Source of the DNA: Psychrobacillus lasiicapitis
Lineage (GTDB): Bacteria; Bacillota; Bacilli; Bacillales_A; Planococcaceae
NCBI RefSeq assembly: GCF_006861795.1
Contig: NZ_VDGH01000001.1
Location: forward strand, 62,001-126,000
Direction of reading: 5' to 3'
Length of the DNA: 64,000 nucleotides
Position 1 is the stretch's first letter. The number at the start of each line of letters is the position of its first letter. Shown here in pieces: positions 1 through 64,000 of this stretch. The position numbers and the translations under genes are program-made. A model generated the notes under the pieces. It had not been told where the DNA came from. It saw only the letters and a list, made by a program, of their open reading frames with translations, and made no database searches.

Positions 1-1
1 A

Positions 2-529
2 TTTGTTAACTTAGGTGCTGTTGTCACAGCAACTGATATTAGTCCTAAAATGGTAGAGGCCACAAAGAGGCGGATCGGCGAAAAAGCAGAAGTATTCTGT
101 CTAGATTTAGAGAAAGAGTTACCTTTTGAAAATGAATCTTTTGATGTCATTGTGAGCTCTTTAGTTCTGCATTACATAAAGGATTGGAGCAATCCTTTTA
201 GCGAGTTTCTTCGAATTTTAAAACCAAATGGGACATTATTATTTTCCGTACATCACCCATTTATGGATATAAAATTATCCGAGAATGGCGACTACTTTTC
301 CACCGAATATATTGTCGATCAATGGAAAAGAGAAGGAAAACTGATCGATGTCCCATTTTATCGTCGCCCGCTACAAGAAATACTAAGCGAAACAATCAGT
401 TATTTTTCTTTGGAGAAAATAGTAGAACCTCAACCGACGAAAGAATTTCAAGTGAAGGAACCGGAAAAATATGAAAAGTTAATGAGAAACCCGCATTTTT
501 TCATTGTCAAAGCAGTAAAAGATAAATAA
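2..529 (+). CDS. SAM-dependent class I methyltransferase (5' end outside window)
   Basis: The frame is open from the first bases, so the start codon and the first glycine loop lie upstream; 175 residues are visible. The segment ATDISPKM is the acidic strand that binds the ribose of S-adenosylmethionine. DVIVSSLVLHY and LKPNGTLLFSVHHP follow in the order seen in Methyltransf_11 proteins. The C-terminal half (FYRRPLQEIL, then an EPQPTKEF stretch) is typical of small Bacillus methyltransferases of unknown substrate. The methyl acceptor cannot be read from sequence. Confidence 0.85.
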   Translation, partial: FVNLGAVVTATDISPKMVEATKRRIGEKAEVFCLDLEKELPFENESFDVIVSSLVLHYIKDWSNPFSEFLRILKPNGTLLFSVHHPFMDIKLSENGDYFSTEYIVDQWKREGKLIDVPFYRRPLQEILSETISYFSLEKIVEPQPTKEFQVKEPEKYEKLMRNPHFFIVKAVKDK

Positions 530-559
530 AAAAGAAATTCTTCTTTCAAATTGTAAGAT

Positions 560-952
560 TTAAGGGGTTGAGATTATGTTCAAAAGTTCATTTGTTAATG
601 CATTCTCTCCTAGTGCTTGTACTTCCAAATGATCAAGTAAAGGTCGTTCTATTTGCCAAACCAAGGAGAATTTATTATCCCCGTCATCCTTAATATCATA
701 GCCAATAAGTTTTCTTTCACCCCATTGCCCGGTACCAGTTGGTATTAACCAGTACAAAACTGTTTCTGTGCTTTGTGCTTCAACATAGATTGTTATTTCC
801 TTTGTCTCTTCTGGAACTCTTATCCAATTTTCTGTTATAGGAATATTGGTGTAGAATTTTTCAATTTTAGGAGAAGATTGGACATATTTCGAATTAGCAT
901 CGATTGGCAAATTCAAGATTAAACCCAGTAGTAAGATTGTTTGTAATAGCAT
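560..952 (-). CDS. secreted hypothetical protein, 130 aa
   Basis: The ATG at 952 is preceded by a GAGGTGG ribosome site. The first about 19 residues are a short hydrophobic signal peptide with a plausible cleavage site near DANS, so the mature protein is probably exported. The remainder is polar with alternating beta-type hydrophobic residues and several Trp. I do not recognise the family. It is convergent with the methyltransferase upstream. Confidence 0.6.
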   Translation of the reverse strand: MLLQTILLLGLILNLPIDANSKYVQSSPKIEKFYTNIPITENWIRVPEETKEITIYVEAQSTETVLYWLIPTGTGQWGERKLIGYDIKDDGDNKFSLVWQIERPLLDHLEVQALGENALTNELLNIISTP

Positions 953-1116
953 TTATACCACCTCGCTACTAGTTTTTCCGAAGGTGGCTATATTATGAAT
1001 TTCCATAATAATAAGGATTGAAAAGAATAATCGCTGAAGAATACAAATCAATGGTATCTAAATTGGAATTAAGTATAAGAAAATAATGCTTGATATCAAA
1101 ATTTTGGAGGGTGTTT

Positions 1117-1854
1117 ATGAAATATTTCTATATGAATATCATTCTTCTCATTTGGATTGCAAGTGGATGTTCTAACGATGGAGCAGAGGAAGAATTAAAA
1201 AAAGAAATTGAACAGTTAAAACAGGAAAATGCAAGCTTATCAGTAGTTAAAGAGGAATTAGAGTTAGATTTGAAAATAGCTAACGCTGAATTATCTAGGA
1301 AAAATGATCAATTAACTAGCGAAATAACTTCCTTACAAATGGATTTGGAAATGCACAAAGAATTAATTAATCGTTATGTGAAAGTATTTGAATTTCCACT
1401 TTCGAATAATCGTACCATAGCTGATACTTTAAGCATCTTTTCACCCAATCAAGTAAAAACAGATAGCGAGATTGCGGGGCAAATTGTTTCAGAAACAAAA
1501 AAAGAGGACGTTAATGACACGACAGGTTATTTCATTAAATTTACTGGAGAATTTAAGGTGAGAGGCTCCATCATTCATGATACGGGTAGTGAAAATGAGT
1601 ATTCCTTTATAGTCAAAGAGAATTTAGAAACAATGCCACATACATTAGAGCAATTTGAAAAAGGGACAATCTACTTTGATATTGTAAATGATGAAGATTT
1701 AAGAAAAGCACTAGACAACAAATTAGACGAATTTCCTGAAGAGGACCAACTAGATATAGTTGCTGTTTTTAAGAATTATTCGTACAACGAAGTTCCTGAA
1801 ACGGACTTCCTACCGAGTCATGCTGAATTTGTAAGGGTAGTATCTGAGAATTGA
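1117..1854 (+). CDS. coiled-coil lipoprotein, 245 aa
   Basis: The ATG at 1117 has a GGAGGG site six bases upstream; an earlier in-frame TTG at 1090 would place this site inside the coding region, so 1117 is preferred. Residues 1-17 form a signal peptide ending in a lipobox (ASGC), predicting an N-terminally lipidated, outer-face membrane protein. A charged heptad-rich coiled coil follows (about residues 20-90, many Glu/Lys/Leu), then a globular C-terminal domain without a recognised motif. Function unknown. Confidence 0.7.
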   Translation: MKYFYMNIILLIWIASGCSNDGAEEELKKEIEQLKQENASLSVVKEELELDLKIANAELSRKNDQLTSEITSLQMDLEMHKELINRYVKVFEFPLSNNRTIADTLSIFSPNQVKTDSEIAGQIVSETKKEDVNDTTGYFIKFTGEFKVRGSIIHDTGSENEYSFIVKENLETMPHTLEQFEKGTIYFDIVNDEDLRKALDNKLDEFPEEDQLDIVAVFKNYSYNEVPETDFLPSHAEFVRVVSEN

Positions 1855-1876
1855 GTTTTGAAAAGTTTTTTTGTAA

Positions 1877-2029
1877 AAAACGAATGGTAAATTTACAGTA
1901 ATAAATGTAGAAAATAGGCTCACCACAAACTTGCAGACTTCTTATTTGAAGGATAATCAAATTGAAGGTGAATTAGAAAGACCACCAGCTATTTATTGTT
2001 CAAAAGCTCCTTATTTACCTAATGAATGA
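1877..2029 (+). pseudogene. fragment of a coding region without start codon
   Basis: Between the lipoprotein gene and the Nudix gene one plus-strand frame stays open for about 50 codons and ends at TGA 2027-2029. Its composition looks coding (VINVENRLTTN ... ELERPPAIYCSKAPYLPNE). There is no ATG/GTG start with a ribosome site. I read it as the 3' remnant of a lost gene; the family is not recognised. Confidence 0.3.
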
Positions 2030-2117
2030 ACACGAAGCGAAATGTATTAGAAAAATCTTACTGGAAAGTGCACTATAAATAAATAGCTCATCGAAAAATA
2101 GTAGGGAGGTTAAAGTA

Positions 2118-2600
2118 ATGGTCATGCCAACACATATAGTAGCAGTGGGCGGTATCGTAGAGGACGAACAAGGAAATATTCTTTTAGTGAAGACGCATCA
2201 TGGCGGTTGGGTATTTCCTGGAGGCCAAGTAGAAGCGGGAGAAAATTTAATGGATGCTTTGATCAGGGAAATAAAAGAAGAAAGTGGAATAGACGTTGCT
2301 GTATCTAAACTGATTGGTGTTTATTCGAATACAGGAATTCATAAATTTTACGATGGTATTACGGATGTTCCAACGAAGGTAATGATGGATTATGTATGCA
2401 ATCCAGTAGGAGGAGAACTGGCTACTTCAGAGGAAACATCAGATAGTCAGTGGATAGTGAAAGAGAAAGTGCTTGATTTAGTAACAGCTCCAGCTATTCG
2501 TACTCGATATAAAGCCTATTTAGAGTTTGTTGGGGAAATAAAGTATATGGATTATGTCACTCATCCTACATTTGAAATAAAATTGAATAGAACTGTTTAG
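2118..2600 (+). CDS. Nudix hydrolase, 160 aa
   Basis: A Nudix box is present at about residues 36-58: GGQVEAGE, then REIKEESGI, matching the GX5EX7REUXEEXGU pattern whose glutamates bind Mg2+. Such proteins hydrolyse nucleoside diphosphates linked to another moiety; the substrate cannot be assigned. The start at 2118 has a GGGAGG site eight bases upstream. It begins a co-oriented run of small genes with the hydrolase, methyltransferase and acetyltransferase that follow (gaps of 20-35 bp), probably cotranscribed. Confidence 0.9.
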   Translation: MVMPTHIVAVGGIVEDEQGNILLVKTHHGGWVFPGGQVEAGENLMDALIREIKEESGIDVAVSKLIGVYSNTGIHKFYDGITDVPTKVMMDYVCNPVGGELATSEETSDSQWIVKEKVLDLVTAPAIRTRYKAYLEFVGEIKYMDYVTHPTFEIKLNRTV

Positions 2601-2633
2601 AAAGTAGATTAACATGTAGCATAAGGAGCAATT

Positions 2634-3518
2634 ATGAATAGAGAAAACGGCGAATATCAAATAGAAATCAATGGAATAACACATTGGATAAAAGTAGCAG
2701 GAAAAGAAAATGATACGATTCCTTTATTTATTATTCATGGCGGTCCAGGTGGAAATCTTTATACTTTTGAAAGAACTGTAGGTCCTTACCTATCCCAAAA
2801 TAGAACAGTAGTATATTATGAGCAACGTGGATGTGGAAGAAGTGGTAAACCAATTGACGATAATGCTTATAGTATGAATGAATTGATAGACGATTTTAGG
2901 GGAATTATTCACTGGACGGGTAGTGAAACGGTAGACTTACTTGGTTACTCGTTTGGAGGAGAGTTAGCGCTTGAGTTCGCTTCAAACTTCCCAGATCTTA
3001 TAAACAAGGTAATTTTATCGGGACCTAGTTTAATCAATCTGAAGACGCAGTATATGATTCAAATAGCTGGTTTTCTATCGATTGCAAGTATAACTCTAGT
3101 AAATAGGATAGAAGAAATACTTCAGGAAAATACCTTGATTGAACATAAATACAAACAAGTATGGGAAATTGTTGATCAGGAAACAATTGACCGTTTACTT
3201 TTCGTGGATCCAGATATTGCTACAAAGTACCGACAGTTAGTAACAGAAAGTAATTTACATAATACAGGACTGATGCTAGAGGCTCTGCAGGAAAACCCAA
3301 TAACTCCTACGTTATATGAAAGGCTTAACCATATTCACCATAAGACTTTAATCATCACTGGTGTTTATGATAGGAATACAGGGATTCCAATATCCAATCT
3401 TATAAATAGAAATCTTTCTAACAGTGAATGGATTTTATTTAATAATAGTGCTCATTTTCCCGAATTAGAGGAAACAGAAAAGTTTGTAAGTAGCGTATTA
3501 GGCTTTTTAAAAGCCTAA
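2634..3518 (+). CDS. alpha/beta hydrolase, proline iminopeptidase-like
   Basis: The 294 residues follow the alpha/beta hydrolase fold. There is an oxyanion-loop HGGPGG at 35-40, a QRGCGRS strand-turn at 64-70, and a nucleophile elbow GYSFGG with Ser106. Near the end, NSAHFPELEE supplies the catalytic His, and VYDRNTG the likely acidic residue. The HGGPG plus QRGCGRS combination is characteristic of peptidase family S33. Whether it cleaves N-terminal proline or another small amide/ester is not decidable. Confidence 0.85.
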   Translation: MNRENGEYQIEINGITHWIKVAGKENDTIPLFIIHGGPGGNLYTFERTVGPYLSQNRTVVYYEQRGCGRSGKPIDDNAYSMNELIDDFRGIIHWTGSETVDLLGYSFGGELALEFASNFPDLINKVILSGPSLINLKTQYMIQIAGFLSIASITLVNRIEEILQENTLIEHKYKQVWEIVDQETIDRLLFVDPDIATKYRQLVTESNLHNTGLMLEALQENPITPTLYERLNHIHHKTLIITGVYDRNTGIPISNLINRNLSNSEWILFNNSAHFPELEETEKFVSSVLGFLKA

Positions 3519-3544
3519 TACAAGTAAGAGAGGAAGCATTAACA

Positions 3545-4342
3545 ATGACAGCTTATGGGGAAGATTTATTCAAAGGGACGGCTCATTTTTACTCACGTTT
3601 TAGACCAATGTATCCAGCTTCATTAATCAGGTTTTTAATTGAAAGGTTTTCTTTGGATGGTGGAGGCCGAATGCTGGATTTAGGTTGTGGAACTGGCCAA
3701 TTAGCGTTCAGATTCACTGACTGGTTTGAAGAGATAGTTGGAATTGATACGGAGCCTGAAATGATTGATGAAGCAATACGCCTAAGTAAAGAATTTAGAG
3801 CAGAAAATCTGGAATGGTTTACTGGCGATCTCGATACATATATTGAGAAATCGGATAAAACTTTTCGATTGGTAACAATTGCAAAGGCTTTTCATTGGAT
3901 GGATAGAGTAAAGGTCCTCGAAACTTTAGACGAAATGATTATTCCTGGCGGTGGGGTAGCGATTATTGATAATTACTCTCCAAATAAGGAGCAGCTGCCA
4001 TGGCAAAAGAAAGTGGATGAGGTAGTGAAGCGTTGGTATGGAAATGAAAGAAGAGCAGGCAACACGACATATGCGCATCCGACCATTAGCCATCAAACGA
4101 TTATTTCAAATTCCAAATTTGACTTAGAAATTCACGATATGCCAACTTCCGAACAGGTATGGACAGTGGATTCTATTATCGGTAATATATATTCTACTTC
4201 TTATGGTACTAAACGATTTTTAGGTGAAAATGTTCGGTCATTTGAACAGCAGTTAAAAGAAGAATTATTGGCGATTGATGATACTGGAATTTATAAAAAA
4301 CAAATTAATGTATCGGTCAAGCTCGCTGTAAAAAGCAAATAA
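3545..4342 (+). CDS. class I SAM-dependent methyltransferase, 265 aa
   Basis: MLDLGCGTG (about residues 39-47) is the SAM-binding glycine loop, GIDTEPEM the following acidic strand, and AKAFHWMD the motif-IV region typical of Methyltransf_11/25 proteins. The N-terminus (FSRFRPMYP-like) resembles Bacillus methyltransferases of unknown acceptor. Start ATG 3545 follows an AGAGGAAG site. Confidence 0.85.
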   Translation: MTAYGEDLFKGTAHFYSRFRPMYPASLIRFLIERFSLDGGGRMLDLGCGTGQLAFRFTDWFEEIVGIDTEPEMIDEAIRLSKEFRAENLEWFTGDLDTYIEKSDKTFRLVTIAKAFHWMDRVKVLETLDEMIIPGGGVAIIDNYSPNKEQLPWQKKVDEVVKRWYGNERRAGNTTYAHPTISHQTIISNSKFDLEIHDMPTSEQVWTVDSIIGNIYSTSYGTKRFLGENVRSFEQQLKEELLAIDDTGIYKKQINVSVKLAVKSK

Positions 4343-4365
4343 GAGAACGAGATGGTGGTCTTACG

Positions 4366-4881
4366 ATGGACATTTCAATTGAAAAGTTAAAGAAGCAGGA
4401 TGCAGAAGAATTATTTAATTTTGAAAGTGACAATAGAGCCTATTTTGAAAAAAGCGTACCCAGTCGTGGGGAAGAGTATTATAATTTTGAAACTTTTCAA
4501 AAAAGACATAGAGACTTGTTGGAAGAACAAGAGAAGGGGATATCTTATTTTTGTTTAATAAAAGATCAAACCGAATCCATTGTAGGTAGAATAAATCTGA
4601 CTGATATTGATAGAATTGAAAGTATAGGTCACGTTGGTTATAGAGTTGGAGAAATTCATACTGGAAAAGGTATTGCAAATAAAGCTTTAAAACTACTATT
4701 AATAGAAGTTTCAAAAGAAAATATTAAAGAAGTTTATGCAAAAACAACAAGCAATAATATTGCATCACGAAAAGTACTGGAGAAAAACGGTTTTATACAG
4801 GTTTCTACGAGTAAAGAAGAATTCATAATGAACGGTGAAAATTTGAAATTTGTACATTTTATTTGGTCAAATAACTTCTAG
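4366..4881 (+). CDS. GNAT family N-acetyltransferase, RimJ/RimL type
   Basis: The 171 residues show the GNAT acetyl-CoA loop: GYRVGEIHTGKGIANKAL corresponds to the R/Q-X-X-G-X-G/A segment, followed by the helix that carries the late conserved region (NIASRKVLEKNGF). RimJ/RimL-type enzymes acetylate amino groups of proteins or small molecules; the acceptor is unknown. It is the last gene of the 2.1-4.9 kb run. Confidence 0.85.
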   Translation: MDISIEKLKKQDAEELFNFESDNRAYFEKSVPSRGEEYYNFETFQKRHRDLLEEQEKGISYFCLIKDQTESIVGRINLTDIDRIESIGHVGYRVGEIHTGKGIANKALKLLLIEVSKENIKEVYAKTTSNNIASRKVLEKNGFIQVSTSKEEFIMNGENLKFVHFIWSNNF

Positions 4882-5294
4882 CATTTATTCATTTAACAAA
4901 AAAGAAAAATGCAGTTATATAACTATGAAGCCATTTCATTTGGAGGAATTGGCTACTACCGTTTTACCTAACATTCCATTACCTACTTATACAAATAGGA
5001 GTACTGTCAGGAGTAAATAGAAAAAGTAAAAAGTACCCCCTGAATCGTAATGAATTTACTATACGATTCAGGGGATATTTCTTTTTAGAAGAACTCTAGA
5101 TTACTTATCTAGTGTTTTTTTACGGATTAAAGTTGCTAAACATAAAAAGTTAATAATGCTTTCTCTCTAAGATGTATTCGTCTCGATTTTCTTTCTCAAT
5201 ATTGCACCTAACCTAGCAATGGTATATGGTTGTATTCAGCATTATGGTTCATCAACTTAAACCATTAAACAGATTATTGGAGGTATTTTACTGA
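4882..5294. other. 413-base intergenic stretch with one terminator
   Basis: No gene was found here. It contains the strong stem-loop at 5036-5086 (listed separately). A short open stretch around 4910-4972 has no ribosome site and was not called. The bases just before 5295 carry the ArsR gene's ATTGGAGG ribosome site. Confidence 0.5.
5036..5086 (+). terminator. Rho-independent terminator
   Basis: CCCCTGAATCGTA at 5037-5049 pairs perfectly with TACGATTCAGGGG at 5062-5074 across a 12-base loop, followed by a T-rich tail (ATATTTCTTTTT). It lies about 155 bases after the acetyltransferase gene and 210 before the ArsR gene. Confidence 0.8.
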
Positions 5295-5645
5295 ATGAAT
5301 AAACAAGAACAACTAAATACGATCAAAGAGGATTTTATTAATTGTCAGAAAGTATTATTGGCCATAGGTGATGAAACACGTCAATCGATCTTGCTAGTTC
5401 TAATGGGGACGGATTGTCAAACAGGATTGCGTGTGGGCGAAATCACTGAACAAACACATCTTTCTCGACCTGCTGTATCCCATCATCTGAAGGTTTTACG
5501 AGATGCAGGTGTTATTTTAATGCGTAAAGATGGGACAAAAAACTTTTATTATATTAATGTACGCACAGAGTTAGGCTTATTAAGAACACTTATGTCGGAT
5601 ATTGATAAGTTCATGCAGAACTATTATGGAAATGATGAAATATAA
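5295..5645 (+). CDS. ArsR-family winged-helix repressor, 116 aa
   Basis: A single ArsR-type winged helix-turn-helix spans the protein: LAIGDETRQSILLVL, then LRVGEITEQTHLSRPAVSHHLKVLRDAGVI (recognition helix), then a beta wing RKDGTKNFYYI. The metal-binding ELCVC motif of arsenic sensors is missing. Because the oxidoreductase starts 27 bases after its stop, the likely role is control of that gene, perhaps in response to reactive electrophiles; this role is inference. Confidence 0.85.
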   Translation: MNKQEQLNTIKEDFINCQKVLLAIGDETRQSILLVLMGTDCQTGLRVGEITEQTHLSRPAVSHHLKVLRDAGVILMRKDGTKNFYYINVRTELGLLRTLMSDIDKFMQNYYGNDEI

Positions 5646-5671
5646 ACAAACTTTACTTGGAGGTAAAGGCT

Positions 5672-6670
5672 ATGAGAGCAATGGTTGTTGATAGATATGG
5701 AAAAGTTCCAATGCGTTTGGAAGAAATGTCCACACCGGAAATTGGTGAATATGAGGTGCTCGCAGAAATTCATGCTGCTAGTATTAATCCTGTGGATTTT
5801 AAAATTCGTGATGGGAAAGTGAAAATGTTAGTTAAATATAAAATGCCTCTTATCTTAGGAAATGACTTTTCTGGTGTCGTGATAAAGGTTGGCAAAAAGG
5901 TGACTCGTTTTAAAATTGGTGACGAAATATATGCACGTCCACGTAAGAGTAAAATCGGTACTTTTGCTGAATATATCGCTATTCATGAAGATGACATCGC
6001 TTTAAAACCTAAGAATTTGAGCTTTGAAGAAGCTGCATCGATCCCGCTGGTCGGGTTAACTTCCTATCAAGCTCTAGTAGATATTTTGCAATTACAACAA
6101 GGACAAAATATCTTAATCCATGCTGGGTCTGGTGGTGTGGGTACCTTTGCTATTCAACTGGCCAAATCAATGGGAGCTACTGTTACAACTACAGCCAGTG
6201 ATGCTGGAGCGAATTTAGTAAAATCACTTGGTGCTGATAAAATTATCAACTACAAGACTGAAAAATTTGAAGAGATACTGAAAAATTATGATGCCGTATT
6301 TGATACACTTGGGGGTGAGATACTCGAAAAATCATTCGAAGTAATAAAAAGCGGAGGGAAGATTGTTTCCGTTTCAGGATTACCGAATGCACGTTTCGGT
6401 AAAGAATATGGTTCTGGATTTTTTAAAACGTTGTTGTTTTCAATAGCCAGTAAGGCACTTACTAAACTTGAGAAAATGTATAATGTTCAATATACGTTTT
6501 TGTTTATGAAGCCAAGTGGAGAACAATTACGTATAATCGCAAACTATATGGAGACTGGTAAAATCAAACCTATTATTGATAAAGTTTTTCCTTTTGAAGA
6601 TGCTCAGAAAGCGATGGAATATGCAGAGTCAGGAAGGGCAAAAGGAAAAATAATATTAAAAATCAGATAG
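5672..6670 (+). CDS. NADP-dependent quinone oxidoreductase-like (MDR family)
   Basis: The ATG at 5672 sits eight bases after GGAGG; the in-frame TTG at 5657 would overlap that site. The 332 residues have a GroES-like N-terminal domain (AASINPVDFKIRDG, NDFSGVV) and a Rossmann domain with HAGSGGVGTFAIQLAKS. The cysteines that bind structural zinc in true alcohol dehydrogenases are absent, as in the zeta-crystallin/quinone reductase branch. It probably reduces quinones or alpha,beta-unsaturated carbonyls with NADPH. It pairs with the ArsR gene. Confidence 0.85.
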   Translation: MRAMVVDRYGKVPMRLEEMSTPEIGEYEVLAEIHAASINPVDFKIRDGKVKMLVKYKMPLILGNDFSGVVIKVGKKVTRFKIGDEIYARPRKSKIGTFAEYIAIHEDDIALKPKNLSFEEAASIPLVGLTSYQALVDILQLQQGQNILIHAGSGGVGTFAIQLAKSMGATVTTTASDAGANLVKSLGADKIINYKTEKFEEILKNYDAVFDTLGGEILEKSFEVIKSGGKIVSVSGLPNARFGKEYGSGFFKTLLFSIASKALTKLEKMYNVQYTFLFMKPSGEQLRIIANYMETGKIKPIIDKVFPFEDAQKAMEYAESGRAKGKIILKIR

Positions 6671-6729
6671 TTGTAAAACAATGTTTAGAACAATCAAACC
6701 GATCATTACCTAATCTATTCGTTCGCAAA

Positions 6730-6761
6730 AAACTCCTAGGTTCTTTATGCCCTAGGAGTTT
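6730..6761 (-). terminator. terminator, mainly for the CorC/HlyC-like gene
   Basis: AAACTCCTAGG (6730-6740) pairs with CCTAGGAGTTT (6751-6761). Read on the minus strand the stem is followed by a run of six T, so it terminates the minus-strand gene; it also lies at the end of the plus-strand oxidoreductase. Confidence 0.75.
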
Positions 6762-6781
6762 CGCTGCTAATGTGCAAGTAG

Positions 6782-8074
6782 CTATTTTTTTACTTCTATA
6801 AAATGCAGTTGATGCCCTTCTTTTTCATAAATCGAGAATTCATAACCAGCATGCTCAATATAGTTATCTTCTGCTAGATCTGTATCTTGTGTGAAATACC
6901 AGCCGCCGATTGTATTGACATCTGGGTTTTCTATTTCAATGTTTAATAATTTGGATACGTCCTCTAATAACACTTTTGAATGGATTATATAATGGTCGTC
7001 TTTTAATTTTCGGATATCTACTATTTCATCATTGTCGAATTCATCGCGAATTTCACCAACAATTTCTTCTAAAATATCCTCTACTGTAACAAGGCCCGAT
7101 GTGCCACCGTATTCATCCAACAAAATAGCGATATGAATACGCTCCTTTTGCATTTTTATTAATAAATTATTGATTGGTGTAGTTTCAATAGTGTTGATCA
7201 CAGGGTTTGTAAACTTTGCTAAGTCGAATGATTCTGCTGTAATTCGATTGCTAATACCTTGCGTTAAAAAGTCTTTAATATTTACAAAACCGATAATATT
7301 ATCTCTATCTTCTTCATAAACAGGATAACGTGTATAACGTTCTTCAGAAATAATGGTTAATACATCATTAAACGTTGCATTTTTTTCAAATCCAACAATT
7401 TCTGTTCGGGGCACCATAATTTCACGAGCAGTGCGCTCATCAAATTCAAAAACATTATTGACATATTTCAATTCATTTTGATTGATCTCGCCGCTTTTAA
7501 AGCTTTCCGCTAATAGTAGTCGAAGTTCTTCTTCCGTGTGTGAAAGCTCATGTTCTGAGGCTGGCTTCATCCCTATTAAACCAACTAACACACGAGCGGA
7601 ACCATTTAAGAGCCAAATGAATGGATATAGGATTTTATAGAAAATCATAATTGGCTTTGCAAAAGCAAGTGTCACTGATTCTGCCTTTTGAATGGCAACC
7701 GTTTTAGGTGCGAGTTCTCCAACGACTACATGTAAAAAAGTGGCGATTGCAAAAGCAGCCCCTATCGTAAAGAAGTGGATATAATCCGTGCCTATCCCAA
7801 TAGTTTCGAATAATGGATGTAAGATGAATTCAAATGTCGATTCACCTACCATCCCAATTCCTAAAGCGGTTACAGTAATCCCTAACTGACACGCTGATAA
7901 GTATTCATCCAAATGTGTGGTTACATGCTTTGCTGCAAGAGATCCTTTACGTCCTTCTGCAACAAGCTGGTCAACTCGCGAATTTCGTACTTTAACTATA
8001 GCAAACTCTGTCGCCACGAAAAAACCGGTTAATACCAATAAAAAAATGAATATTGTTAAATTTAATATAGTCAA
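6782..8074 (-). CDS. CNNM/CorC-type (HlyC) membrane protein, 430 aa
   Basis: Domain order is typical of the hemolysin C/CorC family. The N-terminal DUF21 transmembrane domain (about 1-190) begins LTGFFVATEFAIVKVR. A CBS pair follows (about 205-330; MVPRTEIVGF, RYTRYPVYEEDRDNIIGFVNIKD, LDEYGGTSGLVTVEDILEEIVGEI). A C-terminal CorC_HlyC domain (about 345-425) holds NTIGGWYF. These proteins are linked to Mg2+/divalent-cation handling. The start is TTG at 8074, because a TAA lies three codons upstream in frame. A perfect AGGAGG is present but about 30 bases upstream, separated from TTG by a short hairpin and linked to an upstream small ORF. Confidence 0.85.
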   Translation of the reverse strand: MTILNLTIFIFLLVLTGFFVATEFAIVKVRNSRVDQLVAEGRKGSLAAKHVTTHLDEYLSACQLGITVTALGIGMVGESTFEFILHPLFETIGIGTDYIHFFTIGAAFAIATFLHVVVGELAPKTVAIQKAESVTLAFAKPIMIFYKILYPFIWLLNGSARVLVGLIGMKPASEHELSHTEEELRLLLAESFKSGEINQNELKYVNNVFEFDERTAREIMVPRTEIVGFEKNATFNDVLTIISEERYTRYPVYEEDRDNIIGFVNIKDFLTQGISNRITAESFDLAKFTNPVINTIETTPINNLLIKMQKERIHIAILLDEYGGTSGLVTVEDILEEIVGEIRDEFDNDEIVDIRKLKDDHYIIHSKVLLEDVSKLLNIEIENPDVNTIGGWYFTQDTDLAEDNYIEHAGYEFSIYEKEGHQLHFIEVKK

Positions 8075-8080
8075 TAAGCT

Positions 8081-8100
8081 GTCTTACTTGAAAGTAAGAC
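8081..8100 (-). other. perfect hairpin between ribosome site and TTG start
   Basis: GTCTTACTT at 8081-8089 and its exact complement at 8092-8100 enclose a two-base centre. On the mRNA this helix lies directly between the AGGAGGTGAA site and the TTG start of the CorC-like gene. If folded it would shorten the effective spacing to about ten bases. Confidence 0.6.
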
Positions 8101-8101
8101 T

Positions 8102-8215
8102 TCACCTCCTATGTGCGTCAGCCCTCATATTAGTGACTGCGTTTTTACAGAGTATCAATTCATCTATTTGTCTTTTTACCCGTTCCGACAAAGGTTTAAC
8201 CCTTTCTGAAGACAT
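8102..8215 (-). CDS. 37-aa upstream ORF (leader peptide) of the CorC-like gene
   Basis: The minus-strand ATG at 8215 follows an AAGGAAGG ribosome site and encodes a basic 37-residue peptide (starts MSSERVKPLSERVKR, ends MRADAHRR). Its TGA stop overlaps the AGGAGGTGA that serves the downstream gene. There is no transmembrane segment or signal peptide. The stop/ribosome-site overlap suggests translational coupling or a regulatory leader peptide. It has no family I recognise. Confidence 0.5.
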   Translation of the reverse strand: MSSERVKPLSERVKRQIDELILCKNAVTNMRADAHRR

Positions 8216-8302
8216 TCCTTCCTTTTGATGGAAGTCCACAGTTCAATAGCTTTTATGGAATAGTAAGGAGAATTCGAAGTAGAACGTTCAACTAATATTG
8301 GT

Positions 8303-8330
8303 ATAATAGGGTAGTAGCATTAATTTTCAA
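8303..8330 (-). promoter_or_regulatory. predicted sigma-A promoter for the leader ORF/CorC-like gene
   Basis: Minus strand: TTGAAA at 8330-8325, 16-base spacer, TATTAT at 8308-8303. This gives a transcript starting about 80 bases before the small ORF. Confidence 0.45.
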
Positions 8331-8343
8331 TCTATTTCACCAA

Positions 8344-8373
8344 TTACAAATTTTAAGGGGCGTTTGTTATAAT
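8344..8373 (+). promoter_or_regulatory. predicted sigma-A promoter for the Nudix/GNAT genes
   Basis: TTACAA at 8344-8349 and TATAAT at 8368-8373 with an 18-base spacer, 60 bases upstream of the Nudix start. A second TATAAT at 8392-8397 has no good -35. Confidence 0.5.
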
Positions 8374-8432
8374 ACCCAGCTTTAATTGGGATATAATAGA
8401 GAGCTTCGAGGTAGAAAGGGAGAAGGTTTTTC

Positions 8433-8939
8433 ATGAATAAACAAATATATGTAGATTGGGGAGGACATAAGATCAGTCTTCAATGGCATCCTCACAAAAG
8501 CATAGGTCCAGGTGATATCGTGACAAGTGTTCATAGTTATTGTTTTAGCCAAGAAAAAGTTTTGTTGGTTGAAGTGAAAAAAAGAGGCTTTAACATTCCA
8601 GGAGGGCATATAGAGTTTGGTGAAACTCCTGAAGAAGCGATGTATAGGGAAGCATATGAAGAAGGTTATGTGAAGGGGAAGATAAAGTACGTTGGTGCAG
8701 TGGAAGTGAACCATCAAGATAACCCTCACTTTATCCAAGATGGACCATATCCCTTAATTGGCTATCAATTATTCTATAGAATGGACATTGAAGAGTGTCT
8801 TCCTTTTTTAAGAGAGAATGAAACAAAGTCTCGGATTTGGGTGGAACCAGAAGAACTTCCTTATGTGATGAATGATCATGAGCTATCGCTACAAATCTTA
8901 AAGGAAGCTCTAAAATTAGGAATACACCAAAAGAATTAA
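8433..8939 (+). CDS. Nudix hydrolase, 168 aa
   Basis: The Nudix box lies at about residues 57-79: GGHIEFGE, REAYEEGYV. The start at 8433 follows AAAGGGAGAAGG. The protein is unlike the Nudix gene at 2118 outside the box. Substrate unknown. The acetyltransferase starts 15 bases after its stop, so the two are probably one transcript. Confidence 0.88.
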   Translation: MNKQIYVDWGGHKISLQWHPHKSIGPGDIVTSVHSYCFSQEKVLLVEVKKRGFNIPGGHIEFGETPEEAMYREAYEEGYVKGKIKYVGAVEVNHQDNPHFIQDGPYPLIGYQLFYRMDIEECLPFLRENETKSRIWVEPEELPYVMNDHELSLQILKEALKLGIHQKN

Positions 8940-8954
8940 AAGGAGTTAAATACA

Positions 8955-9506
8955 ATGGAAAAAGAATTTCCTACAATAGAAACGAACAGATTAATCTTAA
9001 GAAAAGTATCAATAGACGATGCTAAAGATATGTATACATATTTGTCTGATCAAGATGTGGTAAAACCGATGGGATTAGAACCTTTTGAAACAGAGGAAGA
9101 CGTATGGGATGAAATTAAATGGTATCAATCAATATACGAAAAAGGGACAGGGATTAGATGGGGCATCACCCTAAAAGATTCTAATAAGGTTATAGGAAGC
9201 TGTGGTTTTCTTAATAGACATCCTAAACATTATCGAACGGAAATTGGATATGAATTAAGCAGTGATTTCTGGGGTCAGGGAATAGCAAGTGAGGCATTGA
9301 AGGCAGTTAGCAAATATGGTTTTGAGCATTTCCAGTTAGAAAGAATTGAGGCATTAATCGAACTAACGAATATTCCATCACAAAAACTAGTAGAAAAACA
9401 AGGATTTCAAAGGGAAGGATTGTTAAGACATTATGAATTCGCAAATGGTAAATTTGAAGATTTGTATATGTACTCCATTTTAAAAGAAGATCTTCAACTT
9501 ATCTAA
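8955..9506 (+). CDS. GNAT family N-acetyltransferase, RimJ/RimL type
   Basis: The N-terminus IETNRLILRKV is the standard opening of this subfamily. The acetyl-CoA loop is GYELSSDFWGQGIASEALKAV, followed by NIPSQKLVEKQGFQREGLLRHYE. That closing segment is shared with ribosomal-protein-Ser/Ala acetyltransferase-like enzymes. 183 residues is the usual length. The paralogue at 50273 (minus strand) has the same architecture. Confidence 0.88.
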   Translation: MEKEFPTIETNRLILRKVSIDDAKDMYTYLSDQDVVKPMGLEPFETEEDVWDEIKWYQSIYEKGTGIRWGITLKDSNKVIGSCGFLNRHPKHYRTEIGYELSSDFWGQGIASEALKAVSKYGFEHFQLERIEALIELTNIPSQKLVEKQGFQREGLLRHYEFANGKFEDLYMYSILKEDLQLI

Positions 9507-9587
9507 AGGTACTCGATTTAATAGGAAAACGAATAAATAGATGGTTCTCCGAATATGTAAAAGTATTAACTATAAAGGGGTATATAC

Positions 9588-10127
9588 ATGTACAAATTAT
9601 TAGAGGAAGACGAATACGCACCAAATTATTCAAGCTATGTAAAGTTAGTACCGGATGAAGATTTTATACAAACTTTAACAAAGCAAATGGAAAAAACGAT
9701 TGGCTTATTACTCGACATTTCGGATGAACAAGCTCATTTTCGTTATGCACCTGAAAAATGGAGTGTAAAAGAAGTGATTGGCCATATGGCAGATACAGAA
9801 CGAGTAATGGCATATAGACTATTAGCCATTGCGCGTGGGGATACGGCTTCTCTTCCTGGTTTTGAGGAGAAAGAATATGCCCAACACGCATCATTTGATA
9901 AACAGTCAGTAAAAGATCTTCTTCAAAATTTGAACATTGTGCGCCAATCAACCATTCACCTAATTAAAAGCTTAGCAGAAAAAGATTTACTTCGTCGCGG
10001 TAATGCAAATAATTCAGAAGTAACTGTTCGTGCGTTAATAGTAATTATAATAGGTCACGAGCTTCATCATTGCAATATTATAAGAGACAGATATTTTGGT
10101 GCTGCAGCGTATCCGGAAAACAGATGA
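9588..10127 (+). CDS. DinB-family metal-binding protein, 179 aa
   Basis: The protein has the four-helix DinB pattern: KWSVKEVIGHMADTERVMAYR supplies the first metal-binding His, and GHELHHCNIIRDR the two late His residues. Members bind a divalent metal; many are thiol-dependent transferases (bacillithiol or mycothiol), but the reaction here is unknown. Start ATG 9588 follows AAAGGGG. Confidence 0.85.
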   Translation: MYKLLEEDEYAPNYSSYVKLVPDEDFIQTLTKQMEKTIGLLLDISDEQAHFRYAPEKWSVKEVIGHMADTERVMAYRLLAIARGDTASLPGFEEKEYAQHASFDKQSVKDLLQNLNIVRQSTIHLIKSLAEKDLLRRGNANNSEVTVRALIVIIIGHELHHCNIIRDRYFGAAAYPENR

Positions 10128-10132
10128 ATCAA

Positions 10133-10171
10133 AAAAGACGATATCGCTACACGAGGCAGATATCGTCTTTT
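10133..10171 (+). terminator. Rho-independent terminator after the DinB gene
   Basis: AAAAGACGATATC (10133-10145) pairs with GATATCGTCTTTT (10159-10171). The T-rich right arm provides the tail, and the A-rich left arm makes it usable from the other strand too. Confidence 0.8.
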
Positions 10172-10180
10172 CCATTTTAT

Positions 10181-10528
10181 TTAGCGGATCGTCCTGGAGG
10201 AAGCTTGTAATATACCTTCCTTCAATTCACTAACCTGATCCTTCCATATTATAGCTGCGGTCAGAACGACAAAGTTCATAATCCTGCCCGTTGCCGTTAT
10301 TCCAATTTAATCGATTTACGCAACGAAAGGACTAACAAGAATATTGGCTGAGTTCTACAGCAAAATTGTAACAACAATACCAATGGACCCAATGTAGAAG
10401 ATAAGATTTCACTAAATAAAACTATCTGTGGCAATACGAACAGCTTTTCCAAGTAAGTCAGATATACCAACTGCAATGACAACTATCTTAGTTCTCATAA
10501 ATCCAAAAAAACCGCCTTTAATTCCTAA
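10181..10528 (-). pseudogene. decayed amino-acid permease (APC family)
   Basis: One minus-strand frame, read through five in-frame stops, gives recognisable APC permease segments. In order these are KAVRIATDSFI, NLIFYIGSIGIVVTILL, NSANILVSPFV and IGITATGRIMNFVVLTAAI. They match the mid-protein region of GABA/amino-acid permeases (helix 6-8 and the IG-I-A-A-x-IMNFVVLTAA helix). The N-terminal half and the C-terminus are gone, and a segment between VVIAVGIS and KAVRIA appears deleted. It lies beside the amino-acid catabolic genes. The stop codons are direct observation; the family call rests on remembered motifs. Confidence 0.6.
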
Positions 10529-10658
10529 TAACTAAGTGAAAACCAATATCTGCCCCAGAAAAATCAATACAGTCATATGTAAAGTCCGCATAAGGTGTCA
10601 TCGCATCGCTTGCATAAACATTTTTAAATCTTGAATTACAGGGAGCTGTAGACATCAT
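10518..10658 (-). pseudogene. 46-aa coding-like fragment, family unknown
   Basis: A minus-strand ORF from ATG 10658 to TAA 10518 has protein-like composition (NVYASDAMTPYADFTYDC, then IDFSGADIGFHLVI) but no convincing ribosome site. It abuts the permease remnant. I take it as the 3' remnant of another lost gene and assign no function. Confidence 0.3.
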
Positions 10659-11030
10659 GGTATCGAAAGATAGCTACTTATGTAGAGCTCTAGAAAGTTA
10701 AAGGAAACAACCGGGCTCCCAGTGTCAAGAGCTTACAGGACATCAACATAAAGCGCACATAGAAGAATACTTCAACCGCTCAAATGAAAGTTGAAGGATG
10801 GGACCTACCAACCACGATTGAAACAGTTTAATCTTCCTCCTATTTACAATCCGTATAATATAAAATACTATCAACTTACAAAACGTCTACCTATTTTCGC
10901 ATCCACTAGTGTATGATTTATCTAATAACTTAAAAGATTATTCTCACATCGATCTATATATAGATTGATGAGGTAGGGTTATCTATTTGTGACAAAGTAA
11001 AACATTCTAACTAGAAGGGGGAAAATCGAT
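10659..11030. other. noncoding stretch upstream of the aldehyde dehydrogenase gene
   Basis: No gene was recognised. It includes AT-rich sequence (10850-10930), the palindrome at 10948-10969, a TTTGTGACAAA dyad near 10987-10997, and the AAGGGGGAAAA ribosome site of the gene at 11031. Confidence 0.4.
10948..10969. promoter_or_regulatory. operator-like palindrome upstream of the aldehyde dehydrogenase
   Basis: ATCGATCTATA / TATAGATTGAT forms a 22-base dyad with one mismatched pair, 60 bases before the ALDH start. No T-run follows, so it is more likely a protein-binding site than a terminator. The regulator is unknown; the PucR-type protein at 16.3-18.0 kb is a candidate. Confidence 0.4.
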
Positions 11031-12548
11031 ATGACAATCGCAATTGAGAGATTTGAGCCGGTCCTAAGAGCAAAAAAAGTAGTGCAAAAGATGTATATAA
11101 ATGGAAAGTGGGTTCAAAGCATTTCAAATAAAACACGAGAAATCGTAAATCCGGCAAATAATGAAGTCATAGCGTTGGTAACAGAAGGGGTAGACGAAGA
11201 AGTTAACGCGGCTGTAAAAGCAGCCAAAGATGCTTTTTATAAAAATGGTTGGAAAACAACCTATGCCCGTAACAGAGCTGACTTACTCTTGAAGGTTGCA
11301 AGTAAATTAGAAGGCCGCAAAGAAGAGTTTGCCATGTTAGAGACTTTAAACAATGGAAAAGTATATGAGGATTCCCTCGCTGATGTCGACGATGCGATCA
11401 ATCAATTTCGTTACTATGCTGGTATTGCCACGAAACCACATGGGCAAACCTATGAGGTACCGGATGATATACAAGCGATGGTGGTCCGCGAACCGATTGG
11501 TGTTGTCGCACAAATCGTCCCTTGGAATTATCCGCTAGTGATGGCAGCACAGAAAATGTCTGCGGCGTTGGCAGCCGGCTGTACGATTGTCATCAAGCCT
11601 GCTTCACAGACACCGCTTACACTCATTCGTTTGTTTGAAATTATAGATGAGGTTGGTTTTCCGGATGGTGTTGTGAATCTTCTGCTCGGCTCAGGTTCAG
11701 TTATTGGCGATGTCCTTGTTAATCATCCTGATATTGATAAAATCTCTTTCACTGGCGGCACTTCTACGGGTAAGCAAATTATGAAAGACGCCGCGAATAC
11801 GATTAAGAAGGTAGGTTTGGAGCTTGGTGGGAAATCACCGAATATCGTCTTTGCGGATGCTGACTTTGAGACGGCGATAGATTATGCATTACTTGCGATA
11901 TTTGCAGGGCAAGGGCAAGTTTGTTCCGCGGGTTCACGTCTCCTTATTGAGAAGAGTATTTACGACAAGTTTGTCCCAGAACTTGTGGCCCGAGCGAAAA
12001 AAATTAAAATTGGACCAGGCTGGCAAGAAGGTATAGAAATGGGGCCACTCATCTCGGAAGCTCATATGGAGAGCGTGCTAACTTATGTGAAAATTGGCTT
12101 GGAAGAGGGAGCAGAACTTTTATGCGGTGGAAATCGAATAATGAATGGTGAACTTGCGAAAGGCAACTTTGTTGAACCAACAATTTTTACAAATACAAAA
12201 CTGGATATGCGTATTGTTCAGGAAGAAATCTTTGGTCCTGTTTTAGTGATTCAAGTTTTTGAAACGGAGGAAGAAGCTCTCGAGTTGGCTAATGGCACCG
12301 ACTTTGGACTAGCTGCCGCAGTATTTACTAATGATGGGGCCAAAGCACAGCGTGTTATCCGTGGTTTGCAAGCAGGTATTACGTGGATTAATACCTATCA
12401 CCCGACATTTAACGAAGCGCCATGGAGCGGTTACAAACAAAGTGGAATCGGAGCAGATTTAGGAACATACGGTTTTGAAGAATATTTGCTGACAAAACAG
12501 ATTAATATCGCTCTTAATGTGCAACCTTCTGGATGGTACAAAGGGTGA
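11031..12548 (+). CDS. NAD(P)+-dependent aldehyde dehydrogenase, betaine-aldehyde type
   Basis: All ALDH signatures are present in 505 residues: the PWNYPLVMAAQKM cofactor-site segment, SFTGGTSTGK, the general-base motif LELGGKSPNIVF, and the nucleophile in GQVCSAGSR (Cys298). The C-terminal half (DMRIVQEEIFGPVL, WINTYHPTFNEAPWSGYKQSG) closely resembles Bacillus GbsA, which oxidises betaine aldehyde. The N-terminus is about 15 residues longer than GbsA. In this context the substrate may instead be an amino- or hydroxy-aldehyde made by the nearby aminotransferase or alcohol dehydrogenase. Confidence 0.88.
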   Translation: MTIAIERFEPVLRAKKVVQKMYINGKWVQSISNKTREIVNPANNEVIALVTEGVDEEVNAAVKAAKDAFYKNGWKTTYARNRADLLLKVASKLEGRKEEFAMLETLNNGKVYEDSLADVDDAINQFRYYAGIATKPHGQTYEVPDDIQAMVVREPIGVVAQIVPWNYPLVMAAQKMSAALAAGCTIVIKPASQTPLTLIRLFEIIDEVGFPDGVVNLLLGSGSVIGDVLVNHPDIDKISFTGGTSTGKQIMKDAANTIKKVGLELGGKSPNIVFADADFETAIDYALLAIFAGQGQVCSAGSRLLIEKSIYDKFVPELVARAKKIKIGPGWQEGIEMGPLISEAHMESVLTYVKIGLEEGAELLCGGNRIMNGELAKGNFVEPTIFTNTKLDMRIVQEEIFGPVLVIQVFETEEEALELANGTDFGLAAAVFTNDGAKAQRVIRGLQAGITWINTYHPTFNEAPWSGYKQSGIGADLGTYGFEEYLLTKQINIALNVQPSGWYKG

Positions 12549-12554
12549 TAAGTA

Positions 12555-12668
12555 ATGAAGCATAGAAGTTTACTTTTAAGTATTGCTATCATATACATCG
12601 AAAATCAAGTTGCCCAACGAGGGACAGTGACTTCATTTCCTTATGTGAGTCGAGTTAACCTTCATTAA
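12555..12668 (+). CDS. possible 37-aa small protein
   Basis: ATG 12555 follows AAAGGGTGATAAGTA and opens a 37-codon frame (MKHRSLLLSIAIIY ... SRVNLH) six bases after the ALDH stop, inside the region between that stop and the terminator. The short hydrophobic N-terminus could be a membrane segment. Coding status is uncertain. Confidence 0.25.
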   Translation: MKHRSLLLSIAIIYIENQVAQRGTVTSFPYVSRVNLH

Positions 12669-12695
12669 GAATGCTTTACTAAAGGGATAAAAATG

Positions 12696-12735
12696 AAAAA
12701 GGAAGCGGTGATGGTAGACAACCGTTTCCTTTTTT
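12696..12735 (+). terminator. Rho-independent terminator after the ALDH gene
   Basis: AAAAAGGAAGCGGT (12696-12709) pairs with ACCGTTTCCTTTTT (12721-12734), one mismatch, with a T-run in and after the right arm. Confidence 0.85.
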
Positions 12736-12808
12736 ACTTATAAAAAAATAAGTGGATGTTTGTAGCGTTTCTAAATGCATCGAAGTAATAACTTGGACAA
12801 TCTGTATC

Positions 12809-12822
12809 TGAAAACGCTTTCT
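12809..12822 (+). promoter_or_regulatory. cre-like CcpA site upstream of the iron-ADH/permease operon
   Basis: TGAAAACGCTTTCT fits the catabolite-responsive-element pattern TGNAANCGNWNNCW. It lies about 190 bases before the alcohol dehydrogenase start, which would make this operon subject to carbon catabolite control. A match by eye; binding is inferred. Confidence 0.55.
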
Positions 12823-12999
12823 GTGTTTACTTTCTGTGAAATGACTAAAACTCTTAATAGATATATAATTAGTATATTCTTAAATTTCAATTAGTTAGGA
12901 GGGATAGTGAGGAATCTATGTGCCTATATAGTTGAAAATATCATTATTAACGAATGTTTATTAGTAAAGAATAAAACTAATTATAAAGGGGATATTGTA

Positions 13000-14205
13000 A
13001 TGTTAAAAGATTATAGTTTTAACTTGCCTACAAAAATCGAATTCGGAAACGGTAAAATTGAAAAACTTGGATATTTTATAAAAGAGTTAAAAGGCAAACG
13101 AGTCTTACTCGTCACAGATAAGGGATTACGTAATGCGGGCGTTCTAGACAATATTTTCAGGATATTGGAACGGGAAAAAATTGAATACCATATTTATGAC
13201 AACGTTAAACCGAATCCCCGAGATGTCGATTGCATGGAAGCATACGAAATGGCAAAAAGAATGGATGTCGATTTATTGATTGCTGTTGGGGGCGGTAGCT
13301 CTATGGATACAGCGAAAGCAGTTGGAACACTACTCAGCCATGGTGGCACAATTAGCGATTGGTATGGACTAGATAAGTTAAAACATCCAATAACACCACT
13401 AATTTGTATACCTACAACTTCAGGTACGGGAAGTGAAATTACTTTCTTTGCTGTAATAACAGATACAGTCACTAAACTAAAAATGAATATTCTAGATATT
13501 AACGTAGCTCCGAAAATTGCAATCCTCGATCCCGAATTAACGGTGAGTCTGCCTCCACTTATTACAGCCTCAACCGGAATGGATGCCTTGACTCATGCTG
13601 TGGAGGCATACACTTGCAATTTAGCTGAGCCGATTACGGATGCGTTAGCACTATATGCAATTGAGCTTATTGTGAAAAACTTGGAGGAAGCAGTGCAATC
13701 TGGCGATAATATCGAAGCGAGAGAAAATATGCTGGTAGGTAGTCTAATTGCTGGAATTGCATTTGGTAATGCGGATGTTGGTGGGGTGCATTGTATGGCG
13801 GAGGCTTTGGGTGGGTTATACGATACACCGCATGGAATTGCAAATTCAATGTTACTACCATACGTTTTTGATTATAATATCCCATCCAATGTTTCTAAAC
13901 ATGCAAAAGTAGCCCTCCTTCTCGGTGCTGACGCCCAAAAACATTCATCAGATGAAAGCATTGCAAAAGAGGGGGTAAAAATACTTGCAGAGCTAGCAGA
14001 AAAAATAGGAATCCCCAAAATGAAAGATATCGAAAATGTAAATACGAATGATTTTGAGTATCTGGCAGAAGCAGCAACACAAAATGTGTCTGCTTCTAGC
14101 AATCCGAGAATAGCAACTAAAGATGACTATTTAAACTTGTTCTATAAAGCATTTAATGAAGAACTATCTTTAGAAATAGTGGGTGAGTCGGATGTCAGAA
14201 ATTAA
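13000..14205 (+). CDS. iron-containing (class IV) alcohol dehydrogenase, 401 aa
   Basis: ATG 13000 follows AAAGGGGA; the frame extends upstream to 12907, but that part lacks a ribosome site and family similarity. The glycine-rich GGGSSMDTAKAV binds the dinucleotide pyrophosphate. GMDALTHAVEAYT and HCMAEALGGLYDTPHG carry the conserved His ligands of the Fe2+ site, with an upstream Asp. The family interconverts primary alcohols (ethanol, butanol, 4-hydroxybutyrate and others) with aldehydes using NAD(P)H. The permease start overlaps its 3' end, so the two are coupled. Confidence 0.88.
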   Translation: MLKDYSFNLPTKIEFGNGKIEKLGYFIKELKGKRVLLVTDKGLRNAGVLDNIFRILEREKIEYHIYDNVKPNPRDVDCMEAYEMAKRMDVDLLIAVGGGSSMDTAKAVGTLLSHGGTISDWYGLDKLKHPITPLICIPTTSGTGSEITFFAVITDTVTKLKMNILDINVAPKIAILDPELTVSLPPLITASTGMDALTHAVEAYTCNLAEPITDALALYAIELIVKNLEEAVQSGDNIEARENMLVGSLIAGIAFGNADVGGVHCMAEALGGLYDTPHGIANSMLLPYVFDYNIPSNVSKHAKVALLLGADAQKHSSDESIAKEGVKILAELAEKIGIPKMKDIENVNTNDFEYLAEAATQNVSASSNPRIATKDDYLNLFYKAFNEELSLEIVGESDVRN

Positions 14206-15643
14206 ATTAAAACGAACGTTAGGATTTTGGACTGCATACTCTGCTTCGGTAGGTCTAGTAGTATCAGGAACAGCTATGGTTGTTCTAGGGAATGGCTATG
14301 GAGTGGGCGGTCCTGCATTTAGTATCATTGCGTTTATTTCATTAGCTATTATTTTATGTGTTGCTTTGTCTTACTCGGAAATGGCAGCAATGCTTCCTGG
14401 TGCCGGAATGGTAGGTGAATACACGCTACCTTCGTTCGGGAAGTTACCTGCTCTATTTGCAGTATTAGCTGGATATATTGTTCTTGTAGGAACAGACGGC
14501 GGAACAAATATGATAGTGGGCGGACAATCGTTTGAAACGTTAACTGGTATTCCTTGGTATATTGGGGTTATCTTTATTTTGGTAACTCTTACTGCTATTA
14601 ATCTGATAGGAGTTTCAGCATTTGGTAAAATTCAAACCACATTAGCGATTAGTATGATGGTTATTTTGGGATTGCTAGGAGTGGCAGGAATATTGGGCAT
14701 AGGAACTGTAGAACAACTTGCAGAACAACCTGTATTTTCACCTTTAACTTGGAAGCAACAGGCAGGTACTTTAGGTATAGCTATTTGGCTATTTATAGGT
14801 ATGGAATTTGTTACGCCGTTAGCAGAAGAGATTAAAAACCCAGGCCGCAATATCCCATTGGCAATGTTGTTTGGTTGTTTTTCAATCTGGTTGGTAGATT
14901 TGTTGTTTGGATTGGGGATCACAAAATATATCGAGTTAGATGTATTAGCGCAATCCACTATTCCACATGTTGATGGTGCAAGTGCAATGTTGGGTACTCC
15001 AGGACTAGTGCTAATGGGAATTGTTTCTATATTAGCTGCAATTACTACATGTGACACATATTTAGCTGGCGTGCCTAGAATGCTCTATGGCTTATCAAAA
15101 GAAGGATTATTGCCCAAAGTGTTTTCTTACTTACATCCCAAAACGAGAACACCTTGGTTTGGTATATTTTTTGTTATTGGACTCATCTTGATTGTTTTAA
15201 CCTATGCATTTATCAACAATGCAAACATTGGTTTTATCACAACGATGATTTCTGTAGCCTGTGCAACTTGGCTGATGTCGTATATCATTACACAATTGAA
15301 TGTCATTGTACTACGTAAAAGATATCCCGAGGCAAAACGTCCTTTTAAAACGCCATTATACCCACTGCCACAAATTGTTGGTATTACAGCATGTGTCTAT
15401 ATGATTTATACACTTTATGTAGATTTACAAGTATTAAAAATTTCATTATTGGTTATCTCCGTCATATTAGTATTTGGCATTGTGTACTTAAAGAAAAATA
15501 AACAAGATTTGTTCACGCCAGTACCGTTGGATGAAATGCTTGATAAAATTAAAGGACGTAGCGAATTTGATGATACTGAAGATAAGGATCGTCAAGGAAA
15601 AGTTAAAGGACTAGTTGAGGTTGAAAGTAAAGCCGTCAATTAA
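14192..15643 (+). CDS. APC-superfamily amino acid/amine permease
   Basis: About 12 hydrophobic helices fill 483 residues, with the APC opening LGFWTAYSASVGLVVSGT, a conserved Glu in FIGMEFVTPLAEEIKNPGRNIP, and CDTYLAGVPRMLYGLSKEG in helix 8. The ATG at 14192 is preferred over GTG 14183 because a GGGTGAG lies just upstream; either way it overlaps the alcohol dehydrogenase gene. A charged tail of about 45 residues follows the last helix. Substrate is probably an amino acid, polyamine or ethanolamine-like compound, given the neighbours. Confidence 0.85.
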   Translation: MSEIKLKRTLGFWTAYSASVGLVVSGTAMVVLGNGYGVGGPAFSIIAFISLAIILCVALSYSEMAAMLPGAGMVGEYTLPSFGKLPALFAVLAGYIVLVGTDGGTNMIVGGQSFETLTGIPWYIGVIFILVTLTAINLIGVSAFGKIQTTLAISMMVILGLLGVAGILGIGTVEQLAEQPVFSPLTWKQQAGTLGIAIWLFIGMEFVTPLAEEIKNPGRNIPLAMLFGCFSIWLVDLLFGLGITKYIELDVLAQSTIPHVDGASAMLGTPGLVLMGIVSILAAITTCDTYLAGVPRMLYGLSKEGLLPKVFSYLHPKTRTPWFGIFFVIGLILIVLTYAFINNANIGFITTMISVACATWLMSYIITQLNVIVLRKRYPEAKRPFKTPLYPLPQIVGITACVYMIYTLYVDLQVLKISLLVISVILVFGIVYLKKNKQDLFTPVPLDEMLDKIKGRSEFDDTEDKDRQGKVKGLVEVESKAVN

Positions 15644-15685
15644 ATTTAGTCACAATGACAGAAATAGAGAATTGGTGGGGAAAAT

Positions 15686-16249
15686 ATGGGAATCTATTCG
15701 CTTGTAGATAATCGTGCTGATCATTCTTTAAATATTGTTACGAGTGATTTTCAAAAATATTGCCAAATAGAAAATCGTGAATATAACAATATAGAGCTTA
15801 ATGGGCGAAATATAGGTTTATACAAATTACACACATCCTATAAAATCATTAACAAGTGGATGGGAAGAATTTATATATTTGGTATTCATGGTGTAATTGA
15901 TTCCACTATAAATAGTCGTGATTTTACAATTTCCCTTAAGTATAGAGGGAAATTTAAAGAGAAAAAACCTTTTTTTCAATCAAAAGAGAATGCATCATTT
16001 GCAAAAAAATTTAATCAAGACACAGAGTTAATCGAAATCTGTAAAGAAGTGGATTTCGAGAAATTGGTAATTCAATATGTCGAGAAGCGCAAGCAGTGGA
16101 CAATTGAAATCTGGCCAAATTTTGGTGATTTTATTTGGATGTTAATTCCTCCGTTAAGATATATGAGAAGGCCTAGTAATGTAGAAATCGAAAACGTGAA
16201 TAGGCTAATGAAAACATTAGCAACTATAACAAGAAACTTGAAAGAGTGA
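15686..16249 (+). CDS. hypothetical protein, 187 aa, third gene of the permease operon
   Basis: ATG 15686 follows a GGTGGGGA site, 43 bases after the permease stop. The protein is soluble in character, basic and aromatic-rich, with a conserved-looking core (WMGRIYIFGIHGVID, TIEIWPNFGDFIWMLIPPLRYMRRPS). No signal peptide or catalytic motif was recognised. Its place in the cluster suggests a role with the permease or dehydrogenases, but nothing in the sequence defines it. Confidence 0.7.
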   Translation: MGIYSLVDNRADHSLNIVTSDFQKYCQIENREYNNIELNGRNIGLYKLHTSYKIINKWMGRIYIFGIHGVIDSTINSRDFTISLKYRGKFKEKKPFFQSKENASFAKKFNQDTELIEICKEVDFEKLVIQYVEKRKQWTIEIWPNFGDFIWMLIPPLRYMRRPSNVEIENVNRLMKTLATITRNLKE

Positions 16250-16297
16250 ACTCATTTCATAATGTAATACTGGAAAAGAAGTAGTATATAAATTAGG

Positions 16298-16333
16298 AAA
16301 ACCGGTTCTCCATTAGTGAGCAAGACCGGTTTT
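16298..16333. terminator. bidirectional terminator between convergent genes
   Basis: AAAACCGGT (16298-16306) pairs with ACCGGTTTT (16325-16333). It lies at the convergence of the 187-aa gene and the pucR-type gene and includes the latter's last codons. Confidence 0.75.
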
Positions 16334-17959
16334 CTCTTCGTCCTCTTTTAACAATCGAAATGCCATTATTGCAACCTCAAGTGCAAGGCGATTAGATGGT
16401 TCCATAAAATCTTCGCCTAGAAGAGATTCCAGCTTTTCAAGTCGGTGATATAAAGTCTGTCTGACAATGAAAAGGCTCTCTGCTGTTTCTTTTTTTGATC
16501 CGCTACATTCGAGATAGACGCAAAGCGTTTCAAAAAGATTGCTTTCCATTTTCTCATCGTAATCGAGTATGGCAGATAAGTAATCCTGAACGTAGTTTTC
16601 TAGGTAATTGCTATTCTTTAATAGAAGAAGTAATTTATAGATTCCTAGCTCTTCATAGAAGTGGGTTTTGCCAATTCCGGAGACGCGCATTTTCAAAGCT
16701 TTACTTGCTTCCTCATAGCTTTTTTTAACATCTCCAACTTCTTTATAAACTTTACTCACCCCGAAAGAACAATAACTTCCAACGAGGAAGTTATTATCGT
16801 GCATACTAATAATATGTTGGATAATTTGAGAAAATCGATTCTTCTCCATTTTTAAATAGTCTGCGGCTATAAAAGAAGCGATAACTGCTATTTCACTTTT
16901 ACTTGTAGAAACGGCAGGAAAGAAACCTTGACGTTTAAAGAGTGAACGGATCATCATCGATCGTTGAAGTTTAATTTCTTCCCAATCTTCCTCACTGAAT
17001 CTCGACTCAGGAAAATCTGTGCGGATTATAAAAACTCTATAGTACAAATTGCGACTAGTAGCAGGCAAATAAGTTTGGAGATCGTCTCGATCGACATCTC
17101 GACCGTTCAAGAGGTTGCGGACAATCTCATCCTCGTTATGTTGTTTCCGCTCTTCAATCGTTCGATTACGTAATAAAATCTGGGCAATAGCAAGCGCAGC
17201 ACGATCCAACATAAGAAAGGTAAATTCGTCAGGTATTGTCTGTTTTAATTGAAGACATAAATATCCCCAAGTTTGTCCCAGTCCATCAACTGGCATGAGG
17301 GCGAAGGACTGCTCATCAATCGTAATAAGTATTTGTTCCGAATGGGGCAACATGGAATTTTCGAGATAAGTTCGAATAGTTTTTTCTAATTCCTTAGTTT
17401 CAGTTGGGTAATAATAGGATTTTCCATTATCTGTAATGAATATAACATCCTCACGGAAAAACTGATGCAACTCTAATAGAATCTTTAAAATACCATTGGG
17501 AGTAAGAGACAAAGCATTAAATTTTCGTGATAGCACATCAAGCTGGGAAAGCATTTGATGATGTTGATTGATAATAAATGTATGTAGGTCTTGGGTGATA
17601 TCAACAAACTTTACGGTATGTTCAAATATTACAATAGGAAAAGAGTGCTTATTTGCAAGATCAATGAGTTCTGAAGGGATTTCTTTAAAATAAATTCCTA
17701 GCTCTATGCAAATACATGCGACATCTTTTTCGATTAACTTTTTTAAATATGCTAGTTGCTTAGGAAGGTCGAGCTGCAGACCGCCACCTGTTGTAAGAAT
17801 CATTTCCCCTCCGTTGATCAATGATTCAAAGTCATTAACTTCTAACACATGTGACCATTTCACTTGCCGCTCTAATCCACTTTCTCCCGCAATAACTTTT
17901 GCACATTTGAACGAATCACGAGCAAGCACGTCTCGAACTGTCAATTTCAATTCATTCAT
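16313..17959 (-). CDS. PucR-family transcriptional regulator, 548 aa
   Basis: The start is the ATG at 17959, eight bases after GGGGAGG; an ATG at 17977 would place that site within the gene. The N-terminal PucR sensory domain (about 1-125) opens LTVRDVLARDSFKCAKVIAGE. A central GGDEF-like region follows, and a C-terminal HTH_30 domain (about 480-538) reads ETLCVYLECSGSKKETAESLF ending RQTLYHRLEKLE. Family members activate purine, amino-acid or beta-amino-acid catabolism. Divergent from mmsA with a dyad-rich 130-base gap, it most likely controls the flanking catabolic genes. Confidence 0.88.
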   Translation of the reverse strand: MNELKLTVRDVLARDSFKCAKVIAGESGLERQVKWSHVLEVNDFESLINGGEMILTTGGGLQLDLPKQLAYLKKLIEKDVACICIELGIYFKEIPSELIDLANKHSFPIVIFEHTVKFVDITQDLHTFIINQHHQMLSQLDVLSRKFNALSLTPNGILKILLELHQFFREDVIFITDNGKSYYYPTETKELEKTIRTYLENSMLPHSEQILITIDEQSFALMPVDGLGQTWGYLCLQLKQTIPDEFTFLMLDRAALAIAQILLRNRTIEERKQHNEDEIVRNLLNGRDVDRDDLQTYLPATSRNLYYRVFIIRTDFPESRFSEEDWEEIKLQRSMMIRSLFKRQGFFPAVSTSKSEIAVIASFIAADYLKMEKNRFSQIIQHIISMHDNNFLVGSYCSFGVSKVYKEVGDVKKSYEEASKALKMRVSGIGKTHFYEELGIYKLLLLLKNSNYLENYVQDYLSAILDYDEKMESNLFETLCVYLECSGSKKETAESLFIVRQTLYHRLEKLESLLGEDFMEPSNRLALEVAIMAFRLLKEDEEKTGLAH

Positions 17960-18006
17960 CAAAAGATTCCTCCCCATAACGTAAAAATAATAAGGTCATG
18001 ATTTAA

Positions 18007-18054
18007 CATAGTGTAAAGTGACAATAGTCTAAATACTTTGTAAAGTATACTATG
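18007..18054. promoter_or_regulatory. nested inverted repeats between pucR-type gene and mmsA
   Basis: CATAGTGTA (18007-18015) and TATACTATG (18046-18054) are an inverted pair with one mismatch. Inside lies the dyad TACTTT-GT-AAAGTA (18034-18047). There is no T-run, so operator function for the divergent promoters is more likely than termination. Confidence 0.45.
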
Positions 18055-18110
18055 AAGTCTATCGAAAATAGCATGAACTAGCAAGAGAAATAGAATAGGA
18101 GGAATAAAAT

Positions 18111-19574
18111 ATGACGACTACAGCAGTAGAAAAGAAAACGCTCACAAATTTCATCAATGGACAATGGGTAAAGTCAACGACAGATAAATATGAAGAAGTG
18201 CCGAATCCGGCGACCGGAGAAATTCTTGCGGAAGTTCCGATTTCTACAAAGGAAGATTTGGACAATGCAGTAAAAGCCGCAAAAAAAGCGTTTGTTAAAT
18301 GGAAAAAAACAGCTGTTCCGCAACGTGCTCGGATTTTATTTAAATATCAACAGTTACTAACTGAAAATTGGGATGAGCTGGCGAAACTTATTACGATGGA
18401 AAACGGAAAAAATTATAACGAAGCGTATGGTGAAGTGTTACGTGGTATTGAATGTGTCGAGTTTGCGGCTGGTGCTCCGACACTCATGATGGGTACACAA
18501 CTACCTGATATTGCGACGAATGTTGAGTCTGGTATGTTCCGTTATCCACTTGGAGTAATTGGAGGAATTACCCCTTTCAACTTCCCAATGATGGTGCCAT
18601 GCTGGATGTTCCCTCTAGCGATTGCGAGTGGAAATACGTTCATCCTAAAGCCATCAGAGCGTACGCCACTTTTGGCAAATCGTCTTGCGGAGTTACTGCA
18701 TGAAGCAGGTCTTCCAAATGGTGTCTTCAATATCGTCCATGGTGCACATGATATTGTGAATGGCATTCTTAGCCACCCGGACATCCCGGCTGTATCGTTT
18801 GTAGGTTCTCAGCCAGTAGCTGAATATGTATACAAAACAGGAACCTCGAATGGCAAACGCGTTCAAGCACTAGCAGGTGCAAAAAATCATACCATTGTTA
18901 TGCCAGATGCAGATATGGACTTAACTGTAACCAATATTATTAATGCTGCATTTGGATCTGCCGGGGAAAGATGTATGGCTTGTGCAGTTGTCGTTGCAGT
19001 TGGTGACGTAGCGGACGGTTTGGTTGAAAGGTTAGTAGAAGAATCGAATAAGATGACAATTGGTAATGGTTTAGAAGAAGGGGTATTCCTTGGACCAGTC
19101 ATTCGAGATTCCCATAAAGACAAAACATTAAGCTATATCGAATCAGGTATAGAAGATGGCGCAAAACTTTTATGTGATGGCCGTAGCGACAAATCCACTT
19201 CAGAAGGTGGTTATTTTGTTGGACCGACCATTTTCGATCATGTGACACAGGAAATGAAGATTTGGAAAGAAGAAATCTTTGCACCAGTATTGTCTATTGT
19301 AAGGGTGGAAACATTGGAGGAAGCAATTGAGTTTGCGAATAAATCGGAGTTCGCAAATGGAGCTTGCTTATTTACAGATAGCGCCAAAGCAATTCGTCAG
19401 TTCAGAGAGGAAATCGATGCTGGAATGCTTGGTGTAAACCTTGGTGTGCCAGCACCAATGGCATTCTTCCCATTCTCTGGCTATAAAAAATCGTTCTACG
19501 GAGATTTGCATGCCAATGGGCGTGATGGGATTGAGTTTTACACGCGTAAGAAAATGTTAACAGCACGTCACTGA
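18111..19574 (+). CDS. mmsA: methylmalonate-semialdehyde dehydrogenase (CoA-acylating)
   Basis: The 487 residues match the MmsA/IolA branch of aldehyde dehydrogenases. [43 protein letters not shown] (in place of the usual glutamate base) and [12 protein letters not shown] with nucleophile Cys288 are diagnostic. The enzyme converts methylmalonate semialdehyde to propionyl-CoA, or malonate semialdehyde to acetyl-CoA, with NAD+ and CoA and loss of CO2. Followed by an aminotransferase that can make malonate semialdehyde from beta-alanine, it fits a beta-amino-acid pathway. Start ATG 18111 follows AGGAGG. Confidence 0.93.
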
Positions 19575-19656
19575 GTGTAAAGTATTTGTTCAAGCAAGGA
19601 TAAATAGGCTGAAGCTTACAAATGCAAGCTTCATTTAAAAAAAGGGAGTGGAGAAA

Positions 19657-21027
19657 ATGACAACTGCAAAAGAGACGACAAAGTCATTAGTGCAAAAAGA
19701 CCGTGAAAATGTATGGCATCACATTTCTGCATACAACGAAAAGAATCCGCCGATGGTTGTCGAGAGTGGAGAGGGAGCGTGGATTACAGATCATGCTGGC
19801 AACCGTTTTCTAGACGGAATGTCTGGACTGTGGGCAGTGAATGTTGGCTACGGTCGCGAAGAACTTGCGCAAGCAGCATACGAGCAAATGAAAAAACTGG
19901 CGTATGTACCGATGACTCAAAGTCACGGACCAGCAATTGAATTAGCAGAAAAGCTAAATAAAATGCTTGGCGACGATTATCAGATTTTTTATTCGAATAG
20001 TGGCTCTGATGCTAATGAAGTAGCGTTTAAGCTGGCACGTCAATATCATCAGCAAAATGGGGAACCTTCTCGTTATAAATTTATTTCTCGTTATCGTGCC
20101 TATCATGGTAGTTCAATGGGCGCGCTAGCAGCAACAGGTCAAGCATTGCGTAAATATAAATATGAGCCACTTGCACCTGGATTCTTACATGTAGCACCGC
20201 CAGATAATTACCGTAGACCAGCAGGACAATCCATCGAAGAATATAACATTCAACGTGCTCAGGAATTTGAAGAAAAGATTATTTGGGAGCAAAAAGAGAC
20301 GATTGCCGGAATTATTATGGAACCGCTCATTACAGGTGGCGGTATTCTGATTCCACATCCTGTTTATTTGGAAAAAGTCCAAGAGATTTGTAACCGTCAT
20401 GGTGTATTGCTTATTGTAGATGAAGTGATTTGTGGTTTCGGTCGTACAGGAAAATCGTTTGGTCATCAGCATTTCAACTTGAAGCCGGATATCATTACGA
20501 TGGCGAAGGGTCTGACAAGTGCTTACCTGCCGCTATCTGTAACTGCGATTCGCAAAGATATATACGAAAAATTCGATACTGGAGAAGAAAACAGCCACTT
20601 CCGTCATGTGAATACGTTTGGTGGAAATCCAGCAGCTTGTGCGGTGGCTTTAAAAAACCTAGAAATTATGGAAAGAGAAAATCTTTTTGAACGTTCTGCG
20701 GAAATTGGGGAACGTGTGCTAAAAGAGTTAGAAACTCTTAAAGACCACCCGTTTGTTGGAGATATCCGCGGTCTTGGTTTCCTAATTGGGATTGAGCTTG
20801 TAGAGGACAAGGAAACAAGAGAGCCAGCGACTAATGCACGTGTTGCAAAAATTATTGGTGAGTGTAAGGCAAACGGACTCATTATTGGACGAAATGGGGA
20901 TACAGTTGCCGGTTATAACAATATTCTAGCACTTAGCCCACCGCTTTCTTGTACGGATGAAGATGTTGATTTTATCCTTGCGGTACTAAAAAAAGTATTT
21001 AAAGAAAACGAGTCTTTCAAAGGCTAA
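19657..21027 (+). CDS. class III PLP aminotransferase (omega-amino acid:pyruvate type)
   Basis: The 456-residue protein (ATG 19657, after GGAGTGGAG) has the class III signature. The aspartate motif is LIVDEVICGFGRTG, and the PLP-binding lysine is Lys284 in TMAKGLTSAYLPLS. The N-terminus (WHHISAYNEKNPPMVVESGEG, FLDGMSGLWAVNVGYGR) is like beta-alanine:pyruvate and related omega-transaminases. Alanine dehydrogenase directly downstream would regenerate pyruvate from the alanine produced, which supports pyruvate as amino acceptor. The donor is inferred to be beta-alanine, GABA or a similar amine. Confidence 0.9.
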   Translation: MTTAKETTKSLVQKDRENVWHHISAYNEKNPPMVVESGEGAWITDHAGNRFLDGMSGLWAVNVGYGREELAQAAYEQMKKLAYVPMTQSHGPAIELAEKLNKMLGDDYQIFYSNSGSDANEVAFKLARQYHQQNGEPSRYKFISRYRAYHGSSMGALAATGQALRKYKYEPLAPGFLHVAPPDNYRRPAGQSIEEYNIQRAQEFEEKIIWEQKETIAGIIMEPLITGGGILIPHPVYLEKVQEICNRHGVLLIVDEVICGFGRTGKSFGHQHFNLKPDIITMAKGLTSAYLPLSVTAIRKDIYEKFDTGEENSHFRHVNTFGGNPAACAVALKNLEIMERENLFERSAEIGERVLKELETLKDHPFVGDIRGLGFLIGIELVEDKETREPATNARVAKIIGECKANGLIIGRNGDTVAGYNNILALSPPLSCTDEDVDFILAVLKKVFKENESFKG

Positions 21028-21070
21028 ACCAAATCAAGGAATACTACACGTAGATCGAGGAGGAGTATAA

Positions 21071-22204
21071 ATGAAAATCGGTGTTCCAAAAGAGATAAAA
21101 AACAACGAAAATCGAGTAGCAATGACACCTAGTGGAGTTGTTACATTAAAGAATGCTGGTCATGAAGTCTACATCGAAACAGGAGCTGGTTTGAAATCAG
21201 GTTTTACAGATGAGGACTACAACCGCGAAGGAGCTATTGTTGTTGCAACAGCAAAAGAGGCATGGCTAGCTGACATGGTAATGAAAGTAAAAGAACCGTT
21301 AGAAGAAGAATACGGTTATTTCCGAGAAGGGTTAATCCTTTTCACCTATTTACACTTGGCGGCAGAGCCAGCTTTGACAAAAGCTTTAATAGACAATAAA
21401 GTCGTTGCAATTGCTTACGAGACAGTACAATTGCCGAATAATACATTGCCATTGTTATCACCGATGAGTGAAGTAGCTGGTCGTATGGCTACACAAATCG
21501 GTGCACAATATCTGGAACAAATTCACGGAGGAAAAGGGGTTCTATTAGGAGGAGTTCCTGGTGTACCACGCGGCAAGGTGACCATTATCGGAGGTGGAAT
21601 TGCTGGAACAAATGCGGCACGCGTTGCAATTGGTATGGGAGCACAGGTAACTGTTATCGATTTAAGTGTAGATCGACTCCGACAATTGGAAGAGCTTTTC
21701 GGGAATGATGTGCAGACACTCGCGTCCAACCCTTATAATATCGCTGTATCGGTGAAAGATTCTGACCTGGTTGTTGGAGCAGTTCTTATTCCGGGTGCAC
21801 GAGCTCCGAAACTCGTTTCGGAAGAGATGATCAAGTCCATGAGTCCTGGTTCCGTACTTGTTGATATTGCGATTGATCAAGGTGGTATTTTTGAAACATC
21901 GGACCGAATTACAACGCATGATAACCCGACATATGAAAAGCATGGAGTTGTTCACTATGCCGTTGCCAATATGCCTGGAGCAGTTCCTTATACATCAACC
22001 ATGGCTTTAACAAATATGACCGTACCATATGCTTTACAAATTGCGAACAAGGGATACGTTCAAGCTTGTCTTGATAATGAGCCCTTAGCAAAAGGTGTCA
22101 ATATATTAGATGGTCATGTGACGTACAAGGCGGTGGCGGAAGACCTTGGGTATGCATTTAAATCGATACAAGAGCTACTAAAGAAGGAATTTGCACATCA
22201 ATAG
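21071..22204 (+). CDS. ald: alanine dehydrogenase
   Basis: The 377 residues start [23 protein letters not shown]. They carry [12 protein letters not shown], the dinucleotide fold [22 protein letters not shown], and the closing [18 protein letters not shown], all standard for L-alanine dehydrogenase (alanine + NAD+ to pyruvate + ammonia + NADH). Located 43 bases after the aminotransferase with AGGAGG before ATG 21071. Regulation is probably shared with mmsA and the aminotransferase. Confidence 0.95.
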
Positions 22205-22534
22205 ATCAAAAGAAACGAAGTAAGTAAGAATAAAGAGCGATTATTTTGTAGAATACAACATACAAACAAAGGGCAGCTTCTCCTAATTTAAAATTTAGGG
22301 GAGTGGCCCTTCTTTTTATTAGGTGCAATTGGAAACTGAACTAGTGAATATAAAATTGACTGCAGAGTCATAAGAAATAGTTTATCTACTCCAATAATTA
22401 AATAAGCAGTACAATTTGATTAAGGGTTTGGATAGCATATCCACCTTCGAAATGGAACTTTATTTTTATTAACCAAAATAAAATGAACGATTTACGATTT
22501 CAAACTGTCTAATAGATAACGAGGGGGTGGGAGC
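22205..22534. other. 330-base gap: terminator and ECF-operon promoter region
   Basis: After the ald terminator (22268-22319) the stretch is AT-rich. TTTATTTT / AAAATAAA near 22460-22485 forms an 8-base dyad close to the sigma-factor gene. No gene was found and no confident ECF-type promoter could be fixed. Confidence 0.4.
22268..22319 (+). terminator. Rho-independent terminator after ald
   Basis: AAGGGCAGCTTCTCC pairs imperfectly with GGGGAGTGGCCCTT across TAAATTT-rich sequence and is followed by CTTTTTATT. Confidence 0.8.
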
Positions 22535-23026
22535 ATGAATTTGGAAAAACGAGCAATCGCGGGTGATGAACAAGCATTATTGGAGTTATTAACCCGACAT
22601 GAGGAAACGCTTTACCGGACGGCCTTTGCATATCTGAAAAATGAGCATGATGCAGTTGAAGCGGTACAAGAGCTGACGTATCGAGCTTTAAAAAAGATTC
22701 ATACCGTAAAAGAACCTGCATACATAGCAACATGGCTTGTCCGAATTATTATTAATATTTGTTTAGACGTGAAAAAGAAGCAAGAGAAATTTATCTATAA
22801 TCATGATGTGGAAATTGCATCAACGGATCAGCAACCATTCGAAATGGCTGATATCATCGCAAGCTTACCACCAGAACAACAAGAACTAATTTACTTAAAA
22901 TATTTCCAAGATATGAAGAACACAGACATTGCACAGTTTAAGCAAATTCCCGAAGGTACTGTGAAATCAAGGCTACACACGACATTAAAAAGATTACGCG
23001 TCCTTATTGAAAAGGAGGAACTGTAA
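22535..23026 (+). CDS. ECF (sigma-70 family) RNA polymerase sigma factor, 163 aa
   Basis: Region 2 is ETLYRTAFAYLKNEHDAVEAVQ through PAYIATWLVRIIINICLD, and region 4 is SLPPEQQELIYLKYFQDMKNTDIAQ with PEGTVKSRLHTTLKRLR. The linker is short, as in ECF factors of the SigV/SigY group. The next gene starts directly after its stop codon (TAAATG), so factor and presumed anti-factor are translationally coupled. Start ATG 22535 follows GAGGGGGTGGGAG. Confidence 0.92.
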   Translation: MNLEKRAIAGDEQALLELLTRHEETLYRTAFAYLKNEHDAVEAVQELTYRALKKIHTVKEPAYIATWLVRIIINICLDVKKKQEKFIYNHDVEIASTDQQPFEMADIIASLPPEQQELIYLKYFQDMKNTDIAQFKQIPEGTVKSRLHTTLKRLRVLIEKEEL

Positions 23027-24331
23027 ATGACTAACTTGAACGAGCAGGACTTGCATAAGCTTACCAAGGAGTTAGAAGCAATTGAAATCCCGAAAGAAGC
23101 CTTACATCAAGCACGTATGAAAGCAGTGCAACAGCATCGATTAACAAAGAAGAGAAAACGTCGTCTGTATTCAGGTGCAAGTGTAGCTGCTATTATGCTG
23201 GTACTGTTAGTAGCATCCATTCGTGTATCTCCCGTATTTGCACAAACGATGGCCAAGATTCCAGGATTTGATTCTATCGTGCACATGATTTCTTTTGATA
23301 AAGGAATTGGTGATATTGTTGAAAATAATTACTATGAGGAACTTGGAATTAAGGTAACGGAAGGCGATTATACGTTGACTTTACAAGGTGTCGTGGCTGA
23401 CCATTCCGGGATGACAATATTCTATAAGCTGGAATCTCCCTTTGATCTATCCGATTTGAGTATAACTTCTATAGAAGTGTCCCAACAAGGCATCCCATTT
23501 GGTGTAATTAATTCCTACATTACCTCTCATTCTGGTGAAAGGAAGGTACATGAAGACAAAGTTGAAATTACGTCTACTAATGATTTATCTTATGACAATA
23601 AGAAATTTGAATTTAATTTAAGTTTGAGTGATGTAGCAGAAACTAAGTTCGCCGTACCGTTCACTCTCACTAAGCCTATTGAACAACCAAAAGTATATGA
23701 GGTGAATCAAACTGTTGTCGTAGATGGACAAACAATAGACATTAAACAGTTGAAAATTTCACCGTTACGTGCAGAAATTCGTCTAGCTGCTGACGAACAA
23801 AACACGATGCAATTACTAAAATTCACATCAATTCGGTTGATTGATGAGAATGGCGAAGAATGGGGGCAACAAAGAAATGACTCGGGAGGAGTCAGCAATT
23901 TGGAAGACGGTGACGTGAACTTATTCTTACAAAGTAATTACTTCCGACAGCCGAAAAAAATAACACTAGAAATAGATAGAATTCAAGCACTTCCAAAAGG
24001 ATCGGACTATATCGAAGTAGATTTTGAGCAAAAGAAAGTCCTCTATATGCCAAGTGATTTGGATATTACTGTTCAAGTACCATCGGATAATACATTGGAA
24101 GTCACTTATCCATCTGGCGGTTGGCTGCTGTTTTCTCAAATGGTGGATCAAGAAGGCAAAAGTTTAAGTAATAATCTAATTGAAACGCATATGAGCAGAG
24201 AAGAACCATATGTCACAGAAGTCTCTACATTTGATTTTGAAAAGGTAGTGAATCCAATTCGATTCCATATTAATAGCTATCCACTGTATTTGGACGGTAA
24301 GCTAGAAATTGATATACCTCTTTATGAATAG
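23027..24331 (+). CDS. membrane-anchored anti-sigma factor, DUF4179 type, 434 aa
   Basis: A short cytoplasmic N-terminus with charged helices (LNEQDLHKLTKELEAIEIP) precedes one transmembrane helix (about 45-66, YSGASVAAIMLVLLVASI). A large extracytoplasmic beta-rich region follows, with the DUF4179 opening YYEELGIKVTEGDYTLTLQGVVAD. Such proteins pair with ECF sigma factors and hold them inactive until an envelope signal arrives. The operon partnership is strong evidence; the inducing signal is unknown. Confidence 0.85.
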   Translation: MTNLNEQDLHKLTKELEAIEIPKEALHQARMKAVQQHRLTKKRKRRLYSGASVAAIMLVLLVASIRVSPVFAQTMAKIPGFDSIVHMISFDKGIGDIVENNYYEELGIKVTEGDYTLTLQGVVADHSGMTIFYKLESPFDLSDLSITSIEVSQQGIPFGVINSYITSHSGERKVHEDKVEITSTNDLSYDNKKFEFNLSLSDVAETKFAVPFTLTKPIEQPKVYEVNQTVVVDGQTIDIKQLKISPLRAEIRLAADEQNTMQLLKFTSIRLIDENGEEWGQQRNDSGGVSNLEDGDVNLFLQSNYFRQPKKITLEIDRIQALPKGSDYIEVDFEQKKVLYMPSDLDITVQVPSDNTLEVTYPSGGWLLFSQMVDQEGKSLSNNLIETHMSREEPYVTEVSTFDFEKVVNPIRFHINSYPLYLDGKLEIDIPLYE

Positions 24332-24346
24332 TGTTTCACCTTTACG

Positions 24347-24400
24347 TAATAAACCCCCACCGTTATAAGGAATTAAACCCCCTTAGCGGCGGGGGTTATT
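24347..24400. terminator. hairpin between convergent genes
   Basis: AATAAACCCCC...CCG (from 24348) pairs with CGG.GGGGGTTATT (to 24400). A second CCCCC block in the loop could form an alternative shorter stem. The U-tract is weak on both strands. Confidence 0.55.
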
Positions 24401-24835
24401 GTGTATTCGCTGGATGGATAAAAGTATCACTTTATCGAAGAAGGCAGCTAACAGAATCCCAACTGCATATCGAAATAAATCTACTGTCAGAAATCCTTTG
24501 CCGAATATTAAAGCTCCGAGTGAAGTAGCACGAATTTGCTTTATCCACTCTCCTTGATATAGCTGGCTGAATTCAATGCTATAACAAAAAAGGAAACTAA
24601 TCCAAATAGCTAAGACTAACCTTTTACGCACCAAAAGGAAACGGAGTCCGTAATAGACCATCATAGCCCAAATAACATCCCCAGCGTTTTCTGCTATAAA
24701 CGGCGGAAGTTCATGGCTATATCTCCTAGAGGCTAGCCCCAAGAAAATGGTAGTGGCAACTGTAATTACATAGGCTATCCTAATTTTAATGTAACATAAA
24801 TTGATGTATTCGTTTTTTATAGTCAATGAGATCAC
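24383..24835 (-). CDS. DUF2809 membrane protein, 150 aa
   Basis: Four to five hydrophobic segments. The family signature is clear: LGLASRRYSHELPPFIAE, GDVIWAMMVYYGLRFLL, FCYSIEFSQLYQ and RATSLGALIFGKGFLTVDLFRYAVG. DUF2809 proteins are small integral membrane proteins of unknown function. The start is a GTG at 24835 or the TTG at 24826; neither has a strong ribosome site. Confidence 0.82.
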   Translation of the reverse strand: MISLTIKNEYINLCYIKIRIAYVITVATTIFLGLASRRYSHELPPFIAENAGDVIWAMMVYYGLRFLLVRKRLVLAIWISFLFCYSIEFSQLYQGEWIKQIRATSLGALIFGKGFLTVDLFRYAVGILLAAFFDKVILLSIQRIHNNPRR

Positions 24836-25017
24836 TCTTTGGAATATATTTAATCTTCAATATACAAGTATTGTATTGTGGAAGCAAGGGTTGGACAAAT
24901 CGAATTCTTTGCAGTAGTAATTTGTATAGTATGCATTTGCTGGCAACGGTATTGTCTTATTATAGAAGGAGATAACAGAATTTAAGTTGAATATGTATAT
25001 AATAGAAGGAGTGAAAA

Positions 25018-25425
25018 ATGTATAAAAATAAATGTTCCTACTTCTGGGTGGCTTTTACAAATACCGTTATTCTTTGTTTGGCTCAAATTACTTATTCGTC
25101 AATCCTAGCCGAAATTATGGATACATTAGTTTTTCAATTTTTAGTTTTTCCTTTAATCATTGTATTAATAAATACTATTCTTTGGTTCAGCAAGTTCAAA
25201 CTAAAATTTTATCAACATGCGCTATTCGTCTAAGGCGCTTTCTTTGTTTCGGTTATTGTTTCTTCATTTCTACTATTAGTAGGGTTAGACCCTCAGGAAC
25301 TTCCACCTGGTGAAGTGGTATTATTTGCGGATGTTTTATTTATTTTTATCACAGCATCCGTACAGTTGTTAATTTTAATGCTGTTAAATTTCATTATGTA
25401 TATTTTTTATAGAATCTTTACTTAA
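25018..25425 (+). pseudogene. four-helix membrane protein gene broken by one nonsense codon
   Basis: ATG 25018 follows GAAGGAGTG and opens a frame of 71 codons ending at TAA 25231-25233. The same frame then continues open for 63 more codons (GAFFVSVIVSSFLLLVGL ... FIMYIFYRIFT) to TAA 25423. The continuation has two further membrane helices, so a 135-residue four-helix protein has been interrupted by a single in-frame stop. Family not recognised. It could be a recent mutation or a sequencing error. Confidence 0.65.
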
Positions 25426-25506
25426 TGGAAAATTATTTAAAGCTCTTATGAAAAAGTCACCTTCAGCAGGTTTTCGCGTTTAATAAATGTTATTGCATAG
25501 GAGGTA

Positions 25507-26616
25507 TTGGTCATAAAAACTAAAGTCAACTATCCATTTATATATTTCTTGATGGATCAAAATATAGTGTTTGTTTATAAAATCGAAACACAAAATTACA
25601 TATCTGTTTTGGATTTAAGTAGAACGGAAGCTTGGGGAACATTTGAATTAGAACAAGAAGAGGAATTTGAAACATTCGATCATTACAAAAGTAATCCTAT
25701 TCAAGGCAGAACTTTTTTTGCAAATCAGGATGACATGGTCTTGCTGGTAGAATCCATTAATCAACAGATTCAAAAAAATCGTCAGTTACGAACAGATGGC
25801 CCGGTACATATCGTTTCCTCTGAATCCGCGGCGGGTTCTTTACGAGCGGGTCTAGAAAGGCCAAAGACTGTAATTGGCTTCCCCGATTTCCTTTCTATTG
25901 GGCCATTGGGAGAACTGGATAAAAAAACAGGGCAAACTTTTCGAAAAGATTGGTTAATCGAAAATATTAACATTGAACAGGAAGTAGAATATCCCGTAAA
26001 ATTTTCAAATACACTCCGAGAAATAGAAGATATACCTAATGAAGTTCCTATCTATATTTGGTATGGAAACAATGCAAATGAACAAATATGTATGCGATTC
26101 CTAATCTATCTATTGAATGAAAAAACAAATGAGATATTTTTAATTAATTCCACCGAACTGTATGAAAAACACATAAATACTCAAAAACAACAGCAATACA
26201 TTTCCAATACCAGCCAAATGGAATCCCCAAATTTAAAAATGTTGTTTGAAAAAAATAAAAAGGCTACTGCATTATCCGAAAAAGAACGGAGCCATTTACA
26301 ATTGGATTGGGAAGCATTAGCAAAAACGAAAGAAGTCCTGCGTATTTGGAGCAATGGTGAAATAAAAGGCGTGCCTGAAAATCACACTGATTCGACCATC
26401 TTACATATGATAGAAGATCTCCAAAAACAGCAAGGAAACAATGATTTTATCAAAATTGGAAAACTATTAGAAGAATTTTTTGTACAAATGGATGGGTTTG
26501 TTGATATTTTCTTTTTGGAATATAGGATTCGGCATTTAATATATAGTGGCTTTCTCGAGATAAAAGGAATACCTAAATCGCTATGGAATTATAGTGTAAG
26601 AATGCGCAATGAATGA
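25507..26616 (+). CDS. DUF1835 domain-containing protein, about 369 aa
   Basis: The DUF1835 signature occurs at about 97-125: VHIVSSESAAGSLRAGLERPKTVIGFPDFLSIGPLGEL in pieces (VHIVSSESAAGS, IGFPDFLSIGPLG). A C-terminal helical segment (KTKEVLRIWSNGEI ... IRHLIYSGFLEIKG) matches the DUF3658-type partner domain. The function of the family is unknown. The start is uncertain: TTG 25507 is only one or two bases after AGGAGG, while the optimally spaced codon is an ATA at 25513. Confidence 0.78.
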   Translation: MVIKTKVNYPFIYFLMDQNIVFVYKIETQNYISVLDLSRTEAWGTFELEQEEEFETFDHYKSNPIQGRTFFANQDDMVLLVESINQQIQKNRQLRTDGPVHIVSSESAAGSLRAGLERPKTVIGFPDFLSIGPLGELDKKTGQTFRKDWLIENINIEQEVEYPVKFSNTLREIEDIPNEVPIYIWYGNNANEQICMRFLIYLLNEKTNEIFLINSTELYEKHINTQKQQQYISNTSQMESPNLKMLFEKNKKATALSEKERSHLQLDWEALAKTKEVLRIWSNGEIKGVPENHTDSTILHMIEDLQKQQGNNDFIKIGKLLEEFFVQMDGFVDIFFLEYRIRHLIYSGFLEIKGIPKSLWNYSVRMRNE

Positions 26617-26664
26617 ACGGCTGTCTAATCGAACCGGAAATTGCACTTGAATAGTTTAGAAATG

Positions 26665-26710
26665 GGAAGTAATCAGTATTGTTTGCTGAATATCTTCCTT
26701 TTATTTTGTT
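26665..26710 (+). terminator. weak terminator after the DUF1835 gene
   Basis: GGAAG..TCA pairs with TGA..CTTCC across an internal loop, followed by TTTTATTTTGTTT. Confidence 0.35.
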
Positions 26711-26711
26711 T

Positions 26712-26774
26712 AAAAAGTAAAACGAAGTATTCAAAAAGTAAAATAAACTATACAAAAAGACAATTAAACTATAC
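26712..26774 (+). repeat. three tandem 21-bp repeats, probable operator array
   Basis: Units at 26712-26732, 26733-26753 and 26754-26774 each start AAAAAG and end in TATTC/TATAC. Units 2 and 3 share TAAACTATAC, and units 1 and 2 share AAAAAGTAAAA. Exactly 21-bp spacing (two helical turns) puts them on one DNA face. They lie 30 bases before the XRE regulator gene, suggesting autoregulation. Confidence 0.6.
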
Positions 26775-26804
26775 AATAAATGTAGAACGTTTGGAGGGAG
26801 CAGT

Positions 26805-27014
26805 TTGCTAAAAAATCGAGTAAAGGAATTAAGAGCTAGATTCAACTTGACGCAGGGGGATCTTGCTGAAAAAACGGGCGTAACAAGACAGACAATTGTT
26901 TCGTTAGAAAAAGGCAGCTACACCCCATCATTACTGCTCGCAATAAACATAGCAGAAGTGTTTGGAGAACCCATTGAACAAATTTTTTATAAGGAGGACG
27001 ATGCAACAAAATGA
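26805..27014 (+). CDS. XRE-family helix-turn-helix regulator, 69 aa
   Basis: TTG 26805 lies six bases after GGAGGG. The protein is a single HTH_3 domain: LRARFNLTQGDLAEKTGVTRQTIVSLEKGSY, with the recognition helix at VTRQTIVSLEKG, followed by PSLLLAINIAEVFGEPIEQIF. Stand-alone regulators of this size in Firmicutes commonly precede a small membrane protein. Here the next gene overlaps the stop (ATGA), indicating coupling. Confidence 0.9.
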   Translation: MLKNRVKELRARFNLTQGDLAEKTGVTRQTIVSLEKGSYTPSLLLAINIAEVFGEPIEQIFYKEDDATK

Positions 27015-27493
27015 GGATGTATATCACAGTTATTTTGAGATGTTTGCTTTTTGCAGCAATGGCGCTAAGTGTATATGATTATGTAAAAATTAATCAATAT
27101 TTCGAACTGTTCGGGCGCGGTTATATCGATGAATTCTCTTTATATGTCACTACATGGAGAGGAACTTTTCTTTCTATTGTTACTATATTATTAATTATTT
27201 TTAATGTGATTGACTTTATCGTAGTTAAGAAAAAGAAAAATGCTCTGTTAAAGGAATATATTCTTTCTGAATATGATGTCTCGGATGAGCGAGCTGTTGA
27301 AATCACTGGCAAAGCTGTTCGTTATGCATTTGTTTTTATTATTTTTTACACAATTGTTCTTCTAGCGTCGTATATGTTTATACCAAATTATTTTCTCGAT
27401 TATCCTTGGTATCCTATATTTACCACCGCTTCGATACCTATTCTTGGTTTGATCATTTATTTAATAACGTTTAAGTACTTTCATGCTCGATAG
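27011..27493 (+). CDS. four-helix membrane protein, DUF2178-like, 160 aa
   Basis: Two hydrophobic helices, a charged cytoplasmic loop with EYDVSDERAVEITGKAVRYA, and two further helices. The DER..EIT.KA loop and the XRE gene in front are typical of the XRE/DUF2178 pairs common in Firmicutes. Function unknown. The C-terminus (LIIYLITFKYFHAR) is echoed by the fragment just downstream. Confidence 0.75.
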   Translation: MRMYITVILRCLLFAAMALSVYDYVKINQYFELFGRGYIDEFSLYVTTWRGTFLSIVTILLIIFNVIDFIVVKKKKNALLKEYILSEYDVSDERAVEITGKAVRYAFVFIIFYTIVLLASYMFIPNYFLDYPWYPIFTTASIPILGLIIYLITFKYFHAR

Positions 27494-27553
27494 AATAGGG
27501 GGAATCCATGAGGTCTTTTCAATATTTATAGTATTTTATTGTCCCTTTTCCCA

Positions 27554-27670
27554 ATGACAACAATATTTTTCGATGAACTAATAGCTTATTTGATATTTCC
27601 AGTTGCAGTTCAATCGATAATTGGTCTGTTAACTTACTTAATTACGTACAAAGTACATTATTCAAGGTGA
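27554..27670 (+). pseudogene. truncated duplicate of the C-terminus of the preceding gene
   Basis: A 38-codon ORF (open frame from about 27518) ends SIIGLLTYLITYKVHYSR. This resembles the C-terminus of the 160-aa membrane protein 180 bases upstream (GLIIYLITFKYFHAR). The rest of the copy is missing, so this looks like a decayed tandem duplication. No good ribosome site precedes its ATG. Confidence 0.5.
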
Positions 27671-27687
27671 ATAAGGGGAGATGAAAT

Positions 27688-28122
27688 GTGGAAGAAATAA
27701 ATATGGAAATTCTACTAACATCAATTAGAAAATTATTAGCGTACGCTACGTCCGTAAGAAAAATTGACGCGGAGTATAAACTTTATCAAGAACAGGAAAA
27801 CAGAAAATTGTATGGATACAAGCAAGCTGAGCAATTTGTTGGCTGTATTGGAGTTGAATTGACAGTGGAGAATACTTGTATTATTAAACAGATTGCCGTA
27901 TCTCCCGATATGAGAGGTCGGGGAATAGGGGAGAGAATGATAGATTTTATAATTGAAAACTATGCTCACTCCAAGATTTTTACAGAAACAGATCAAGATG
28001 CAGTGAATTTTTATAAAAAAATGGGATTTACTATTACGAGCCTAGGCGAAAAATACCTAGGAGTTGAACGCTTTATGTGTGAATACAAAAGAACAGGAAG
28101 TATGAAAATACAGGAGGATTGA
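27688..28122 (+). CDS. GNAT family N-acetyltransferase, 144 aa
   Basis: GTG 27688 is seven bases after GGGGAG. The acetyl-CoA loop is KQIAVSPDMRGRGIGERMIDFI, followed by TETDQDAVNFYKKMGFTI, the usual late motif. Acceptor unknown. Its TGA overlaps or abuts the start of the next gene, so the two are coupled. Confidence 0.87.
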   Translation: MEEINMEILLTSIRKLLAYATSVRKIDAEYKLYQEQENRKLYGYKQAEQFVGCIGVELTVENTCIIKQIAVSPDMRGRGIGERMIDFIIENYAHSKIFTETDQDAVNFYKKMGFTITSLGEKYLGVERFMCEYKRTGSMKIQED

Positions 28123-28124
28123 TG

Positions 28125-28490
28125 ATGGGCCACGAAAGAGCATTGGAACAATATATAAGTGCGACAAATACCCATGACTTCAACAATGTGAGAAGCGTTC
28201 TTCACGAAGATGCAATTTACTGGTTTTCAAACAATACTTGTACAACTAGCCGTGAGATTCAAAGTTATTTTGAAAATGCATGGAATGTTATTAAAGAAGA
28301 GGTCTATTCATCAGAAGATATTAAGTGGTTGACAAATGATGAGAGATCCGCGACATGTATTTACACCTATCGATACGAAGGATATTACAATGGGGAATTT
28401 GTGAAAGGTAGTGGAAGAGCCACGAACATCTTCACAAAAGAAGCTAATGGCGAATGGAAGCTAATCCACGAACACTTAAGCAGCATATAA
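28125..28490 (+). CDS. SnoaL/DUF4440-like (NTF2 fold) protein
   Basis: ATG 28125 is seven bases after AGGAGG (an ATG at 28122 is four bases after). The 121 residues follow the cone-shaped NTF2 pattern: a helix ALEQYISATNTHDFNNVRSVLHEDAIYWFS, then strands TCIYTYRYEGYYNGEFVKGSGRATNIFTK and EWKLIHEHLS in order. The family includes ketosteroid isomerase-like enzymes and many small-molecule binders; no specific role can be given. Confidence 0.75.
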   Translation: MGHERALEQYISATNTHDFNNVRSVLHEDAIYWFSNNTCTTSREIQSYFENAWNVIKEEVYSSEDIKWLTNDERSATCIYTYRYEGYYNGEFVKGSGRATNIFTKEANGEWKLIHEHLSSI

Positions 28491-28534
28491 AAATTGCAAG
28501 ATAGGAAAACATCGAATGTTACAAATATATTATA

Positions 28535-28547
28535 GGTGCCTGGCACC
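28535..28547. repeat. GGTGCC-T-GGCACC palindrome
   Basis: A perfect 13-base dyad in the 75-base gap before the ArsB-like gene. I recall this short palindrome as frequent in Bacillales intergenic DNA; here there is only one copy. Confidence 0.4.
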
Positions 28548-28565
28548 AAAATGGGGGCTTTTTGA

Positions 28566-29861
28566 ATGACAGATGCGATTTTGGCATCTTTGATTTTTCT
28601 TCTGACACTCACTTTAGTTATTTGGCAGCCTTGGAACTTATCCATTGGATGGTCTGCGTGTGGCGGGGCTTTGATTGCTTTAGTAGTTGGAGTGGTGGGA
28701 TTTCAAGATGTACAAGAAGTAATAGGAATTACATGGAATGCAACATTGACTTTTGTTGCAATTATTATCATTTCATTGATTTTAGATGAAATTGGATTGT
28801 TTGAGTGGGCGGCGCTTCATATGGTGAAAGCTGCTAAAGGTAATGGTGTGAAGATGTTTGTGTATGTAAGTATATTAGGTGCGATTGTGGCAGCTTTTTT
28901 TGCTAATGATGGTGCGGCACTTATACTAACGCCAATTGTACTTGCAATGGTGCGACATTTGCATTTTAAAGAGCAGATGATTTTTCCGTTTATTATGGCA
29001 AGTGGATTTATTGCGGATACCACCTCTTTACCATTTGTCGTGAGTAATTTAGTGAATATTGTATCGGTTGATTTCTTTGGTATTGGATTTGCGGAATATG
29101 CTTATCGAATGTTGATACCCAATTTATTTTCCTTAATTGCAACAATAACGGTGTTATATATCTATTTTAGAAAAAGTATCCCGAAAACTTATGATTTATC
29201 AAAATTGCGCATGCCTCGGGAAGCAATAAAAGATGTTGGAATGTTCCACTTATCCTGGGGAGTGTTATGTATCTTGCTTGTCGGATACTTTATTAGTGAA
29301 TTTATTGATATGCCGATATCCATTATCGCAGGGGTCATCGCTGTTTTATTTTTATTGATGGCGAGAAGAAGTGCCGCAGTAAATACAAAGGCGGTTATAA
29401 AGGGAGCACCTTGGAGTATCGTTTTTTTCTCTATCGGTATGTATGTCGTTGTATATGGAATGGGAAATGCTTGGCTAACAGGTTCTTTGGCAAGTGTTGT
29501 TCAATTTATAGCAAACAAAGGACTATTTGTTGCGACGATTGGAATGGGCTTTATCGCAGCATTTTTATCTTCCGTAATGAATAATTTGCCTACTGTCATG
29601 ATTGATGCATTAGCAATCGCGGAAACGAATACTTCTGGGACGATACGTGAAGCACTTATTTATGCAAATGTGATTGGATCGGATTTAGGTCCTAAGATTA
29701 CTCCTATTGGTTCGCTTGCGACACTCGTGTGGTTACATGTTTTATCTCAAAAAGACATTATAATTTCATGGGCTACTTATTTTAGAACAGGAATTGTATT
29801 AACGATCCCAATTTTATTTATTACGTTATGCGGGCTCTATCTAACTTTACTAATTTTCTAG
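28566..29861 (+). CDS. ArsB/NhaD-type ion transporter, 431 aa
   Basis: About 11 hydrophobic segments with the ArsB-family sequence pattern: [29 protein letters not shown] in parts, [36 protein letters not shown], and [18 protein letters not shown]. The family exports arsenite/antimonite or acts as a Na+/H+ antiporter. No arsR or arsC accompanies it, and the nearest ArsR-type regulator is 23 kb away, so arsenite specificity is only possible. ATG 28566 follows a GGGGG run. Confidence 0.85.
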
Positions 29862-30006
29862 AGAGGGATGCTTTTCAGCGTACAGCGGAAGTATTTGTCC
29901 TTCCACTCAGATACATAATTATTAGTACAATAAAACCAAAGAATTAAGAGGATAAATGGTTGATTTGAATCATAGCTTGTACAATAAAAACAGAACGTAT
30001 GTGTGG

Positions 30007-30012
30007 TATAAT
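30007..30012 (+). promoter_or_regulatory. extended -10 promoter of the holin-like toxin gene
   Basis: TGGTATAAT is a TGnTATAAT extended -10 box, 95 bases upstream of the small toxin-like ORF. No good -35 is visible. Confidence 0.5.
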
Positions 30013-30062
30013 AGAAGAGTAATAAAATAGCGTGTTCAAGGGTGGTCGGCATTTCCAATTCA

Positions 30063-30088
30063 CTATTTTTGGATTTTTTCCAAAATAG
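30063..30088 (+). promoter_or_regulatory. 5'-UTR hairpin just before the toxin ribosome site
   Basis: CTATTTTTGGA pairs with TCCAAAATAG around a T-rich loop and ends immediately before AAAGGAG. Type I toxin mRNAs often keep their ribosome sites structured; the role here is inferred. Confidence 0.45.
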
Positions 30089-30106
30089 GAAAGGAGATGT
30101 TGCTAT

Positions 30107-30193
30107 ATGACAACTTTCGAGTCTTTAATGTTCGCAGTGGCGTTCGCTGGTTTGATCGTTTCCATACTTACTTTTACTAAAGAAAAAAAGTAA
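30107..30193 (+). CDS. 28-aa putative holin-like type I toxin
   Basis: ATG 30107, after AAAGGAG, encodes 28 residues: MTTFESLM, one hydrophobic helix (FAVAFAGLIVSILTF), and a basic tail TKEKK. This matches the pattern of the small holin-like toxins of Bacillales and Lactobacillales (MTxxESL start, single helix, Lys tail). Such peptides insert in the membrane and are silenced by an antisense RNA. The stop codon is the first codon of a hairpin that on the opposite strand resembles a terminator. Confidence 0.65.
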   Translation: MTTFESLMFAVAFAGLIVSILTFTKEKK

Positions 30194-30327
30194 ACCACCC
30201 CTGAGCTTACCGGCAATTGGGTGGTTTACTAATCTTCACTGCTGATCGCCTTTGAAGCGATGCTATGGCATTACAGGAACGTTTGGTGTTGTCGCACCAA
30301 GCGTTCTTTTTATTTTATCCTGTGTCT
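30191..30327 (-). ncRNA. predicted antisense RNA of the type I toxin locus
   Basis: On the minus strand, TTTACT (30363-30358) and a perfect TATAAT (30339-30334), 18 bases apart, predict a start near 30327. Transcription would run into the hairpin TAAACCACCC/GGGTGGTTTA (30191-30228), which on this strand is followed by CTTTTTTT. The product would be about 140 nt and fully complementary to the 3' part of the toxin mRNA. This is the TxpA/RatA-type arrangement. Confidence 0.55.
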
Positions 30328-30516
30328 ACTACGATTATAACATCATTTAAGAGTTTGAGTAAATAAAAGCAATCCATCATATGAAATGCTAAACGGAGCA
30401 TCCATACCTAACTTCCCAAATTGTGAGCTACAGCTGACTGAAGCAATCATTCACTTGTTAGATAGATTGAAACTTTTTGTTGAATGAATCGTAAACATTA
30501 TTTGGGAGGTGAGCAC
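30229..30516. other. toxin 3' region and gap before the small membrane-protein gene
   Basis: It holds the toxin-mRNA terminator (30278-30316) and the antisense promoter (30334-30363). About 120 AT-rich bases without a recognised gene follow. Confidence 0.5.
30278..30316 (+). terminator. terminator of the toxin mRNA
   Basis: AACGTTTGGTG pairs with CACCAAGCGTT (one mismatch) and is followed by CTTTTTATTTT. It puts the toxin mRNA 3' end beyond the antisense region, so the two RNAs overlap tail to tail. Confidence 0.8.
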
Positions 30517-30795
30517 TTGAAAAAATATTTGCTGTTCATGATGAGTTTTGCTGTATTATTTTTTATATTGCAAATAGGATCGGGGATGTTACTTACGCTA
30601 CTAAATACACCAGAAATAACTTCGACTGGCGCAGGTATGTATTCTGAAGTTGATTTTGGAAATGCATCACCCATTTATTTAGTAGGTGCAGTTTTAGCTG
30701 CTACCATTGCATTTTTCCTTTCACAACATTTACTCTCAAAAAGAATACGTCTATTTAAGCTTTTAAATGAATATAAAAGGGGAGCACATATGTAA
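30517..30795 (+). CDS. small membrane protein, 92 aa
   Basis: TTG 30517 lies six bases after GGGAGGT; the frame extends upstream to 30484 but without a better site. Two hydrophobic helices (LLFMMSFAVLFFILQIGSG; IYLVGAVLAATIAFFLSQ) flank a short polar, probably extracellular loop. Family not recognised. Confidence 0.6.
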   Translation: MKKYLLFMMSFAVLFFILQIGSGMLLTLLNTPEITSTGAGMYSEVDFGNASPIYLVGAVLAATIAFFLSQHLLSKRIRLFKLLNEYKRGAHM

Positions 30796-30815
30796 TATGA
30801 TGCCCCCCTTTTTTG
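30775..30815. terminator. terminator between convergent genes
   Basis: AAAAGGGGAGCA pairs with TGCCCCCCTTTT and is followed by TTG on the plus strand. It serves the small membrane protein and probably citR. Confidence 0.8.
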
Positions 30816-30820
30816 TTTTA

Positions 30821-31702
30821 CTATCGAAAATAATAAGTCGAAATCCGGTCGATGAAGTCTATTTCCAAGTCCCCTTGTCTTTTTACAATAATGTAAGTAG
30901 AGACGGAAGGTAATTTAAACAAATCAAAGTGTGGTTGCATCATTTTACCTTCGATTAGTTCTCGTCTAACAATGGAGTGTGGCAAAAAAGAAACTCCTAG
31001 TCCATCTTGGATGAATCTTTTAGTTATATGGGCTTGTGTTACTTTCATCGTTCGAAGACTGACAATATCTTTGTTCAGTTGCAATAAAAGGTCGTCCCAA
31101 AAGACTGGATGATGATGCGTAAATAGATAATTTTTCTGCAGAACGTCTTTTATATCAATAGGTGGACCACTTTCTTCATCGTATTCATCAAAAGGCATAA
31201 TAAATAATATAGGATCCTCATAGATTGGAATAGATTGTATATTTCTTTGTTGTGCTTCCAGTGCTGAAACGCCTATATTGACCTCTCCTTGCTCCACCAG
31301 TTGTTCTATATGATGCGATTCTTCTATACGAATACTTATCTCCACATCCGGATGATGTTTCATAAAAGAACGTAAAACATTTGGTAAAATCGTTTCCGCC
31401 ATAAGTGGTGAAATGGCAATACTCCAGTTACGGCGATATCCCTGGGCAAATGCTTGTACTTTGCCTACACTATTTTCAATTCGGTTCACTATTTGCTGCG
31501 CCTCTGGTAAAAAGAACTTTCCTGCGTCTGTTAGTGACACTCGATTATTTTGTCTCTCAAAAAGCGGGGTACCTAAATGTTCTTCCAATAACCGAATATG
31601 AACAGTAACGCTCGGTTGGGATAACATTAATTTTTCGGAAGCTTTTCGAAAGTTGAGCGTTTCTGCCGCAATGCAAAATGTTTTAAGCCATTGATACTCC
31701 AT
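30821..31702 (-). CDS. citR: LysR-family regulator, CitR-like
   Basis: Residues 1-60 form the LysR winged helix (WLKTFCIAAETLNFRKASEKLMLSQPSVTVHIR in order). The rest is the periplasmic-binding-like effector domain (AISPLMAETILPNVLRSF, INIGVSAL). It is transcribed divergently from a citA-type citrate synthase, exactly the citR-citA arrangement known in Bacillus subtilis, where CitR represses citA. The symbol rests on that synteny. Confidence 0.85.
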   Translation of the reverse strand: MEYQWLKTFCIAAETLNFRKASEKLMLSQPSVTVHIRLLEEHLGTPLFERQNNRVSLTDAGKFFLPEAQQIVNRIENSVGKVQAFAQGYRRNWSIAISPLMAETILPNVLRSFMKHHPDVEISIRIEESHHIEQLVEQGEVNIGVSALEAQQRNIQSIPIYEDPILFIMPFDEYDEESGPPIDIKDVLQKNYLFTHHHPVFWDDLLLQLNKDIVSLRTMKVTQAHITKRFIQDGLGVSFLPHSIVRRELIEGKMMQPHFDLFKLPSVSTYIIVKRQGDLEIDFIDRISTYYFR

Positions 31703-31806
31703 ACTTTCACCTACTCGATTAATAATGTTAATTAATTTAATTATATATATTTAATTTTCATTATCAACTAACGCTCATATACTAAAATTAAAGGAGATGG
31801 TTAAAT
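31703..31806. promoter_or_regulatory. citR-citA divergent promoter region
   Basis: A 104-base very AT-rich gap holding overlapping dyads of the T-N11-A type (for example ATTAATTTAAT and ATATATTTAAT near 31731-31756). These suit LysR-type operators. Individual -10/-35 boxes are ambiguous in such sequence. Confidence 0.45.
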
Positions 31807-32883
31807 ATGTATCAAAGAGGACTAAAGGATATAGTAGCGGTGCATACAAGCATCGCATCTGTCGAAGGAAACATAGGGGAGCTAAGGTATAGAGGGGTTA
31901 AAGTCGATGAATTGGTACCTAATCTTTCGTTTGAAGAGCTAGCAAACTTTCTTTGGACTGGAAAACGGACAAGCGCCACTCTTCAAAACAATAGAGAACT
32001 TCCGAATCATATCAAAAATATTATTGACTCGCTACCAAAAGAAACTCTATTAATGGATGCCATGAGAACAGCAATATCTGCGTATGCTCATAAGGAATTC
32101 AAAGAAAAAACGATACAGGAACAAGCTATCATACTAACAACTGCTTTACCAATCATTGTGGCAAGACATTACCGAAATCAGCATGATCTCCCAATAGTGG
32201 AAGCGAATGAGAATTTATCCCATACAGCCAACTATTTATGGATGATAAATGGAGAAGTCCCAAGTGAAGTACAAGTGGAAGCACTGGAGACCTATTTAAA
32301 GCTGACGATGGAGCATGGTTTAAATGCTTCCACATTTGCAGCAAGAGTAACGATTTCGACGGAATCTGATTTAACAGCAGCCATTACTTCCGCACTTGGA
32401 ACGATGAAAGGCCCACTTCACGGTGGTGCCCCGTCTGGCGTTATCGATTTACTAAATGAGTTTAAGGACCCTTCCTCCATTCGAGCAATTGTAGAGAATA
32501 AAATCAAGAATGGAGAAAAAATAATGGGATTCGGCCACCGCGTTTACAAAACAGAAGATCCACGTTCGATTCTTTTGCGCGAAAAATGTTTGCAGCTACA
32601 AGGAAAAGACGCCTGGTTAGACTTAGCGACAATAGCTGAAAAAGAGATTATCGATTTACTCGCTGAGCACAAGCCGGGACGTAAATTGTATACGAACGTA
32701 GAATATTATGCAGCGGCCATTATGCGCTCGATTGATATGCCGGCAGAGCTATTCACTCCTACGTTCAGTGTAGCAAGAATGGTTGGCTGGACTGCCCATG
32801 CTATTGAGCAGATTAATGACAACACTATATTCCGTCCCGAATCTGTTTATGTAGCTGAGATAAAAGAGGGGATAAATTCTTAA
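31807..32883 (+). CDS. citA: citrate synthase (minor, CitA type)
   Basis: The 358 residues contain the citrate synthase signatures GPLHGGAPSG and MGFGHRVYKTEDPR with both catalytic His. They close with KLYTNVEYYAAAIM and FTPTFSVARMVGWTAHAIEQ. The usual catalytic Asp of NVDFY is Glu here; I recall the same in Bacillus CitA. The enzyme condenses acetyl-CoA and oxaloacetate to citrate. Start ATG 31807 follows AAGGAGATGG. Confidence 0.93.
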   Translation: MYQRGLKDIVAVHTSIASVEGNIGELRYRGVKVDELVPNLSFEELANFLWTGKRTSATLQNNRELPNHIKNIIDSLPKETLLMDAMRTAISAYAHKEFKEKTIQEQAIILTTALPIIVARHYRNQHDLPIVEANENLSHTANYLWMINGEVPSEVQVEALETYLKLTMEHGLNASTFAARVTISTESDLTAAITSALGTMKGPLHGGAPSGVIDLLNEFKDPSSIRAIVENKIKNGEKIMGFGHRVYKTEDPRSILLREKCLQLQGKDAWLDLATIAEKEIIDLLAEHKPGRKLYTNVEYYAAAIMRSIDMPAELFTPTFSVARMVGWTAHAIEQINDNTIFRPESVYVAEIKEGINS

Positions 32884-32887
32884 ATTG

Positions 32888-32927
32888 AACACACGAAGAA
32901 GAGAATGTTTTTCTTCGTGTGTTTTTT
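32888..32927 (+). terminator. Rho-independent terminator of citA
   Basis: AACACACGAAGAA pairs perfectly with TTCTTCGTGTGTT and is followed by TTTTT. Confidence 0.9.
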
Positions 32928-32989
32928 CGTTATATTTATTAGTAGACATCACCATAAATTTAGAAGGGAGGTAAATTGGAGATAAAGAG

Positions 32990-33276
32990 ATGGATATTGA
33001 ACACTTTATGAAGGCTAACTATCCAAATCTGAAATTGAGGTCACCTTTATTTTATGAATAGGATATTGGAATTCGGTCTGAACTTGGCGTTAACATGCAA
33101 GAGAAACATCACTATATATGATATGTTCGATCAGAAAATGATTTAACATGTGTATGACGACCATGGATGTGATTTGCTAGCAACTTCTCCTGAGTCTATA
33201 CGAAAAATGTAAGATAGTTTTAATAATTGGATACTAGATTACAATCGAAAAGATTGACGAGGTGTTTAAACAATGA
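32990..33276 (+). pseudogene. DUF3885 gene remnant
   Basis: ATG 32990 has a GAAGGGAGG site and opens MDIEHFMKANYPNLKLRSPL, FYE-stop-DIGIRSELGVN. After an internal deletion the next recognisable piece is HVYDDHGCDLLATSPESIR, stop, NNWILDYNRK, and, one frame over, IDEVFK. These are the N-terminal and C-terminal blocks I recall from DUF3885 proteins, with the middle missing, three in-frame stops and a frameshift. The remnant's end overlaps the next gene's start. Confidence 0.65.
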
Positions 33277-33812
33277 AAAGAATATACATAATCAGGCATT
33301 GTAAAGCAGAAGGACAGGAAGAAAATGCTAACTTAACTTCTGAGGGTTACAATCAAGCAATGATGCTGAGGGATTACTTTGAAAATATGAAGATCGACAA
33401 AATAATTTCTAGCCCTTATGTACGAGCAGTTCAATCCATTAAACCTTTGGCTGAAAGCAAAGAAATGGACATTATAAAAGATGCTAGACTCTCTGAAAGG
33501 ATACTCAGCACGGCGAATTATTCCAATTGGCTGGAAAAGCTTAAGATGACCTTTCAAGACAAATCATTAACATTCTTGGGGGGAGAATCTAGCGATGAAG
33601 CACTATGTAGAATCAGTTTAGTCTTGGAGGAAGTTATAAATTCTTCTGCAGAAGATGTTATTCTTGTCACACATGGGGCTATTATGTCTTTGTTATTAAA
33701 CAGCATGGATGAAGGATTTAGTTTTGAACAGTGGCAATCATTATCGAATCCTGATATTTACTTGATTGAAGTGCTAGAAGGGGAAAGAACCTTTAAGCGA
33801 ATATGGAAATGA
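33273..33812 (+). CDS. histidine phosphatase (phosphoglycerate mutase-like) family protein
   Basis: The N-terminal RHC motif (IIRHCKAEGQ) holds the phospho-accepting His. SSPYVRAVQSIKPLA and VTHGAIMSLLL are the other conserved blocks with the second active-site His. At 179 residues it is a minimal member. Substrates range from phosphosugars to nucleotides and phosphoproteins. No clear ribosome site precedes ATG 33273; its initiation may depend on the remnant DUF3885 reading frame it overlaps. Confidence 0.85.
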   Translation: MKRIYIIRHCKAEGQEENANLTSEGYNQAMMLRDYFENMKIDKIISSPYVRAVQSIKPLAESKEMDIIKDARLSERILSTANYSNWLEKLKMTFQDKSLTFLGGESSDEALCRISLVLEEVINSSAEDVILVTHGAIMSLLLNSMDEGFSFEQWQSLSNPDIYLIEVLEGERTFKRIWK

Positions 33813-33844
33813 AATAGAAGTTTTTGTAATACGCTATATAAAAG

Positions 33845-33888
33845 AAGCAAGCAGAAAAATGGCAATTTATTTTTCCGCTTGCTTTCTC
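33845..33888 (+). terminator. Rho-independent terminator of the phosphatase gene
   Basis: AAGCAAGCAGAAAAA pairs with TTTTTCCGCTTGCTT, one mismatch, followed by TCT. Confidence 0.75.
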
Positions 33889-34019
33889 GTTTGAGTGCAC
33901 TTTCACATAATTAAAATAAAGTTTCAACTTCCGAAATAAATTCTACTATTCATCTTCCGAAATGTATGAACATTTGCTAAACTATATTAGTCTTAATATA
34001 GAAACATGGGGGAAAAAAT

Positions 34020-35774
34020 GTGAGAGTATTTTTGGATTTAGGATGGTTTTTTAAAGAAAGAAAAAAGCAATATTTACTGGGGATTGTTATGCTTATGCTC
34101 GTTGCTTTTTTACAGCTGATCCCTCCTAAAATTATTGGGTATGTTGTAGATGAAATAAGTGCGGGCACTTTAACGAGTGCTACCTTATTAAAATGGCTTG
34201 GAATTTTAGCGGTAGCTGCAATCGGTATGTATGCATTGCGTTACTACTGGCGCATCATGATTTTTGGTTCAGCCATTTTTCTAGCAAGACAGCTAAGAGA
34301 AAGATTGTTTCGTCATTTTACGAAAATGGCTCCTTCGTTTTATCAGAAAAAACGAGTGGGAGACTTGATGGCTCATGCTACGAATGATTTGTCTGCTGTT
34401 CAACAAACGGCAGGAGCTGGTGTACTGACTCTTATCGATTCCATCACAACAGGTGGCTTTGTTATTGCGGCTATGGCTATAACAATTAACTGGAAGCTGA
34501 CGTTAATCGCGCTTATCCCATTACCACTTATGGCTATCTTAACGAGCTATTATGGTAAGCTATTGCATCAACGTTTTCGTTATGCGCAAGAAGCATTTTC
34601 CAATTTAAATGATAAAGCACAAGAAAGTATTTCTGGTGTGAAAGTCATTAAAACATTCGGACAAGAAAAAGAGGATACCGAAGATTTCGTGCAATTATCG
34701 CAAGACGTAGTAGATAAAAACATTCGCGTTGCCAAAGTGGATGCCTTATTTGATCCCACGATTTCACTCATTGTTGGAATTTGTTTCTTCTTATCGATTA
34801 TATTTGGAACTCGATTTATATTAGCGGATGAGATGTCAATTGGAGACTTGTTTGCATTCACTTCTTATTTGGGACTACTCGTCTGGCCGATGCTTGCTTT
34901 CGGCTGGTTATTTAATATTGTTGAGCGTGGACGTGCTTCGTATGACCGTATTATGAATTTATTGGATGAAGAGATTGAAATTGATGATAAAGAAAATGCT
35001 CTTGAACAAAAGCCGGAGGGAAATATACAATTTCATGTGGATGAGTTTAAATTTCCAGGTGACGAAAGATCTGCCATACATGATGTTCACTTTACGCTTA
35101 AACGCGGTGAAACATTAGGAATCGTCGGAAAAACGGGGTCTGGTAAAACAGCGATACTTAAACTATTAATGCGAGAATTCGAAGGATATAAAGGGCAAAT
35201 CTTATATGGAGAACACCCAATAGATGTATACAAAAAACGGAGTTTACGTGAAGCAATCGGGTATGTTCCTCAGGATCATTTCTTGTTCTCCACAACGGTA
35301 GCCGGAAACATTGCGTTCGCTAATGCAGGCGCTTCTATGGAACAGGTCCATGAAGCTGCGAAACTTGCATATATTCATGAAGATATATTGCAGTTTACGG
35401 ATGGTTATAACACGGTTGTCGGCGAACGAGGAGTGTCTTTATCAGGTGGTCAAAAACAGCGTATTTCAATTGCGCGTGCTTTGATGATGGATCCTGAGCT
35501 ACTAATTCTGGATGATTCTTTGTCTGCAGTAGACGCACGGACGGAAGAGGCCATACTAGAAGCTTTAAAAGCAAAACGACAGAATGAAACGACGATCATC
35601 ACTTCTCATCGATTGAGTGCGATTCAACATGCACACCAAATAATCGTTATGAGTGAAGGGACCATTAAAGAAAAAGGCTCCCATGAACAATTAATGGAGT
35701 TAAAGGGAATGTATTTTGAAATGTATCAATTACAACAACTTGAATCATTAGTGGAACAAGGAGGTGAAGCATAA
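34020..35774 (+). CDS. ABC exporter half-transporter, BmrC/YheI-like, 584 aa
   Basis: Six membrane helices (about 1-310) precede an ATPase domain: Walker A GIVGKTGSGKTA, signature LSGGQKQR, and Walker B LLILDDSLSAVD. The residue after the Walker B Asp is Asp instead of catalytic Glu, so this subunit contributes a degenerate ATP site, as in heterodimeric exporters. The N-terminus (LGWFFKERKKQYL, PPKIIGYVVDEI) is close to Bacillus YheI/BmrC. The partner gene starts one base before this gene's stop ends. GTG 34020 follows GGGGG. Confidence 0.9.
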   Translation: MRVFLDLGWFFKERKKQYLLGIVMLMLVAFLQLIPPKIIGYVVDEISAGTLTSATLLKWLGILAVAAIGMYALRYYWRIMIFGSAIFLARQLRERLFRHFTKMAPSFYQKKRVGDLMAHATNDLSAVQQTAGAGVLTLIDSITTGGFVIAAMAITINWKLTLIALIPLPLMAILTSYYGKLLHQRFRYAQEAFSNLNDKAQESISGVKVIKTFGQEKEDTEDFVQLSQDVVDKNIRVAKVDALFDPTISLIVGICFFLSIIFGTRFILADEMSIGDLFAFTSYLGLLVWPMLAFGWLFNIVERGRASYDRIMNLLDEEIEIDDKENALEQKPEGNIQFHVDEFKFPGDERSAIHDVHFTLKRGETLGIVGKTGSGKTAILKLLMREFEGYKGQILYGEHPIDVYKKRSLREAIGYVPQDHFLFSTTVAGNIAFANAGASMEQVHEAAKLAYIHEDILQFTDGYNTVVGERGVSLSGGQKQRISIARALMMDPELLILDDSLSAVDARTEEAILEALKAKRQNETTIITSHRLSAIQHAHQIIVMSEGTIKEKGSHEQLMELKGMYFEMYQLQQLESLVEQGGEA

Positions 35775-37558
35775 TGGATGAAAAACAGCTACAGTTAAGC
35801 GGAAAAGATCAGTGGAAGGTTTTCAAACGTTTGCTCACCTATTTAAAGCCTCATAAGAAAGTTATTGCTTTAGCTTTATTTTTACTGATTTTGACGGTGA
35901 TAGGAGACATTTTAGGCCCATTTCTTATCAAGGTATTTATGGATGATTATTTAACTCCACGAAATTTCCCGACAGGTCCCATTGTCGGTTTAGCACTTGG
36001 CTACGTCTTCATACAAGTTGGAAATGTCATCGTGAGCTATTTTCAATTGTTAAGGTTTCAAGAAATTGCGTTAAAAATTATTCAACAAATGAGAATCGAT
36101 GTTTTCTCAAAGGTGCATAAATTGGGCATGCGATACTTTGACAAAACCCCTGCAGGAAGCATTGTATCTCGTGTAACGAATGATACGGAAGCGATTAAAG
36201 ATATGTTCGTGAGTGTATTAGTGGCATTTGTACAAAGCGGATTTTTAGTAATCGGTGTATATATCGCGATGTTCATCATGAATGTAAAATTAGCACTGGT
36301 TACCATTGTTTTGTTGCCAATATTATTTTTTATCATTACAACGTATCGAAAACATAGCTCGATTGTGTATCAAGATTTGCGAGAAAGGCTGAGCCAATTA
36401 AATGCAAAGCTAGCGGAATCTTTACAGGGAATGACAATGATACAAGCGTTCAGACAAGAAGATAGACTGCAAGATGAGTTTAATGCAATAAATGATAAGC
36501 ACTGGAATGCAGGTAAACGCAATATCAAGCTAGATAGCTTGCTGCTTCGACCAGCAATCGATTTAGTGTACGCCTTAGCAATTATTATGGTCCTCAGCTA
36601 TTTTGGGATTATCTCAATGAATAATGTAGTAGAAGTAGGGGTTATTTATGCGTTCGTTACTTATATAGACCGATTCTTTGAGCCTATCAATCAAGTAATG
36701 CAACGATTGTCTATATTCCAACAAGCGATTGTTGCCGCTTCACGTGTATTTAAATTATTAGATGAAGAAGATTTGGCACCTTCGCAAAAAGATATAGCGA
36801 ATGCAAAAATTGAACAAGGAAAAATCGAATTTCAAAATGTTACTTTTTCTTATGATGGGAAAACAGATGTGCTAAAGAATATTTCGTTTACTGCAGAACC
36901 TGGCCAAACGGTAGCATTAGTAGGGCATACAGGAAGTGGGAAAAGTTCCATTATCAACTTGTTGATGCGTTTTTATGAGTTTGAACAAGGAGATATTAAA
37001 ATTGATGGGCATTCTGTGAAAGACTTTCAGAAGGAAGAAATCAGGGAAAAAGTAGGCCTTGTCCTACAAGATCCGTTTTTGTTCTACGGAGATATTGAGA
37101 ATAATATTCGATTACATGATCAAGAGATGAGTGATGAGGAAGTAAAAGCAGCTGCAGAATTTGTGCAAGCCAATATATTTATCGAAAAGCTTCCAAATAC
37201 GTACAAGCAAAAAGTAACAGAGAGAGGCTCTACTTTTTCAAGTGGACAAAGACAATTAGTTGCTTTTGCGCGTACAATCGCAACGAACCCAAAAATCTTA
37301 GTATTGGATGAAGCAACTGCAAATATTGATACCGAAACGGAAGTTGCCATTCAAAGTAGTTTAGAAAAGATGCGAAAAGGACGTACTACGATTGCTATTG
37401 CCCATCGTTTAAGCACGATTGCCGATGCGGAGCTTATACTTGTTCTGCATCACGGGGAAATAGTGGAGCGTGGTACTCACCAAGAACTTCTTAACCAAAA
37501 AGGTTTATATCATAAAATGTATCTATTACAAAACAATGTGGTGGATGATATCGCCTAA
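35774..37558 (+). CDS. ABC exporter half-transporter, BmrD/YheH-like, 594 aa
   Basis: Six helices, then an ATPase domain with Walker A ALVGHTGSGKSS, signature FSSGQRQ (non-canonical LSGGQ) and Walker B ILVLDEATANID with the catalytic Glu. It therefore supplies one intact Walker B while its signature pairs with the partner's degenerate site. The predicted heterodimer exports drugs or lipids. Its length is shorter than the 673 residues I recall for BmrD, so the closest relative may instead be another YheI/YheH-class pair. Confidence 0.9.
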   Translation: MDEKQLQLSGKDQWKVFKRLLTYLKPHKKVIALALFLLILTVIGDILGPFLIKVFMDDYLTPRNFPTGPIVGLALGYVFIQVGNVIVSYFQLLRFQEIALKIIQQMRIDVFSKVHKLGMRYFDKTPAGSIVSRVTNDTEAIKDMFVSVLVAFVQSGFLVIGVYIAMFIMNVKLALVTIVLLPILFFIITTYRKHSSIVYQDLRERLSQLNAKLAESLQGMTMIQAFRQEDRLQDEFNAINDKHWNAGKRNIKLDSLLLRPAIDLVYALAIIMVLSYFGIISMNNVVEVGVIYAFVTYIDRFFEPINQVMQRLSIFQQAIVAASRVFKLLDEEDLAPSQKDIANAKIEQGKIEFQNVTFSYDGKTDVLKNISFTAEPGQTVALVGHTGSGKSSIINLLMRFYEFEQGDIKIDGHSVKDFQKEEIREKVGLVLQDPFLFYGDIENNIRLHDQEMSDEEVKAAAEFVQANIFIEKLPNTYKQKVTERGSTFSSGQRQLVAFARTIATNPKILVLDEATANIDTETEVAIQSSLEKMRKGRTTIAIAHRLSTIADAELILVLHHGEIVERGTHQELLNQKGLYHKMYLLQNNVVDDIA

Positions 37559-37569
37559 TTAATATAGCC

Positions 37570-37611
37570 TAACAACCCAGCAAGAGTTAAAAAACTTTTG
37601 CTGGGTTGTTA
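37570..37611 (+). terminator. terminator of the ABC exporter operon
   Basis: TAACAACCCAGCA pairs with TGCTGGGTTGTTA; the inner AGTT/AACT extends the stem. The following tail is only AATTT. Confidence 0.65.
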
Positions 37612-37723
37612 AATTTACGTATTATCAAAGATATCAATATGTGGAAAGACCAATCACCAAGTAACCGACTATTTTTCTATTATGATACAATAGTTGTGGA
37701 AACAAGAAAGGTCGTAAGAGAAG

Positions 37724-38083
37724 ATGTATTCAATAATAGAATGTACAAAAATGGTTACAGAGCAAGGTCAAAACGTTGTAGCATGTGCAAAAGAATTAGA
37801 GCAGCTAGCTATGAAATCAGGGAAGGAGCGCTCTAATTTATATGAAAGATATTGTGCAAATCAACATTCTTTCAATGTATATACATATATGAATTCTACA
37901 ATTGAACACTTAGCTGAGGTTCAAGTATTTCAAAGAAAAATAGTTTTATTTGGAGCAGTTTTTGTAGATACCCGAATAGATTATGAGGCAGAGGTGAATG
38001 CGCAACAAGCAACGAAAGCGTATGAAGACTTAGCTGTAGCATTACAAGAATTGAGAAATGCGCTCCAGTTTATCCCGCATTAA
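37724..38083 (+). CDS. hypothetical protein, C-terminus supplied by a repeat element
   Basis: 119 residues, soluble and helical (VVACAKELEQLAMKSGKERSNLYERY, EVNAQQATKAYEDLAVALQELRNALQ in order). No family recognised. The last codons (FIPH and stop) lie inside the repeat that starts at 38069, so the native C-terminus may have been replaced when the element arrived. The ribosome site before ATG 37724 is weak. Confidence 0.5.
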   Translation: MYSIIECTKMVTEQGQNVVACAKELEQLAMKSGKERSNLYERYCANQHSFNVYTYMNSTIEHLAEVQVFQRKIVLFGAVFVDTRIDYEAEVNAQQATKAYEDLAVALQELRNALQFIPH

Positions 38084-38218
38084 CGGGCAGTAAGACTCCC
38101 ACTTCAAGATTTAAGAAAAGTGATAAGATAAGTGGGGGGTAAACTGCCCGTAAAAGCCCGATTGGTTCAACTAACAATCAGTGGGGGATAAAGAACCCCC
38201 CACTGATTGAAGTTTCAC
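38069..38218 (+). repeat. structured intergenic repeat, copy 1 (150 bp)
   Basis: It starts TTTATCCCGCATTAACGGG and ends TGATTGAAGTTTCAC. CGGGCAGTAAGACTCCCACTT pairs (with small mismatches) with AAGTGGGGGGTAAACTGCCCG to make a stem of about 20 bp. CAATCAGTGGGGG / CCCCCCACTGATTG at 38175-38209 makes a second perfect hairpin. Copy 2 follows in tandem. Short structured copies flanked by TTTAT on both sides suggest a non-autonomous IS200/IS605-type element or its RNA, which is inference. Confidence 0.75.
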
Positions 38219-38434
38219 TTTATCCCGCATTAACGGGCAGTAAGACTCCCACTTCAAGATTTAGGAAAAGTGATAAGATAAGTGGGAGGGAAACTGCCCG
38301 TAAAAGCCCGATTGGTTCAACTAACAATCAGTGAGGGATGACGGGGACTCGAAGCGCGACGTCCATGTCGCAACGTCCCCACTAGCACGTCCTGTGCGAC
38401 GAAAAACCCCCACTGATTGAAGTTTCACTTTATC
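38219..38434 (+). repeat. structured intergenic repeat, copy 2 (about 216 bp, with extra hairpin arm)
   Basis: Almost identical to copy 1 for its first 115 bases and its last 25. Between them the loop of the right hairpin is expanded to about 90 bases with its own dyads (GGGGAC...GTCCCC; GCACGTC...). It ends at TTTATC (38429-38434), so tandem copies share the TTTATC junction. Confidence 0.75.
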
Positions 38435-38805
38435 GAGGAAACACATAAATGAAAAATAATTTATATCGATCTAAAATTCACCTAACTTGTCTTACAGTAG
38501 GTGATTTTTTATAATGGATTTTGTACATCTGGAGAGTGAATGCAAAAAGGAATAATTTTTTTCCAGCCTTCCGTAAAAGTTCAACATTTGCTAAACTTAA
38601 AAAGTCTGAATTATATATTTTGAGAAAGCATATTTTAACTATATTGGAGTACTACAAGCAACTACCTATGAAGATGTTTTTGTTTCATAATGGTAAGAAA
38701 GAGAAGAGTGATTAAAAGAGTCAAAAAGCTGTCACAAGCAATTGTAGAGTCAAAGCGAGGTAAATTTGGTACGATAGGGACAGTAAATCGGAAAGGAAGA
38801 CAGCC
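38435..38805. other. gap between repeats and ccdA with a doubtful small ORF
   Basis: A frame from TTG 38521 or GTG 38539 to TAA 38713-38715 would encode up to 64 residues (core LKKSELYILRKHILTILEYY, then KQLPMKMFLFHNGK). It lacks a convincing ribosome site; it might be a small gene or a remnant. The ccdA ribosome site GAAAGGAAG lies just before 38806. Confidence 0.35.
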
Positions 38806-39516
38806 GTGAGTACCGACATTAATCTTTTATTGGCGTTTGGAGCCGGATTTTTAAGCTTTATCTCTCCTTGTACACTGCCATTATATCCTGCATTCTTATC
38901 TTATATTACGGGAATGTCACTAGAAGAAATCAAAACAGACAAAAAATTGATGCAAAGAAGAGGAATGTTACACACATTATTCTTTTTGTTAGGATTTTCA
39001 ATTATATTTGTTGCAATAGGGTTCGCCACCTCTTTAGTAGGTACATTCTTTATCCAATATGGAGATTTGCTACGCCAAATTGGTGCAATTTTTATTGTTA
39101 TTTTTGGATTGATCATCGTTGGTATATTTAATCCAGCATTTTTAATGAAAGAAAAACGCCTTCACTTTAAAAATCGTCCTTCCGGATTTTTAGGAACCAT
39201 TCTGATTGGGATGGCATTTGCAGCAGGATGGACACCGTGTACAGGACCAATTTTAGCAGCAGTAATCGTAATGGCAGGATCAAATCCAGATGTTGGTATA
39301 TGGTATATGCTAGCTTATGTATTAGGATTTGCGATTCCATTTTTCGTCTTATCTTTCTTTGTTACAAGACTTAACTGGATTCGTAAAAACAGCAATTTAA
39401 TCGTAAAAGTAGGCGGTTATATAATGATTGCCCTAGGAATTTTATTGTTTTTTGACGGTTTAGAATATATTATACGTGTTTTAAGTCCGTTTTTTGGTGA
39501 TTTTACAGGGTTTTAA
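38806..39516 (+). CDS. ccdA: cytochrome c biogenesis protein CcdA
   Basis: 236 residues with six membrane helices. The redox Cys pair lies in [11 protein letters not shown] and in [12 protein letters not shown], the two DsbD-beta signatures. CcdA passes electrons from cytosolic thioredoxin across the membrane to extracytoplasmic thiol reductases for cytochrome c maturation (and spore cortex in Bacillus). The downstream yneI, ccdC order confirms the assignment. GTG 38806 start. Confidence 0.95.
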
Positions 39517-39559
39517 CCGTTTGAAGGATTTTAGATTTCATTGGTAAGGGGGCACCGGT

Positions 39560-39928
39560 ATGAAAACCGTATTAGTAGTGGATGATGCAATTTTCATGCG
39601 AACTACGATTAAAAGAATGCTTGAAGAACATCAATTTGACATAATTGGTGAAGCAGCTAATGGACAAGAAGCAGTGGAAATGTATAGAAAATTATTACCA
39701 GATGTAGTAACGATGGATATTACGATGCCGGGTATGACAGGGATTGATGCAGTCAAAGCGATCATCTCCGAGCACCCAGATGCAAAAATAGTGATGGTTA
39801 CTGCTCTCGGACAACAAAAACTAATAGTAGATGCACTCGAGTCCGGCGCCAAAGATTTCATAACTAAACCATTTAACCCTGAACAAATCGTGCAAGTGCT
39901 AAAAAACGTGACAGCCGACTCAGAATAG
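39560..39928 (+). CDS. yneI: single-domain response regulator (YneI/CcdB, CheY-like)
   Basis: A lone receiver domain of 122 residues. The acidic pocket is at VVDDAIF (Asp8, Asp9), the phosphorylation site is Asp53 in VTMDITMPG, the Thr switch is Thr81 in VTALG, and Lys103 is in ITKPF. There is no output domain. Its position between ccdA and ccdC is the same as Bacillus yneI, named ccdB by position. Its sequence is also very CheY-like, so a partner kinase cannot be guessed. Confidence 0.9.
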   Translation: MKTVLVVDDAIFMRTTIKRMLEEHQFDIIGEAANGQEAVEMYRKLLPDVVTMDITMPGMTGIDAVKAIISEHPDAKIVMVTALGQQKLIVDALESGAKDFITKPFNPEQIVQVLKNVTADSE

Positions 39929-39957
39929 ATGCATTAGAATTGAAGGATATGATATAT

Positions 39958-40449
39958 ATGATATTTGAAAAAATTTCACCAAACGTAATGATCATTGTTT
40001 CTACGGTGTTTGCTATCGGAATGGGAATAGCGGTTACGACCATTAGAGCGAAATCTGCCAAACGACCGGCAAGTGTAAAGAAAATATTGTTGCCTCCACT
40101 TTTTATGTCTACTGGAGCATTGATGTTTATCTTTCCCTTTTTTCGAGTAACAGGGTTAGAATTTTTAGAGGCGATAGTTGCTGGAATATTATTTTCCACT
40201 GTGCTAATTTGGACTTCCAAATTTGAACACAGAGATGGTGAAATTTATTTGAAGCAATCAAAAGCATTTATTTTTATCCTGTTCGGATTGTTAATCATAC
40301 GTATTATTGGAAAGCTAGTGCTTAGCTCTACAATTAATGTTGGGGCACTTAGTGGCATGTTCTGGATATTGGCATTTGGTATGATTGTTCCATGGAGAAT
40401 TGCGATGTATATGCAATTTAGGAAAATACAAAAAGAAGTAAGTTTATAA
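39958..40449 (+). CDS. ccdC: membrane protein CcdC (YneJ)
   Basis: About 163 residues with five hydrophobic helices, a TTIRAKSAKRPASVKKILLPPLFMSTG loop read in pieces (TIRAKSAKRPASVKK, LPPLFMSTG), and SGMFWILAFGMIVPWRIAMY near the end. These match the CcdC family next to ccdA/yneI. ATG 39958 is preferred because GAAGGA lies about ten bases upstream. Its exact biochemical role is unknown. Confidence 0.88.
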   Translation: MIFEKISPNVMIIVSTVFAIGMGIAVTTIRAKSAKRPASVKKILLPPLFMSTGALMFIFPFFRVTGLEFLEAIVAGILFSTVLIWTSKFEHRDGEIYLKQSKAFIFILFGLLIIRIIGKLVLSSTINVGALSGMFWILAFGMIVPWRIAMYMQFRKIQKEVSL

Positions 40450-40570
40450 GAAAAGCGCAAGAGCCTATCTCTGCCCCGACAGGCAAATGGGAAAAAGCGA
40501 GGAGGCAGTTCCTCAGCCACCACAGCTTTTTCACATTTGACCCCGAGGGGCAAGGCGCTGGAGCTGGATC
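40450..40570 (+). repeat. Bacillaceae-type palindromic intergenic repeat
   Basis: AAAAGCGCAAGAGCC at the left pairs with the right end CAAGGCGCTGGAGCT. Inside, GCCCCGAC and CCCCGAGGGGC, GAGGAGGC and GCCACC blocks form further partial pairing. I recall closely similar 110-130-base elements (AAAAGCGC...GGCGCTGGAGCTGGA) in intergenic regions of many Bacillaceae. Only one copy is in this window. Confidence 0.6.
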
Positions 40571-40583
40571 AATAATAAAATAG

Positions 40584-40621
40584 AAAGCGAGCATTCCCTA
40601 AATAGGAATGCTCGCTTTTTT
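40584..40621. terminator. bidirectional terminator, ccdC / yneK
   Basis: AAAGCGAGCATTCC pairs perfectly with GGAATGCTCGCTTT, followed by TTTT. Confidence 0.85.
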
Positions 40622-41075
40622 ATTTGCCTCTAGGCATGTCTGCTGATAGTTCGAAAAACCGTTCATATGGTGTAACATCGATCTTTAGTTCCGCTAGTTT
40701 TTTGCGTAAAAATTTATGATCTCGCTTAGGCGTCGCAATAATATAACCACGGATTAACAGCTCCCGTGTAATAGAATTTGCTTTCTCCTCTAATGCCAAC
40801 TGACCAATCTTACCTGCGATTTTTTGCTTTGCTACTGGTCTAAAAAGTTCTGGGACTGGACTTACTAATTCATTTAACAGTACTTTTTGATCTTCATTCC
40901 ATAAATGTATCGTATTGTTGACATAATATTCTTCCCAATCTAGCACAGACTTTCCATCATCCTTTGGCAAAGCTTTTAGAAACTTTCGGAACATAAAGAA
41001 TCCGCCAATTGCCATCAATGATATTAATACAACCACCCAAAAAATTATAAACCATAAAAACCAACCATTTAACAA
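40620..41075 (-). CDS. yneK: DUF2621 membrane protein YneK
   Basis: TTG 41075 (MLNGWFLWFIIFWVV) lies six bases after GAGGTG; the frame extends to 41120 without a site. One N-terminal helix is followed by a soluble domain with LDWEEYYVNNTIHLWNE, VSPVPELFRPVAKQKIAGKIG and GYIIATPKRDHKFLRKKLAE, all typical of DUF2621. The ccd-region context matches Bacillus yneK. Function unknown. Confidence 0.88.
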   Translation of the reverse strand: MLNGWFLWFIIFWVVVLISLMAIGGFFMFRKFLKALPKDDGKSVLDWEEYYVNNTIHLWNEDQKVLLNELVSPVPELFRPVAKQKIAGKIGQLALEEKANSITRELLIRGYIIATPKRDHKFLRKKLAELKIDVTPYERFFELSADMPRGK

Positions 41076-41191
41076 TCTATTCACCTCAATCTTCTTACCA
41101 ATAGTATAAGATGTTCTCAAGAATATTTCACTAGGAATGTATCCTTTCGATCAAATAGTTTCTATCTACTACTTGAAAGGAGGTGATACAC

Positions 41192-41407
41192 ATGGCGAAC
41201 TTAGAACACAAAGAAGCAGTATTAAAGCTGATTTATGAGGCAGGGTTGACAGAAGACGGCAAGATGAAGACAAAGTCGAAGTCTTACCGCAATTTACAAG
41301 CTGCTGCAACGGCAGATCAATTAGAAGTAGTAGCTACCGCATTAACAAGCTTTACAGATAGTCCTTATATTGGGGCTGAGAAAATTGAGACATTAAACTT
41401 AAACTAA
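41192..41407 (+). CDS. DUF1659 protein, 71 aa
   Basis: The start ATG 41192 follows an ideal AAAGGAGGTGATACAC. The sequence (KSKSYRNLQAAATADQLEVVATALTSF in parts; final IEKIETLNL-like end) matches DUF1659, a Firmicutes small-protein family always found before DUF2922. Function unknown. No membrane segment. Confidence 0.85.
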   Translation: MANLEHKEAVLKLIYEAGLTEDGKMKTKSKSYRNLQAAATADQLEVVATALTSFTDSPYIGAEKIETLNLN

Positions 41408-41428
41408 TAATGACAGGGAGGAGACAGT

Positions 41429-41641
41429 ATGGCTAAAACTTTGCAGTTACAATTTGAAGCAGCAAATGGAAAAAACATGATGATATCCGTTGACGAACCA
41501 AAAGAATCACTAACTTCAGAAGAAATACAAACAGGCATGGATGCAATTATCAGTAGTAATGTTTTTCAAGTGGAAGGATCGACCCTTGCACTAGCCAAAA
41601 GTGCAAAAGTAGTAGAACGAAACGTAACAGATATTATTTAA
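41429..41641 (+). CDS. DUF2922 protein, 70 aa
   Basis: MAKTLQLQFEAANGKNMMIS, VDEPKESLTSEEIQTGMD and FQVEGSTLALAKSAKVVERN are the family blocks. It follows the DUF1659 gene by 21 bases with a GGGAGGAGA site. The pair is conserved across Bacillales with an unknown role. Confidence 0.87.
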   Translation: MAKTLQLQFEAANGKNMMISVDEPKESLTSEEIQTGMDAIISSNVFQVEGSTLALAKSAKVVERNVTDII

Positions 41642-41647
41642 TACAAA

Positions 41648-41679
41648 ATGACTCTCCGTTCGACGGAGAGTCATTTTTT
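41648..41679 (+). terminator. terminator between DUF2922 and YvrJ genes
   Basis: ATGACTCTCCGT pairs perfectly with ACGGAGAGTCAT around TCG and is followed by TTTTT. It lies inside the three-gene set, so YvrJ would get only readthrough or its own promoter. Confidence 0.85.
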
Positions 41680-41698
41680 AAAAGGGAGATGCATAAGA

Positions 41699-41821
41699 AT
41701 GGAACAATGGCTTGCAGTTATTCAAGATGTTGGTTTTCCTATTTTTGTATCATTTTACTTGATGCATAGAGTGGAACACAAACTTGAGGAAATTAAAAAT
41801 GCATTATTATCATTAAAATAG
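41699..41821 (+). CDS. YvrJ-family small protein, 40 aa
   Basis: ATG 41699 follows AAAGGGAGATG and encodes 40 residues: MEQWLAVIQDVGFPIFVSFYLMHRVEHKL in order, then EEIKNALLSL. One hydrophobic helix is followed by the RVE.KL...I..L amphipathic tail that defines the YvrJ family. It is the third member of the DUF1659/DUF2922/YvrJ set. Function unknown; a small-membrane-protein role is possible. Confidence 0.85.
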   Translation: MEQWLAVIQDVGFPIFVSFYLMHRVEHKLEEIKNALLSLK

Positions 41822-41926
41822 CATTCCTATTCACAAAACTGTTGAATTAATAAGAGCCAATGTAGTTGAATCAAACAATTTGTTTCGTTAAGATAAGGCT
41901 ATAATAGAAAAGAGAGGTCTCATTCC

Positions 41927-42517
41927 ATGAAAAAATTATTAGCAATGCTATCGATTACCTTGCTTATTCTTGCAGGGTGCGGAAGTGGAGGTAATTTTGA
42001 AGCACAGACGAATTGGAAAGTGGAAGATTTCAATTACAAAAACCAACGTGGGGAAGCTGTTTCACTAGATGATTTAAAAGGAAATGTGTGGTTAGCAAGT
42101 TTCATCTATACAAATTGTACAACGGAATGTCCATTAATGACCTTTAATATGAGTGATGTTCAAAAAGAGCTTGCCGATAAAGGAATAGAAGATTATAAGA
42201 TTGTTTCCTTTACAGCTGATCCTGAGTACGATACACCAGAAGTATTAAAAGAATATATTAGTAATTATGAAGTTCCAGATGAAAGCAAATGGAATCTTTT
42301 AACTGGTTACTCCCAAGAAGATATTAAAAAATTTGCAGCGGATAATTTTAAAACAGCTGCTATAAAAAATCCAAATACGAATGAAGTAATGCATGGCATA
42401 TCCTTCTTTTTGGTTGATCAAAACGGGGTCGTAGTAAAAAACTATAATGGTTATCAAGATGTGCCAAAAGAAGAGATAGTGATGGATGTAGAAGCATTAA
42501 TTGCAGATGGAAAGTAA
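41927..42517 (+). CDS. SCO1/SenC/PrrC lipoprotein (BsSco type)
   Basis: Residues 1-18 are a lipoprotein signal (LLILAGC, Cys18). The thioredoxin-like domain carries copper ligands Cys64 and Cys68 (TNCTTECPLM) and His156 (VMHGISFF). Sco proteins deliver copper to the CuA site of cytochrome c oxidase on the outer face of the membrane. The nearby ccdA cluster is also about cytochrome assembly, though not in the same transcript. 196 residues is the normal length. Confidence 0.92.
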   Translation: MKKLLAMLSITLLILAGCGSGGNFEAQTNWKVEDFNYKNQRGEAVSLDDLKGNVWLASFIYTNCTTECPLMTFNMSDVQKELADKGIEDYKIVSFTADPEYDTPEVLKEYISNYEVPDESKWNLLTGYSQEDIKKFAADNFKTAAIKNPNTNEVMHGISFFLVDQNGVVVKNYNGYQDVPKEEIVMDVEALIADGK

Positions 42518-42546
42518 AAAAGAACCCAAAGCGGGTTCTTTTTTTT
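42515..42546. terminator. bidirectional terminator, sco / mscL
   Basis: AAAAAAGAACCC pairs with GGGTTCTTTTTT around AAAGC, with a further T-run. Confidence 0.9.
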
Positions 42547-42934
42547 ATGCACCATTTTGCTTTTTAAGTAAGTCTCTGATTTCTTCTAATAATACTTCTT
42601 TCGCATCTACAGGTGGAGCTTCTTTTATAGCTTCGACAACGTCTTCTTTTCGTTTAAATTTAGATAATAAGCGAACAAACAAAAAGATAGAAAAAGAGAT
42701 GACGATAAAATCAAAAACAGACTGTATAAAGTTGCCGTATAAAATTTCTGTTTCCTTGTACTTAAATGATAAGGAAGTGAAATCAACACCATTTAATAGA
42801 AGTCCAACTAACGGAGTAATAATATTTTCTACTAATGAAGATACAATTTTTCCAAAAGCAGCTCCAATAACAACTGCTACAGCTAGATCTAGTACATTTC
42901 CTTTGAAAGCGAACTCTTTAAAGTCTTTCCACAT
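42545..42934 (-). CDS. mscL: large-conductance mechanosensitive channel MscL
   Basis: 129 residues: an amphipathic start MWKDFKEFAFKGNVLDLAVAVVIGAAFGKIVSSLVENIITPLVG read in order, with the Gly/Ala-rich first helix. A periplasmic loop follows, then the second helix VFDFIVISFSIFLFVRLL, and a charged C-terminal bundle. It opens under membrane tension as an osmotic safety valve. ATG 42934 follows GGAGGTGAT. Confidence 0.95.
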   Translation of the reverse strand: MWKDFKEFAFKGNVLDLAVAVVIGAAFGKIVSSLVENIITPLVGLLLNGVDFTSLSFKYKETEILYGNFIQSVFDFIVISFSIFLFVRLLSKFKRKEDVVEAIKEAPPVDAKEVLLEEIRDLLKKQNGA

Positions 42935-43119
42935 ATATTATCACCTCCATTGTGCCATACTACAAAAAAATGATATAAATGTATAGTGAGTTTCGACATA
43001 TTTCGATATGTTTAGACTACTTTTTTGCGAGAAAACATGCTATTGTTTTCTTTGAGTAAAAGACGGGTAAGATAGACGAGGACACAAAAGTATTTCGTGA
43101 AATAGGTGAATAAAGCTAT

Positions 43120-43815
43120 ATGAAGCAAAAGAAGAACACATCCTATAAAACTAAAGCTTGGATAATTATTTTACTTCTCCCCATTACGATTACCGTATAT
43201 ATACTGTTGATCATCGGGTGGAAAGAATTACAGAGAATACCGGTAGTAATGGAATGGGCGGAATCCATTCATCTTAAATCATTTTCTCAAGAAAAATTAG
43301 ATATCCCCGAAGAATATATTACCATATACAAAGAAGCAGAAGAGATTTATGGTGTGCCATGGACATTACTCGCTGCCCATCACCGAATGGAAACTATATT
43401 TTCAACCATGGATCCACTGCTTTCTCCTGTAGGAGCAGAGGGGCATATGCAGTTCATGCCATGTACCTTTGTAGGCTGGTCGCATCCCAGCTGTAGCGGG
43501 TTAGGACAAGGCGATATTCCTGAAAAGGACAAAGTAAATCCTGAAATAATTGCGGAGTACGGAGGATATGGAGTGGATGCAAATAAGGATGGAGTGGCTG
43601 ATCCTTATGATATAGAAGATGCCATTTTCAGTGCGGCAAATTATTTAGCAGCAAGCGGAGCAGCAGATGGTGAATTAGAAAAGGCGATTTTTAATTACAA
43701 CCGGAGCGATAAATACGTAGAAGACGTGTTGTATTTTTATCATTTATACGAAAGTCAGCTGGAAGCACTCCAATCTGCATCTGCTTTACAAACAGGAAAA
43801 AAGGATGGACTCTAA
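43120..43815 (+). CDS. membrane-anchored lytic transglycosylase (SLT domain)
   Basis: One N-terminal helix (about 13-32) anchors an extracytoplasmic SLT-type domain. YGVPWTLLAAHHRMETIFS holds the presumed catalytic Glu, SPVGAEGHMQFMPCTFVGW is the goose-lysozyme-like GxMQFMP motif, and DIEDAIFSAANYLAASGAADG ends AIFNYNRSDKYVEDVL. It would cleave peptidoglycan near the membrane. Gly-Leu-Gly in the usual SPVGAxGPMQ is Glu-Gly-His here. Confidence 0.85.
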   Translation: MKQKKNTSYKTKAWIIILLLPITITVYILLIIGWKELQRIPVVMEWAESIHLKSFSQEKLDIPEEYITIYKEAEEIYGVPWTLLAAHHRMETIFSTMDPLLSPVGAEGHMQFMPCTFVGWSHPSCSGLGQGDIPEKDKVNPEIIAEYGGYGVDANKDGVADPYDIEDAIFSAANYLAASGAADGELEKAIFNYNRSDKYVEDVLYFYHLYESQLEALQSASALQTGKKDGL

Positions 43816-43833
43816 ATGGAGCCCATCCTTTTG
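43799..43833. terminator. bidirectional terminator
   Basis: AAAAGGATGGACTC pairs with GAGCCCATCCTTTT (one mismatch). It spans the stop codon of the transglycosylase gene and faces the minus-strand gene's end. Confidence 0.8.
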
Positions 43834-43834
43834 C

Positions 43835-44089
43835 TTATTTACGTGTGGATTTTAAAATAAGACTTAAAATGAATACTAAAATAATGGCACCGATTAATGC
43901 AGGAATAATAGCCATGTCCCAAACTATTGGTCCAAAGTCTGAGAATATTAGTCCACCAATCCAAGCACCAATAATACCTGCAATGATATTACCGATGATA
44001 CCACCTGGAATGTCTTTACCTAATATTAATCCTGCTAACCATCCAATAATACCACCGATTATCAAATATAAAATGAATCCCATTTTCAT
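43835..44089 (-). CDS. GlsB/YeaQ/YmgE-family small membrane protein
   Basis: 84 residues, three glycine-rich hydrophobic helices: LIIGGIIGWLAGLILGKDIPGGIIGNIIAGIIGAWIGG in order. That is the transglycosylase-associated (GlsB/YeaQ) pattern seen in general-stress proteins. Start ATG 44089 is four bases after AAGGAG; the second ATG (44083) is also possible. Confidence 0.88.
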   Translation of the reverse strand: MKMGFILYLIIGGIIGWLAGLILGKDIPGGIIGNIIAGIIGAWIGGLIFSDFGPIVWDMAIIPALIGAIILVFILSLILKSTRK

Positions 44090-44598
44090 TCATCTCCTTG
44101 TAAGAATGTTGTATTGTTGTACATTCTTTATATAACCAAGCGTGAGAAAAATTAAACATGCAATCATTATTTTTATTTCGGCCTGTACCTTATCATCAAT
44201 GCTACTTCTTAGGATTGAAGCTGCAACGGCTGACTCATGAGCGACTATAGAAAAGCATGAAGGTGTATGCAACATAAATATCCTGACATATGAATTTCTT
44301 CAATTGGACGTTCATATAGAAAGAAGGTGCAAATTAGTAAACAAAAGAACTGTATTGATTTTTGTACATTTAAATAATACTCACTATATAATGCACGTCC
44401 TGTCGTGTGTCGAATATTATGAAGAGGAAATAATATATGCGTTGGATGGAATGGTTTATTTTCTTTGTGTAAATCTAAAGCGAAAATGAGCTAATAGTAT
44501 GCTTTTCAACTAAAAACACTTCTTCCTAAATAACTATTGGTAAGAATGAATAAAATGAAAAACCTATAGTATACTATAAAGTTACTATTCAAAATATT
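44090..44598. other. 510-base stretch without a confident gene
   Basis: A plus-strand frame from TTG 44304 to TGA 44487-44489 would encode 61 residues (VLIFVHLNNTHYIMHVLSC, YALDGMVYFLCVNLKRK) after AGAAGGTG at poor spacing; I leave it uncalled. The rest is AT-rich with no recognised gene. Confidence 0.35.
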
Positions 44599-44627
44599 TT
44601 GCAATTTGATGTTGCGGCGTGTATAAT
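44599..44627 (+). promoter_or_regulatory. predicted sigma-A promoter of the 35-aa gene
   Basis: TTGCAA (44599-44604), 17-base spacer, TATAAT (44622-44627), 24 bases before the small ORF's start codon. Confidence 0.6.
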
Positions 44628-44650
44628 AACAAAAAAAGGGAGTGGAGAAT

Positions 44651-44758
44651 ATGGACATTGAAGTGACAAAGAAGTTAAATAAGCAAGGGGTATGGTTCGC
44701 GATTCTCCATACAGTATTCATCTTAAATTTAGCAATAGACATATTTTCATTACACTAG
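44651..44758 (+). CDS. small membrane protein, 35 aa
   Basis: ATG 44651 is preceded by AAGGGAGTGGAGA and a good promoter and followed by a strong terminator, so this is a complete small transcription unit. The peptide is MDIEVTKKLNKQGVWFAILH, TVFILNLAIDIFSLH: a basic N-terminus and one hydrophobic helix. Family not recognised. The short untranslated leader (about 17 bases) and strong signals make it a credible gene. Confidence 0.65.
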   Translation: MDIEVTKKLNKQGVWFAILHTVFILNLAIDIFSLH

Positions 44759-44777
44759 ATAAATAATTTATAATTAT

Positions 44778-44814
44778 AAAACGACCAAATGCATCCAACT
44801 CATTTGGTCGTTTT
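44778..44814. terminator. bidirectional terminator, small gene / yfkAB
   Basis: AAAACGACCAAATG pairs perfectly with CATTTGGTCGTTTT. Confidence 0.9.
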
Positions 44815-44818
44815 ACTG

Positions 44819-45928
44819 TTATTTTACAGAACCGCTCTTAAACTCTGTTTCTTTATAATACATATTTTTTACTAGAATGTTAGGGCCTAAGCATTTTACT
44901 GCTGGGCAATGACAGTTCAATGACTTAGATAATGGGGAAGCGAGCCATTTATCAAAAATAGCAGGAAGGGTATTCATTTGAATATTTCCAAGCTTCGGTG
45001 CATCTCCAAAGTCCGTTACAATCACTTCACCCGAAAAAATATTAATATTTAAACGAGATCTGCCATCAGGGTCGTTTCGAACTGAAACATTTTTTGCTTT
45101 TTTTAGTTTACTTAAAAGCTCTAGACTTCTTTCATTTTGACTGCAAGGATAAAACGGCAAGGTCCCGAATAGCATCCATGTATCTTCATCACGATAATCT
45201 AATAATTGCTCAATCGCATCATGCGTTTCTTCTAACGTAAGTGTTGATAGTGTGCTGGCGTAGTCTGAAGGGTACATAGGGTGAATTTCATGCCTTGCGC
45301 ATTTCATTTCTTCCACTACCTGCTTATGGATATGCTCAAGATATGGGAGCGTTTTTTTGTTTAACATGGTCTCTGCTGAAACCATAACGCCCATTTCTGA
45401 GAGCATTCGACTGTTGTCGATCATTCGCTGGAACAATTTCGCGCGTTGTACATATGTCGGTTTTCTATCCATCATCGCAAAGCCAGTTTCAACAAATTCG
45501 TCAATTGTACCCCAATTATGCGATATATGTAAGACGTCTAGGAACGGAGCGATCAGTAAATATCTATCTGTGTCTAACGTAAGGTTGGAGTTTATTTGTG
45601 TTCGGACACCCCGACTTTTAGCGTACTTTAAAAGTGGTAGTACATAATTCATAACTGATTTCTTGGAGAGCATGGGTTCTCCGCCTGTAATGCTAATTGT
45701 TTTTAGGTGAGGTATTTCTTCTAGTCTCGTCAAAATTAATTCGATAGGAAGAGCCTCATCATCTTTTGTTTGTAGTGTATATCCAACTGCACAGTGTGCA
45801 CAGCGCATATTACAAAGATTAGTTGTAGTGAATTCAATATTGGATAATGTAAGTTTACCGTGCGTTTCGATATCACGATAAGCTTCCCACGGATCATTGG
45901 TTGGTGTCATTTTGCTTTTTGTTATCAT
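44819..45928 (-). CDS. yfkAB: radical SAM/CxCxxxxC protein YfkAB
   Basis: ATG 45928 follows GGAAAGGAAG; the frame begins upstream at TTG 45946 inside that site. The 369 residues have the radical SAM cluster motif CNMRCAHC (Cys39, Cys43, Cys46), ITGGEPML for SAM binding, and a C-terminal CHCPAVKC (Cys339, Cys341, Cys346). This is the CxCxxxxC motif that names the YfkAB family. These enzymes make a 5'-deoxyadenosyl radical; the substrate is unknown. Confidence 0.9.
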   Translation of the reverse strand: MITKSKMTPTNDPWEAYRDIETHGKLTLSNIEFTTTNLCNMRCAHCAVGYTLQTKDDEALPIELILTRLEEIPHLKTISITGGEPMLSKKSVMNYVLPLLKYAKSRGVRTQINSNLTLDTDRYLLIAPFLDVLHISHNWGTIDEFVETGFAMMDRKPTYVQRAKLFQRMIDNSRMLSEMGVMVSAETMLNKKTLPYLEHIHKQVVEEMKCARHEIHPMYPSDYASTLSTLTLEETHDAIEQLLDYRDEDTWMLFGTLPFYPCSQNERSLELLSKLKKAKNVSVRNDPDGRSRLNINIFSGEVIVTDFGDAPKLGNIQMNTLPAIFDKWLASPLSKSLNCHCPAVKCLGPNILVKNMYYKETEFKSGSVK

Positions 45929-46057
45929 GTAAATCTTCCTTTCCAATATAATATTGTCTCATACTCTTATGAAAATGAAAATATAACTCGGCAGAAAGAT
46001 TGCACGGAGGAGCGATGGGGTATAAGATAAATAACCAGATAAGAGTGGAGGAATTAC

Positions 46058-46561
46058 ATGTTTATTGGAAAAAATAATGAAATTAGAGCTGCCCTTTTTC
46101 AGCAAGTGGATACATTGACGGATTTAGAATTCAACAAAAAACCAGACCCCGAATCTTGGTCTCCAAAAGAAATCATCGATCATTTGGTGAAAATGGAACA
46201 AACGATTACCAAAGGGATAAAAGCTCAATTAGCTAATCCGGAAAGTCCGAAAGCAAAGAAAAAACCAATACAGCTTTCGACATTACGATTCATAAAAGTA
46301 AAAGCACCAAGCCATACAGTGCCTACCTCAGATTACGAAACGAAGGAAAAGATGAAGCTGTTACTTCATGAAGCTAGAATGGAATTGCTTTCTGTCTACA
46401 CATCTAGCCATCCTAATGCTTTAAAAACAAAATCATTGAAGCACCCTGTTTTTGGGAAAGTTCCCCTCATACAATGGTTTCCTTTCGTAGGCTTGCATGA
46501 GAAAAGACATTTAAAACAATTAGAAAATACGATTGAGAAATTAAAAGGTCATAAGGAATAG
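46058..46561 (+). CDS. DinB-family protein, 167 aa
   Basis: A DinB_2-type four-helix protein: SWSPKEIIDHLVKMEQTITKGI supplies the first metal His and GLHEKRHLKQLENTI the later His pair. It differs from the DinB protein at 9588 by a Lys-rich insert (NPESPKAKKKPIQ). ATG 46058 follows GTGGAGGA. Confidence 0.83.
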   Translation: MFIGKNNEIRAALFQQVDTLTDLEFNKKPDPESWSPKEIIDHLVKMEQTITKGIKAQLANPESPKAKKKPIQLSTLRFIKVKAPSHTVPTSDYETKEKMKLLLHEARMELLSVYTSSHPNALKTKSLKHPVFGKVPLIQWFPFVGLHEKRHLKQLENTIEKLKGHKE

Positions 46562-46588
46562 TTATCACTTATAATAATTTTAATGTAA

Positions 46589-46617
46589 TTTACTTATCGA
46601 CTTTATTCGAGTATGAT
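46589..46617 (+). promoter_or_regulatory. predicted promoter of the aconitase gene
   Basis: TTTACT (46589-46594), 17-base spacer, TATGAT (46612-46617), about 60 bases before the start codon. CcpC-type dyads could not be fixed. Confidence 0.45.
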
Positions 46618-46677
46618 TGAAGTTGGAGAGAAGTCACTAGAATAGAGTCTTTTCAATAGACATTAGGAGGAAAAGTT

Positions 46678-49386
46678 ATGGCAAAAAGTAATTTACACAA
46701 CAGCCGTGCTTCTTTTTCTGTAAATGGTAAAGAGTATAACTACTACCGTTTAGCAGCTTTAGAAGAAGCTGGAATCGCAAATGTTTCACGCCTTCCTTAT
46801 TCAATCAAAGTATTATTAGAATCAGTTTTACGTCAATATGACGGCTATGTAATCAAAGATGATCATGTAAACCAATTAGCAAAATGGGGAAAAGATGCAA
46901 ATACAGAAGCGGAAGTTCCATTTAAACCTTCACGTGTAGTACTACAAGATTTCACTGGGGTTCCAGTAGTTGTAGATCTAGCATCACTACGTTCTGCGAT
47001 GAAAGAAATGGGTGGCAACCCAGACAAGATTAACCCTGCAATTCCAGTTGACCTTGTAATTGACCACTCTGTACAAGTAGACAAATATGGTACAGATACA
47101 GCATTAAAAGTAAATATGGATCTTGAGTTTGAACGTAATGCAGAGCGTTATAATTTCCTTAAATGGGCACAAACTTCTTACAACAATTTCCGCGCTGTTC
47201 CGCCAGCAACAGGTATTGTTCACCAGGTAAACTTAGAATACTTAGCGCCAATCGTGCATGTGAATGAAGATGCGGATGGCACATTAGAAACTTTCCCAGA
47301 TTCAGTAGTAGGTACTGACTCTCATACAACAATGATTAACGGTCTAGGTGTATTAGGATGGGGTGTAGGTGGTATCGAAGCAGAAGCAGGAATGCTTGGA
47401 CAACCTTCATATTTCCCGATTCCGGAAGTAATCGGTGTTAAATTAGTGGGAGATCTTCCAAACGGAACAACTGCTACTGACTTGGCGCTTAAAGTTACGC
47501 AAGTATTGCGTCAACGCGGCGTGGTTGGTAAATTTGTTGAGTTCTTCGGTCCTGGTGTATCTAAATTGCCACTAGCTGACCGTGCAACAATTGCAAATAT
47601 GGCTCCTGAATATGGTGCAACTTGTGGTTACTTTGCAATTGATGAAGAATCACTTAACTATTTACGACTAACTGGTCGTGAAGAAGATCATATTGCTGTA
47701 GTAGAAGCTTACTTAAAAGCAAATGATATGTTCTTTGATCCAACATTAGAACCTGTTTATACAGATGTAATTGAAATCAACCTAGCTGATATTCAAGCAA
47801 ACCTTTCTGGACCAAAACGTCCGCAAGATTTGATTCCACTTTCTGACATGAAAGCTCGTTACCATGAAGCAGTTGTTGCTCCTCAAGGTACACAAGGTTT
47901 CGGTTTATCAGAAAAAGAATTCGACAAAACGGCAACTGCTAAATTTGCAGAAGGTGATGTAACAATTCCAACAGGTGCTGTAGCAATCGCTGCAATCACA
48001 TCTTGTACGAATACATCTAACCCATACGTTATGTTAGCTGCTGGTTTAGTTGCGAAAAAAGCAGTTGAAAAAGGCTTAACAGTTCCTGCATACGTAAAAA
48101 CATCTTTAGCACCAGGTTCAAAAGTTGTAACTGGTTATCTAGAAGATTCAGGACTAAACGAATATCTTGATAAAATTGGTTTCAATACAGTTGGTTACGG
48201 ATGTACTACATGTATCGGTAACTCAGGTCCATTACTTCCTGAAATTGAAAAAGCAATCGTTGACGAAGATCTTTTCGTAACTTCTGTTCTTTCTGGTAAC
48301 CGTAACTTTGAAGGACGTGTACACCCACTTGTAAAAGCTAACTACTTGGCTTCACCACCATTAGTTGTTGCTTATGCACTTGCTGGAACTGTAGATATCG
48401 ATTTACAAAAAGATTCATTAGGAAAAGATAAAGATGGCAATGACGTATTTTTTGCAGACATCTGGCCTTCAACTGATGAAGTAAATGCAGTGTTGAATAA
48501 AGTAGTTACTCGTGAATTATTCCAAAAAGAATATGCACGTGTATTTGATGAAAACGAAGCATGGAACGCAATTGAAACATCAACTGAGTCTCTATATTCG
48601 TTTGATGATACATCCACTTATATTCAAAACCCACCATTCTTCCAAGGATTATCTAAGGAGCCTGGTGATATTCAAACACTTGCTGGACTTCGCGTAGTTG
48701 CGAAATTCGGTGACTCAATCACTACTGACCATATTTCACCAGCAGGTGCGATTGGTAAAGATACACCAGCAGGTAAATACTTGCGCGAAAATGGTGTAGA
48801 AATCCGTGATTTCAACTCGTACGGATCTCGTCGTGGTAACCACGAAGTAATGATGCGTGGAACATTTGCGAACATCCGTATTCGTAACCAAATTGCTCCA
48901 GGTACAGAAGGTGGATACACTACTTACTGGCCAACTGGCGAAATTATGGCAATCTATGATGCTGCAATGAAATATCAAGAAGAGGGTACTGGATTAGTAG
49001 TTCTTGGCGGTAAAGACTACGGAATGGGATCATCTCGTGACTGGGCAGCTAAAGGGACAAACCTTTTAGGTATTAAAGCTGTAATTACGGAAAGCTTTGA
49101 ACGTATTCACCGTTCAAATCTAGTAATGATGGGTGTTTTACCACTTAATTTCTTACCAGGTGAAAATGCTGATACACTAGGTTTAACTGGTAAAGAAGAG
49201 ATTAGTATTAATATTGCAGAAGGTGTTAAACCTCGTGATATTTTACAAGTTACTGCTAAAGCAGAAGATGGTACGGAAAAACAATTCAACGTACTTGCTC
49301 GCTTTGACTCTGAAGTAGAAGTTGACTACTACCGTCACGGTGGTATCCTTCAAATGGTACTTCGTAACAAAGTATTAGAAGCATAA
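46678..49386 (+). CDS. acnA: aconitate hydratase (aconitase A/CitB)
   Basis: 902 residues with all aconitase blocks. [41 protein letters not shown] (read in order), [12 protein letters not shown] (first cluster Cys), and [14 protein letters not shown] (the other two [4Fe-4S] ligands) are present. The swivel domain has [10 protein letters not shown]. It interconverts citrate and isocitrate in the TCA cycle; the Bacillus homologue is also an RNA-binding regulator under iron limitation. ATG 46678 follows AGGAGG. Codon use is more biased than in the neighbours, as expected for a highly expressed gene. Confidence 0.97.
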
Positions 49387-49809
49387 TTAAATAGAAAAGA
49401 GCCTAATTCACTTTTCCTGTGAATTAGGTTTTTTTTATGAAGTTTGTGCGGTAAAGTTTTAACAGGTGACCACCGCTTTTTATCCCTCTTACGACCAAGC
49501 CAATCAAGCGGATGCTTTTTGCATTAGGGAGAAGGCTTTCCGTCACTATTTAAAAAGTGAAGGTTTGATATTTCTAGATAGTTAAAATTATTGGTATCTC
49601 AATCCAAGTAAACTTGGTATATAAAAAAGTGGTTGCTCATGCGCTATTTTGGTTGTTTTCCAAGAAGACTTGATTGCTTTCAATGACTTGTTGGTTGCTC
49701 TTAGCCATTAATTGGATTCGTCTCAGGCTCTTTAATGTGGATTGCTGATTTTCATTGGTATGAATAGCTTTTTAACTGTTGGCATATTATCAGAGTAAAT
49801 GGTGTAGGA
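49387..49809. other. gap after aconitase
   Basis: After the terminator (49398-49436) nothing recognisable is encoded: all frames are broken every 20-30 codons. A CCAAG/CTTGG mini-dyad lies near 49604-49617. Confidence 0.45.
49398..49436 (+). terminator. Rho-independent terminator of the aconitase gene
   Basis: CCTAATTCAC (49402-49411) pairs perfectly with GTGAATTAGG (49419-49428), followed by eight T. Confidence 0.92.
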
Positions 49810-50226
49810 GTGGCTGAGGCGAAAAAAAGAAAAAAAGGTTTTGTCGTGGGTACACTTATTTTGTTTGCTTCTCTTTCTTTTCTGTTCTTTACAAATGTTC
49901 CAAAGGCAGTACTTGAGATTTGTTCACCACTATTTCAAAATGGATCGTTAGAAATGCAAATGATGCAGCTAACGCTTATGGAGAAAGGTGGATTGTATGA
50001 CCAAGTCGGAGAAAGATTAAAAGAAAAAGGCTTCGAGCACGATATTCTTGGAGGGATAACAGAAAAAGATAAAATATTAGTCAAATTTGTGCTTAAGAAT
50101 CAAGAAGCTAGCGACAAAAGACAGGAAGAAATTATGGATATTTTTCATGATTATATTGAAAAAAACAACTTAAACACCCAAACATTTGATGTGAAAGTAA
50201 GTAATGACACTAGTACAAACTGGTGA
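49810..50226 (+). CDS. small membrane-anchored hypothetical protein, 138 aa
   Basis: A basic N-terminus (MAEAKKRKKGF) and one hydrophobic helix (about 12-30) precede a polar extracytoplasmic domain (YDQVGERLKEKGFEHDILGG, LVKFVLKNQEASDKRQEEIM). GTG 49810 is the only initiation codon near the front, though AGGA lies directly against it. Family not recognised. Confidence 0.6.
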   Translation: MAEAKKRKKGFVVGTLILFASLSFLFFTNVPKAVLEICSPLFQNGSLEMQMMQLTLMEKGGLYDQVGERLKEKGFEHDILGGITEKDKILVKFVLKNQEASDKRQEEIMDIFHDYIEKNNLNTQTFDVKVSNDTSTNW

Positions 50227-50231
50227 CGAAT

Positions 50232-50262
50232 AAAACACCTTTCATCTTCAAAAGGTGTTTTA
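50232..50262. terminator. bidirectional terminator
   Basis: AAAACACCTTT pairs with AAAGGTGTTTT. Confidence 0.85.
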
Positions 50263-50272
50263 TTATGCATTG

Positions 50273-50818
50273 CTATTGATCCTTCCAATCTGGTCTAACA
50301 ATCGAAAAAATATAGGCATCATTCGATTTGTCATTTTGATAAATATATCCTCTTAATAGCCCTTCTTTTTGAAAGCCTAAGTTTAATAGTAGCTTAAAAG
50401 AAGGCTCGTTCTCCGGAAAAGTAATTGCTCCTATGCGATATAAATCTAATTTTTCAAAGCAATATTTAATAACCGTCTGTGCAGCTTCGCTAATAATACC
50501 TCTTCTCCAGTAATCTGGCTTTAAATCATATCCTATTTCCGTTTTTTTACTAGTTATTTGAAGATTGTTCAACCCAATCGTTCCTACAAATACCTCTGTA
50601 TCTTTAAGTGTTATACCCCATCGGATAGATCGCTTTTCTTGAAAATTTTTCTGAAATGAGTTTACTAGATTCATCGCTTGGTTTATGCCTGTGAACTGCG
50701 CCATGCCATAATATTTTGTAACTCTCTCATCGGAAAAAATTGAAAAAACATCATTGATATGAACTTCAGTAATCTCAATTAGTTTCAGTAGATCCGTTTC
50801 TAAAATTGGAAATTCCAT
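50273..50818 (-). CDS. GNAT family N-acetyltransferase, RimJ/RimL type
   Basis: 181 residues; IEITEVHINDVFSIFSDERVTKYYG-like N-terminus in order, acetyl-CoA loop GYDLKPDYWRRGIISEAAQTVI, and the late segment PSFKLLLNLGFQKEGLLRGYIYQ. It is a paralogue in pattern of the gene at 8955. Start ATG 50818 follows AAAGGGA. Confidence 0.87.
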   Translation of the reverse strand: MEFPILETDLLKLIEITEVHINDVFSIFSDERVTKYYGMAQFTGINQAMNLVNSFQKNFQEKRSIRWGITLKDTEVFVGTIGLNNLQITSKKTEIGYDLKPDYWRRGIISEAAQTVIKYCFEKLDLYRIGAITFPENEPSFKLLLNLGFQKEGLLRGYIYQNDKSNDAYIFSIVRPDWKDQ

Positions 50819-50935
50819 TTAAATGGTCCCTTTCTTTGTCGCATATATTATTGAAGAATATCTTAACATACTTCTATATTTCATGATACATCTGAATTAT
50901 CATTTAATTAAGACAATTAATATGGTAGAATTAGT

Positions 50936-51150
50936 ATAAAGTGAAACTTCAATCAGTGGGGGTTCTTCATCCCCCGCTGATTGTTAGTTGTGTCCCACAC
51001 GATGTGGGTCACACAGACGTTGCAACACGACGTTGCGTACTTAGTCTGGGATCATTTCATCGGGCTTTTACGGGCAGTTGATCTCCCCTTTATCTTTTCG
51101 CTTTTTTTCAATCTTGAAGTGAGTCTTAATGCCCGTTAATGCGAGATAAA
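50936..51150 (-). repeat. structured intergenic repeat, copy 3 (inverted, about 215 bp)
   Basis: The reverse complement reads TTTATCTCGCATTAACGGGC at one end and ATTGAAGTTTCACTTTAT at the other, matching copies 1 and 2 near 38.1-38.4 kb. It keeps the CAATCAG..GGGGG/CCCCC..CTGATTG hairpin (50950-50983) and CTGCCCGTAAAAGCCCGAT. It has a different expansion arm (TGTCCCACACGATGTGGG; ACGTTGC..GTTGCGT). It ends 36 bases before the regulator gene. Confidence 0.72.
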
Positions 51151-51185
51151 TGATGATGCTACTTAATCATGATCGGAGGTAGAGG

Positions 51186-54100
51186 ATGGAACAAACAACG
51201 ATAATTACATCAAAATTGACCCCGCCTGTTACATCTTCCTTTTACATGAGAAGATCATCCCTTATCAAGAAATTAAAAATGAATACGAATAGCAAATTAT
51301 CTATTTTACATAGTGGAGCTGGTTTTGGTAAAAGCTCTGCATTAGCTCAAGTGTATGCCGATTCAAAAGAATCATATTCTTGGTATTCGATATCGGAGGA
51401 AGACGATAATATTCATCCTTTTCTTCGGTATCTAGTTCAAAGTATTCGCAAAGTTATCCCGAAGTTCGGTGCAAGTTTAATGGAGCGAGATTTGCTTTCT
51501 ATGTATCCAAAAGAAGAGGAATTGACGCAGTGGTATTCATTATTTAGTAATGAACTCGCAATGATTGAGCAACCCTTTACTATTGTCCTAGATGACTTTC
51601 ATCTCATTGATCATGTCTTTCATATAAATTATATAATCGAAAAAATAATTGAGTTTCTTCCAGCTCATATTCATCTTGTAGTCGCTTCTAGAACTCGCCC
51701 TAAGTGGTCAATCCTATTAAAACTCAAACTAAAAGGCCAGTTAGTGGAAATCACGGAAAAGGACTTTATGTTTACAGAGGAAGAAATACAAGTATTTTTG
51801 GAAGATTATTTTGAAAAAACGATTACGGAGGAAGAAGCAGCGGAGATTATGAGACTGACAGAAGGTTGGGCGATCGCCATTCATTTAATCGCAATGCAGC
51901 TTGCGGAGACAGACAAACATATCAACGAGTTAGTGGACCCCACTTTAAAAGATTTGTTTTCTTATCTGTCTGAAGAAGTATTTCTATTGATGAGTGAAGA
52001 GGATAAACAATCGTTGTTGAACTTTAGCATATTTCCGATATTCACGGAAAAAGAAATTCGGGCATTTTTTGGTGAAAATGCAGCAAAAGATCTAGAGAGG
52101 TTATCACGTAGTCATGCATTTATTCAAACCTTAAGTAACCCAGGATCTTATCGCTTTCACGCATTGTTTCAGCAATTTTTAGAAACGAAATGGCTGCAAA
52201 AAGATTATACTTTGTATTACGAAACCCATAAAAGAGCTGCTTATTATTTTAGCGAACAGCAAAATATTATTCAATCCATTTATCATGCAGTAAAAGCAAA
52301 TGATGATTATTTTCTCGGAACAATAATCACTCAGTTTGCCGAATTCATCATTAAAGATGGGCAATTTGATTGGTTTTTAGATTTGCTAAAAGAGCATCTT
52401 TCGGATAAAAGACGAGAAAAGTTCTATGAGCTATTCTTTTATGAAGGGGAATGCCACCGTTATAGGGCATTTTATGAGAAAGCTAGAAAAGCCTATGAGA
52501 CTTGCTTAGCTTTTGCGATGGAGAACAAAAATGCCCTCTATTTAAGCCGGGCAAATGTAGGGCTGGCCCATATCTATTTAGATACGATTCAACCTGCTCT
52601 TGCAAAGCCTTATTTAGAGGAAGCGGTGAAGTGGGCAGAAAACAGCCCAGAAATGGAGAGTCACGAAAGAATTGTATTAAAACGTTTGTTAGCTGAAAAT
52701 CTAGTGAACTTAGGTAAGGCAAATGAGGCAAGTGATTGGGTTCGACAAGAGGAATTGGATGCCTCGATACTTAAAGAAGGGAACTTAGATGCACGCATCC
52801 TCCTTAGAACCGGGTTACTGAATGAAGCCGAGGTACTATTAAGAAATAGAATTAATGATGAGATCAACTTACCGGATTCACATAGAGAAACGGAAGTACT
52901 TCTTTCCTTTATATACTCTTTAACAGGAAATATAGAAGAGGCAAAACGTTCTGCTATGAAAGGGATTGATACAGGTATCCGTGAAAAATCTAGCTTTGTC
53001 GAGGCAGTCGGTTGGATACGACGAGGACATGCCGAAATATTAGACAATCCCTTCGACTTAGAAACCCCCGAGAATTATTATTTAAGAGCAGTTCAAGGTA
53101 TGGGAGAATTGAATGTATCTAGAGGAAAAGCAGAGCCTTTTATGGGTCTGGCTATTTTAAAGTCGAGGCAAGGATTGTTTCAAGAAGCCCTCTCTTACGG
53201 GGAAAGTGGCCTAGTAGAAACAAATAAAGGGAATGACTATTGGCTATCTGCTTATATTTTGGTTTGTTTATCCATTGTTTATATAGAAAATGACATGATG
53301 GAGAAAGCTTTACAGGCTATTTGGGATGCGAATCATCTTTTCAAAAGTGGTGGGGACGTATACGGCGAAATGATTTCTGATTATTGGTTAATGTTTATTC
53401 ATGATAAATTAGAGGATCAGGATAAATTTGTTTTACATGCTGAAAGGTTTGCATTTATTTGTGTACAATATGAATTTTCTTTTTTCCTACTTAAAAAGAC
53501 TATATTTGGTCCCGCAGATCTACAATTGCATTATCCGTTATTACAAAAAGCAAAATTATTAAAACCAGATTCTGCTCCAGTCCATACATTAGCAAATTTG
53601 TTAAAAATAAATACAAGCACTAATTATCCAGGATATCAGCTAACGCTACAACTATTCGGTCCTTTTACGCTTTTTATGGGAATCGAAGAAATTAGCGAGC
53701 GAAAATGGCAACGCGATAAATCAAAGGAATTGCTTTCTTATTTGTATTTGAACAGAAGTCGATTCGTCCCAAAAGAAGAATTGATGCATACGATTTGGGG
53801 AGAAGGGGACGAAAAATCGTTAAATCGTGATTTTAAAGTAGTATTAAATGCCCTATTAAAAGTGATAGAACCGAATCGTTTAGCGAGGGAAGAATCCTTT
53901 TTTATCATTCGAAAGCAAGCGATGTATCGAATAAACCCGGAAGCAGCTGTAACGAGTGATTTAGAATCATTTCAACATTTAACGGAAAAAGGGTTGGAGG
54001 AAAAGGACCCGATACTGTCAGCGGATTACTTACAAAAAGCAGTCAAATTGTATAAAGGTGAATTATTAGAGGACAAATCTAGAATCGATTGGATATCACA

Positions 54101-54395
54101 TGACCGGGAAAAAAATCAACAACAATATTTACTCGCATTAGAAAGGCTCGCTCAAACGTATACGAGATTGAGAGAATTCGAAAAATCCATCTACTGGGCG
54201 GAGAAATTAATACGAGTGGATCCCACATGGGAAGAAGCTTATCGATTATTGATGTTTGCCTACTATCAGCTTCAAAATCGAACACAAGCGGTGAAATGGT
54301 ATGAAAAATGTATTTCCGTACTCTATACTGAGCTCAAAGTAGAGCCGATGCATACGACAATTCAAATGTATGAAATGATTACAAGCTATGGTTAA
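51186..54395 (+). CDS. STAND-ATPase/TPR/BTAD transcriptional regulator, 1069 aa
   Basis: The N-terminus has a MalT-like P-loop ATPase: Walker A HSGAGFGKSS (Lys49), Walker B TIVLDDFHLID, and the sensor segment EGWAIAIHLIAMQLAE near 225-240. A long central TPR-like superhelix follows (about 350-800). The C-terminus (about 815-1069) is an OmpR/SARP-type DNA-binding domain plus BTAD: LQLFGPFTLFMGIEE, KSKELLSYLYLNRSRFVPKEELMHTIWGE, DWISHDREKNQQQYLLALERLA, VDPTWEEAYRLLMFAYY. Such proteins are ATP-dependent inducible activators. ATG 51186 follows GGAGGTAGAGG. The operon downstream is the likely target. Confidence 0.88.
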   Translation: MEQTTIITSKLTPPVTSSFYMRRSSLIKKLKMNTNSKLSILHSGAGFGKSSALAQVYADSKESYSWYSISEEDDNIHPFLRYLVQSIRKVIPKFGASLMERDLLSMYPKEEELTQWYSLFSNELAMIEQPFTIVLDDFHLIDHVFHINYIIEKIIEFLPAHIHLVVASRTRPKWSILLKLKLKGQLVEITEKDFMFTEEEIQVFLEDYFEKTITEEEAAEIMRLTEGWAIAIHLIAMQLAETDKHINELVDPTLKDLFSYLSEEVFLLMSEEDKQSLLNFSIFPIFTEKEIRAFFGENAAKDLERLSRSHAFIQTLSNPGSYRFHALFQQFLETKWLQKDYTLYYETHKRAAYYFSEQQNIIQSIYHAVKANDDYFLGTIITQFAEFIIKDGQFDWFLDLLKEHLSDKRREKFYELFFYEGECHRYRAFYEKARKAYETCLAFAMENKNALYLSRANVGLAHIYLDTIQPALAKPYLEEAVKWAENSPEMESHERIVLKRLLAENLVNLGKANEASDWVRQEELDASILKEGNLDARILLRTGLLNEAEVLLRNRINDEINLPDSHRETEVLLSFIYSLTGNIEEAKRSAMKGIDTGIREKSSFVEAVGWIRRGHAEILDNPFDLETPENYYLRAVQGMGELNVSRGKAEPFMGLAILKSRQGLFQEALSYGESGLVETNKGNDYWLSAYILVCLSIVYIENDMMEKALQAIWDANHLFKSGGDVYGEMISDYWLMFIHDKLEDQDKFVLHAERFAFICVQYEFSFFLLKKTIFGPADLQLHYPLLQKAKLLKPDSAPVHTLANLLKINTSTNYPGYQLTLQLFGPFTLFMGIEEISERKWQRDKSKELLSYLYLNRSRFVPKEELMHTIWGEGDEKSLNRDFKVVLNALLKVIEPNRLAREESFFIIRKQAMYRINPEAAVTSDLESFQHLTEKGLEEKDPILSADYLQKAVKLYKGELLEDKSRIDWISHDREKNQQQYLLALERLAQTYTRLREFEKSIYWAEKLIRVDPTWEEAYRLLMFAYYQLQNRTQAVKWYEKCISVLYTELKVEPMHTTIQMYEMITSYG

Positions 54396-54428
54396 ACGCA
54401 GAAGAGAAAAAGATCTTCTGCGTTTTTT
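54394..54428 (+). terminator. terminator of the regulator gene
   Basis: AAACGCAGAAGA pairs with TCTTCTGCGTTT, followed by TTT. Confidence 0.88.
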
Positions 54429-54481
54429 GATTTCCTTAAAATATTTATAAAACATTTGCTCCTGCGCGAGCTCGTCGCAAA

Positions 54482-54562
54482 AGAGTTACAAAAACAAAGC
54501 TTTTGTAACTCTTTTGTAACTCCTTTTCAGTACTATAAACGAGAAGCATGATAACGCTTACA
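54482..54562 (+). promoter_or_regulatory. operon control region: 11-bp direct repeats, -10 box and cre-like site
   Basis: TTTTGTAACTC occurs twice in direct repeat with exact 11-bp period (54501-54511 and 54512-54522). A degenerate third unit starts at 54524, and an inverted copy (AGAGTTACAAAA, 54482-54493) forms a hairpin with the first. TATAAA (54534-54539) follows as -10. ATGATAACGCTTACA (54548-54562) fits the CcpA cre consensus with one mismatch at the predicted start point. SARP/BTAD activators bind heptamer repeats at 11-bp period just upstream of a -10. Confidence 0.6.
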
Positions 54563-54585
54563 AAAAAGCTTGAAGGGGGATTTAC

Positions 54586-55848
54586 ATGACAAAAAAATGG
54601 GGCCTATTATTATTGTTCGTATTCGTCTTAATTTTCAGTGCAGCTTGTAGTGATGATACAAGTTCCACGGGTACAACAAAAGATGAAACAGACGAAGGAA
54701 CAACAACACCAGTATCTAGTGAAGTGACGGAAGAAGGCGGCACAATCAAAATTGGTGTCCTTGCATCATTAACGGGTGCACTGGAGTCTTATGGGAAGCA
54801 AACGAAAAATGGTTTTGAGTTAGGACTTGAATATGCTACGGACGGAACGCTGGAAGTAGCAGGCAAGAAAATTGAAGTTGTTTACGAAGATACAGAAACG
54901 AAGCCAGAAGTTGCTGTACAAAAAGCTACTAAGCTACTAGAAGAAGATGAAGTAGATTTTCTAGTCGGATCCTCTAGTTCTGGTGATACGTTAGCGGTGC
55001 TTCCTCTAGCAGAAGAATATGAAAAGATTATGATTGTTGAACCAGCAGTTGCTGATAGTATTACAGGTTCCGAGTTTAACCCGTATATTTTCCGTACTGC
55101 GCGTAACTCTTCACAGGATGCAGTTGCAGGTGCTGCGGCAATTGCTAAACCAGGAGTGAAAATTGCTACATTTGCACCAGATTACTCTTTCGGATGGGAT
55201 GGAGTAGCAGCATTTAAAGCAGCTGCTGAAAAATTAGGTGCAGAAATTGTGTTAGAAGAATATGCTGATCCCGCAGCTACTGATTTTACTTCTAATCTAC
55301 AAAAGATTATCCAAGAAAAACCGGATTACTTATTTGTTGTGTGGGCAGGAGCGAACTCACCATGGAACCAAATTGCTGACTTAAAAATGCAAGAAAAAGG
55401 GATTAAAATTTCAACTGGAGCACCTGATATTCCAGCATTATCTATAATGGAACCATTAGTCGGCATGGAAGGATTCTCTGTTTACTATCATACGCTTCCT
55501 GACAATCCGATCAATGATTGGTTAGTGGAAGAGCATAAAAAACGTTTTAACGGAGAAGTGCCGGATTTATTCACTCCAGGTGGAATGTCTGCTGCTATCT
55601 CAATCGTGGAAGCTTTGAAAAAATCAGAAGGAAATGCAGATGGAACGGAACTGATCAAAATAATGGAAGGTATGTCATTTGAGACTCCAAAAGGAACGAT
55701 GACTTTCCGTCCAGAAGACCATCAAGCATTACAGCCACTTTATTCTATTAAGCTAGAAACACAAGAAGGCGTAGACTATCCGGTACCAGTATTAATAAGA
55801 GAGTTGTCACCGGAAGAAACGGAGCCACCGATTTTAAACAATAAATAA
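54586..55848 (+). CDS. ABC importer solute-binding lipoprotein (branched-chain type)
   Basis: Signal peptide with lipobox FSAAC (Cys21), a low-complexity Thr/Glu linker, then a Peripla_BP_6 domain: IKIGVLASLTGALESYGKQTKNGFELGLEYA in order, AVQKATKLLEEDEVDFLVGSSSSGDTLAV, and GGMSAAISIVEALKKSEGN. This family binds branched-chain amino acids, amides, urea or aromatic/aliphatic acids; the ligand cannot be read. First gene of the operon. ATG 54586 follows GAAGGGGGA. Confidence 0.92.
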   Translation: MTKKWGLLLLFVFVLIFSAACSDDTSSTGTTKDETDEGTTTPVSSEVTEEGGTIKIGVLASLTGALESYGKQTKNGFELGLEYATDGTLEVAGKKIEVVYEDTETKPEVAVQKATKLLEEDEVDFLVGSSSSGDTLAVLPLAEEYEKIMIVEPAVADSITGSEFNPYIFRTARNSSQDAVAGAAAIAKPGVKIATFAPDYSFGWDGVAAFKAAAEKLGAEIVLEEYADPAATDFTSNLQKIIQEKPDYLFVVWAGANSPWNQIADLKMQEKGIKISTGAPDIPALSIMEPLVGMEGFSVYYHTLPDNPINDWLVEEHKKRFNGEVPDLFTPGGMSAAISIVEALKKSEGNADGTELIKIMEGMSFETPKGTMTFRPEDHQALQPLYSIKLETQEGVDYPVPVLIRELSPEETEPPILNNK

Positions 55849-55880
55849 GACCGAGTAGTGATAGGCTAAGCAATTAGCTC

Positions 55881-55928
55881 TATCGCTCTCCATGTAATAG
55901 AACAAGTTCTACTACATGGAAAGCGATA
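55881..55928 (+). other. strong hairpin between the solute-binder and ATPase genes
   Basis: TATCGCTCTCCATGTAATAGAAC pairs with GTTCTACTACATGGAAAGCGATA in pieces: 23 bases per arm, three mismatches, two-base loop (arms 55881-55903 and 55906-55928). There is no T-run, so it is more likely a processing/stabilising element that keeps binding-protein mRNA abundant than a full terminator. Confidence 0.65.
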
Positions 55929-55948
55929 GAAGAAAGGGGTATTTGAAA

Positions 55949-56716
55949 TTGGAACCAATACTAAAAACAGAAAATCTAACGATTAAATTTGGTGGGCAAA
56001 CTGCTGTAGATCATGTGAATTTTACGATGCCAGCAAAGCATTTTAAATCGATTATTGGACCGAATGGAGCTGGAAAAACAACTTTTTTCAACTTAATCAG
56101 TGGTGAGTTAAAGCCTACAGAAGGAGATGTCTTTTTTAGAGGGGAATCGATGGCGAAGTACTCGTCCGTGGAACGAACAAGAAAAGGACTTGGGCGTTCG
56201 TTTCAAATTACCAATGTGTTTCCCAATCTAACGGTAATTGAAAATGTCCGACTTGCAGTCCAATCGAAAGAAAATATCCGTTATCAAATGTTTCGTCATT
56301 TTACTGCCTATAAAGATTTGCAAATACAAGCAGAAAAATTACTAGAAGTAGTATTACTTTCGAACAAAGCGAACGCAATAGCCAATCAATTATCTCATGG
56401 AGAGAAACGAAAACTAGAAATTGCGATGTTACTTGCGCTTGATACAGAAGTTTTGCTATTAGATGAACCTACCGCTGGAATGTCATTAGAAGAAGTCCCC
56501 GCTATTCTGGACGTAATTAAACAAATTAAACAAACCGGAGACAAAACGATTTTGTTAATCGAGCATAAGATGGATATGATCATGGACCTATCGGATTCTA
56601 TTATGGTGCTTTTTAATGGTAGATTACTAGCAGACGGAACACCAAAAGAAATCATGGACAATGAAACTGTTCAAAATGCTTATTTAGGGGGGCTATACGA
56701 TGAGCATCTTGCTTAA
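55949..56716 (+). CDS. branched-chain-type ABC importer ATPase 1 (LivG-like)
   Basis: TTG 55949 lies nine bases after AAAGGGG; the ATG at 55916 is within the upstream hairpin and lacks a site, so 55949 is preferred. Walker A is GPNGAGKTTFF, the signature is LSHGEKRKLEIA, and Walker B is VLLLDEPTAGMS. The subsequent IEHKMDMIMDLSD switch and the about 255-residue length are LivG-like. It hydrolyses ATP to drive import with the partner ATPase. Its 3' end overlaps the next gene by 17 bases. Confidence 0.9.
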   Translation: MEPILKTENLTIKFGGQTAVDHVNFTMPAKHFKSIIGPNGAGKTTFFNLISGELKPTEGDVFFRGESMAKYSSVERTRKGLGRSFQITNVFPNLTVIENVRLAVQSKENIRYQMFRHFTAYKDLQIQAEKLLEVVLLSNKANAIANQLSHGEKRKLEIAMLLALDTEVLLLDEPTAGMSLEEVPAILDVIKQIKQTGDKTILLIEHKMDMIMDLSDSIMVLFNGRLLADGTPKEIMDNETVQNAYLGGLYDEHLA

Positions 56717-57407
56717 AGTGGATAATATTCATACGCATATTGGCCAGTATCACATTTTACAAGGTGTTTCCTTTGAAGCAAAAGAGGGCGAGGTTAGTGT
56801 TTTACTTGGGAGGAATGGAGCTGGAAAAACAACTACGTTAAAGACAATCATGGGTTTGACTCCAGCAACTTCTGGAACGGTGACTTTTTTGAATGAAGGA
56901 ATCACCAAAAATGCGACACATCACATTGCTTCGAATGGGATCGGATATGTACCGGAGGATCAAGGAATCTTCGGGGCACTAACGGTGGAGGAAAACCTAA
57001 AAGTGGCGATGAGAAAAGAAAACGATGCTGCGAGGGAAAGACAAGAGTATGTGCTAAAGCTTTTTCCTGACTTAAAAAAGTACTGGAAAAAAGAAGGTGG
57101 CCATTTATCTGGAGGTCAAAAGCAAATGCTATCGATGGCAAGGGCTTTTATTAATGATAGCAAGTTGCTGCTAATAGATGAGCCTTCCAAAGGGCTTGCT
57201 CCCGTTGTGATTGAAAAAGTAATGGAAGCAATTATCGAAATGAAAAAACAAACGACTATTATTTTAGTAGAACAAAACTTCATTATGGCCAGTAGGATAG
57301 GGGATACATACACATTAATCGATGATGGGGAAACCGTTCAATCTGGTCAAATGAGTGAATTGATTCAAAATGAAGAGCTGAAACGACAATATTTAGGAAT
57401 TGGGTAA
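56700..57407 (+). CDS. branched-chain-type ABC importer ATPase 2 (LivF-like)
   Basis: 235 residues with Walker A GRNGAGKTTTL, Q-loop GYVPEDQGIF, signature LSGGQKQMLSMARA, and Walker B LLLIDEPSKGLAP, the LivF-type pattern. Translationally coupled to the LivG-like gene by overlap. Confidence 0.92.
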   Translation: MSILLKVDNIHTHIGQYHILQGVSFEAKEGEVSVLLGRNGAGKTTTLKTIMGLTPATSGTVTFLNEGITKNATHHIASNGIGYVPEDQGIFGALTVEENLKVAMRKENDAARERQEYVLKLFPDLKKYWKKEGGHLSGGQKQMLSMARAFINDSKLLLIDEPSKGLAPVVIEKVMEAIIEMKKQTTIILVEQNFIMASRIGDTYTLIDDGETVQSGQMSELIQNEELKRQYLGIG

Positions 57408-57419
57408 GGAGGGGAAACA

Positions 57420-58280
57420 ATGGAATTAATCATCAATTTATTAATAAACGGATTAGCGACAGGCATGCTTATCTTTCTTCTAGCAGCCGGTCTCACATTA
57501 ATATTTGGATTAATGGATGTTCTAAATTTTGCACATGGTGGTCTGTTTGCCTGGGGAGCTTTTTCAGGCGTTTGGTTTTATGGGCTAACCAATAGCTTTA
57601 CTGTCGCAATTATTGGAGCTATTTTGACGGGAATTGTGCTTGGGTTTATTACAGAAAAGCTAATTATTACACCGGTTTACGGCAATCATATCCAACAAAT
57701 TTTAATAACGCTCGGATTTATGATTGTGTTATCCGAAATGCTTAAAGTCGTGTTTGGACCAAACCAAATCGCAGCAAAGACACCCCCATTGTTATCTGGC
57801 AGTTGGGAAATCGGGGATGTCATTATTATTAAGTATCGCTTGTTTATCATCCTAGTAGGCATTTTAGTCTTTGGTATCTTCCAGTTCATCTTAAAACGCA
57901 CAAAAATCGGATTAATCGTACGGGCAGGTGTGATGAATAAAGAAATGGTGCAAGCGCTCGGCATTAATATTAAACAAGTATTTTTGTATGTGTTTATGGT
58001 AGGAGCAGCTCTTGCTGCGCTCGGAGGAGTACTGATGGCTCCGTATTCGGGCGTGATTTATGCAGAAATGGGTATGGAATTCGCGATATTAGCGTTTATC
58101 GTAGTCGTGATCGGCGGGATGGGAAGCTTTCCAGGTTCTCTTCTGGCAGCTATACTGGTCGGTCTTGCAGGCAGTTTTATGGCGTATTATGTTCCTGCAC
58201 TATCACTTGCGGTTAATATGATGCTTATGGCAATTGTATTAATTTTCCGTCCGCAAGGTTTGTTCACAGCGAAAGGATGA
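57420..58280 (+). CDS. branched-chain-type ABC permease 1 (LivH-like)
   Basis: About eight hydrophobic helices. The family blocks LTLIFGLMDVLNFAHGGLFAWGAF and AALGGVLMAPYSGVIYAEMG, MEFAILAFIVVVIGGMGSFPGSLLAAILVG in order, are LivH. ATG 57420 follows AAGGAGGGGAA. Confidence 0.92.
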   Translation: MELIINLLINGLATGMLIFLLAAGLTLIFGLMDVLNFAHGGLFAWGAFSGVWFYGLTNSFTVAIIGAILTGIVLGFITEKLIITPVYGNHIQQILITLGFMIVLSEMLKVVFGPNQIAAKTPPLLSGSWEIGDVIIIKYRLFIILVGILVFGIFQFILKRTKIGLIVRAGVMNKEMVQALGINIKQVFLYVFMVGAALAALGGVLMAPYSGVIYAEMGMEFAILAFIVVVIGGMGSFPGSLLAAILVGLAGSFMAYYVPALSLAVNMMLMAIVLIFRPQGLFTAKG

Positions 58281-58286
58281 TGCGAG

Positions 58287-59294
58287 ATGAAGACTAAATT
58301 CCAAGTTAATAATGGTATCTTACTTGTCCTAGTGGCAGCCCTCGCCGTATTCCCTTTTGTTTCCGATTCACGAACATGGACTATTTTGTTGACGCAAATA
58401 TTCATCTTCTCTATTTTAGCGATGAGCTATGATATTTTGCTAGGGTATACTGGAATCGTATCATTTGGGCATGCGATGTTTTTTGGAATGGGTGCTTATG
58501 CAACCGCAATTATGCTCGATCATTTTGAACCAACCTTAAGTGTCTTTTTTCTATCCATCGCAGTCGGAATGGTCATTTCAGGGGTTATCAGTTTTTTAGT
58601 TGGCCTATTAACACTCCGTCTGAAGAGTCATTTCTTTGCTATGCTGACGCTAGCGGTATCCGGATTATTTTTAGTGCTTGCGGAGAAGTGGAGAACGCTC
58701 ACACATGGAAATGATGGATTCACGTTTCGTGCACCTGAATTCTTTAAAGATCGTGTGATGTTCTATTTACTCGTACTTGCTTGTTTGGTGCTTGTATATT
58801 TCCTATTGCGACGGTTTGTTTCTTCCCCATTAGGAAGAGTGTTGATCGCTGTACGTGAAAATGAACAACGGACAAAATCATTAGGATTCCAGACTTTGCA
58901 CTACAAGGTTATTGCATCTATGGTTGCAGGGATTGTCGCAAGTTTAGCGGGTTCTCTATATGCTATTTCCTTACGTTTTGTCAATACGAGTGTGCTTACG
59001 ATGGATATTACGCTAGATGCACTACTTATGACGATTATTGGAGGAGTTGGTACATTAATCGGACCGATTATTGGTGCGGGTGTGATTGAACTTGCACAAC
59101 ATTACTTATCTGGTCTTGCTAAAGAATATCCTATATTTGAAAGATGGATCATTTTCTTTGGAATCATTTATATATTGGCGGTTATCTTTTTTCCAAGAGG
59201 GATTGTTGGAACGATTCGTCATGCGTTTTGGAAGCGTAAAACCAATGAACCGAAAGTCAACGTCGCTCCTAAACGAAAGGAGCTACTAAAATGA
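58287..59294 (+). CDS. branched-chain-type ABC permease 2 (LivM-like)
   Basis: About nine helices with SYDILLGYTGIVSFGHAMFFGMGAY, RLKSHFFAMLTLAVSGLF and TLDALLMTIIGGVGTLIGPIIGA, the LivM blocks; a basic C-terminal tail follows. It starts seven bases after the LivH-like gene and overlaps the thiolase-fold gene by four bases (ATGA-type coupling). Confidence 0.92.
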   Translation: MKTKFQVNNGILLVLVAALAVFPFVSDSRTWTILLTQIFIFSILAMSYDILLGYTGIVSFGHAMFFGMGAYATAIMLDHFEPTLSVFFLSIAVGMVISGVISFLVGLLTLRLKSHFFAMLTLAVSGLFLVLAEKWRTLTHGNDGFTFRAPEFFKDRVMFYLLVLACLVLVYFLLRRFVSSPLGRVLIAVRENEQRTKSLGFQTLHYKVIASMVAGIVASLAGSLYAISLRFVNTSVLTMDITLDALLMTIIGGVGTLIGPIIGAGVIELAQHYLSGLAKEYPIFERWIIFFGIIYILAVIFFPRGIVGTIRHAFWKRKTNEPKVNVAPKRKELLK

Positions 59295-60298
59295 CGATAG
59301 GGATTGTTAGTACTGGCGTTTACATACCAGACAACGTAATGACAGCTGAAGAAATAGCTACGCTTTCCAAGTTGCCGCTCCATGTAGTAAAAGACAAAAT
59401 GGGAATCACACAAAAAGCTATTCCCGGCCCAAACGATCATACAGTAGCAATGGGGATTCGAGCAGCGGAAAAAGCACTGCAAAAAGGAAATATTGACCCA
59501 AAAACGATTGATTTAATCATCTATATAGGAGAAGAGCACAAGGAATATCCTCTCTGGACTGCTGCTATCAAGATGCAAGAGGAACTCGGGGCTTATCATG
59601 CTTGGGGATTTGATGTAGCGCTTCGCTGCGGAACAACGATTATGGCGATGAAGGTTGCGAAAAGTTTAATGGAGGCGGACGCGTCGATCAACACCGTTTT
59701 ATTGGCTGGTGGTTATCGTAATAGTGATTTTATCGATTACACGAATGAACGAACCCGATTCATGTTTAACTTGGGAGCAGGCGGAGCCGCCATGATACTG
59801 AAAAAAGATCATACCGAAAATATTATTCTAGAGACGGATATGATGACGGATGGATCTTTTTCTGAGGATGTTGTTGTACCAGTCGGCGGTACGAAAGAGC
59901 CCTTGACTACGGATCATTTAGAAAAAGGATTTTATCGCCTAGATGTATTAGACCCAGAAGGCATGAAGGCTAGGCTAGAACAGAAATCCATGCAGAACTT
60001 TTTAAAGGTTATTCGCCATGCATTAATGAAAAGTGGTTATACCGAGCAAGACATTGATTATTTGGCTATTCTCCATATGAAAAAATCGGCACATGATTTT
60101 GTCTTGCAGGAGCTTGGTTTAACAAGTGAACAAACAACTTATTTAAGCGATTATGGTCATATTGGGCAAATGGATCAGATTATATCCCTGGAACTCGCAC
60201 AAAAAGAAGGGAAATTGAAAGACGGCGATTTAGCTGTTTTAGTCAGTGCTGGAATAGGGTATGCATGGGGTGCAGTAGCTGTAAAATGGGGAAGTTAA
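59291..60298 (+). CDS. KAS III-like thiolase-fold enzyme with Cys-His-His site
   Basis: 335 residues of the FabH/KAS III fold. GIVSTGVYIPDNVMTAEEI opens it. The nucleophile is Cys113 (DVALRCGTT), the first His is His262 (AILHMKKS), and the place of the FabH Asn (YGNTS) is taken by His290 (YGHIGQMDQI). FabH condenses acyl-CoA with malonyl-ACP; this variant is unlikely to be the housekeeping enzyme. A Claisen-type condensation or cleavage of acyl-CoA in the operon's pathway is inferred. Confidence 0.85.
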   Translation: MTIGIVSTGVYIPDNVMTAEEIATLSKLPLHVVKDKMGITQKAIPGPNDHTVAMGIRAAEKALQKGNIDPKTIDLIIYIGEEHKEYPLWTAAIKMQEELGAYHAWGFDVALRCGTTIMAMKVAKSLMEADASINTVLLAGGYRNSDFIDYTNERTRFMFNLGAGGAAMILKKDHTENIILETDMMTDGSFSEDVVVPVGGTKEPLTTDHLEKGFYRLDVLDPEGMKARLEQKSMQNFLKVIRHALMKSGYTEQDIDYLAILHMKKSAHDFVLQELGLTSEQTTYLSDYGHIGQMDQIISLELAQKEGKLKDGDLAVLVSAGIGYAWGAVAVKWGS

Positions 60299-60312
60299 AA
60301 GGAGTGGAGAAA

Positions 60313-61212
60313 ATGAGTTTATCGAAAGTTCAATTGCAAAACGGAGAACAGCTCGCGTATCGTGAACGACCAGGTGGAGAAGAAGTGATTGTACTAGTCC
60401 ACGGGAATATGACTTCATCGAAGCATTGGGATGTGCTAATCGACAAATTAGACGCGAAATATAAAGTATACGCAATCGATTTACGCGGTTTTGGAGAATC
60501 TACATATCATACGCGTATAAAAGGAATAAAAGATTTTTCGGACGATTTAAAAGAAGTGATCGATGCATTACAATTAAAACATTTTAACTTAATAGGCTGG
60601 TCTACTGGTGGAGCGATTTGTATGCAGTTCGCCGTCGATTATCCAGGGTATTGTGAAAAACTAATACTGCTAGCTTCCGCGTCCACGAGGGGATATCCAT
60701 TTTACGCGACAAATTTAGATGGGACACCTAATCTAGCAAATAGATTTCAAACAATCGAGGAAATCGAAAATGATCCAGCAAAAACGATACCGATGCAAGG
60801 CCTGTATGACATGAAAAATAAAGCAGGATTAAGAGCCGTTTGGAATGCTGCAATTTATACACATAACCAACCAAAAGAGGAGGATTACGACGCTTATCTG
60901 GATGATATGCTAACGCAACGAAATTTAGCAGATGTCTATCATGCGTTAAATACATTCAATATCAGTTCAGTAGATAATCAAGCAGCAAAAGGGACCAATC
61001 AAGCAAAGGATATTACAATTCCTGTCCTCATATTAAGAGGGGATCGTGATTTTGTGGTGACAGAGGAAATGACACAGGAAATTGTCACTGACTTAGGGGA
61101 GAATGCCACCTATATCCCACTTACTAATTGTGGCCATTCTCCATTGATCGACGATTTGGAGCAGTTAACTAACCGAATCGAAAATTTCATTTCAAAGGAG
61201 AAGGAACAATGA
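60313..61212 (+). CDS. alpha/beta hydrolase, 299 aa
   Basis: ATG 60313 follows AAAAGGAGTGGAG. The fold markers are VLVHGNMTSSKHWD (oxyanion loop), DLRGFGEST, nucleophile elbow GWSTGG (Ser97), acidic residue in RGDRDFVV, and His in NCGHSPLIDD. This pattern suits an esterase, lactonase or C-C hydrolase. It sits between the thiolase-fold enzyme and the reductase and overlaps the latter by four bases. Confidence 0.87.
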   Translation: MSLSKVQLQNGEQLAYRERPGGEEVIVLVHGNMTSSKHWDVLIDKLDAKYKVYAIDLRGFGESTYHTRIKGIKDFSDDLKEVIDALQLKHFNLIGWSTGGAICMQFAVDYPGYCEKLILLASASTRGYPFYATNLDGTPNLANRFQTIEEIENDPAKTIPMQGLYDMKNKAGLRAVWNAAIYTHNQPKEEDYDAYLDDMLTQRNLADVYHALNTFNISSVDNQAAKGTNQAKDITIPVLILRGDRDFVVTEEMTQEIVTDLGENATYIPLTNCGHSPLIDDLEQLTNRIENFISKEKEQ

Positions 61213-61949
61213 GATTACAAGACAAGGTTGCCATTATTACGGGAGGAGCTAACGGAATAGGTTCGGCTGCGGCTCTTCGCTTTGCAGAAGAAGGCGCAAA
61301 AGTGGTGTTAGCAGACTTTGACGCTAATGCAGGAGCAGAAAAAGAGAATGCACTAAAAGAGCTAGGCTATGATGCGAAGTTTATTCAAGTAGATGTAACG
61401 AATCGGGAAAGTGTGGATTCTCTTGTTTCGCAAACGATAGAACATTTTGGAGAAATTCATATTTTAGTCAATAATGCAGGGATTACAAAAGATGCTATGC
61501 TGACTAAAATGGCGGTAGAAGATTTTTCACGTGTTTTAGACGTTAACTTAACAGGGGTTTTTCATTGCACACAAGCAGTAGTACCTCATTTAATCGAACA
61601 AGGCTACGGGAAGATCATTAACACATCGTCCGTCAGTGGCGTTTACGGAAATGTTGGGCAAACCAATTACGCTGCCTCCAAAGCGGCAGTCATCGGCATG
61701 ACCAAAACATGGGCTAAAGAGCTAGGAAGAAAAGGTATAAATGTAAATGCTGTCTCCCCAGGGTTTACTGCAACAGCAATGGTAGCCAAAATGCCAGAAA
61801 AAATTATTGAACAGATGAAGGCTGGAGTTGCCTTGCAACGTCTTGGAGAGCCACAAGATATTGCAAATGCTTATCTATTTTTAGCTTCGGATGAAGCGAG
61901 TTATGTACATGGAACAGTTTTACAAGTAGACGGCGGAATTATGATGTAA
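61209..61949 (+). CDS. SDR oxidoreductase, FabG/acetoacetyl-CoA reductase-like
   Basis: 246 residues: cofactor loop TGGANGIGSA, NNAG motif, and catalytic Ser141, Tyr154, Lys158 (SSVSGVYGN, NYAASK). The end VHGTVLQVDGGIMM is typical of FabG/PhaB-type 3-ketoacyl reductases. LADFDAN after the second strand suggests NAD+ preference (Asp), which favours oxidation of a 3-hydroxyacyl or secondary alcohol in a catabolic pathway. Confidence 0.9.
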   Translation: MRLQDKVAIITGGANGIGSAAALRFAEEGAKVVLADFDANAGAEKENALKELGYDAKFIQVDVTNRESVDSLVSQTIEHFGEIHILVNNAGITKDAMLTKMAVEDFSRVLDVNLTGVFHCTQAVVPHLIEQGYGKIINTSSVSGVYGNVGQTNYAASKAAVIGMTKTWAKELGRKGINVNAVSPGFTATAMVAKMPEKIIEQMKAGVALQRLGEPQDIANAYLFLASDEASYVHGTVLQVDGGIMM

Positions 61950-61967
61950 CGAAAGGAGCGGTGCAAA

Positions 61968-63449
61968 GTGTATACAGAGCAAGCTTGGATATATAAACGT
62001 GCAGCATTGTCTCCAACCAAAATCGCGCTCATTGATAGTGGTACAGATGAACAATGGAGCTATCAAATGCTAACCGAGCATATATCCAAATGGATTCACT
62101 ATTTTCAACAAAAGAACTATCAAAAAGGCGATCGAGTCGTCGTTATTTCCCAAAACCGAATAGAGCTATTTGCGATTATTTTCGCATGTGGTGTGACGGG
62201 TCTACTCTATGTGCCGCTCAATTTTCGTTTAAGTAAAGTAGAACTAACGTATATTTTAGAGGATTGTCAACCAGTGCTCATTATTCATGATGAAGCCCAT
62301 CAAGTGTTGTGTGAGTCATTTATCCATGTGGAGCGTTTATTAGTGACAACTAAACTAGAAAGTGCAAGCTTTTTCTATCCTCCTGAGACTAACTGGAGCC
62401 CTTCCGATGGTTGGATCATCATCTATACAGGAGGGACGACAGGAAAGCCAAAAGGGGTAGAGCTATCTTTTGATGCAGTGAATTGGAATGCCATCAATAC
62501 CATTACAAGCTGGGGACTAAGCGACACCGATTGTACGCTGAATTATATGCCTATGTTTCACACCGGTGGGTTAAATGCTCTTTGTATTCCGATATTAATG
62601 TGCGGTGGAACTGTCGTTGTGGGAAGTCGCTTCCATGCAGAAGAAGCACTTAAAGCGTTAAATACCTATAAAACGACGCTGTCTTTATTTGTTCCAACTA
62701 TGTATCAAGCTATGCTCGACACGACCTATATTAAAACGGCGACTTTCCCAACTGTAAAAGTATTTTTATCCGGTGGTGCACCTTGTCCTCATACGATCTA
62801 TAAACAATTTGAAGACAAGGGCATTCTTTTTAAAGAAGGATATGGACTTACAGAAGCAGGACCTAATAACTTTTTTATTGATCCGCAGGATGCCCGTATA
62901 AAAAGAGGGTCAGTCGGAAAATGCATGTTGTTCAATGAAGTGAAAATTGTGAATGAAAATGGAAAGCTTTGTCGTACAAACGAAGTGGGAGAGCTATATA
63001 TTTTAGGGAAGCATGTATTTACGAAGTATTGGAATAACGAAGAAGAAACGAACCGTTCTTTTGTAGATGGTTGGTTAAAAACAGGTGATTTAGCAAAGGT
63101 CGATGAAGACGGATATTATTATATAGTTGGTAGAAAAAAAGAAATGATTATTTCGGGTGGGGAAAATGTGTATCCGCAAGAGGTGGAGCAGTGCCTCGTT
63201 TTACATCCAAATGTCCGTGAAGCAGCAGTTATCGGAGTAACAGATGAAAAATGGGGAGAATGTGTGACTGCATTTGTAAGTTGTCTTGCGGTAAATGATT
63301 CGTTCGAAAAGGAATTATTGCAAAGTTGTAAGCAGGTACTTGGCAGCTACAAAGTACCGAAAAAAATTTATATTTTAGATGAGCTACCTCGTACGGATGT
63401 TGGCAAAATTGATAAAAAAAGATTACAAGAATTAGCTGTAAAGATTTGA
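61968..63449 (+). CDS. AMP-forming acyl-CoA synthetase/ligase, 493 aa
   Basis: The adenylate-forming signatures are IIYTGGTTGKPKGVELS (P-loop), MFHTGGLNAL, GYGLTEAGPNN, LKTGDLAKVDEDGYYYIVGRKKEMIISGGENVYPQEVE in order, and the C-terminal lysine in DVGKIDKK. It activates a carboxylic acid to its acyl-CoA via an acyl-AMP. The length fits medium-chain or OSB-CoA-like ligases. As last gene of the operon it would activate the imported acid or the hydrolase product. Confidence 0.92.
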   Translation: MYTEQAWIYKRAALSPTKIALIDSGTDEQWSYQMLTEHISKWIHYFQQKNYQKGDRVVVISQNRIELFAIIFACGVTGLLYVPLNFRLSKVELTYILEDCQPVLIIHDEAHQVLCESFIHVERLLVTTKLESASFFYPPETNWSPSDGWIIIYTGGTTGKPKGVELSFDAVNWNAINTITSWGLSDTDCTLNYMPMFHTGGLNALCIPILMCGGTVVVGSRFHAEEALKALNTYKTTLSLFVPTMYQAMLDTTYIKTATFPTVKVFLSGGAPCPHTIYKQFEDKGILFKEGYGLTEAGPNNFFIDPQDARIKRGSVGKCMLFNEVKIVNENGKLCRTNEVGELYILGKHVFTKYWNNEEETNRSFVDGWLKTGDLAKVDEDGYYYIVGRKKEMIISGGENVYPQEVEQCLVLHPNVREAAVIGVTDEKWGECVTAFVSCLAVNDSFEKELLQSCKQVLGSYKVPKKIYILDELPRTDVGKIDKKRLQELAVKI

Positions 63450-63470
63450 TTTACAGCTTTTTATTTTGTC
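63434..63470 (+). terminator. operon terminator
   Basis: AGCTGTAAA (63434-63442) pairs with TTTACAGCT (63450-63458), followed by TTTTATTTTGTCTTTTT. The ligase stop codon lies in the loop. Confidence 0.8.
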
Positions 63471-63503
63471 TTTTTGTATAATAGGCATTGAGGTGACAGG
63501 AAT

Positions 63504-63929
63504 ATGTTTATAAGTGAGAAAGAAATTGAAGTACGTTACGCAGAAACAGATCAAATGGGAGTAGTTTATCATGCAAACTATGTAATATGGCTAGAGATTG
63601 GTCGAACACAGCTTATTAAAGACTTAGGATTCTCTTATGCTGGACTCGAAAAGGATGGCTATCTATCCCCAGTTACAAACGTAAATATAAACTATAAATC
63701 TTCTGTAAGATACGGGGAGACAGTAGTTGTGAGAACATGGATTGAAAGTCACGGAAAGCTTCGGACTACATATGGATATGAAATTGTACACGAGGACGGG
63801 TCGGTTGCTTCTTCTGCTACATCGGAACATGTTGTGGTGAATAAGGACAATTTTCGACCGGTTTCCTTAAAAAAAGTTCATCCAGAATGGGATGCGAAAT
63901 ATACGGAAATCGCTAAGGTGATGGATTAA
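63504..63929 (+). CDS. yneP: acyl-CoA thioesterase (YbgC/4HBT family), YneP-like
   Basis: 141 residues of the hotdog fold: VRYAETDQMGVVYHANYVIWLEIGRTQLI holds the catalytic Asp in ETDQMG and the HANY segment. It hydrolyses acyl-CoA thioesters in the cytosol. Together with the next gene it matches Bacillus yneP-yneQ, found downstream of citB, so it belongs to the chromosomal backbone. A TATAAT at 63477-63482 may be its promoter -10. ATG 63504 follows GAGGTGACAGG. Confidence 0.9.
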   Translation: MFISEKEIEVRYAETDQMGVVYHANYVIWLEIGRTQLIKDLGFSYAGLEKDGYLSPVTNVNINYKSSVRYGETVVVRTWIESHGKLRTTYGYEIVHEDGSVASSATSEHVVVNKDNFRPVSLKKVHPEWDAKYTEIAKVMD

Positions 63930-64000
63930 TGGCATTTGGTATTACAAGAGATGAGTTACAACGGTGGAAAGCGGCAGTTGAAAATGAACAGATTGCCTTT
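63929..64000 (+). CDS. yneQ: YneQ-like protein, 5' part only
   Basis: ATG 63929 overlaps the thioesterase stop (TAATG) and 24 codons are visible (MAFGITRDELQRWK, AAVENEQIAF). The start resembles the N-terminus I recall for Bacillus YneQ, a small protein of unknown function following yneP. The gene continues past the window. Confidence 0.7.
   Translation, partial: MAFGITRDELQRWKAAVENEQIAF

Follow-up and report, generated by a model that had tools for sequence, protein, structure and literature searches.

PHB is a natural polyester that is also used as a bioplastic, and the gene cluster described here most likely serves the uptake and burning of PHB pieces in soil Bacillus-like bacteria. We consider it very probable that the cluster forms a PHB-scavenging regulon, in which 3-hydroxybutyrate (3HB) and its oligomers are imported, hydrolyzed, activated with CoA, oxidized by an NAD-linked enzyme, and cleaved at a C-C bond. 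At the level of sequence, this reading is supported by conservation of the cluster as a unit, by the orthologies of its products, by a common operator, and by the presence of depolymerase genes in the same cluster of other lineages; the ligand, the transport, every reaction, and the DNA binding of the regulator are what we infer. It agrees well with an earlier sequence-only reading, which had proposed dedicated uptake, CoA activation, hydroxyl oxidation, C-C cleavage, and hydrolysis of a hydroxy acid.

A ten-gene unit conserved among relatives

The ten open reading frames lie on one strand (+) at positions 51186-63449 of the window, the whole 64-kb stretch of DNA that was analyzed (Table 1). 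Both their positions and the families named in the sequence-only reading were confirmed: LIV/HAAT, KAS III-like, hydrolase, SDR, ligase, and BTAD, the last at 75.7 bits against a cut-off of 22.1 and covering residues 925-1065 of the 1069 in the regulator. From regulator to ligase, the intergenic gaps are 190, 67, -17, 12, 6, -4, 11, -4, and 18 bp, with the hydrolase taken to start at 60310 (its longest reading frame begins at 60265). The reported tight packing of nine genes with gaps of 7-20 bases stands for the eight from livG to the ligase and fails for the lipoprotein gene, which is set off by 67 bp. A single transcript for all ten genes, also proposed, is unsupported: the 190-bp gap between the regulator and lipoprotein genes contains a terminator-like hairpin, a predicted operator, and a predicted -10, so that the regulator gene is probably not on the transcript of the importer operon. 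Since the number of terminator-like sites in the region (11) is near the shuffle expectation (9.5, sd 3.3), the terminator argument rests on their placement and not on their number.

Table 1. Features of the cluster in window coordinates
Feature	Position	Strand	Basis or family
Regulator, 1069 aa: STAND/MalT-like NTPase part, TPR, weak winged helix, C-terminal BTAD	51186..54395	+	domain/profile search
Terminator-like hairpin behind regulator gene	54394..54425	+	hairpin search
Predicted operator TTGTAAC-4 bp-TTGTAAC, 11-bp direct repeat	54503..54520	+	pattern search
Predicted -10 TACTAT, 10 bp past second heptamer	54531..54536	+	spacing across loci
Substrate-binding lipoprotein (Peripla_BP_6)	54586..55848	+	domain search
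ABC ATPase, LivG type	55916..56716	+	profile/domain search
ABC ATPase, LivF type	56700..57407	+	profile/domain search
Permease, LivH type	57420..58280	+	profile/domain search
Permease, LivM type	58287..59294	+	profile/domain search
KAS III-like enzyme	59291..60298	+	NF005308 (PRK06840), 524 bits, cut-off 315
Intracellular short-chain-length PHA depolymerase, PhaZ-type alpha/beta hydrolase	60310..61212	+	NF050089
FabG-like SDR, predicted NAD-linked (R)-3-hydroxyacyl-CoA dehydrogenase	61209..61949	+	profile/structure comparison
AMP-forming acyl-CoA ligase	61968..63449	+	profile/domain search
Terminator-like hairpin with T tract, ligase gene end	63434..63458	+	hairpin search

All ten genes are found in identical order in 58 of the 68 relatives' loci with full context. 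Conservation of the unit is thus far beyond chance, and its absence as a unit from related genomes, named beforehand as a possible refutation, is rejected. Clusters of a second KAS subfamily were set apart as another pathway. One related cluster, L136, carries an acyl-CoA dehydrogenase and MaoC hydratases in addition.

The importer has the complete HAAT/LIV part set, consisting of a Peripla_BP_6 lipoprotein, two ATPases, and two BPD_transp_2 permeases. Of the NCBIfam matches listed for the five parts (the first 25 for each of the two ATPases), none scores over its cut-off. The nearest solved structures of the lipoprotein are 3n0x (E 5e-108) and 3nnd (E 2e-104), and a literature text search with these codes for its ligand returned unrelated papers only. 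In the regulator, residues 6-526 match the MalT model at 213.8 bits, short of the cut-off of 537, and an OmpR-type winged helix (Trans_reg_C) scores 20.9 bits, below the cut-off of 26.2. The domain and profile search detected no LuxR-type HTH at E 0.001, which places the protein outside the MalT/LAL definition.

Predicted operator and secreted PHB depolymerases

With both strands searched, the operator pattern has a single match in the window, and this match overlaps a second hairpin at 54477-54517. Of 76 operator sites inspected, 74 have TANNNT at the -10 position, and 72 of these show the identical distance between operator and -10. Further downstream, at 54549..54562 (+), is what we take to be a cre-like site of catabolite repression, a weak candidate with one mismatch to the consensus. 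The operator precedes the lipoprotein gene in 78 of 91 scored loci, compared with 0.005 loci expected on average from mononucleotide shuffles (27 of the 118 loci went unscored, having no lipoprotein gene with enough upstream DNA), and when all periods between 6 and 17 were tried, no importer promoter had the repeat at one other than 11. Altogether, the 118 loci, which were collected around cluster genes and do not represent a whole-genome regulon, hold 145 matches: 80 before the lipoprotein gene, 50 before the ligase gene, 3 before the hydrolase gene or the KAS remnant ahead of it, 1 before the SDR gene, 2 before secreted esterase genes, and 9 unassigned by automation. Many loci in which the ligase gene stands apart from the SDR gene have an operator of its own for the ligase. 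Importer clusters with no BTAD regulator gene in the retrieved stretch do not have the operator (0 of 8).

The window's own genome encodes, on contig C12, a secreted type-1 scl-PHA depolymerase (NF050058; 320.9-323.3 bits, cut-off 150), with an N-terminus that looks signal-like by eye and 8daj, a 'PHB depolymerase family' protein, as its nearest solved relative (E 1.2e-115). The operator lies 64 bp before this gene. Counting this gene, 12 of the 20 genes for secreted depolymerases that score over cut-off have the operator in front of them, and a further 4 have a version that deviates at one of 12 positions. Counted against the association are the 8 genes without the strict operator, 4 of them without it even at one mismatch; of three depolymerase genes found later beside clusters, only that at L141 has it, and those at L192 and L193 do not. 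Moreover, eight other genomes have an NF050058 gene that either lies within the cluster or borders it directly: Alkalihalobacterium elongatum, four of a single genus (all 4 that were searched), two of a sister genus, and G354, from another family, where the gene is convergent. NF050058 is a 'hypoth_equivalog' family whose wider superfamily includes feruloyl and acetylxylan esterases. The operator and the linkage to secreted PHB depolymerases, both established at the sequence level, tie the cluster to external PHB, and the BTAD regulator probably also switches on the secreted PHB depolymerase encoded elsewhere in the genome.

Among 247 genomes, the 6 with NF050058 over cut-off all fall within the 90 that have the KAS gene (0 of 157 without it); since 5 of these 6 belong to one genus, the p value of 0.002 overstates the association. 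Counting against the PHB-scavenging reading, the type-1 enzyme over cut-off is absent from 84 of these 90 cluster genomes and from 43 of 49 in another set. Such genomes would need the products of other organisms or enzymes outside the search (type 2, PhaZ7). A PhaZ7-like protein in two related clusters is a lead only, since its scores of 28.7 and 25.3 bits are far under the cut-off of 450. The scarcity of the type-1 enzyme favors a general 3-hydroxyacid/polyester route, in which the substrate would be another 3-hydroxy acid, a lactone, or a polyester fragment and PHB one source; also in its favor are the additional enzymes of cluster L136 and the best solved relatives of the ligase, which are named feruloyl-, succinylbenzoyl-, and fatty-acyl-CoA synthetases. 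However, the linkage to PHB depolymerases is repeated and the operator is common to both, and the sole other secreted enzyme seen behind the operator is the distant PhaZ7-like protein. We therefore regard this broader route as possible but rather unlikely.

The intracellular hydrolase and a proposed route to acetyl-CoA

By sequence, the cluster hydrolase is orthologous to an intracellular PHB depolymerase that has already been described: it scores 470.5 bits against NF050089 (cut-off 300) and aligns to 8ynv at E 1.1e-84 with the GWSTG lipase box and the Asp and His regions conserved. The other refutation named beforehand, clear orthology of the enzymes to a described pathway, thus applies to the hydrolase and to no other enzyme. 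An alternative is that the cluster mobilizes the cell's own PHB granules, with the importer incidental, and the orthology of the hydrolase speaks for it. In Bacillus thuringiensis, phaZ deletion is described as delaying PHB loss (PMC4908106); the window's own genome has phaC; and in two loci (L161 and L166), both from phaC genomes, the regulator, operator, hydrolase, SDR, and ligase adjoin one another, the KAS is broken, and the retrieved stretch contains no importer. However, where depolymerases of native granules would be expected to accompany phaC, the KAS gene is independent of it, occurring in 13 of 35 genomes with phaC and 77 of 212 without (odds ratio 1.04, p 1.0; 247 genomes, PHB synthase judged by one model, TIGR01836). 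Own PHB storage thus does not explain the hydrolase, and granule mobilization is rejected as the main role. Consistent with this, all 15 loci in which the hydrolase gene stands alone lack the operator, including 11 from genomes with phaC. Nor was it found close to the phaC and bdhA genes of the genome that contains the window, where the search covered the window and the retrieved stretches. We judge the own-granule explanation very unlikely. In a tree of 58 hydrolases, 38 of them from cluster loci chosen by hand, the cluster hydrolases do not group as a single clade, since some stand-alone enzymes branch among them (7 label changes), and 5 of the 11 stand-alone hydrolases from phaC genomes form an outer clade while the other 6 do not.

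The best solved match of the SDR is 4nbu, an NAD-bound FabG (E 5.9e-104). Its identity as BdhA (TIGR01963) was rejected, at 191.5 bits against a cut-off of 307; a separate true BdhA (353 bits), without the operator, is encoded elsewhere in the genome and would give free 3HB another route. The KAS III-like enzyme scores 135 bits against the FabH model (cut-off 292), and its predicted structure, computed from 40 of 108 aligned sequences, has the FabH fold (pLDDT 92; TM 0.85/0.91 to 8vd9). From the alignment, we predict a Cys113-His262-His290 triad, in which His262 aligns one column off FabH His244 and the position of FabH Asn274 is His in all 108 aligned sequences, including the window's. The role of this enzyme, with its unusual triad, is the weakest step of the model. 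In two genomes that retain the hydrolase, SDR, and ligase, the KAS gene is a stub or broken. Some clusters have a beta-ketothiolase-sized reading frame next to the SDR gene; of five such frames, one was tested, and it encodes a thiolase. Among the papers listed in a literature search on KAS III enzymes acting as thiolases, none concerned the NF005308 family.

By name, the four enzyme classes (KAS III-like, alpha/beta hydrolase, ligase, and SDR) also match OleABCD, which would condense the substrate to a beta-lactone or olefin, and OleA is among the fold matches of the KAS enzyme, at ranks 40-47. However, that enzyme scores 46 bits, against 285, with NF006720, presumably the model containing OleA; the hydrolase is a PHB depolymerase ortholog; OleD is an extended SDR, unlike the FabG-like enzyme of the cluster; and neither the importer nor a coregulated secreted depolymerase fits. 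This possibility we find hardly credible.

In the favored PHB-scavenging model, the STAND/TPR part of the regulator would sense a pathway ligand, and the protein would bind the 11-bp direct repeat to activate the secreted depolymerase gene on C12 and the importer operon. The secreted enzyme would break environmental PHB down to 3HB and short oligomers, which the lipoprotein and ABC importer would take up. Inside the cell, the PhaZ-type hydrolase would convert oligomers to 3HB, the ligase 3HB to 3HB-CoA, and the NAD-linked SDR 3HB-CoA to acetoacetyl-CoA, which would then be split to acetyl-CoA by either the KAS III-like enzyme or a thiolase.

Implications and comparison with known systems

In its most specific form, the model describes a regulon of Bacillota dedicated to polyester use. 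A STAND activator with a C-terminal BTAD domain, acting through TTGTAAC operators arranged as 11-bp direct repeats, would control the secreted PHB depolymerase together with an ABC importer that would be the first of its type for 3HB oligomers, an intracellular oligomer hydrolase, a ligase, an SDR, and a catabolic thiolase of KAS III fold with a Cys-His-His triad; we see the chances for and against this full version as evenly balanced. If true, the model would provide the half of PHB biodegradation, uptake and control, that is still missing for a common group of soil bacteria. It would add to the SARP-like activators one that lies outside actinobacteria and has a catabolic target, and the operator would be a handle for finding further polyester-degrading genes. 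It would also name a candidate ABC importer for 3HB, for which a 2023 paper speaks of one confirmed bacterial uptake system (PMC10130141). It would further warn against reading PHB storage into the label 'intracellular PHB depolymerase', and, under the dedicated-regulon reading, many enzymes so labeled in synthase-free genomes would be re-read as uptake enzymes. In the open PMC literature, searched for papers that combine PHB in Bacillus with a BTAD regulator or an ABC importer, none of those listed dealt with such a cluster, judging by titles and abstract beginnings.

Several parts of the regulon have known counterparts. The importer has its predicted substrate in common with the TRAP system hbtABC, whereas the window encodes a branched-chain-type ABC importer in Bacillota. 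The KAS subfamily has the fold and the catalytic Cys of FabH (KAS III), but Cys-His-His in place of the FabH triad Cys-His-Asn. The hydrolase is orthologous to PhaZ of B. thuringiensis (i-nPHAscl), presumably the source of the 8ynv and 8ynw structures, but sits inside an importer operon and is independent of phaC. With the secreted type-1 PHB depolymerases (NF050058; 8daj), the C12 enzyme, a predicted secreted member of the regulon, is of a known kind, and the predicted control by a TTGTAAC-repeat operator is new. Finally, the regulator has the BTAD domain of SARP activators such as AfsR, and its predicted operator resembles theirs, which consist of heptameric direct repeats with a 4-bp spacer directly before the -10 (PMC7040171). 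However, SARP regulators carry HTH-BTAD at the N terminus and their operators lie 8 bp from the -10, whereas here the BTAD domain is C-terminal, behind a MalT-like STAND part, the distance is 10 bp, and the regulator belongs to Bacillota and has a predicted catabolic target.

Gene content and conservation of the cluster

The ten ORFs that the sequence-only reading placed at 51186-63449 are all present on the plus strand, with families as it described them. Intergenic gaps are, in gene order, 190, 67, -17, 12, 6, -4, 11, -4, and 18 bp. Its claim of one transcript for all ten genes probably fails for the regulator, since the 190 bp between the regulator and lipoprotein genes carry a predicted promoter as well as a hairpin that resembles a terminator. 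The thioesterase gene that follows the ligase probably belongs to the aconitase neighborhood and not to the cluster, because locus L167 has a thioesterase gene near an aconitase gene in the absence of the importer cluster.

Features of the cluster, its surroundings, and related loci (window positions unless another contig or locus is named)
Feature	Position	Strand	Description
Regulator		+	1069 residues; MalT-like N-terminal part, TPR, BTAD at residues 925-1065
Lipoprotein		+	Peripla_BP_6
Two ABC ATPases, two permeases		+	permeases BPD_transp_2
KAS III-like protein		+	NF005308, 524 bits (cut-off 315)
Alpha/beta hydrolase		+	NF050089, 470.5 bits (cut-off 300)
SDR		+	FabG-like
Ligase		+	AMP-binding
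Operator	54503-54536		predicted; TTGTAAC-4 bp-TTGTAAC, then -10 10 bp on; upstream of lipoprotein gene
cre-like site	54549-54562		downstream of operator
Thioesterase gene	63504-63929		YbgC/MenI-like; downstream of ligase
Secreted depolymerase, own genome	C12:328097-328951		on another contig
Further hydrolase, L055	4239-5114		between regulator and importer
Its operator, L055	4174
KAS remnant, L161	9173-9365		38-residue stub or broken copy
KAS remnant, L166	3489-3877		38-residue stub or broken copy

A KAS protein search of a species-level genome collection returned 191 relatives, and the best 80 of these come from Psychrobacillus, Sporosarcina, Paenisporosarcina, Bhargavaea, Ureibacillus, Lysinibacillus, Viridibacillus, and further genera, as well as Neobacillus, Rossellomorea, Heyndrickxia, Ornithinibacillus, and others. 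The gene set recurs as a unit in relatives: 58 of the 68 loci with full context (at least 10 kb to the left and 8 kb to the right) hold all ten genes in the same order. Within the limits set, the other 10 yielded no SDR (4), no regulator (3), neither of them (2), or no ligase (1). No SDR gene was found in the cluster at 10 of the 80 loci, for example in Neobacillus and related L038, L050, L063-L065, L076, and L078, and in nine of these ten the ligase is preceded by its own operator, the exception being L080. The cluster also occurs in a record named Arthrobacter beigongshangensis (L016), with KAS identity of 81% and an adjoining aconitase gene 79% like that of the window; this is probably a misnamed or mixed assembly.

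A sharply defined predicted operator and the genes that share it

The strict pattern TGYAAC-N5-TGYAAC matches just once in the 64-kb window, both strands taken together, and 78 of the 91 loci scored have it upstream of the lipoprotein gene. Mononucleotide shuffles gave a mean of 0.005 loci with the pattern, and its rate elsewhere in the same loci, where matches mostly precede cluster genes, predicts 0.007 per region. Repeat periods of 6 to 17 other than 11 had zero matches upstream of lipoprotein genes, and 72 of 74 sites share the 10-bp distance from repeat to -10. A cre-like site (at most one mismatch, none exact) follows 18 of 78 operators versus 1.1% of random stretches.

Among the 13 pattern-negative loci, three (L033, L034, and L074) have the operator beyond the stretch scanned, and in L030 and L061 it was not found. 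The remaining eight are importer clusters with a second KAS subfamily and no BTAD regulator gene found in the fetched stretch; one, L146, has a TetR gene. This subfamily (40-42% identity) has Ser at the Cys112 column and Cys two residues on. It occurs in a sister cluster type (L133, L134, L138, and L142-L146) that lacks the operator and, in the stretch, any BTAD gene, with a ligase, a 138-161-residue ORF (a MaoC hydratase in L146, the one examined), and the same importer type; L134 has the main KAS as well. In L135 and L137 it accompanies a ligase, a 137-144-residue ORF, an SDR, and a large AMP-binding protein. In L135, the one examined, there are further genes of NHL-repeat, SbnA-like, and FabD-like kind, and this type looks like a natural-product cluster.

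Across the 118 loci fetched around cluster genes, a tally narrower than genome-wide, there are 145 operator matches, which lie upstream of the lipoprotein (80), ligase (50), hydrolase (3, two with a KAS remnant between), SDR (1), and secreted esterase (2) genes, except for nine that have no automatic assignment; locus maps place several of these nine before depolymerase, SDR, or PhaZ7-like genes.

In the window's own genome, the same operator lies 64 bp upstream of the secreted depolymerase gene, which points to co-regulation with the cluster. It precedes 12 of 20 such genes over the cut-off, where G057 and G520, which agree in coordinates and scores, enter as one gene; another four carry it at one mismatch in 12, and four lack it. 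Of three depolymerase genes found later, that in L141 has the operator, and those in L192 and L193 do not. No operator was found within the 20-kb surroundings of the own-genome bdhA and phaC (PHB synthase) genes or at any of 15 stand-alone hydrolase loci. In related clusters L150 and L160, with no importer within the fetched 20 kb, it lies upstream of the ligase and of a lipase-like gene whose sole NCBIfam match, PhaZ7, is far below cut-off. L161 and L166, whose fetched stretches (a 9.3-kb contig for L166) likewise show no importer, keep hydrolase, SDR, ligase, and an operator intact upstream of the KAS remnant, and both genomes are phaC-positive.

Hydrolase, PHB storage, and secreted depolymerases

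Almost the whole length of the hydrolase can be aligned with 8ynv, a solved PHB depolymerase, and the GWSxG box is shared. In 247 genomes of the window's order, all from one family, KAS was over cut-off in 90, hydrolase in 97, and PHB synthase (TIGR01836) in 35. Hydrolase is present in 90/90 KAS-bearing genomes, and six of the seven genomes with hydrolase and no KAS over cut-off have the synthase. KAS occurs in 13/35 genomes with synthase versus 77/212 without (odds ratio 1.04), that is, independently. In a second sample, 299 genomes of the class, KAS and hydrolase occur together in 18, of which 3 have the synthase; 10 genomes have the hydrolase and no KAS, 7 of them carrying the synthase, and 24 have the KAS and no hydrolase. 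Inside the cluster, the hydrolase is therefore untied from PHB storage. Deletion of phaZ in B. thuringiensis is described as delaying PHB loss, not stopping it (PMC4908106).

Secreted depolymerases (NF050058) lie within or beside the cluster in several lineages, which ties it to PHB outside the cell. In Alkalihalobacterium elongatum (L055), the gene lies between SDR and ligase (325 bits, cut-off 150); this locus also has a further hydrolase gene with a separate operator, its product being 35% identical to the cluster hydrolase. The depolymerase gene is immediately downstream of the importer operon in 4/4 genomes of one genus of another family, beside the cluster in two genomes of a sister genus (L141 and L193), and convergent beside it in G354 of a further family (L192). 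The own-genome depolymerase is 586 residues long and begins with a signal-like sequence; its nearest solved relative is 8daj, "PHB depolymerase family". In the 247-genome survey, six genomes had one over cut-off, all among the 90 KAS-positive and none among the 157 others (Fisher p 0.002, but five of the six are one genus), and a seventh, below cut-off, is likewise in a KAS-positive genome. None was found over cut-off in 84/90 KAS-positive genomes, nor in 43 of another 49 named genomes with the cluster, drawn from 50 of the 80 loci.

Proposed route and comparison with known systems

The earlier proposal holds up well as a reading: the cluster would be a dedicated route for a hydroxy acid, its substrate most likely being PHB fragments, and it has a sharply defined predicted operator. 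Judging from homology, the hydrolase would cut 3-hydroxybutyrate oligomers, the ligase would turn the product into a CoA ester, and the SDR would oxidize that ester. The nearest solved relative of the SDR is 4nbu, an NAD-bound FabG (PMC5264612). We rejected the SDR as BdhA (3-hydroxybutyrate dehydrogenase); the true BdhA is coded elsewhere in the genome. A 390-403-residue ORF follows the SDR in five loci and is a beta-ketothiolase in L048, the one examined. The KAS has the FabH fold, but FabH Asn274 is His in 108/108 aligned sequences, and thiolase-like cleavage is our first guess for its reaction. Variant cluster L136 (ligase, acyl-CoA dehydrogenase, two MaoC hydratases, SDR, and KAS) is beta-oxidation-like, with KAS in the place expected for thiolase.

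The enzyme families are already known. Titles and abstract starts in the open PMC literature gave no description of a PHB-scavenging regulon, its importer, or its operator, and what would be new is the unit read as such a regulon, with that importer and operator. SARP-type activators are described as binding heptameric direct repeats whose spacers are 4 bp long and which in several cases lie 8 bp upstream of the -10 (PMC7040171). Here, the regulator has a BTAD and the repeat architecture matches; the regulator may bind the 11-bp repeat as SARP-type activators would.
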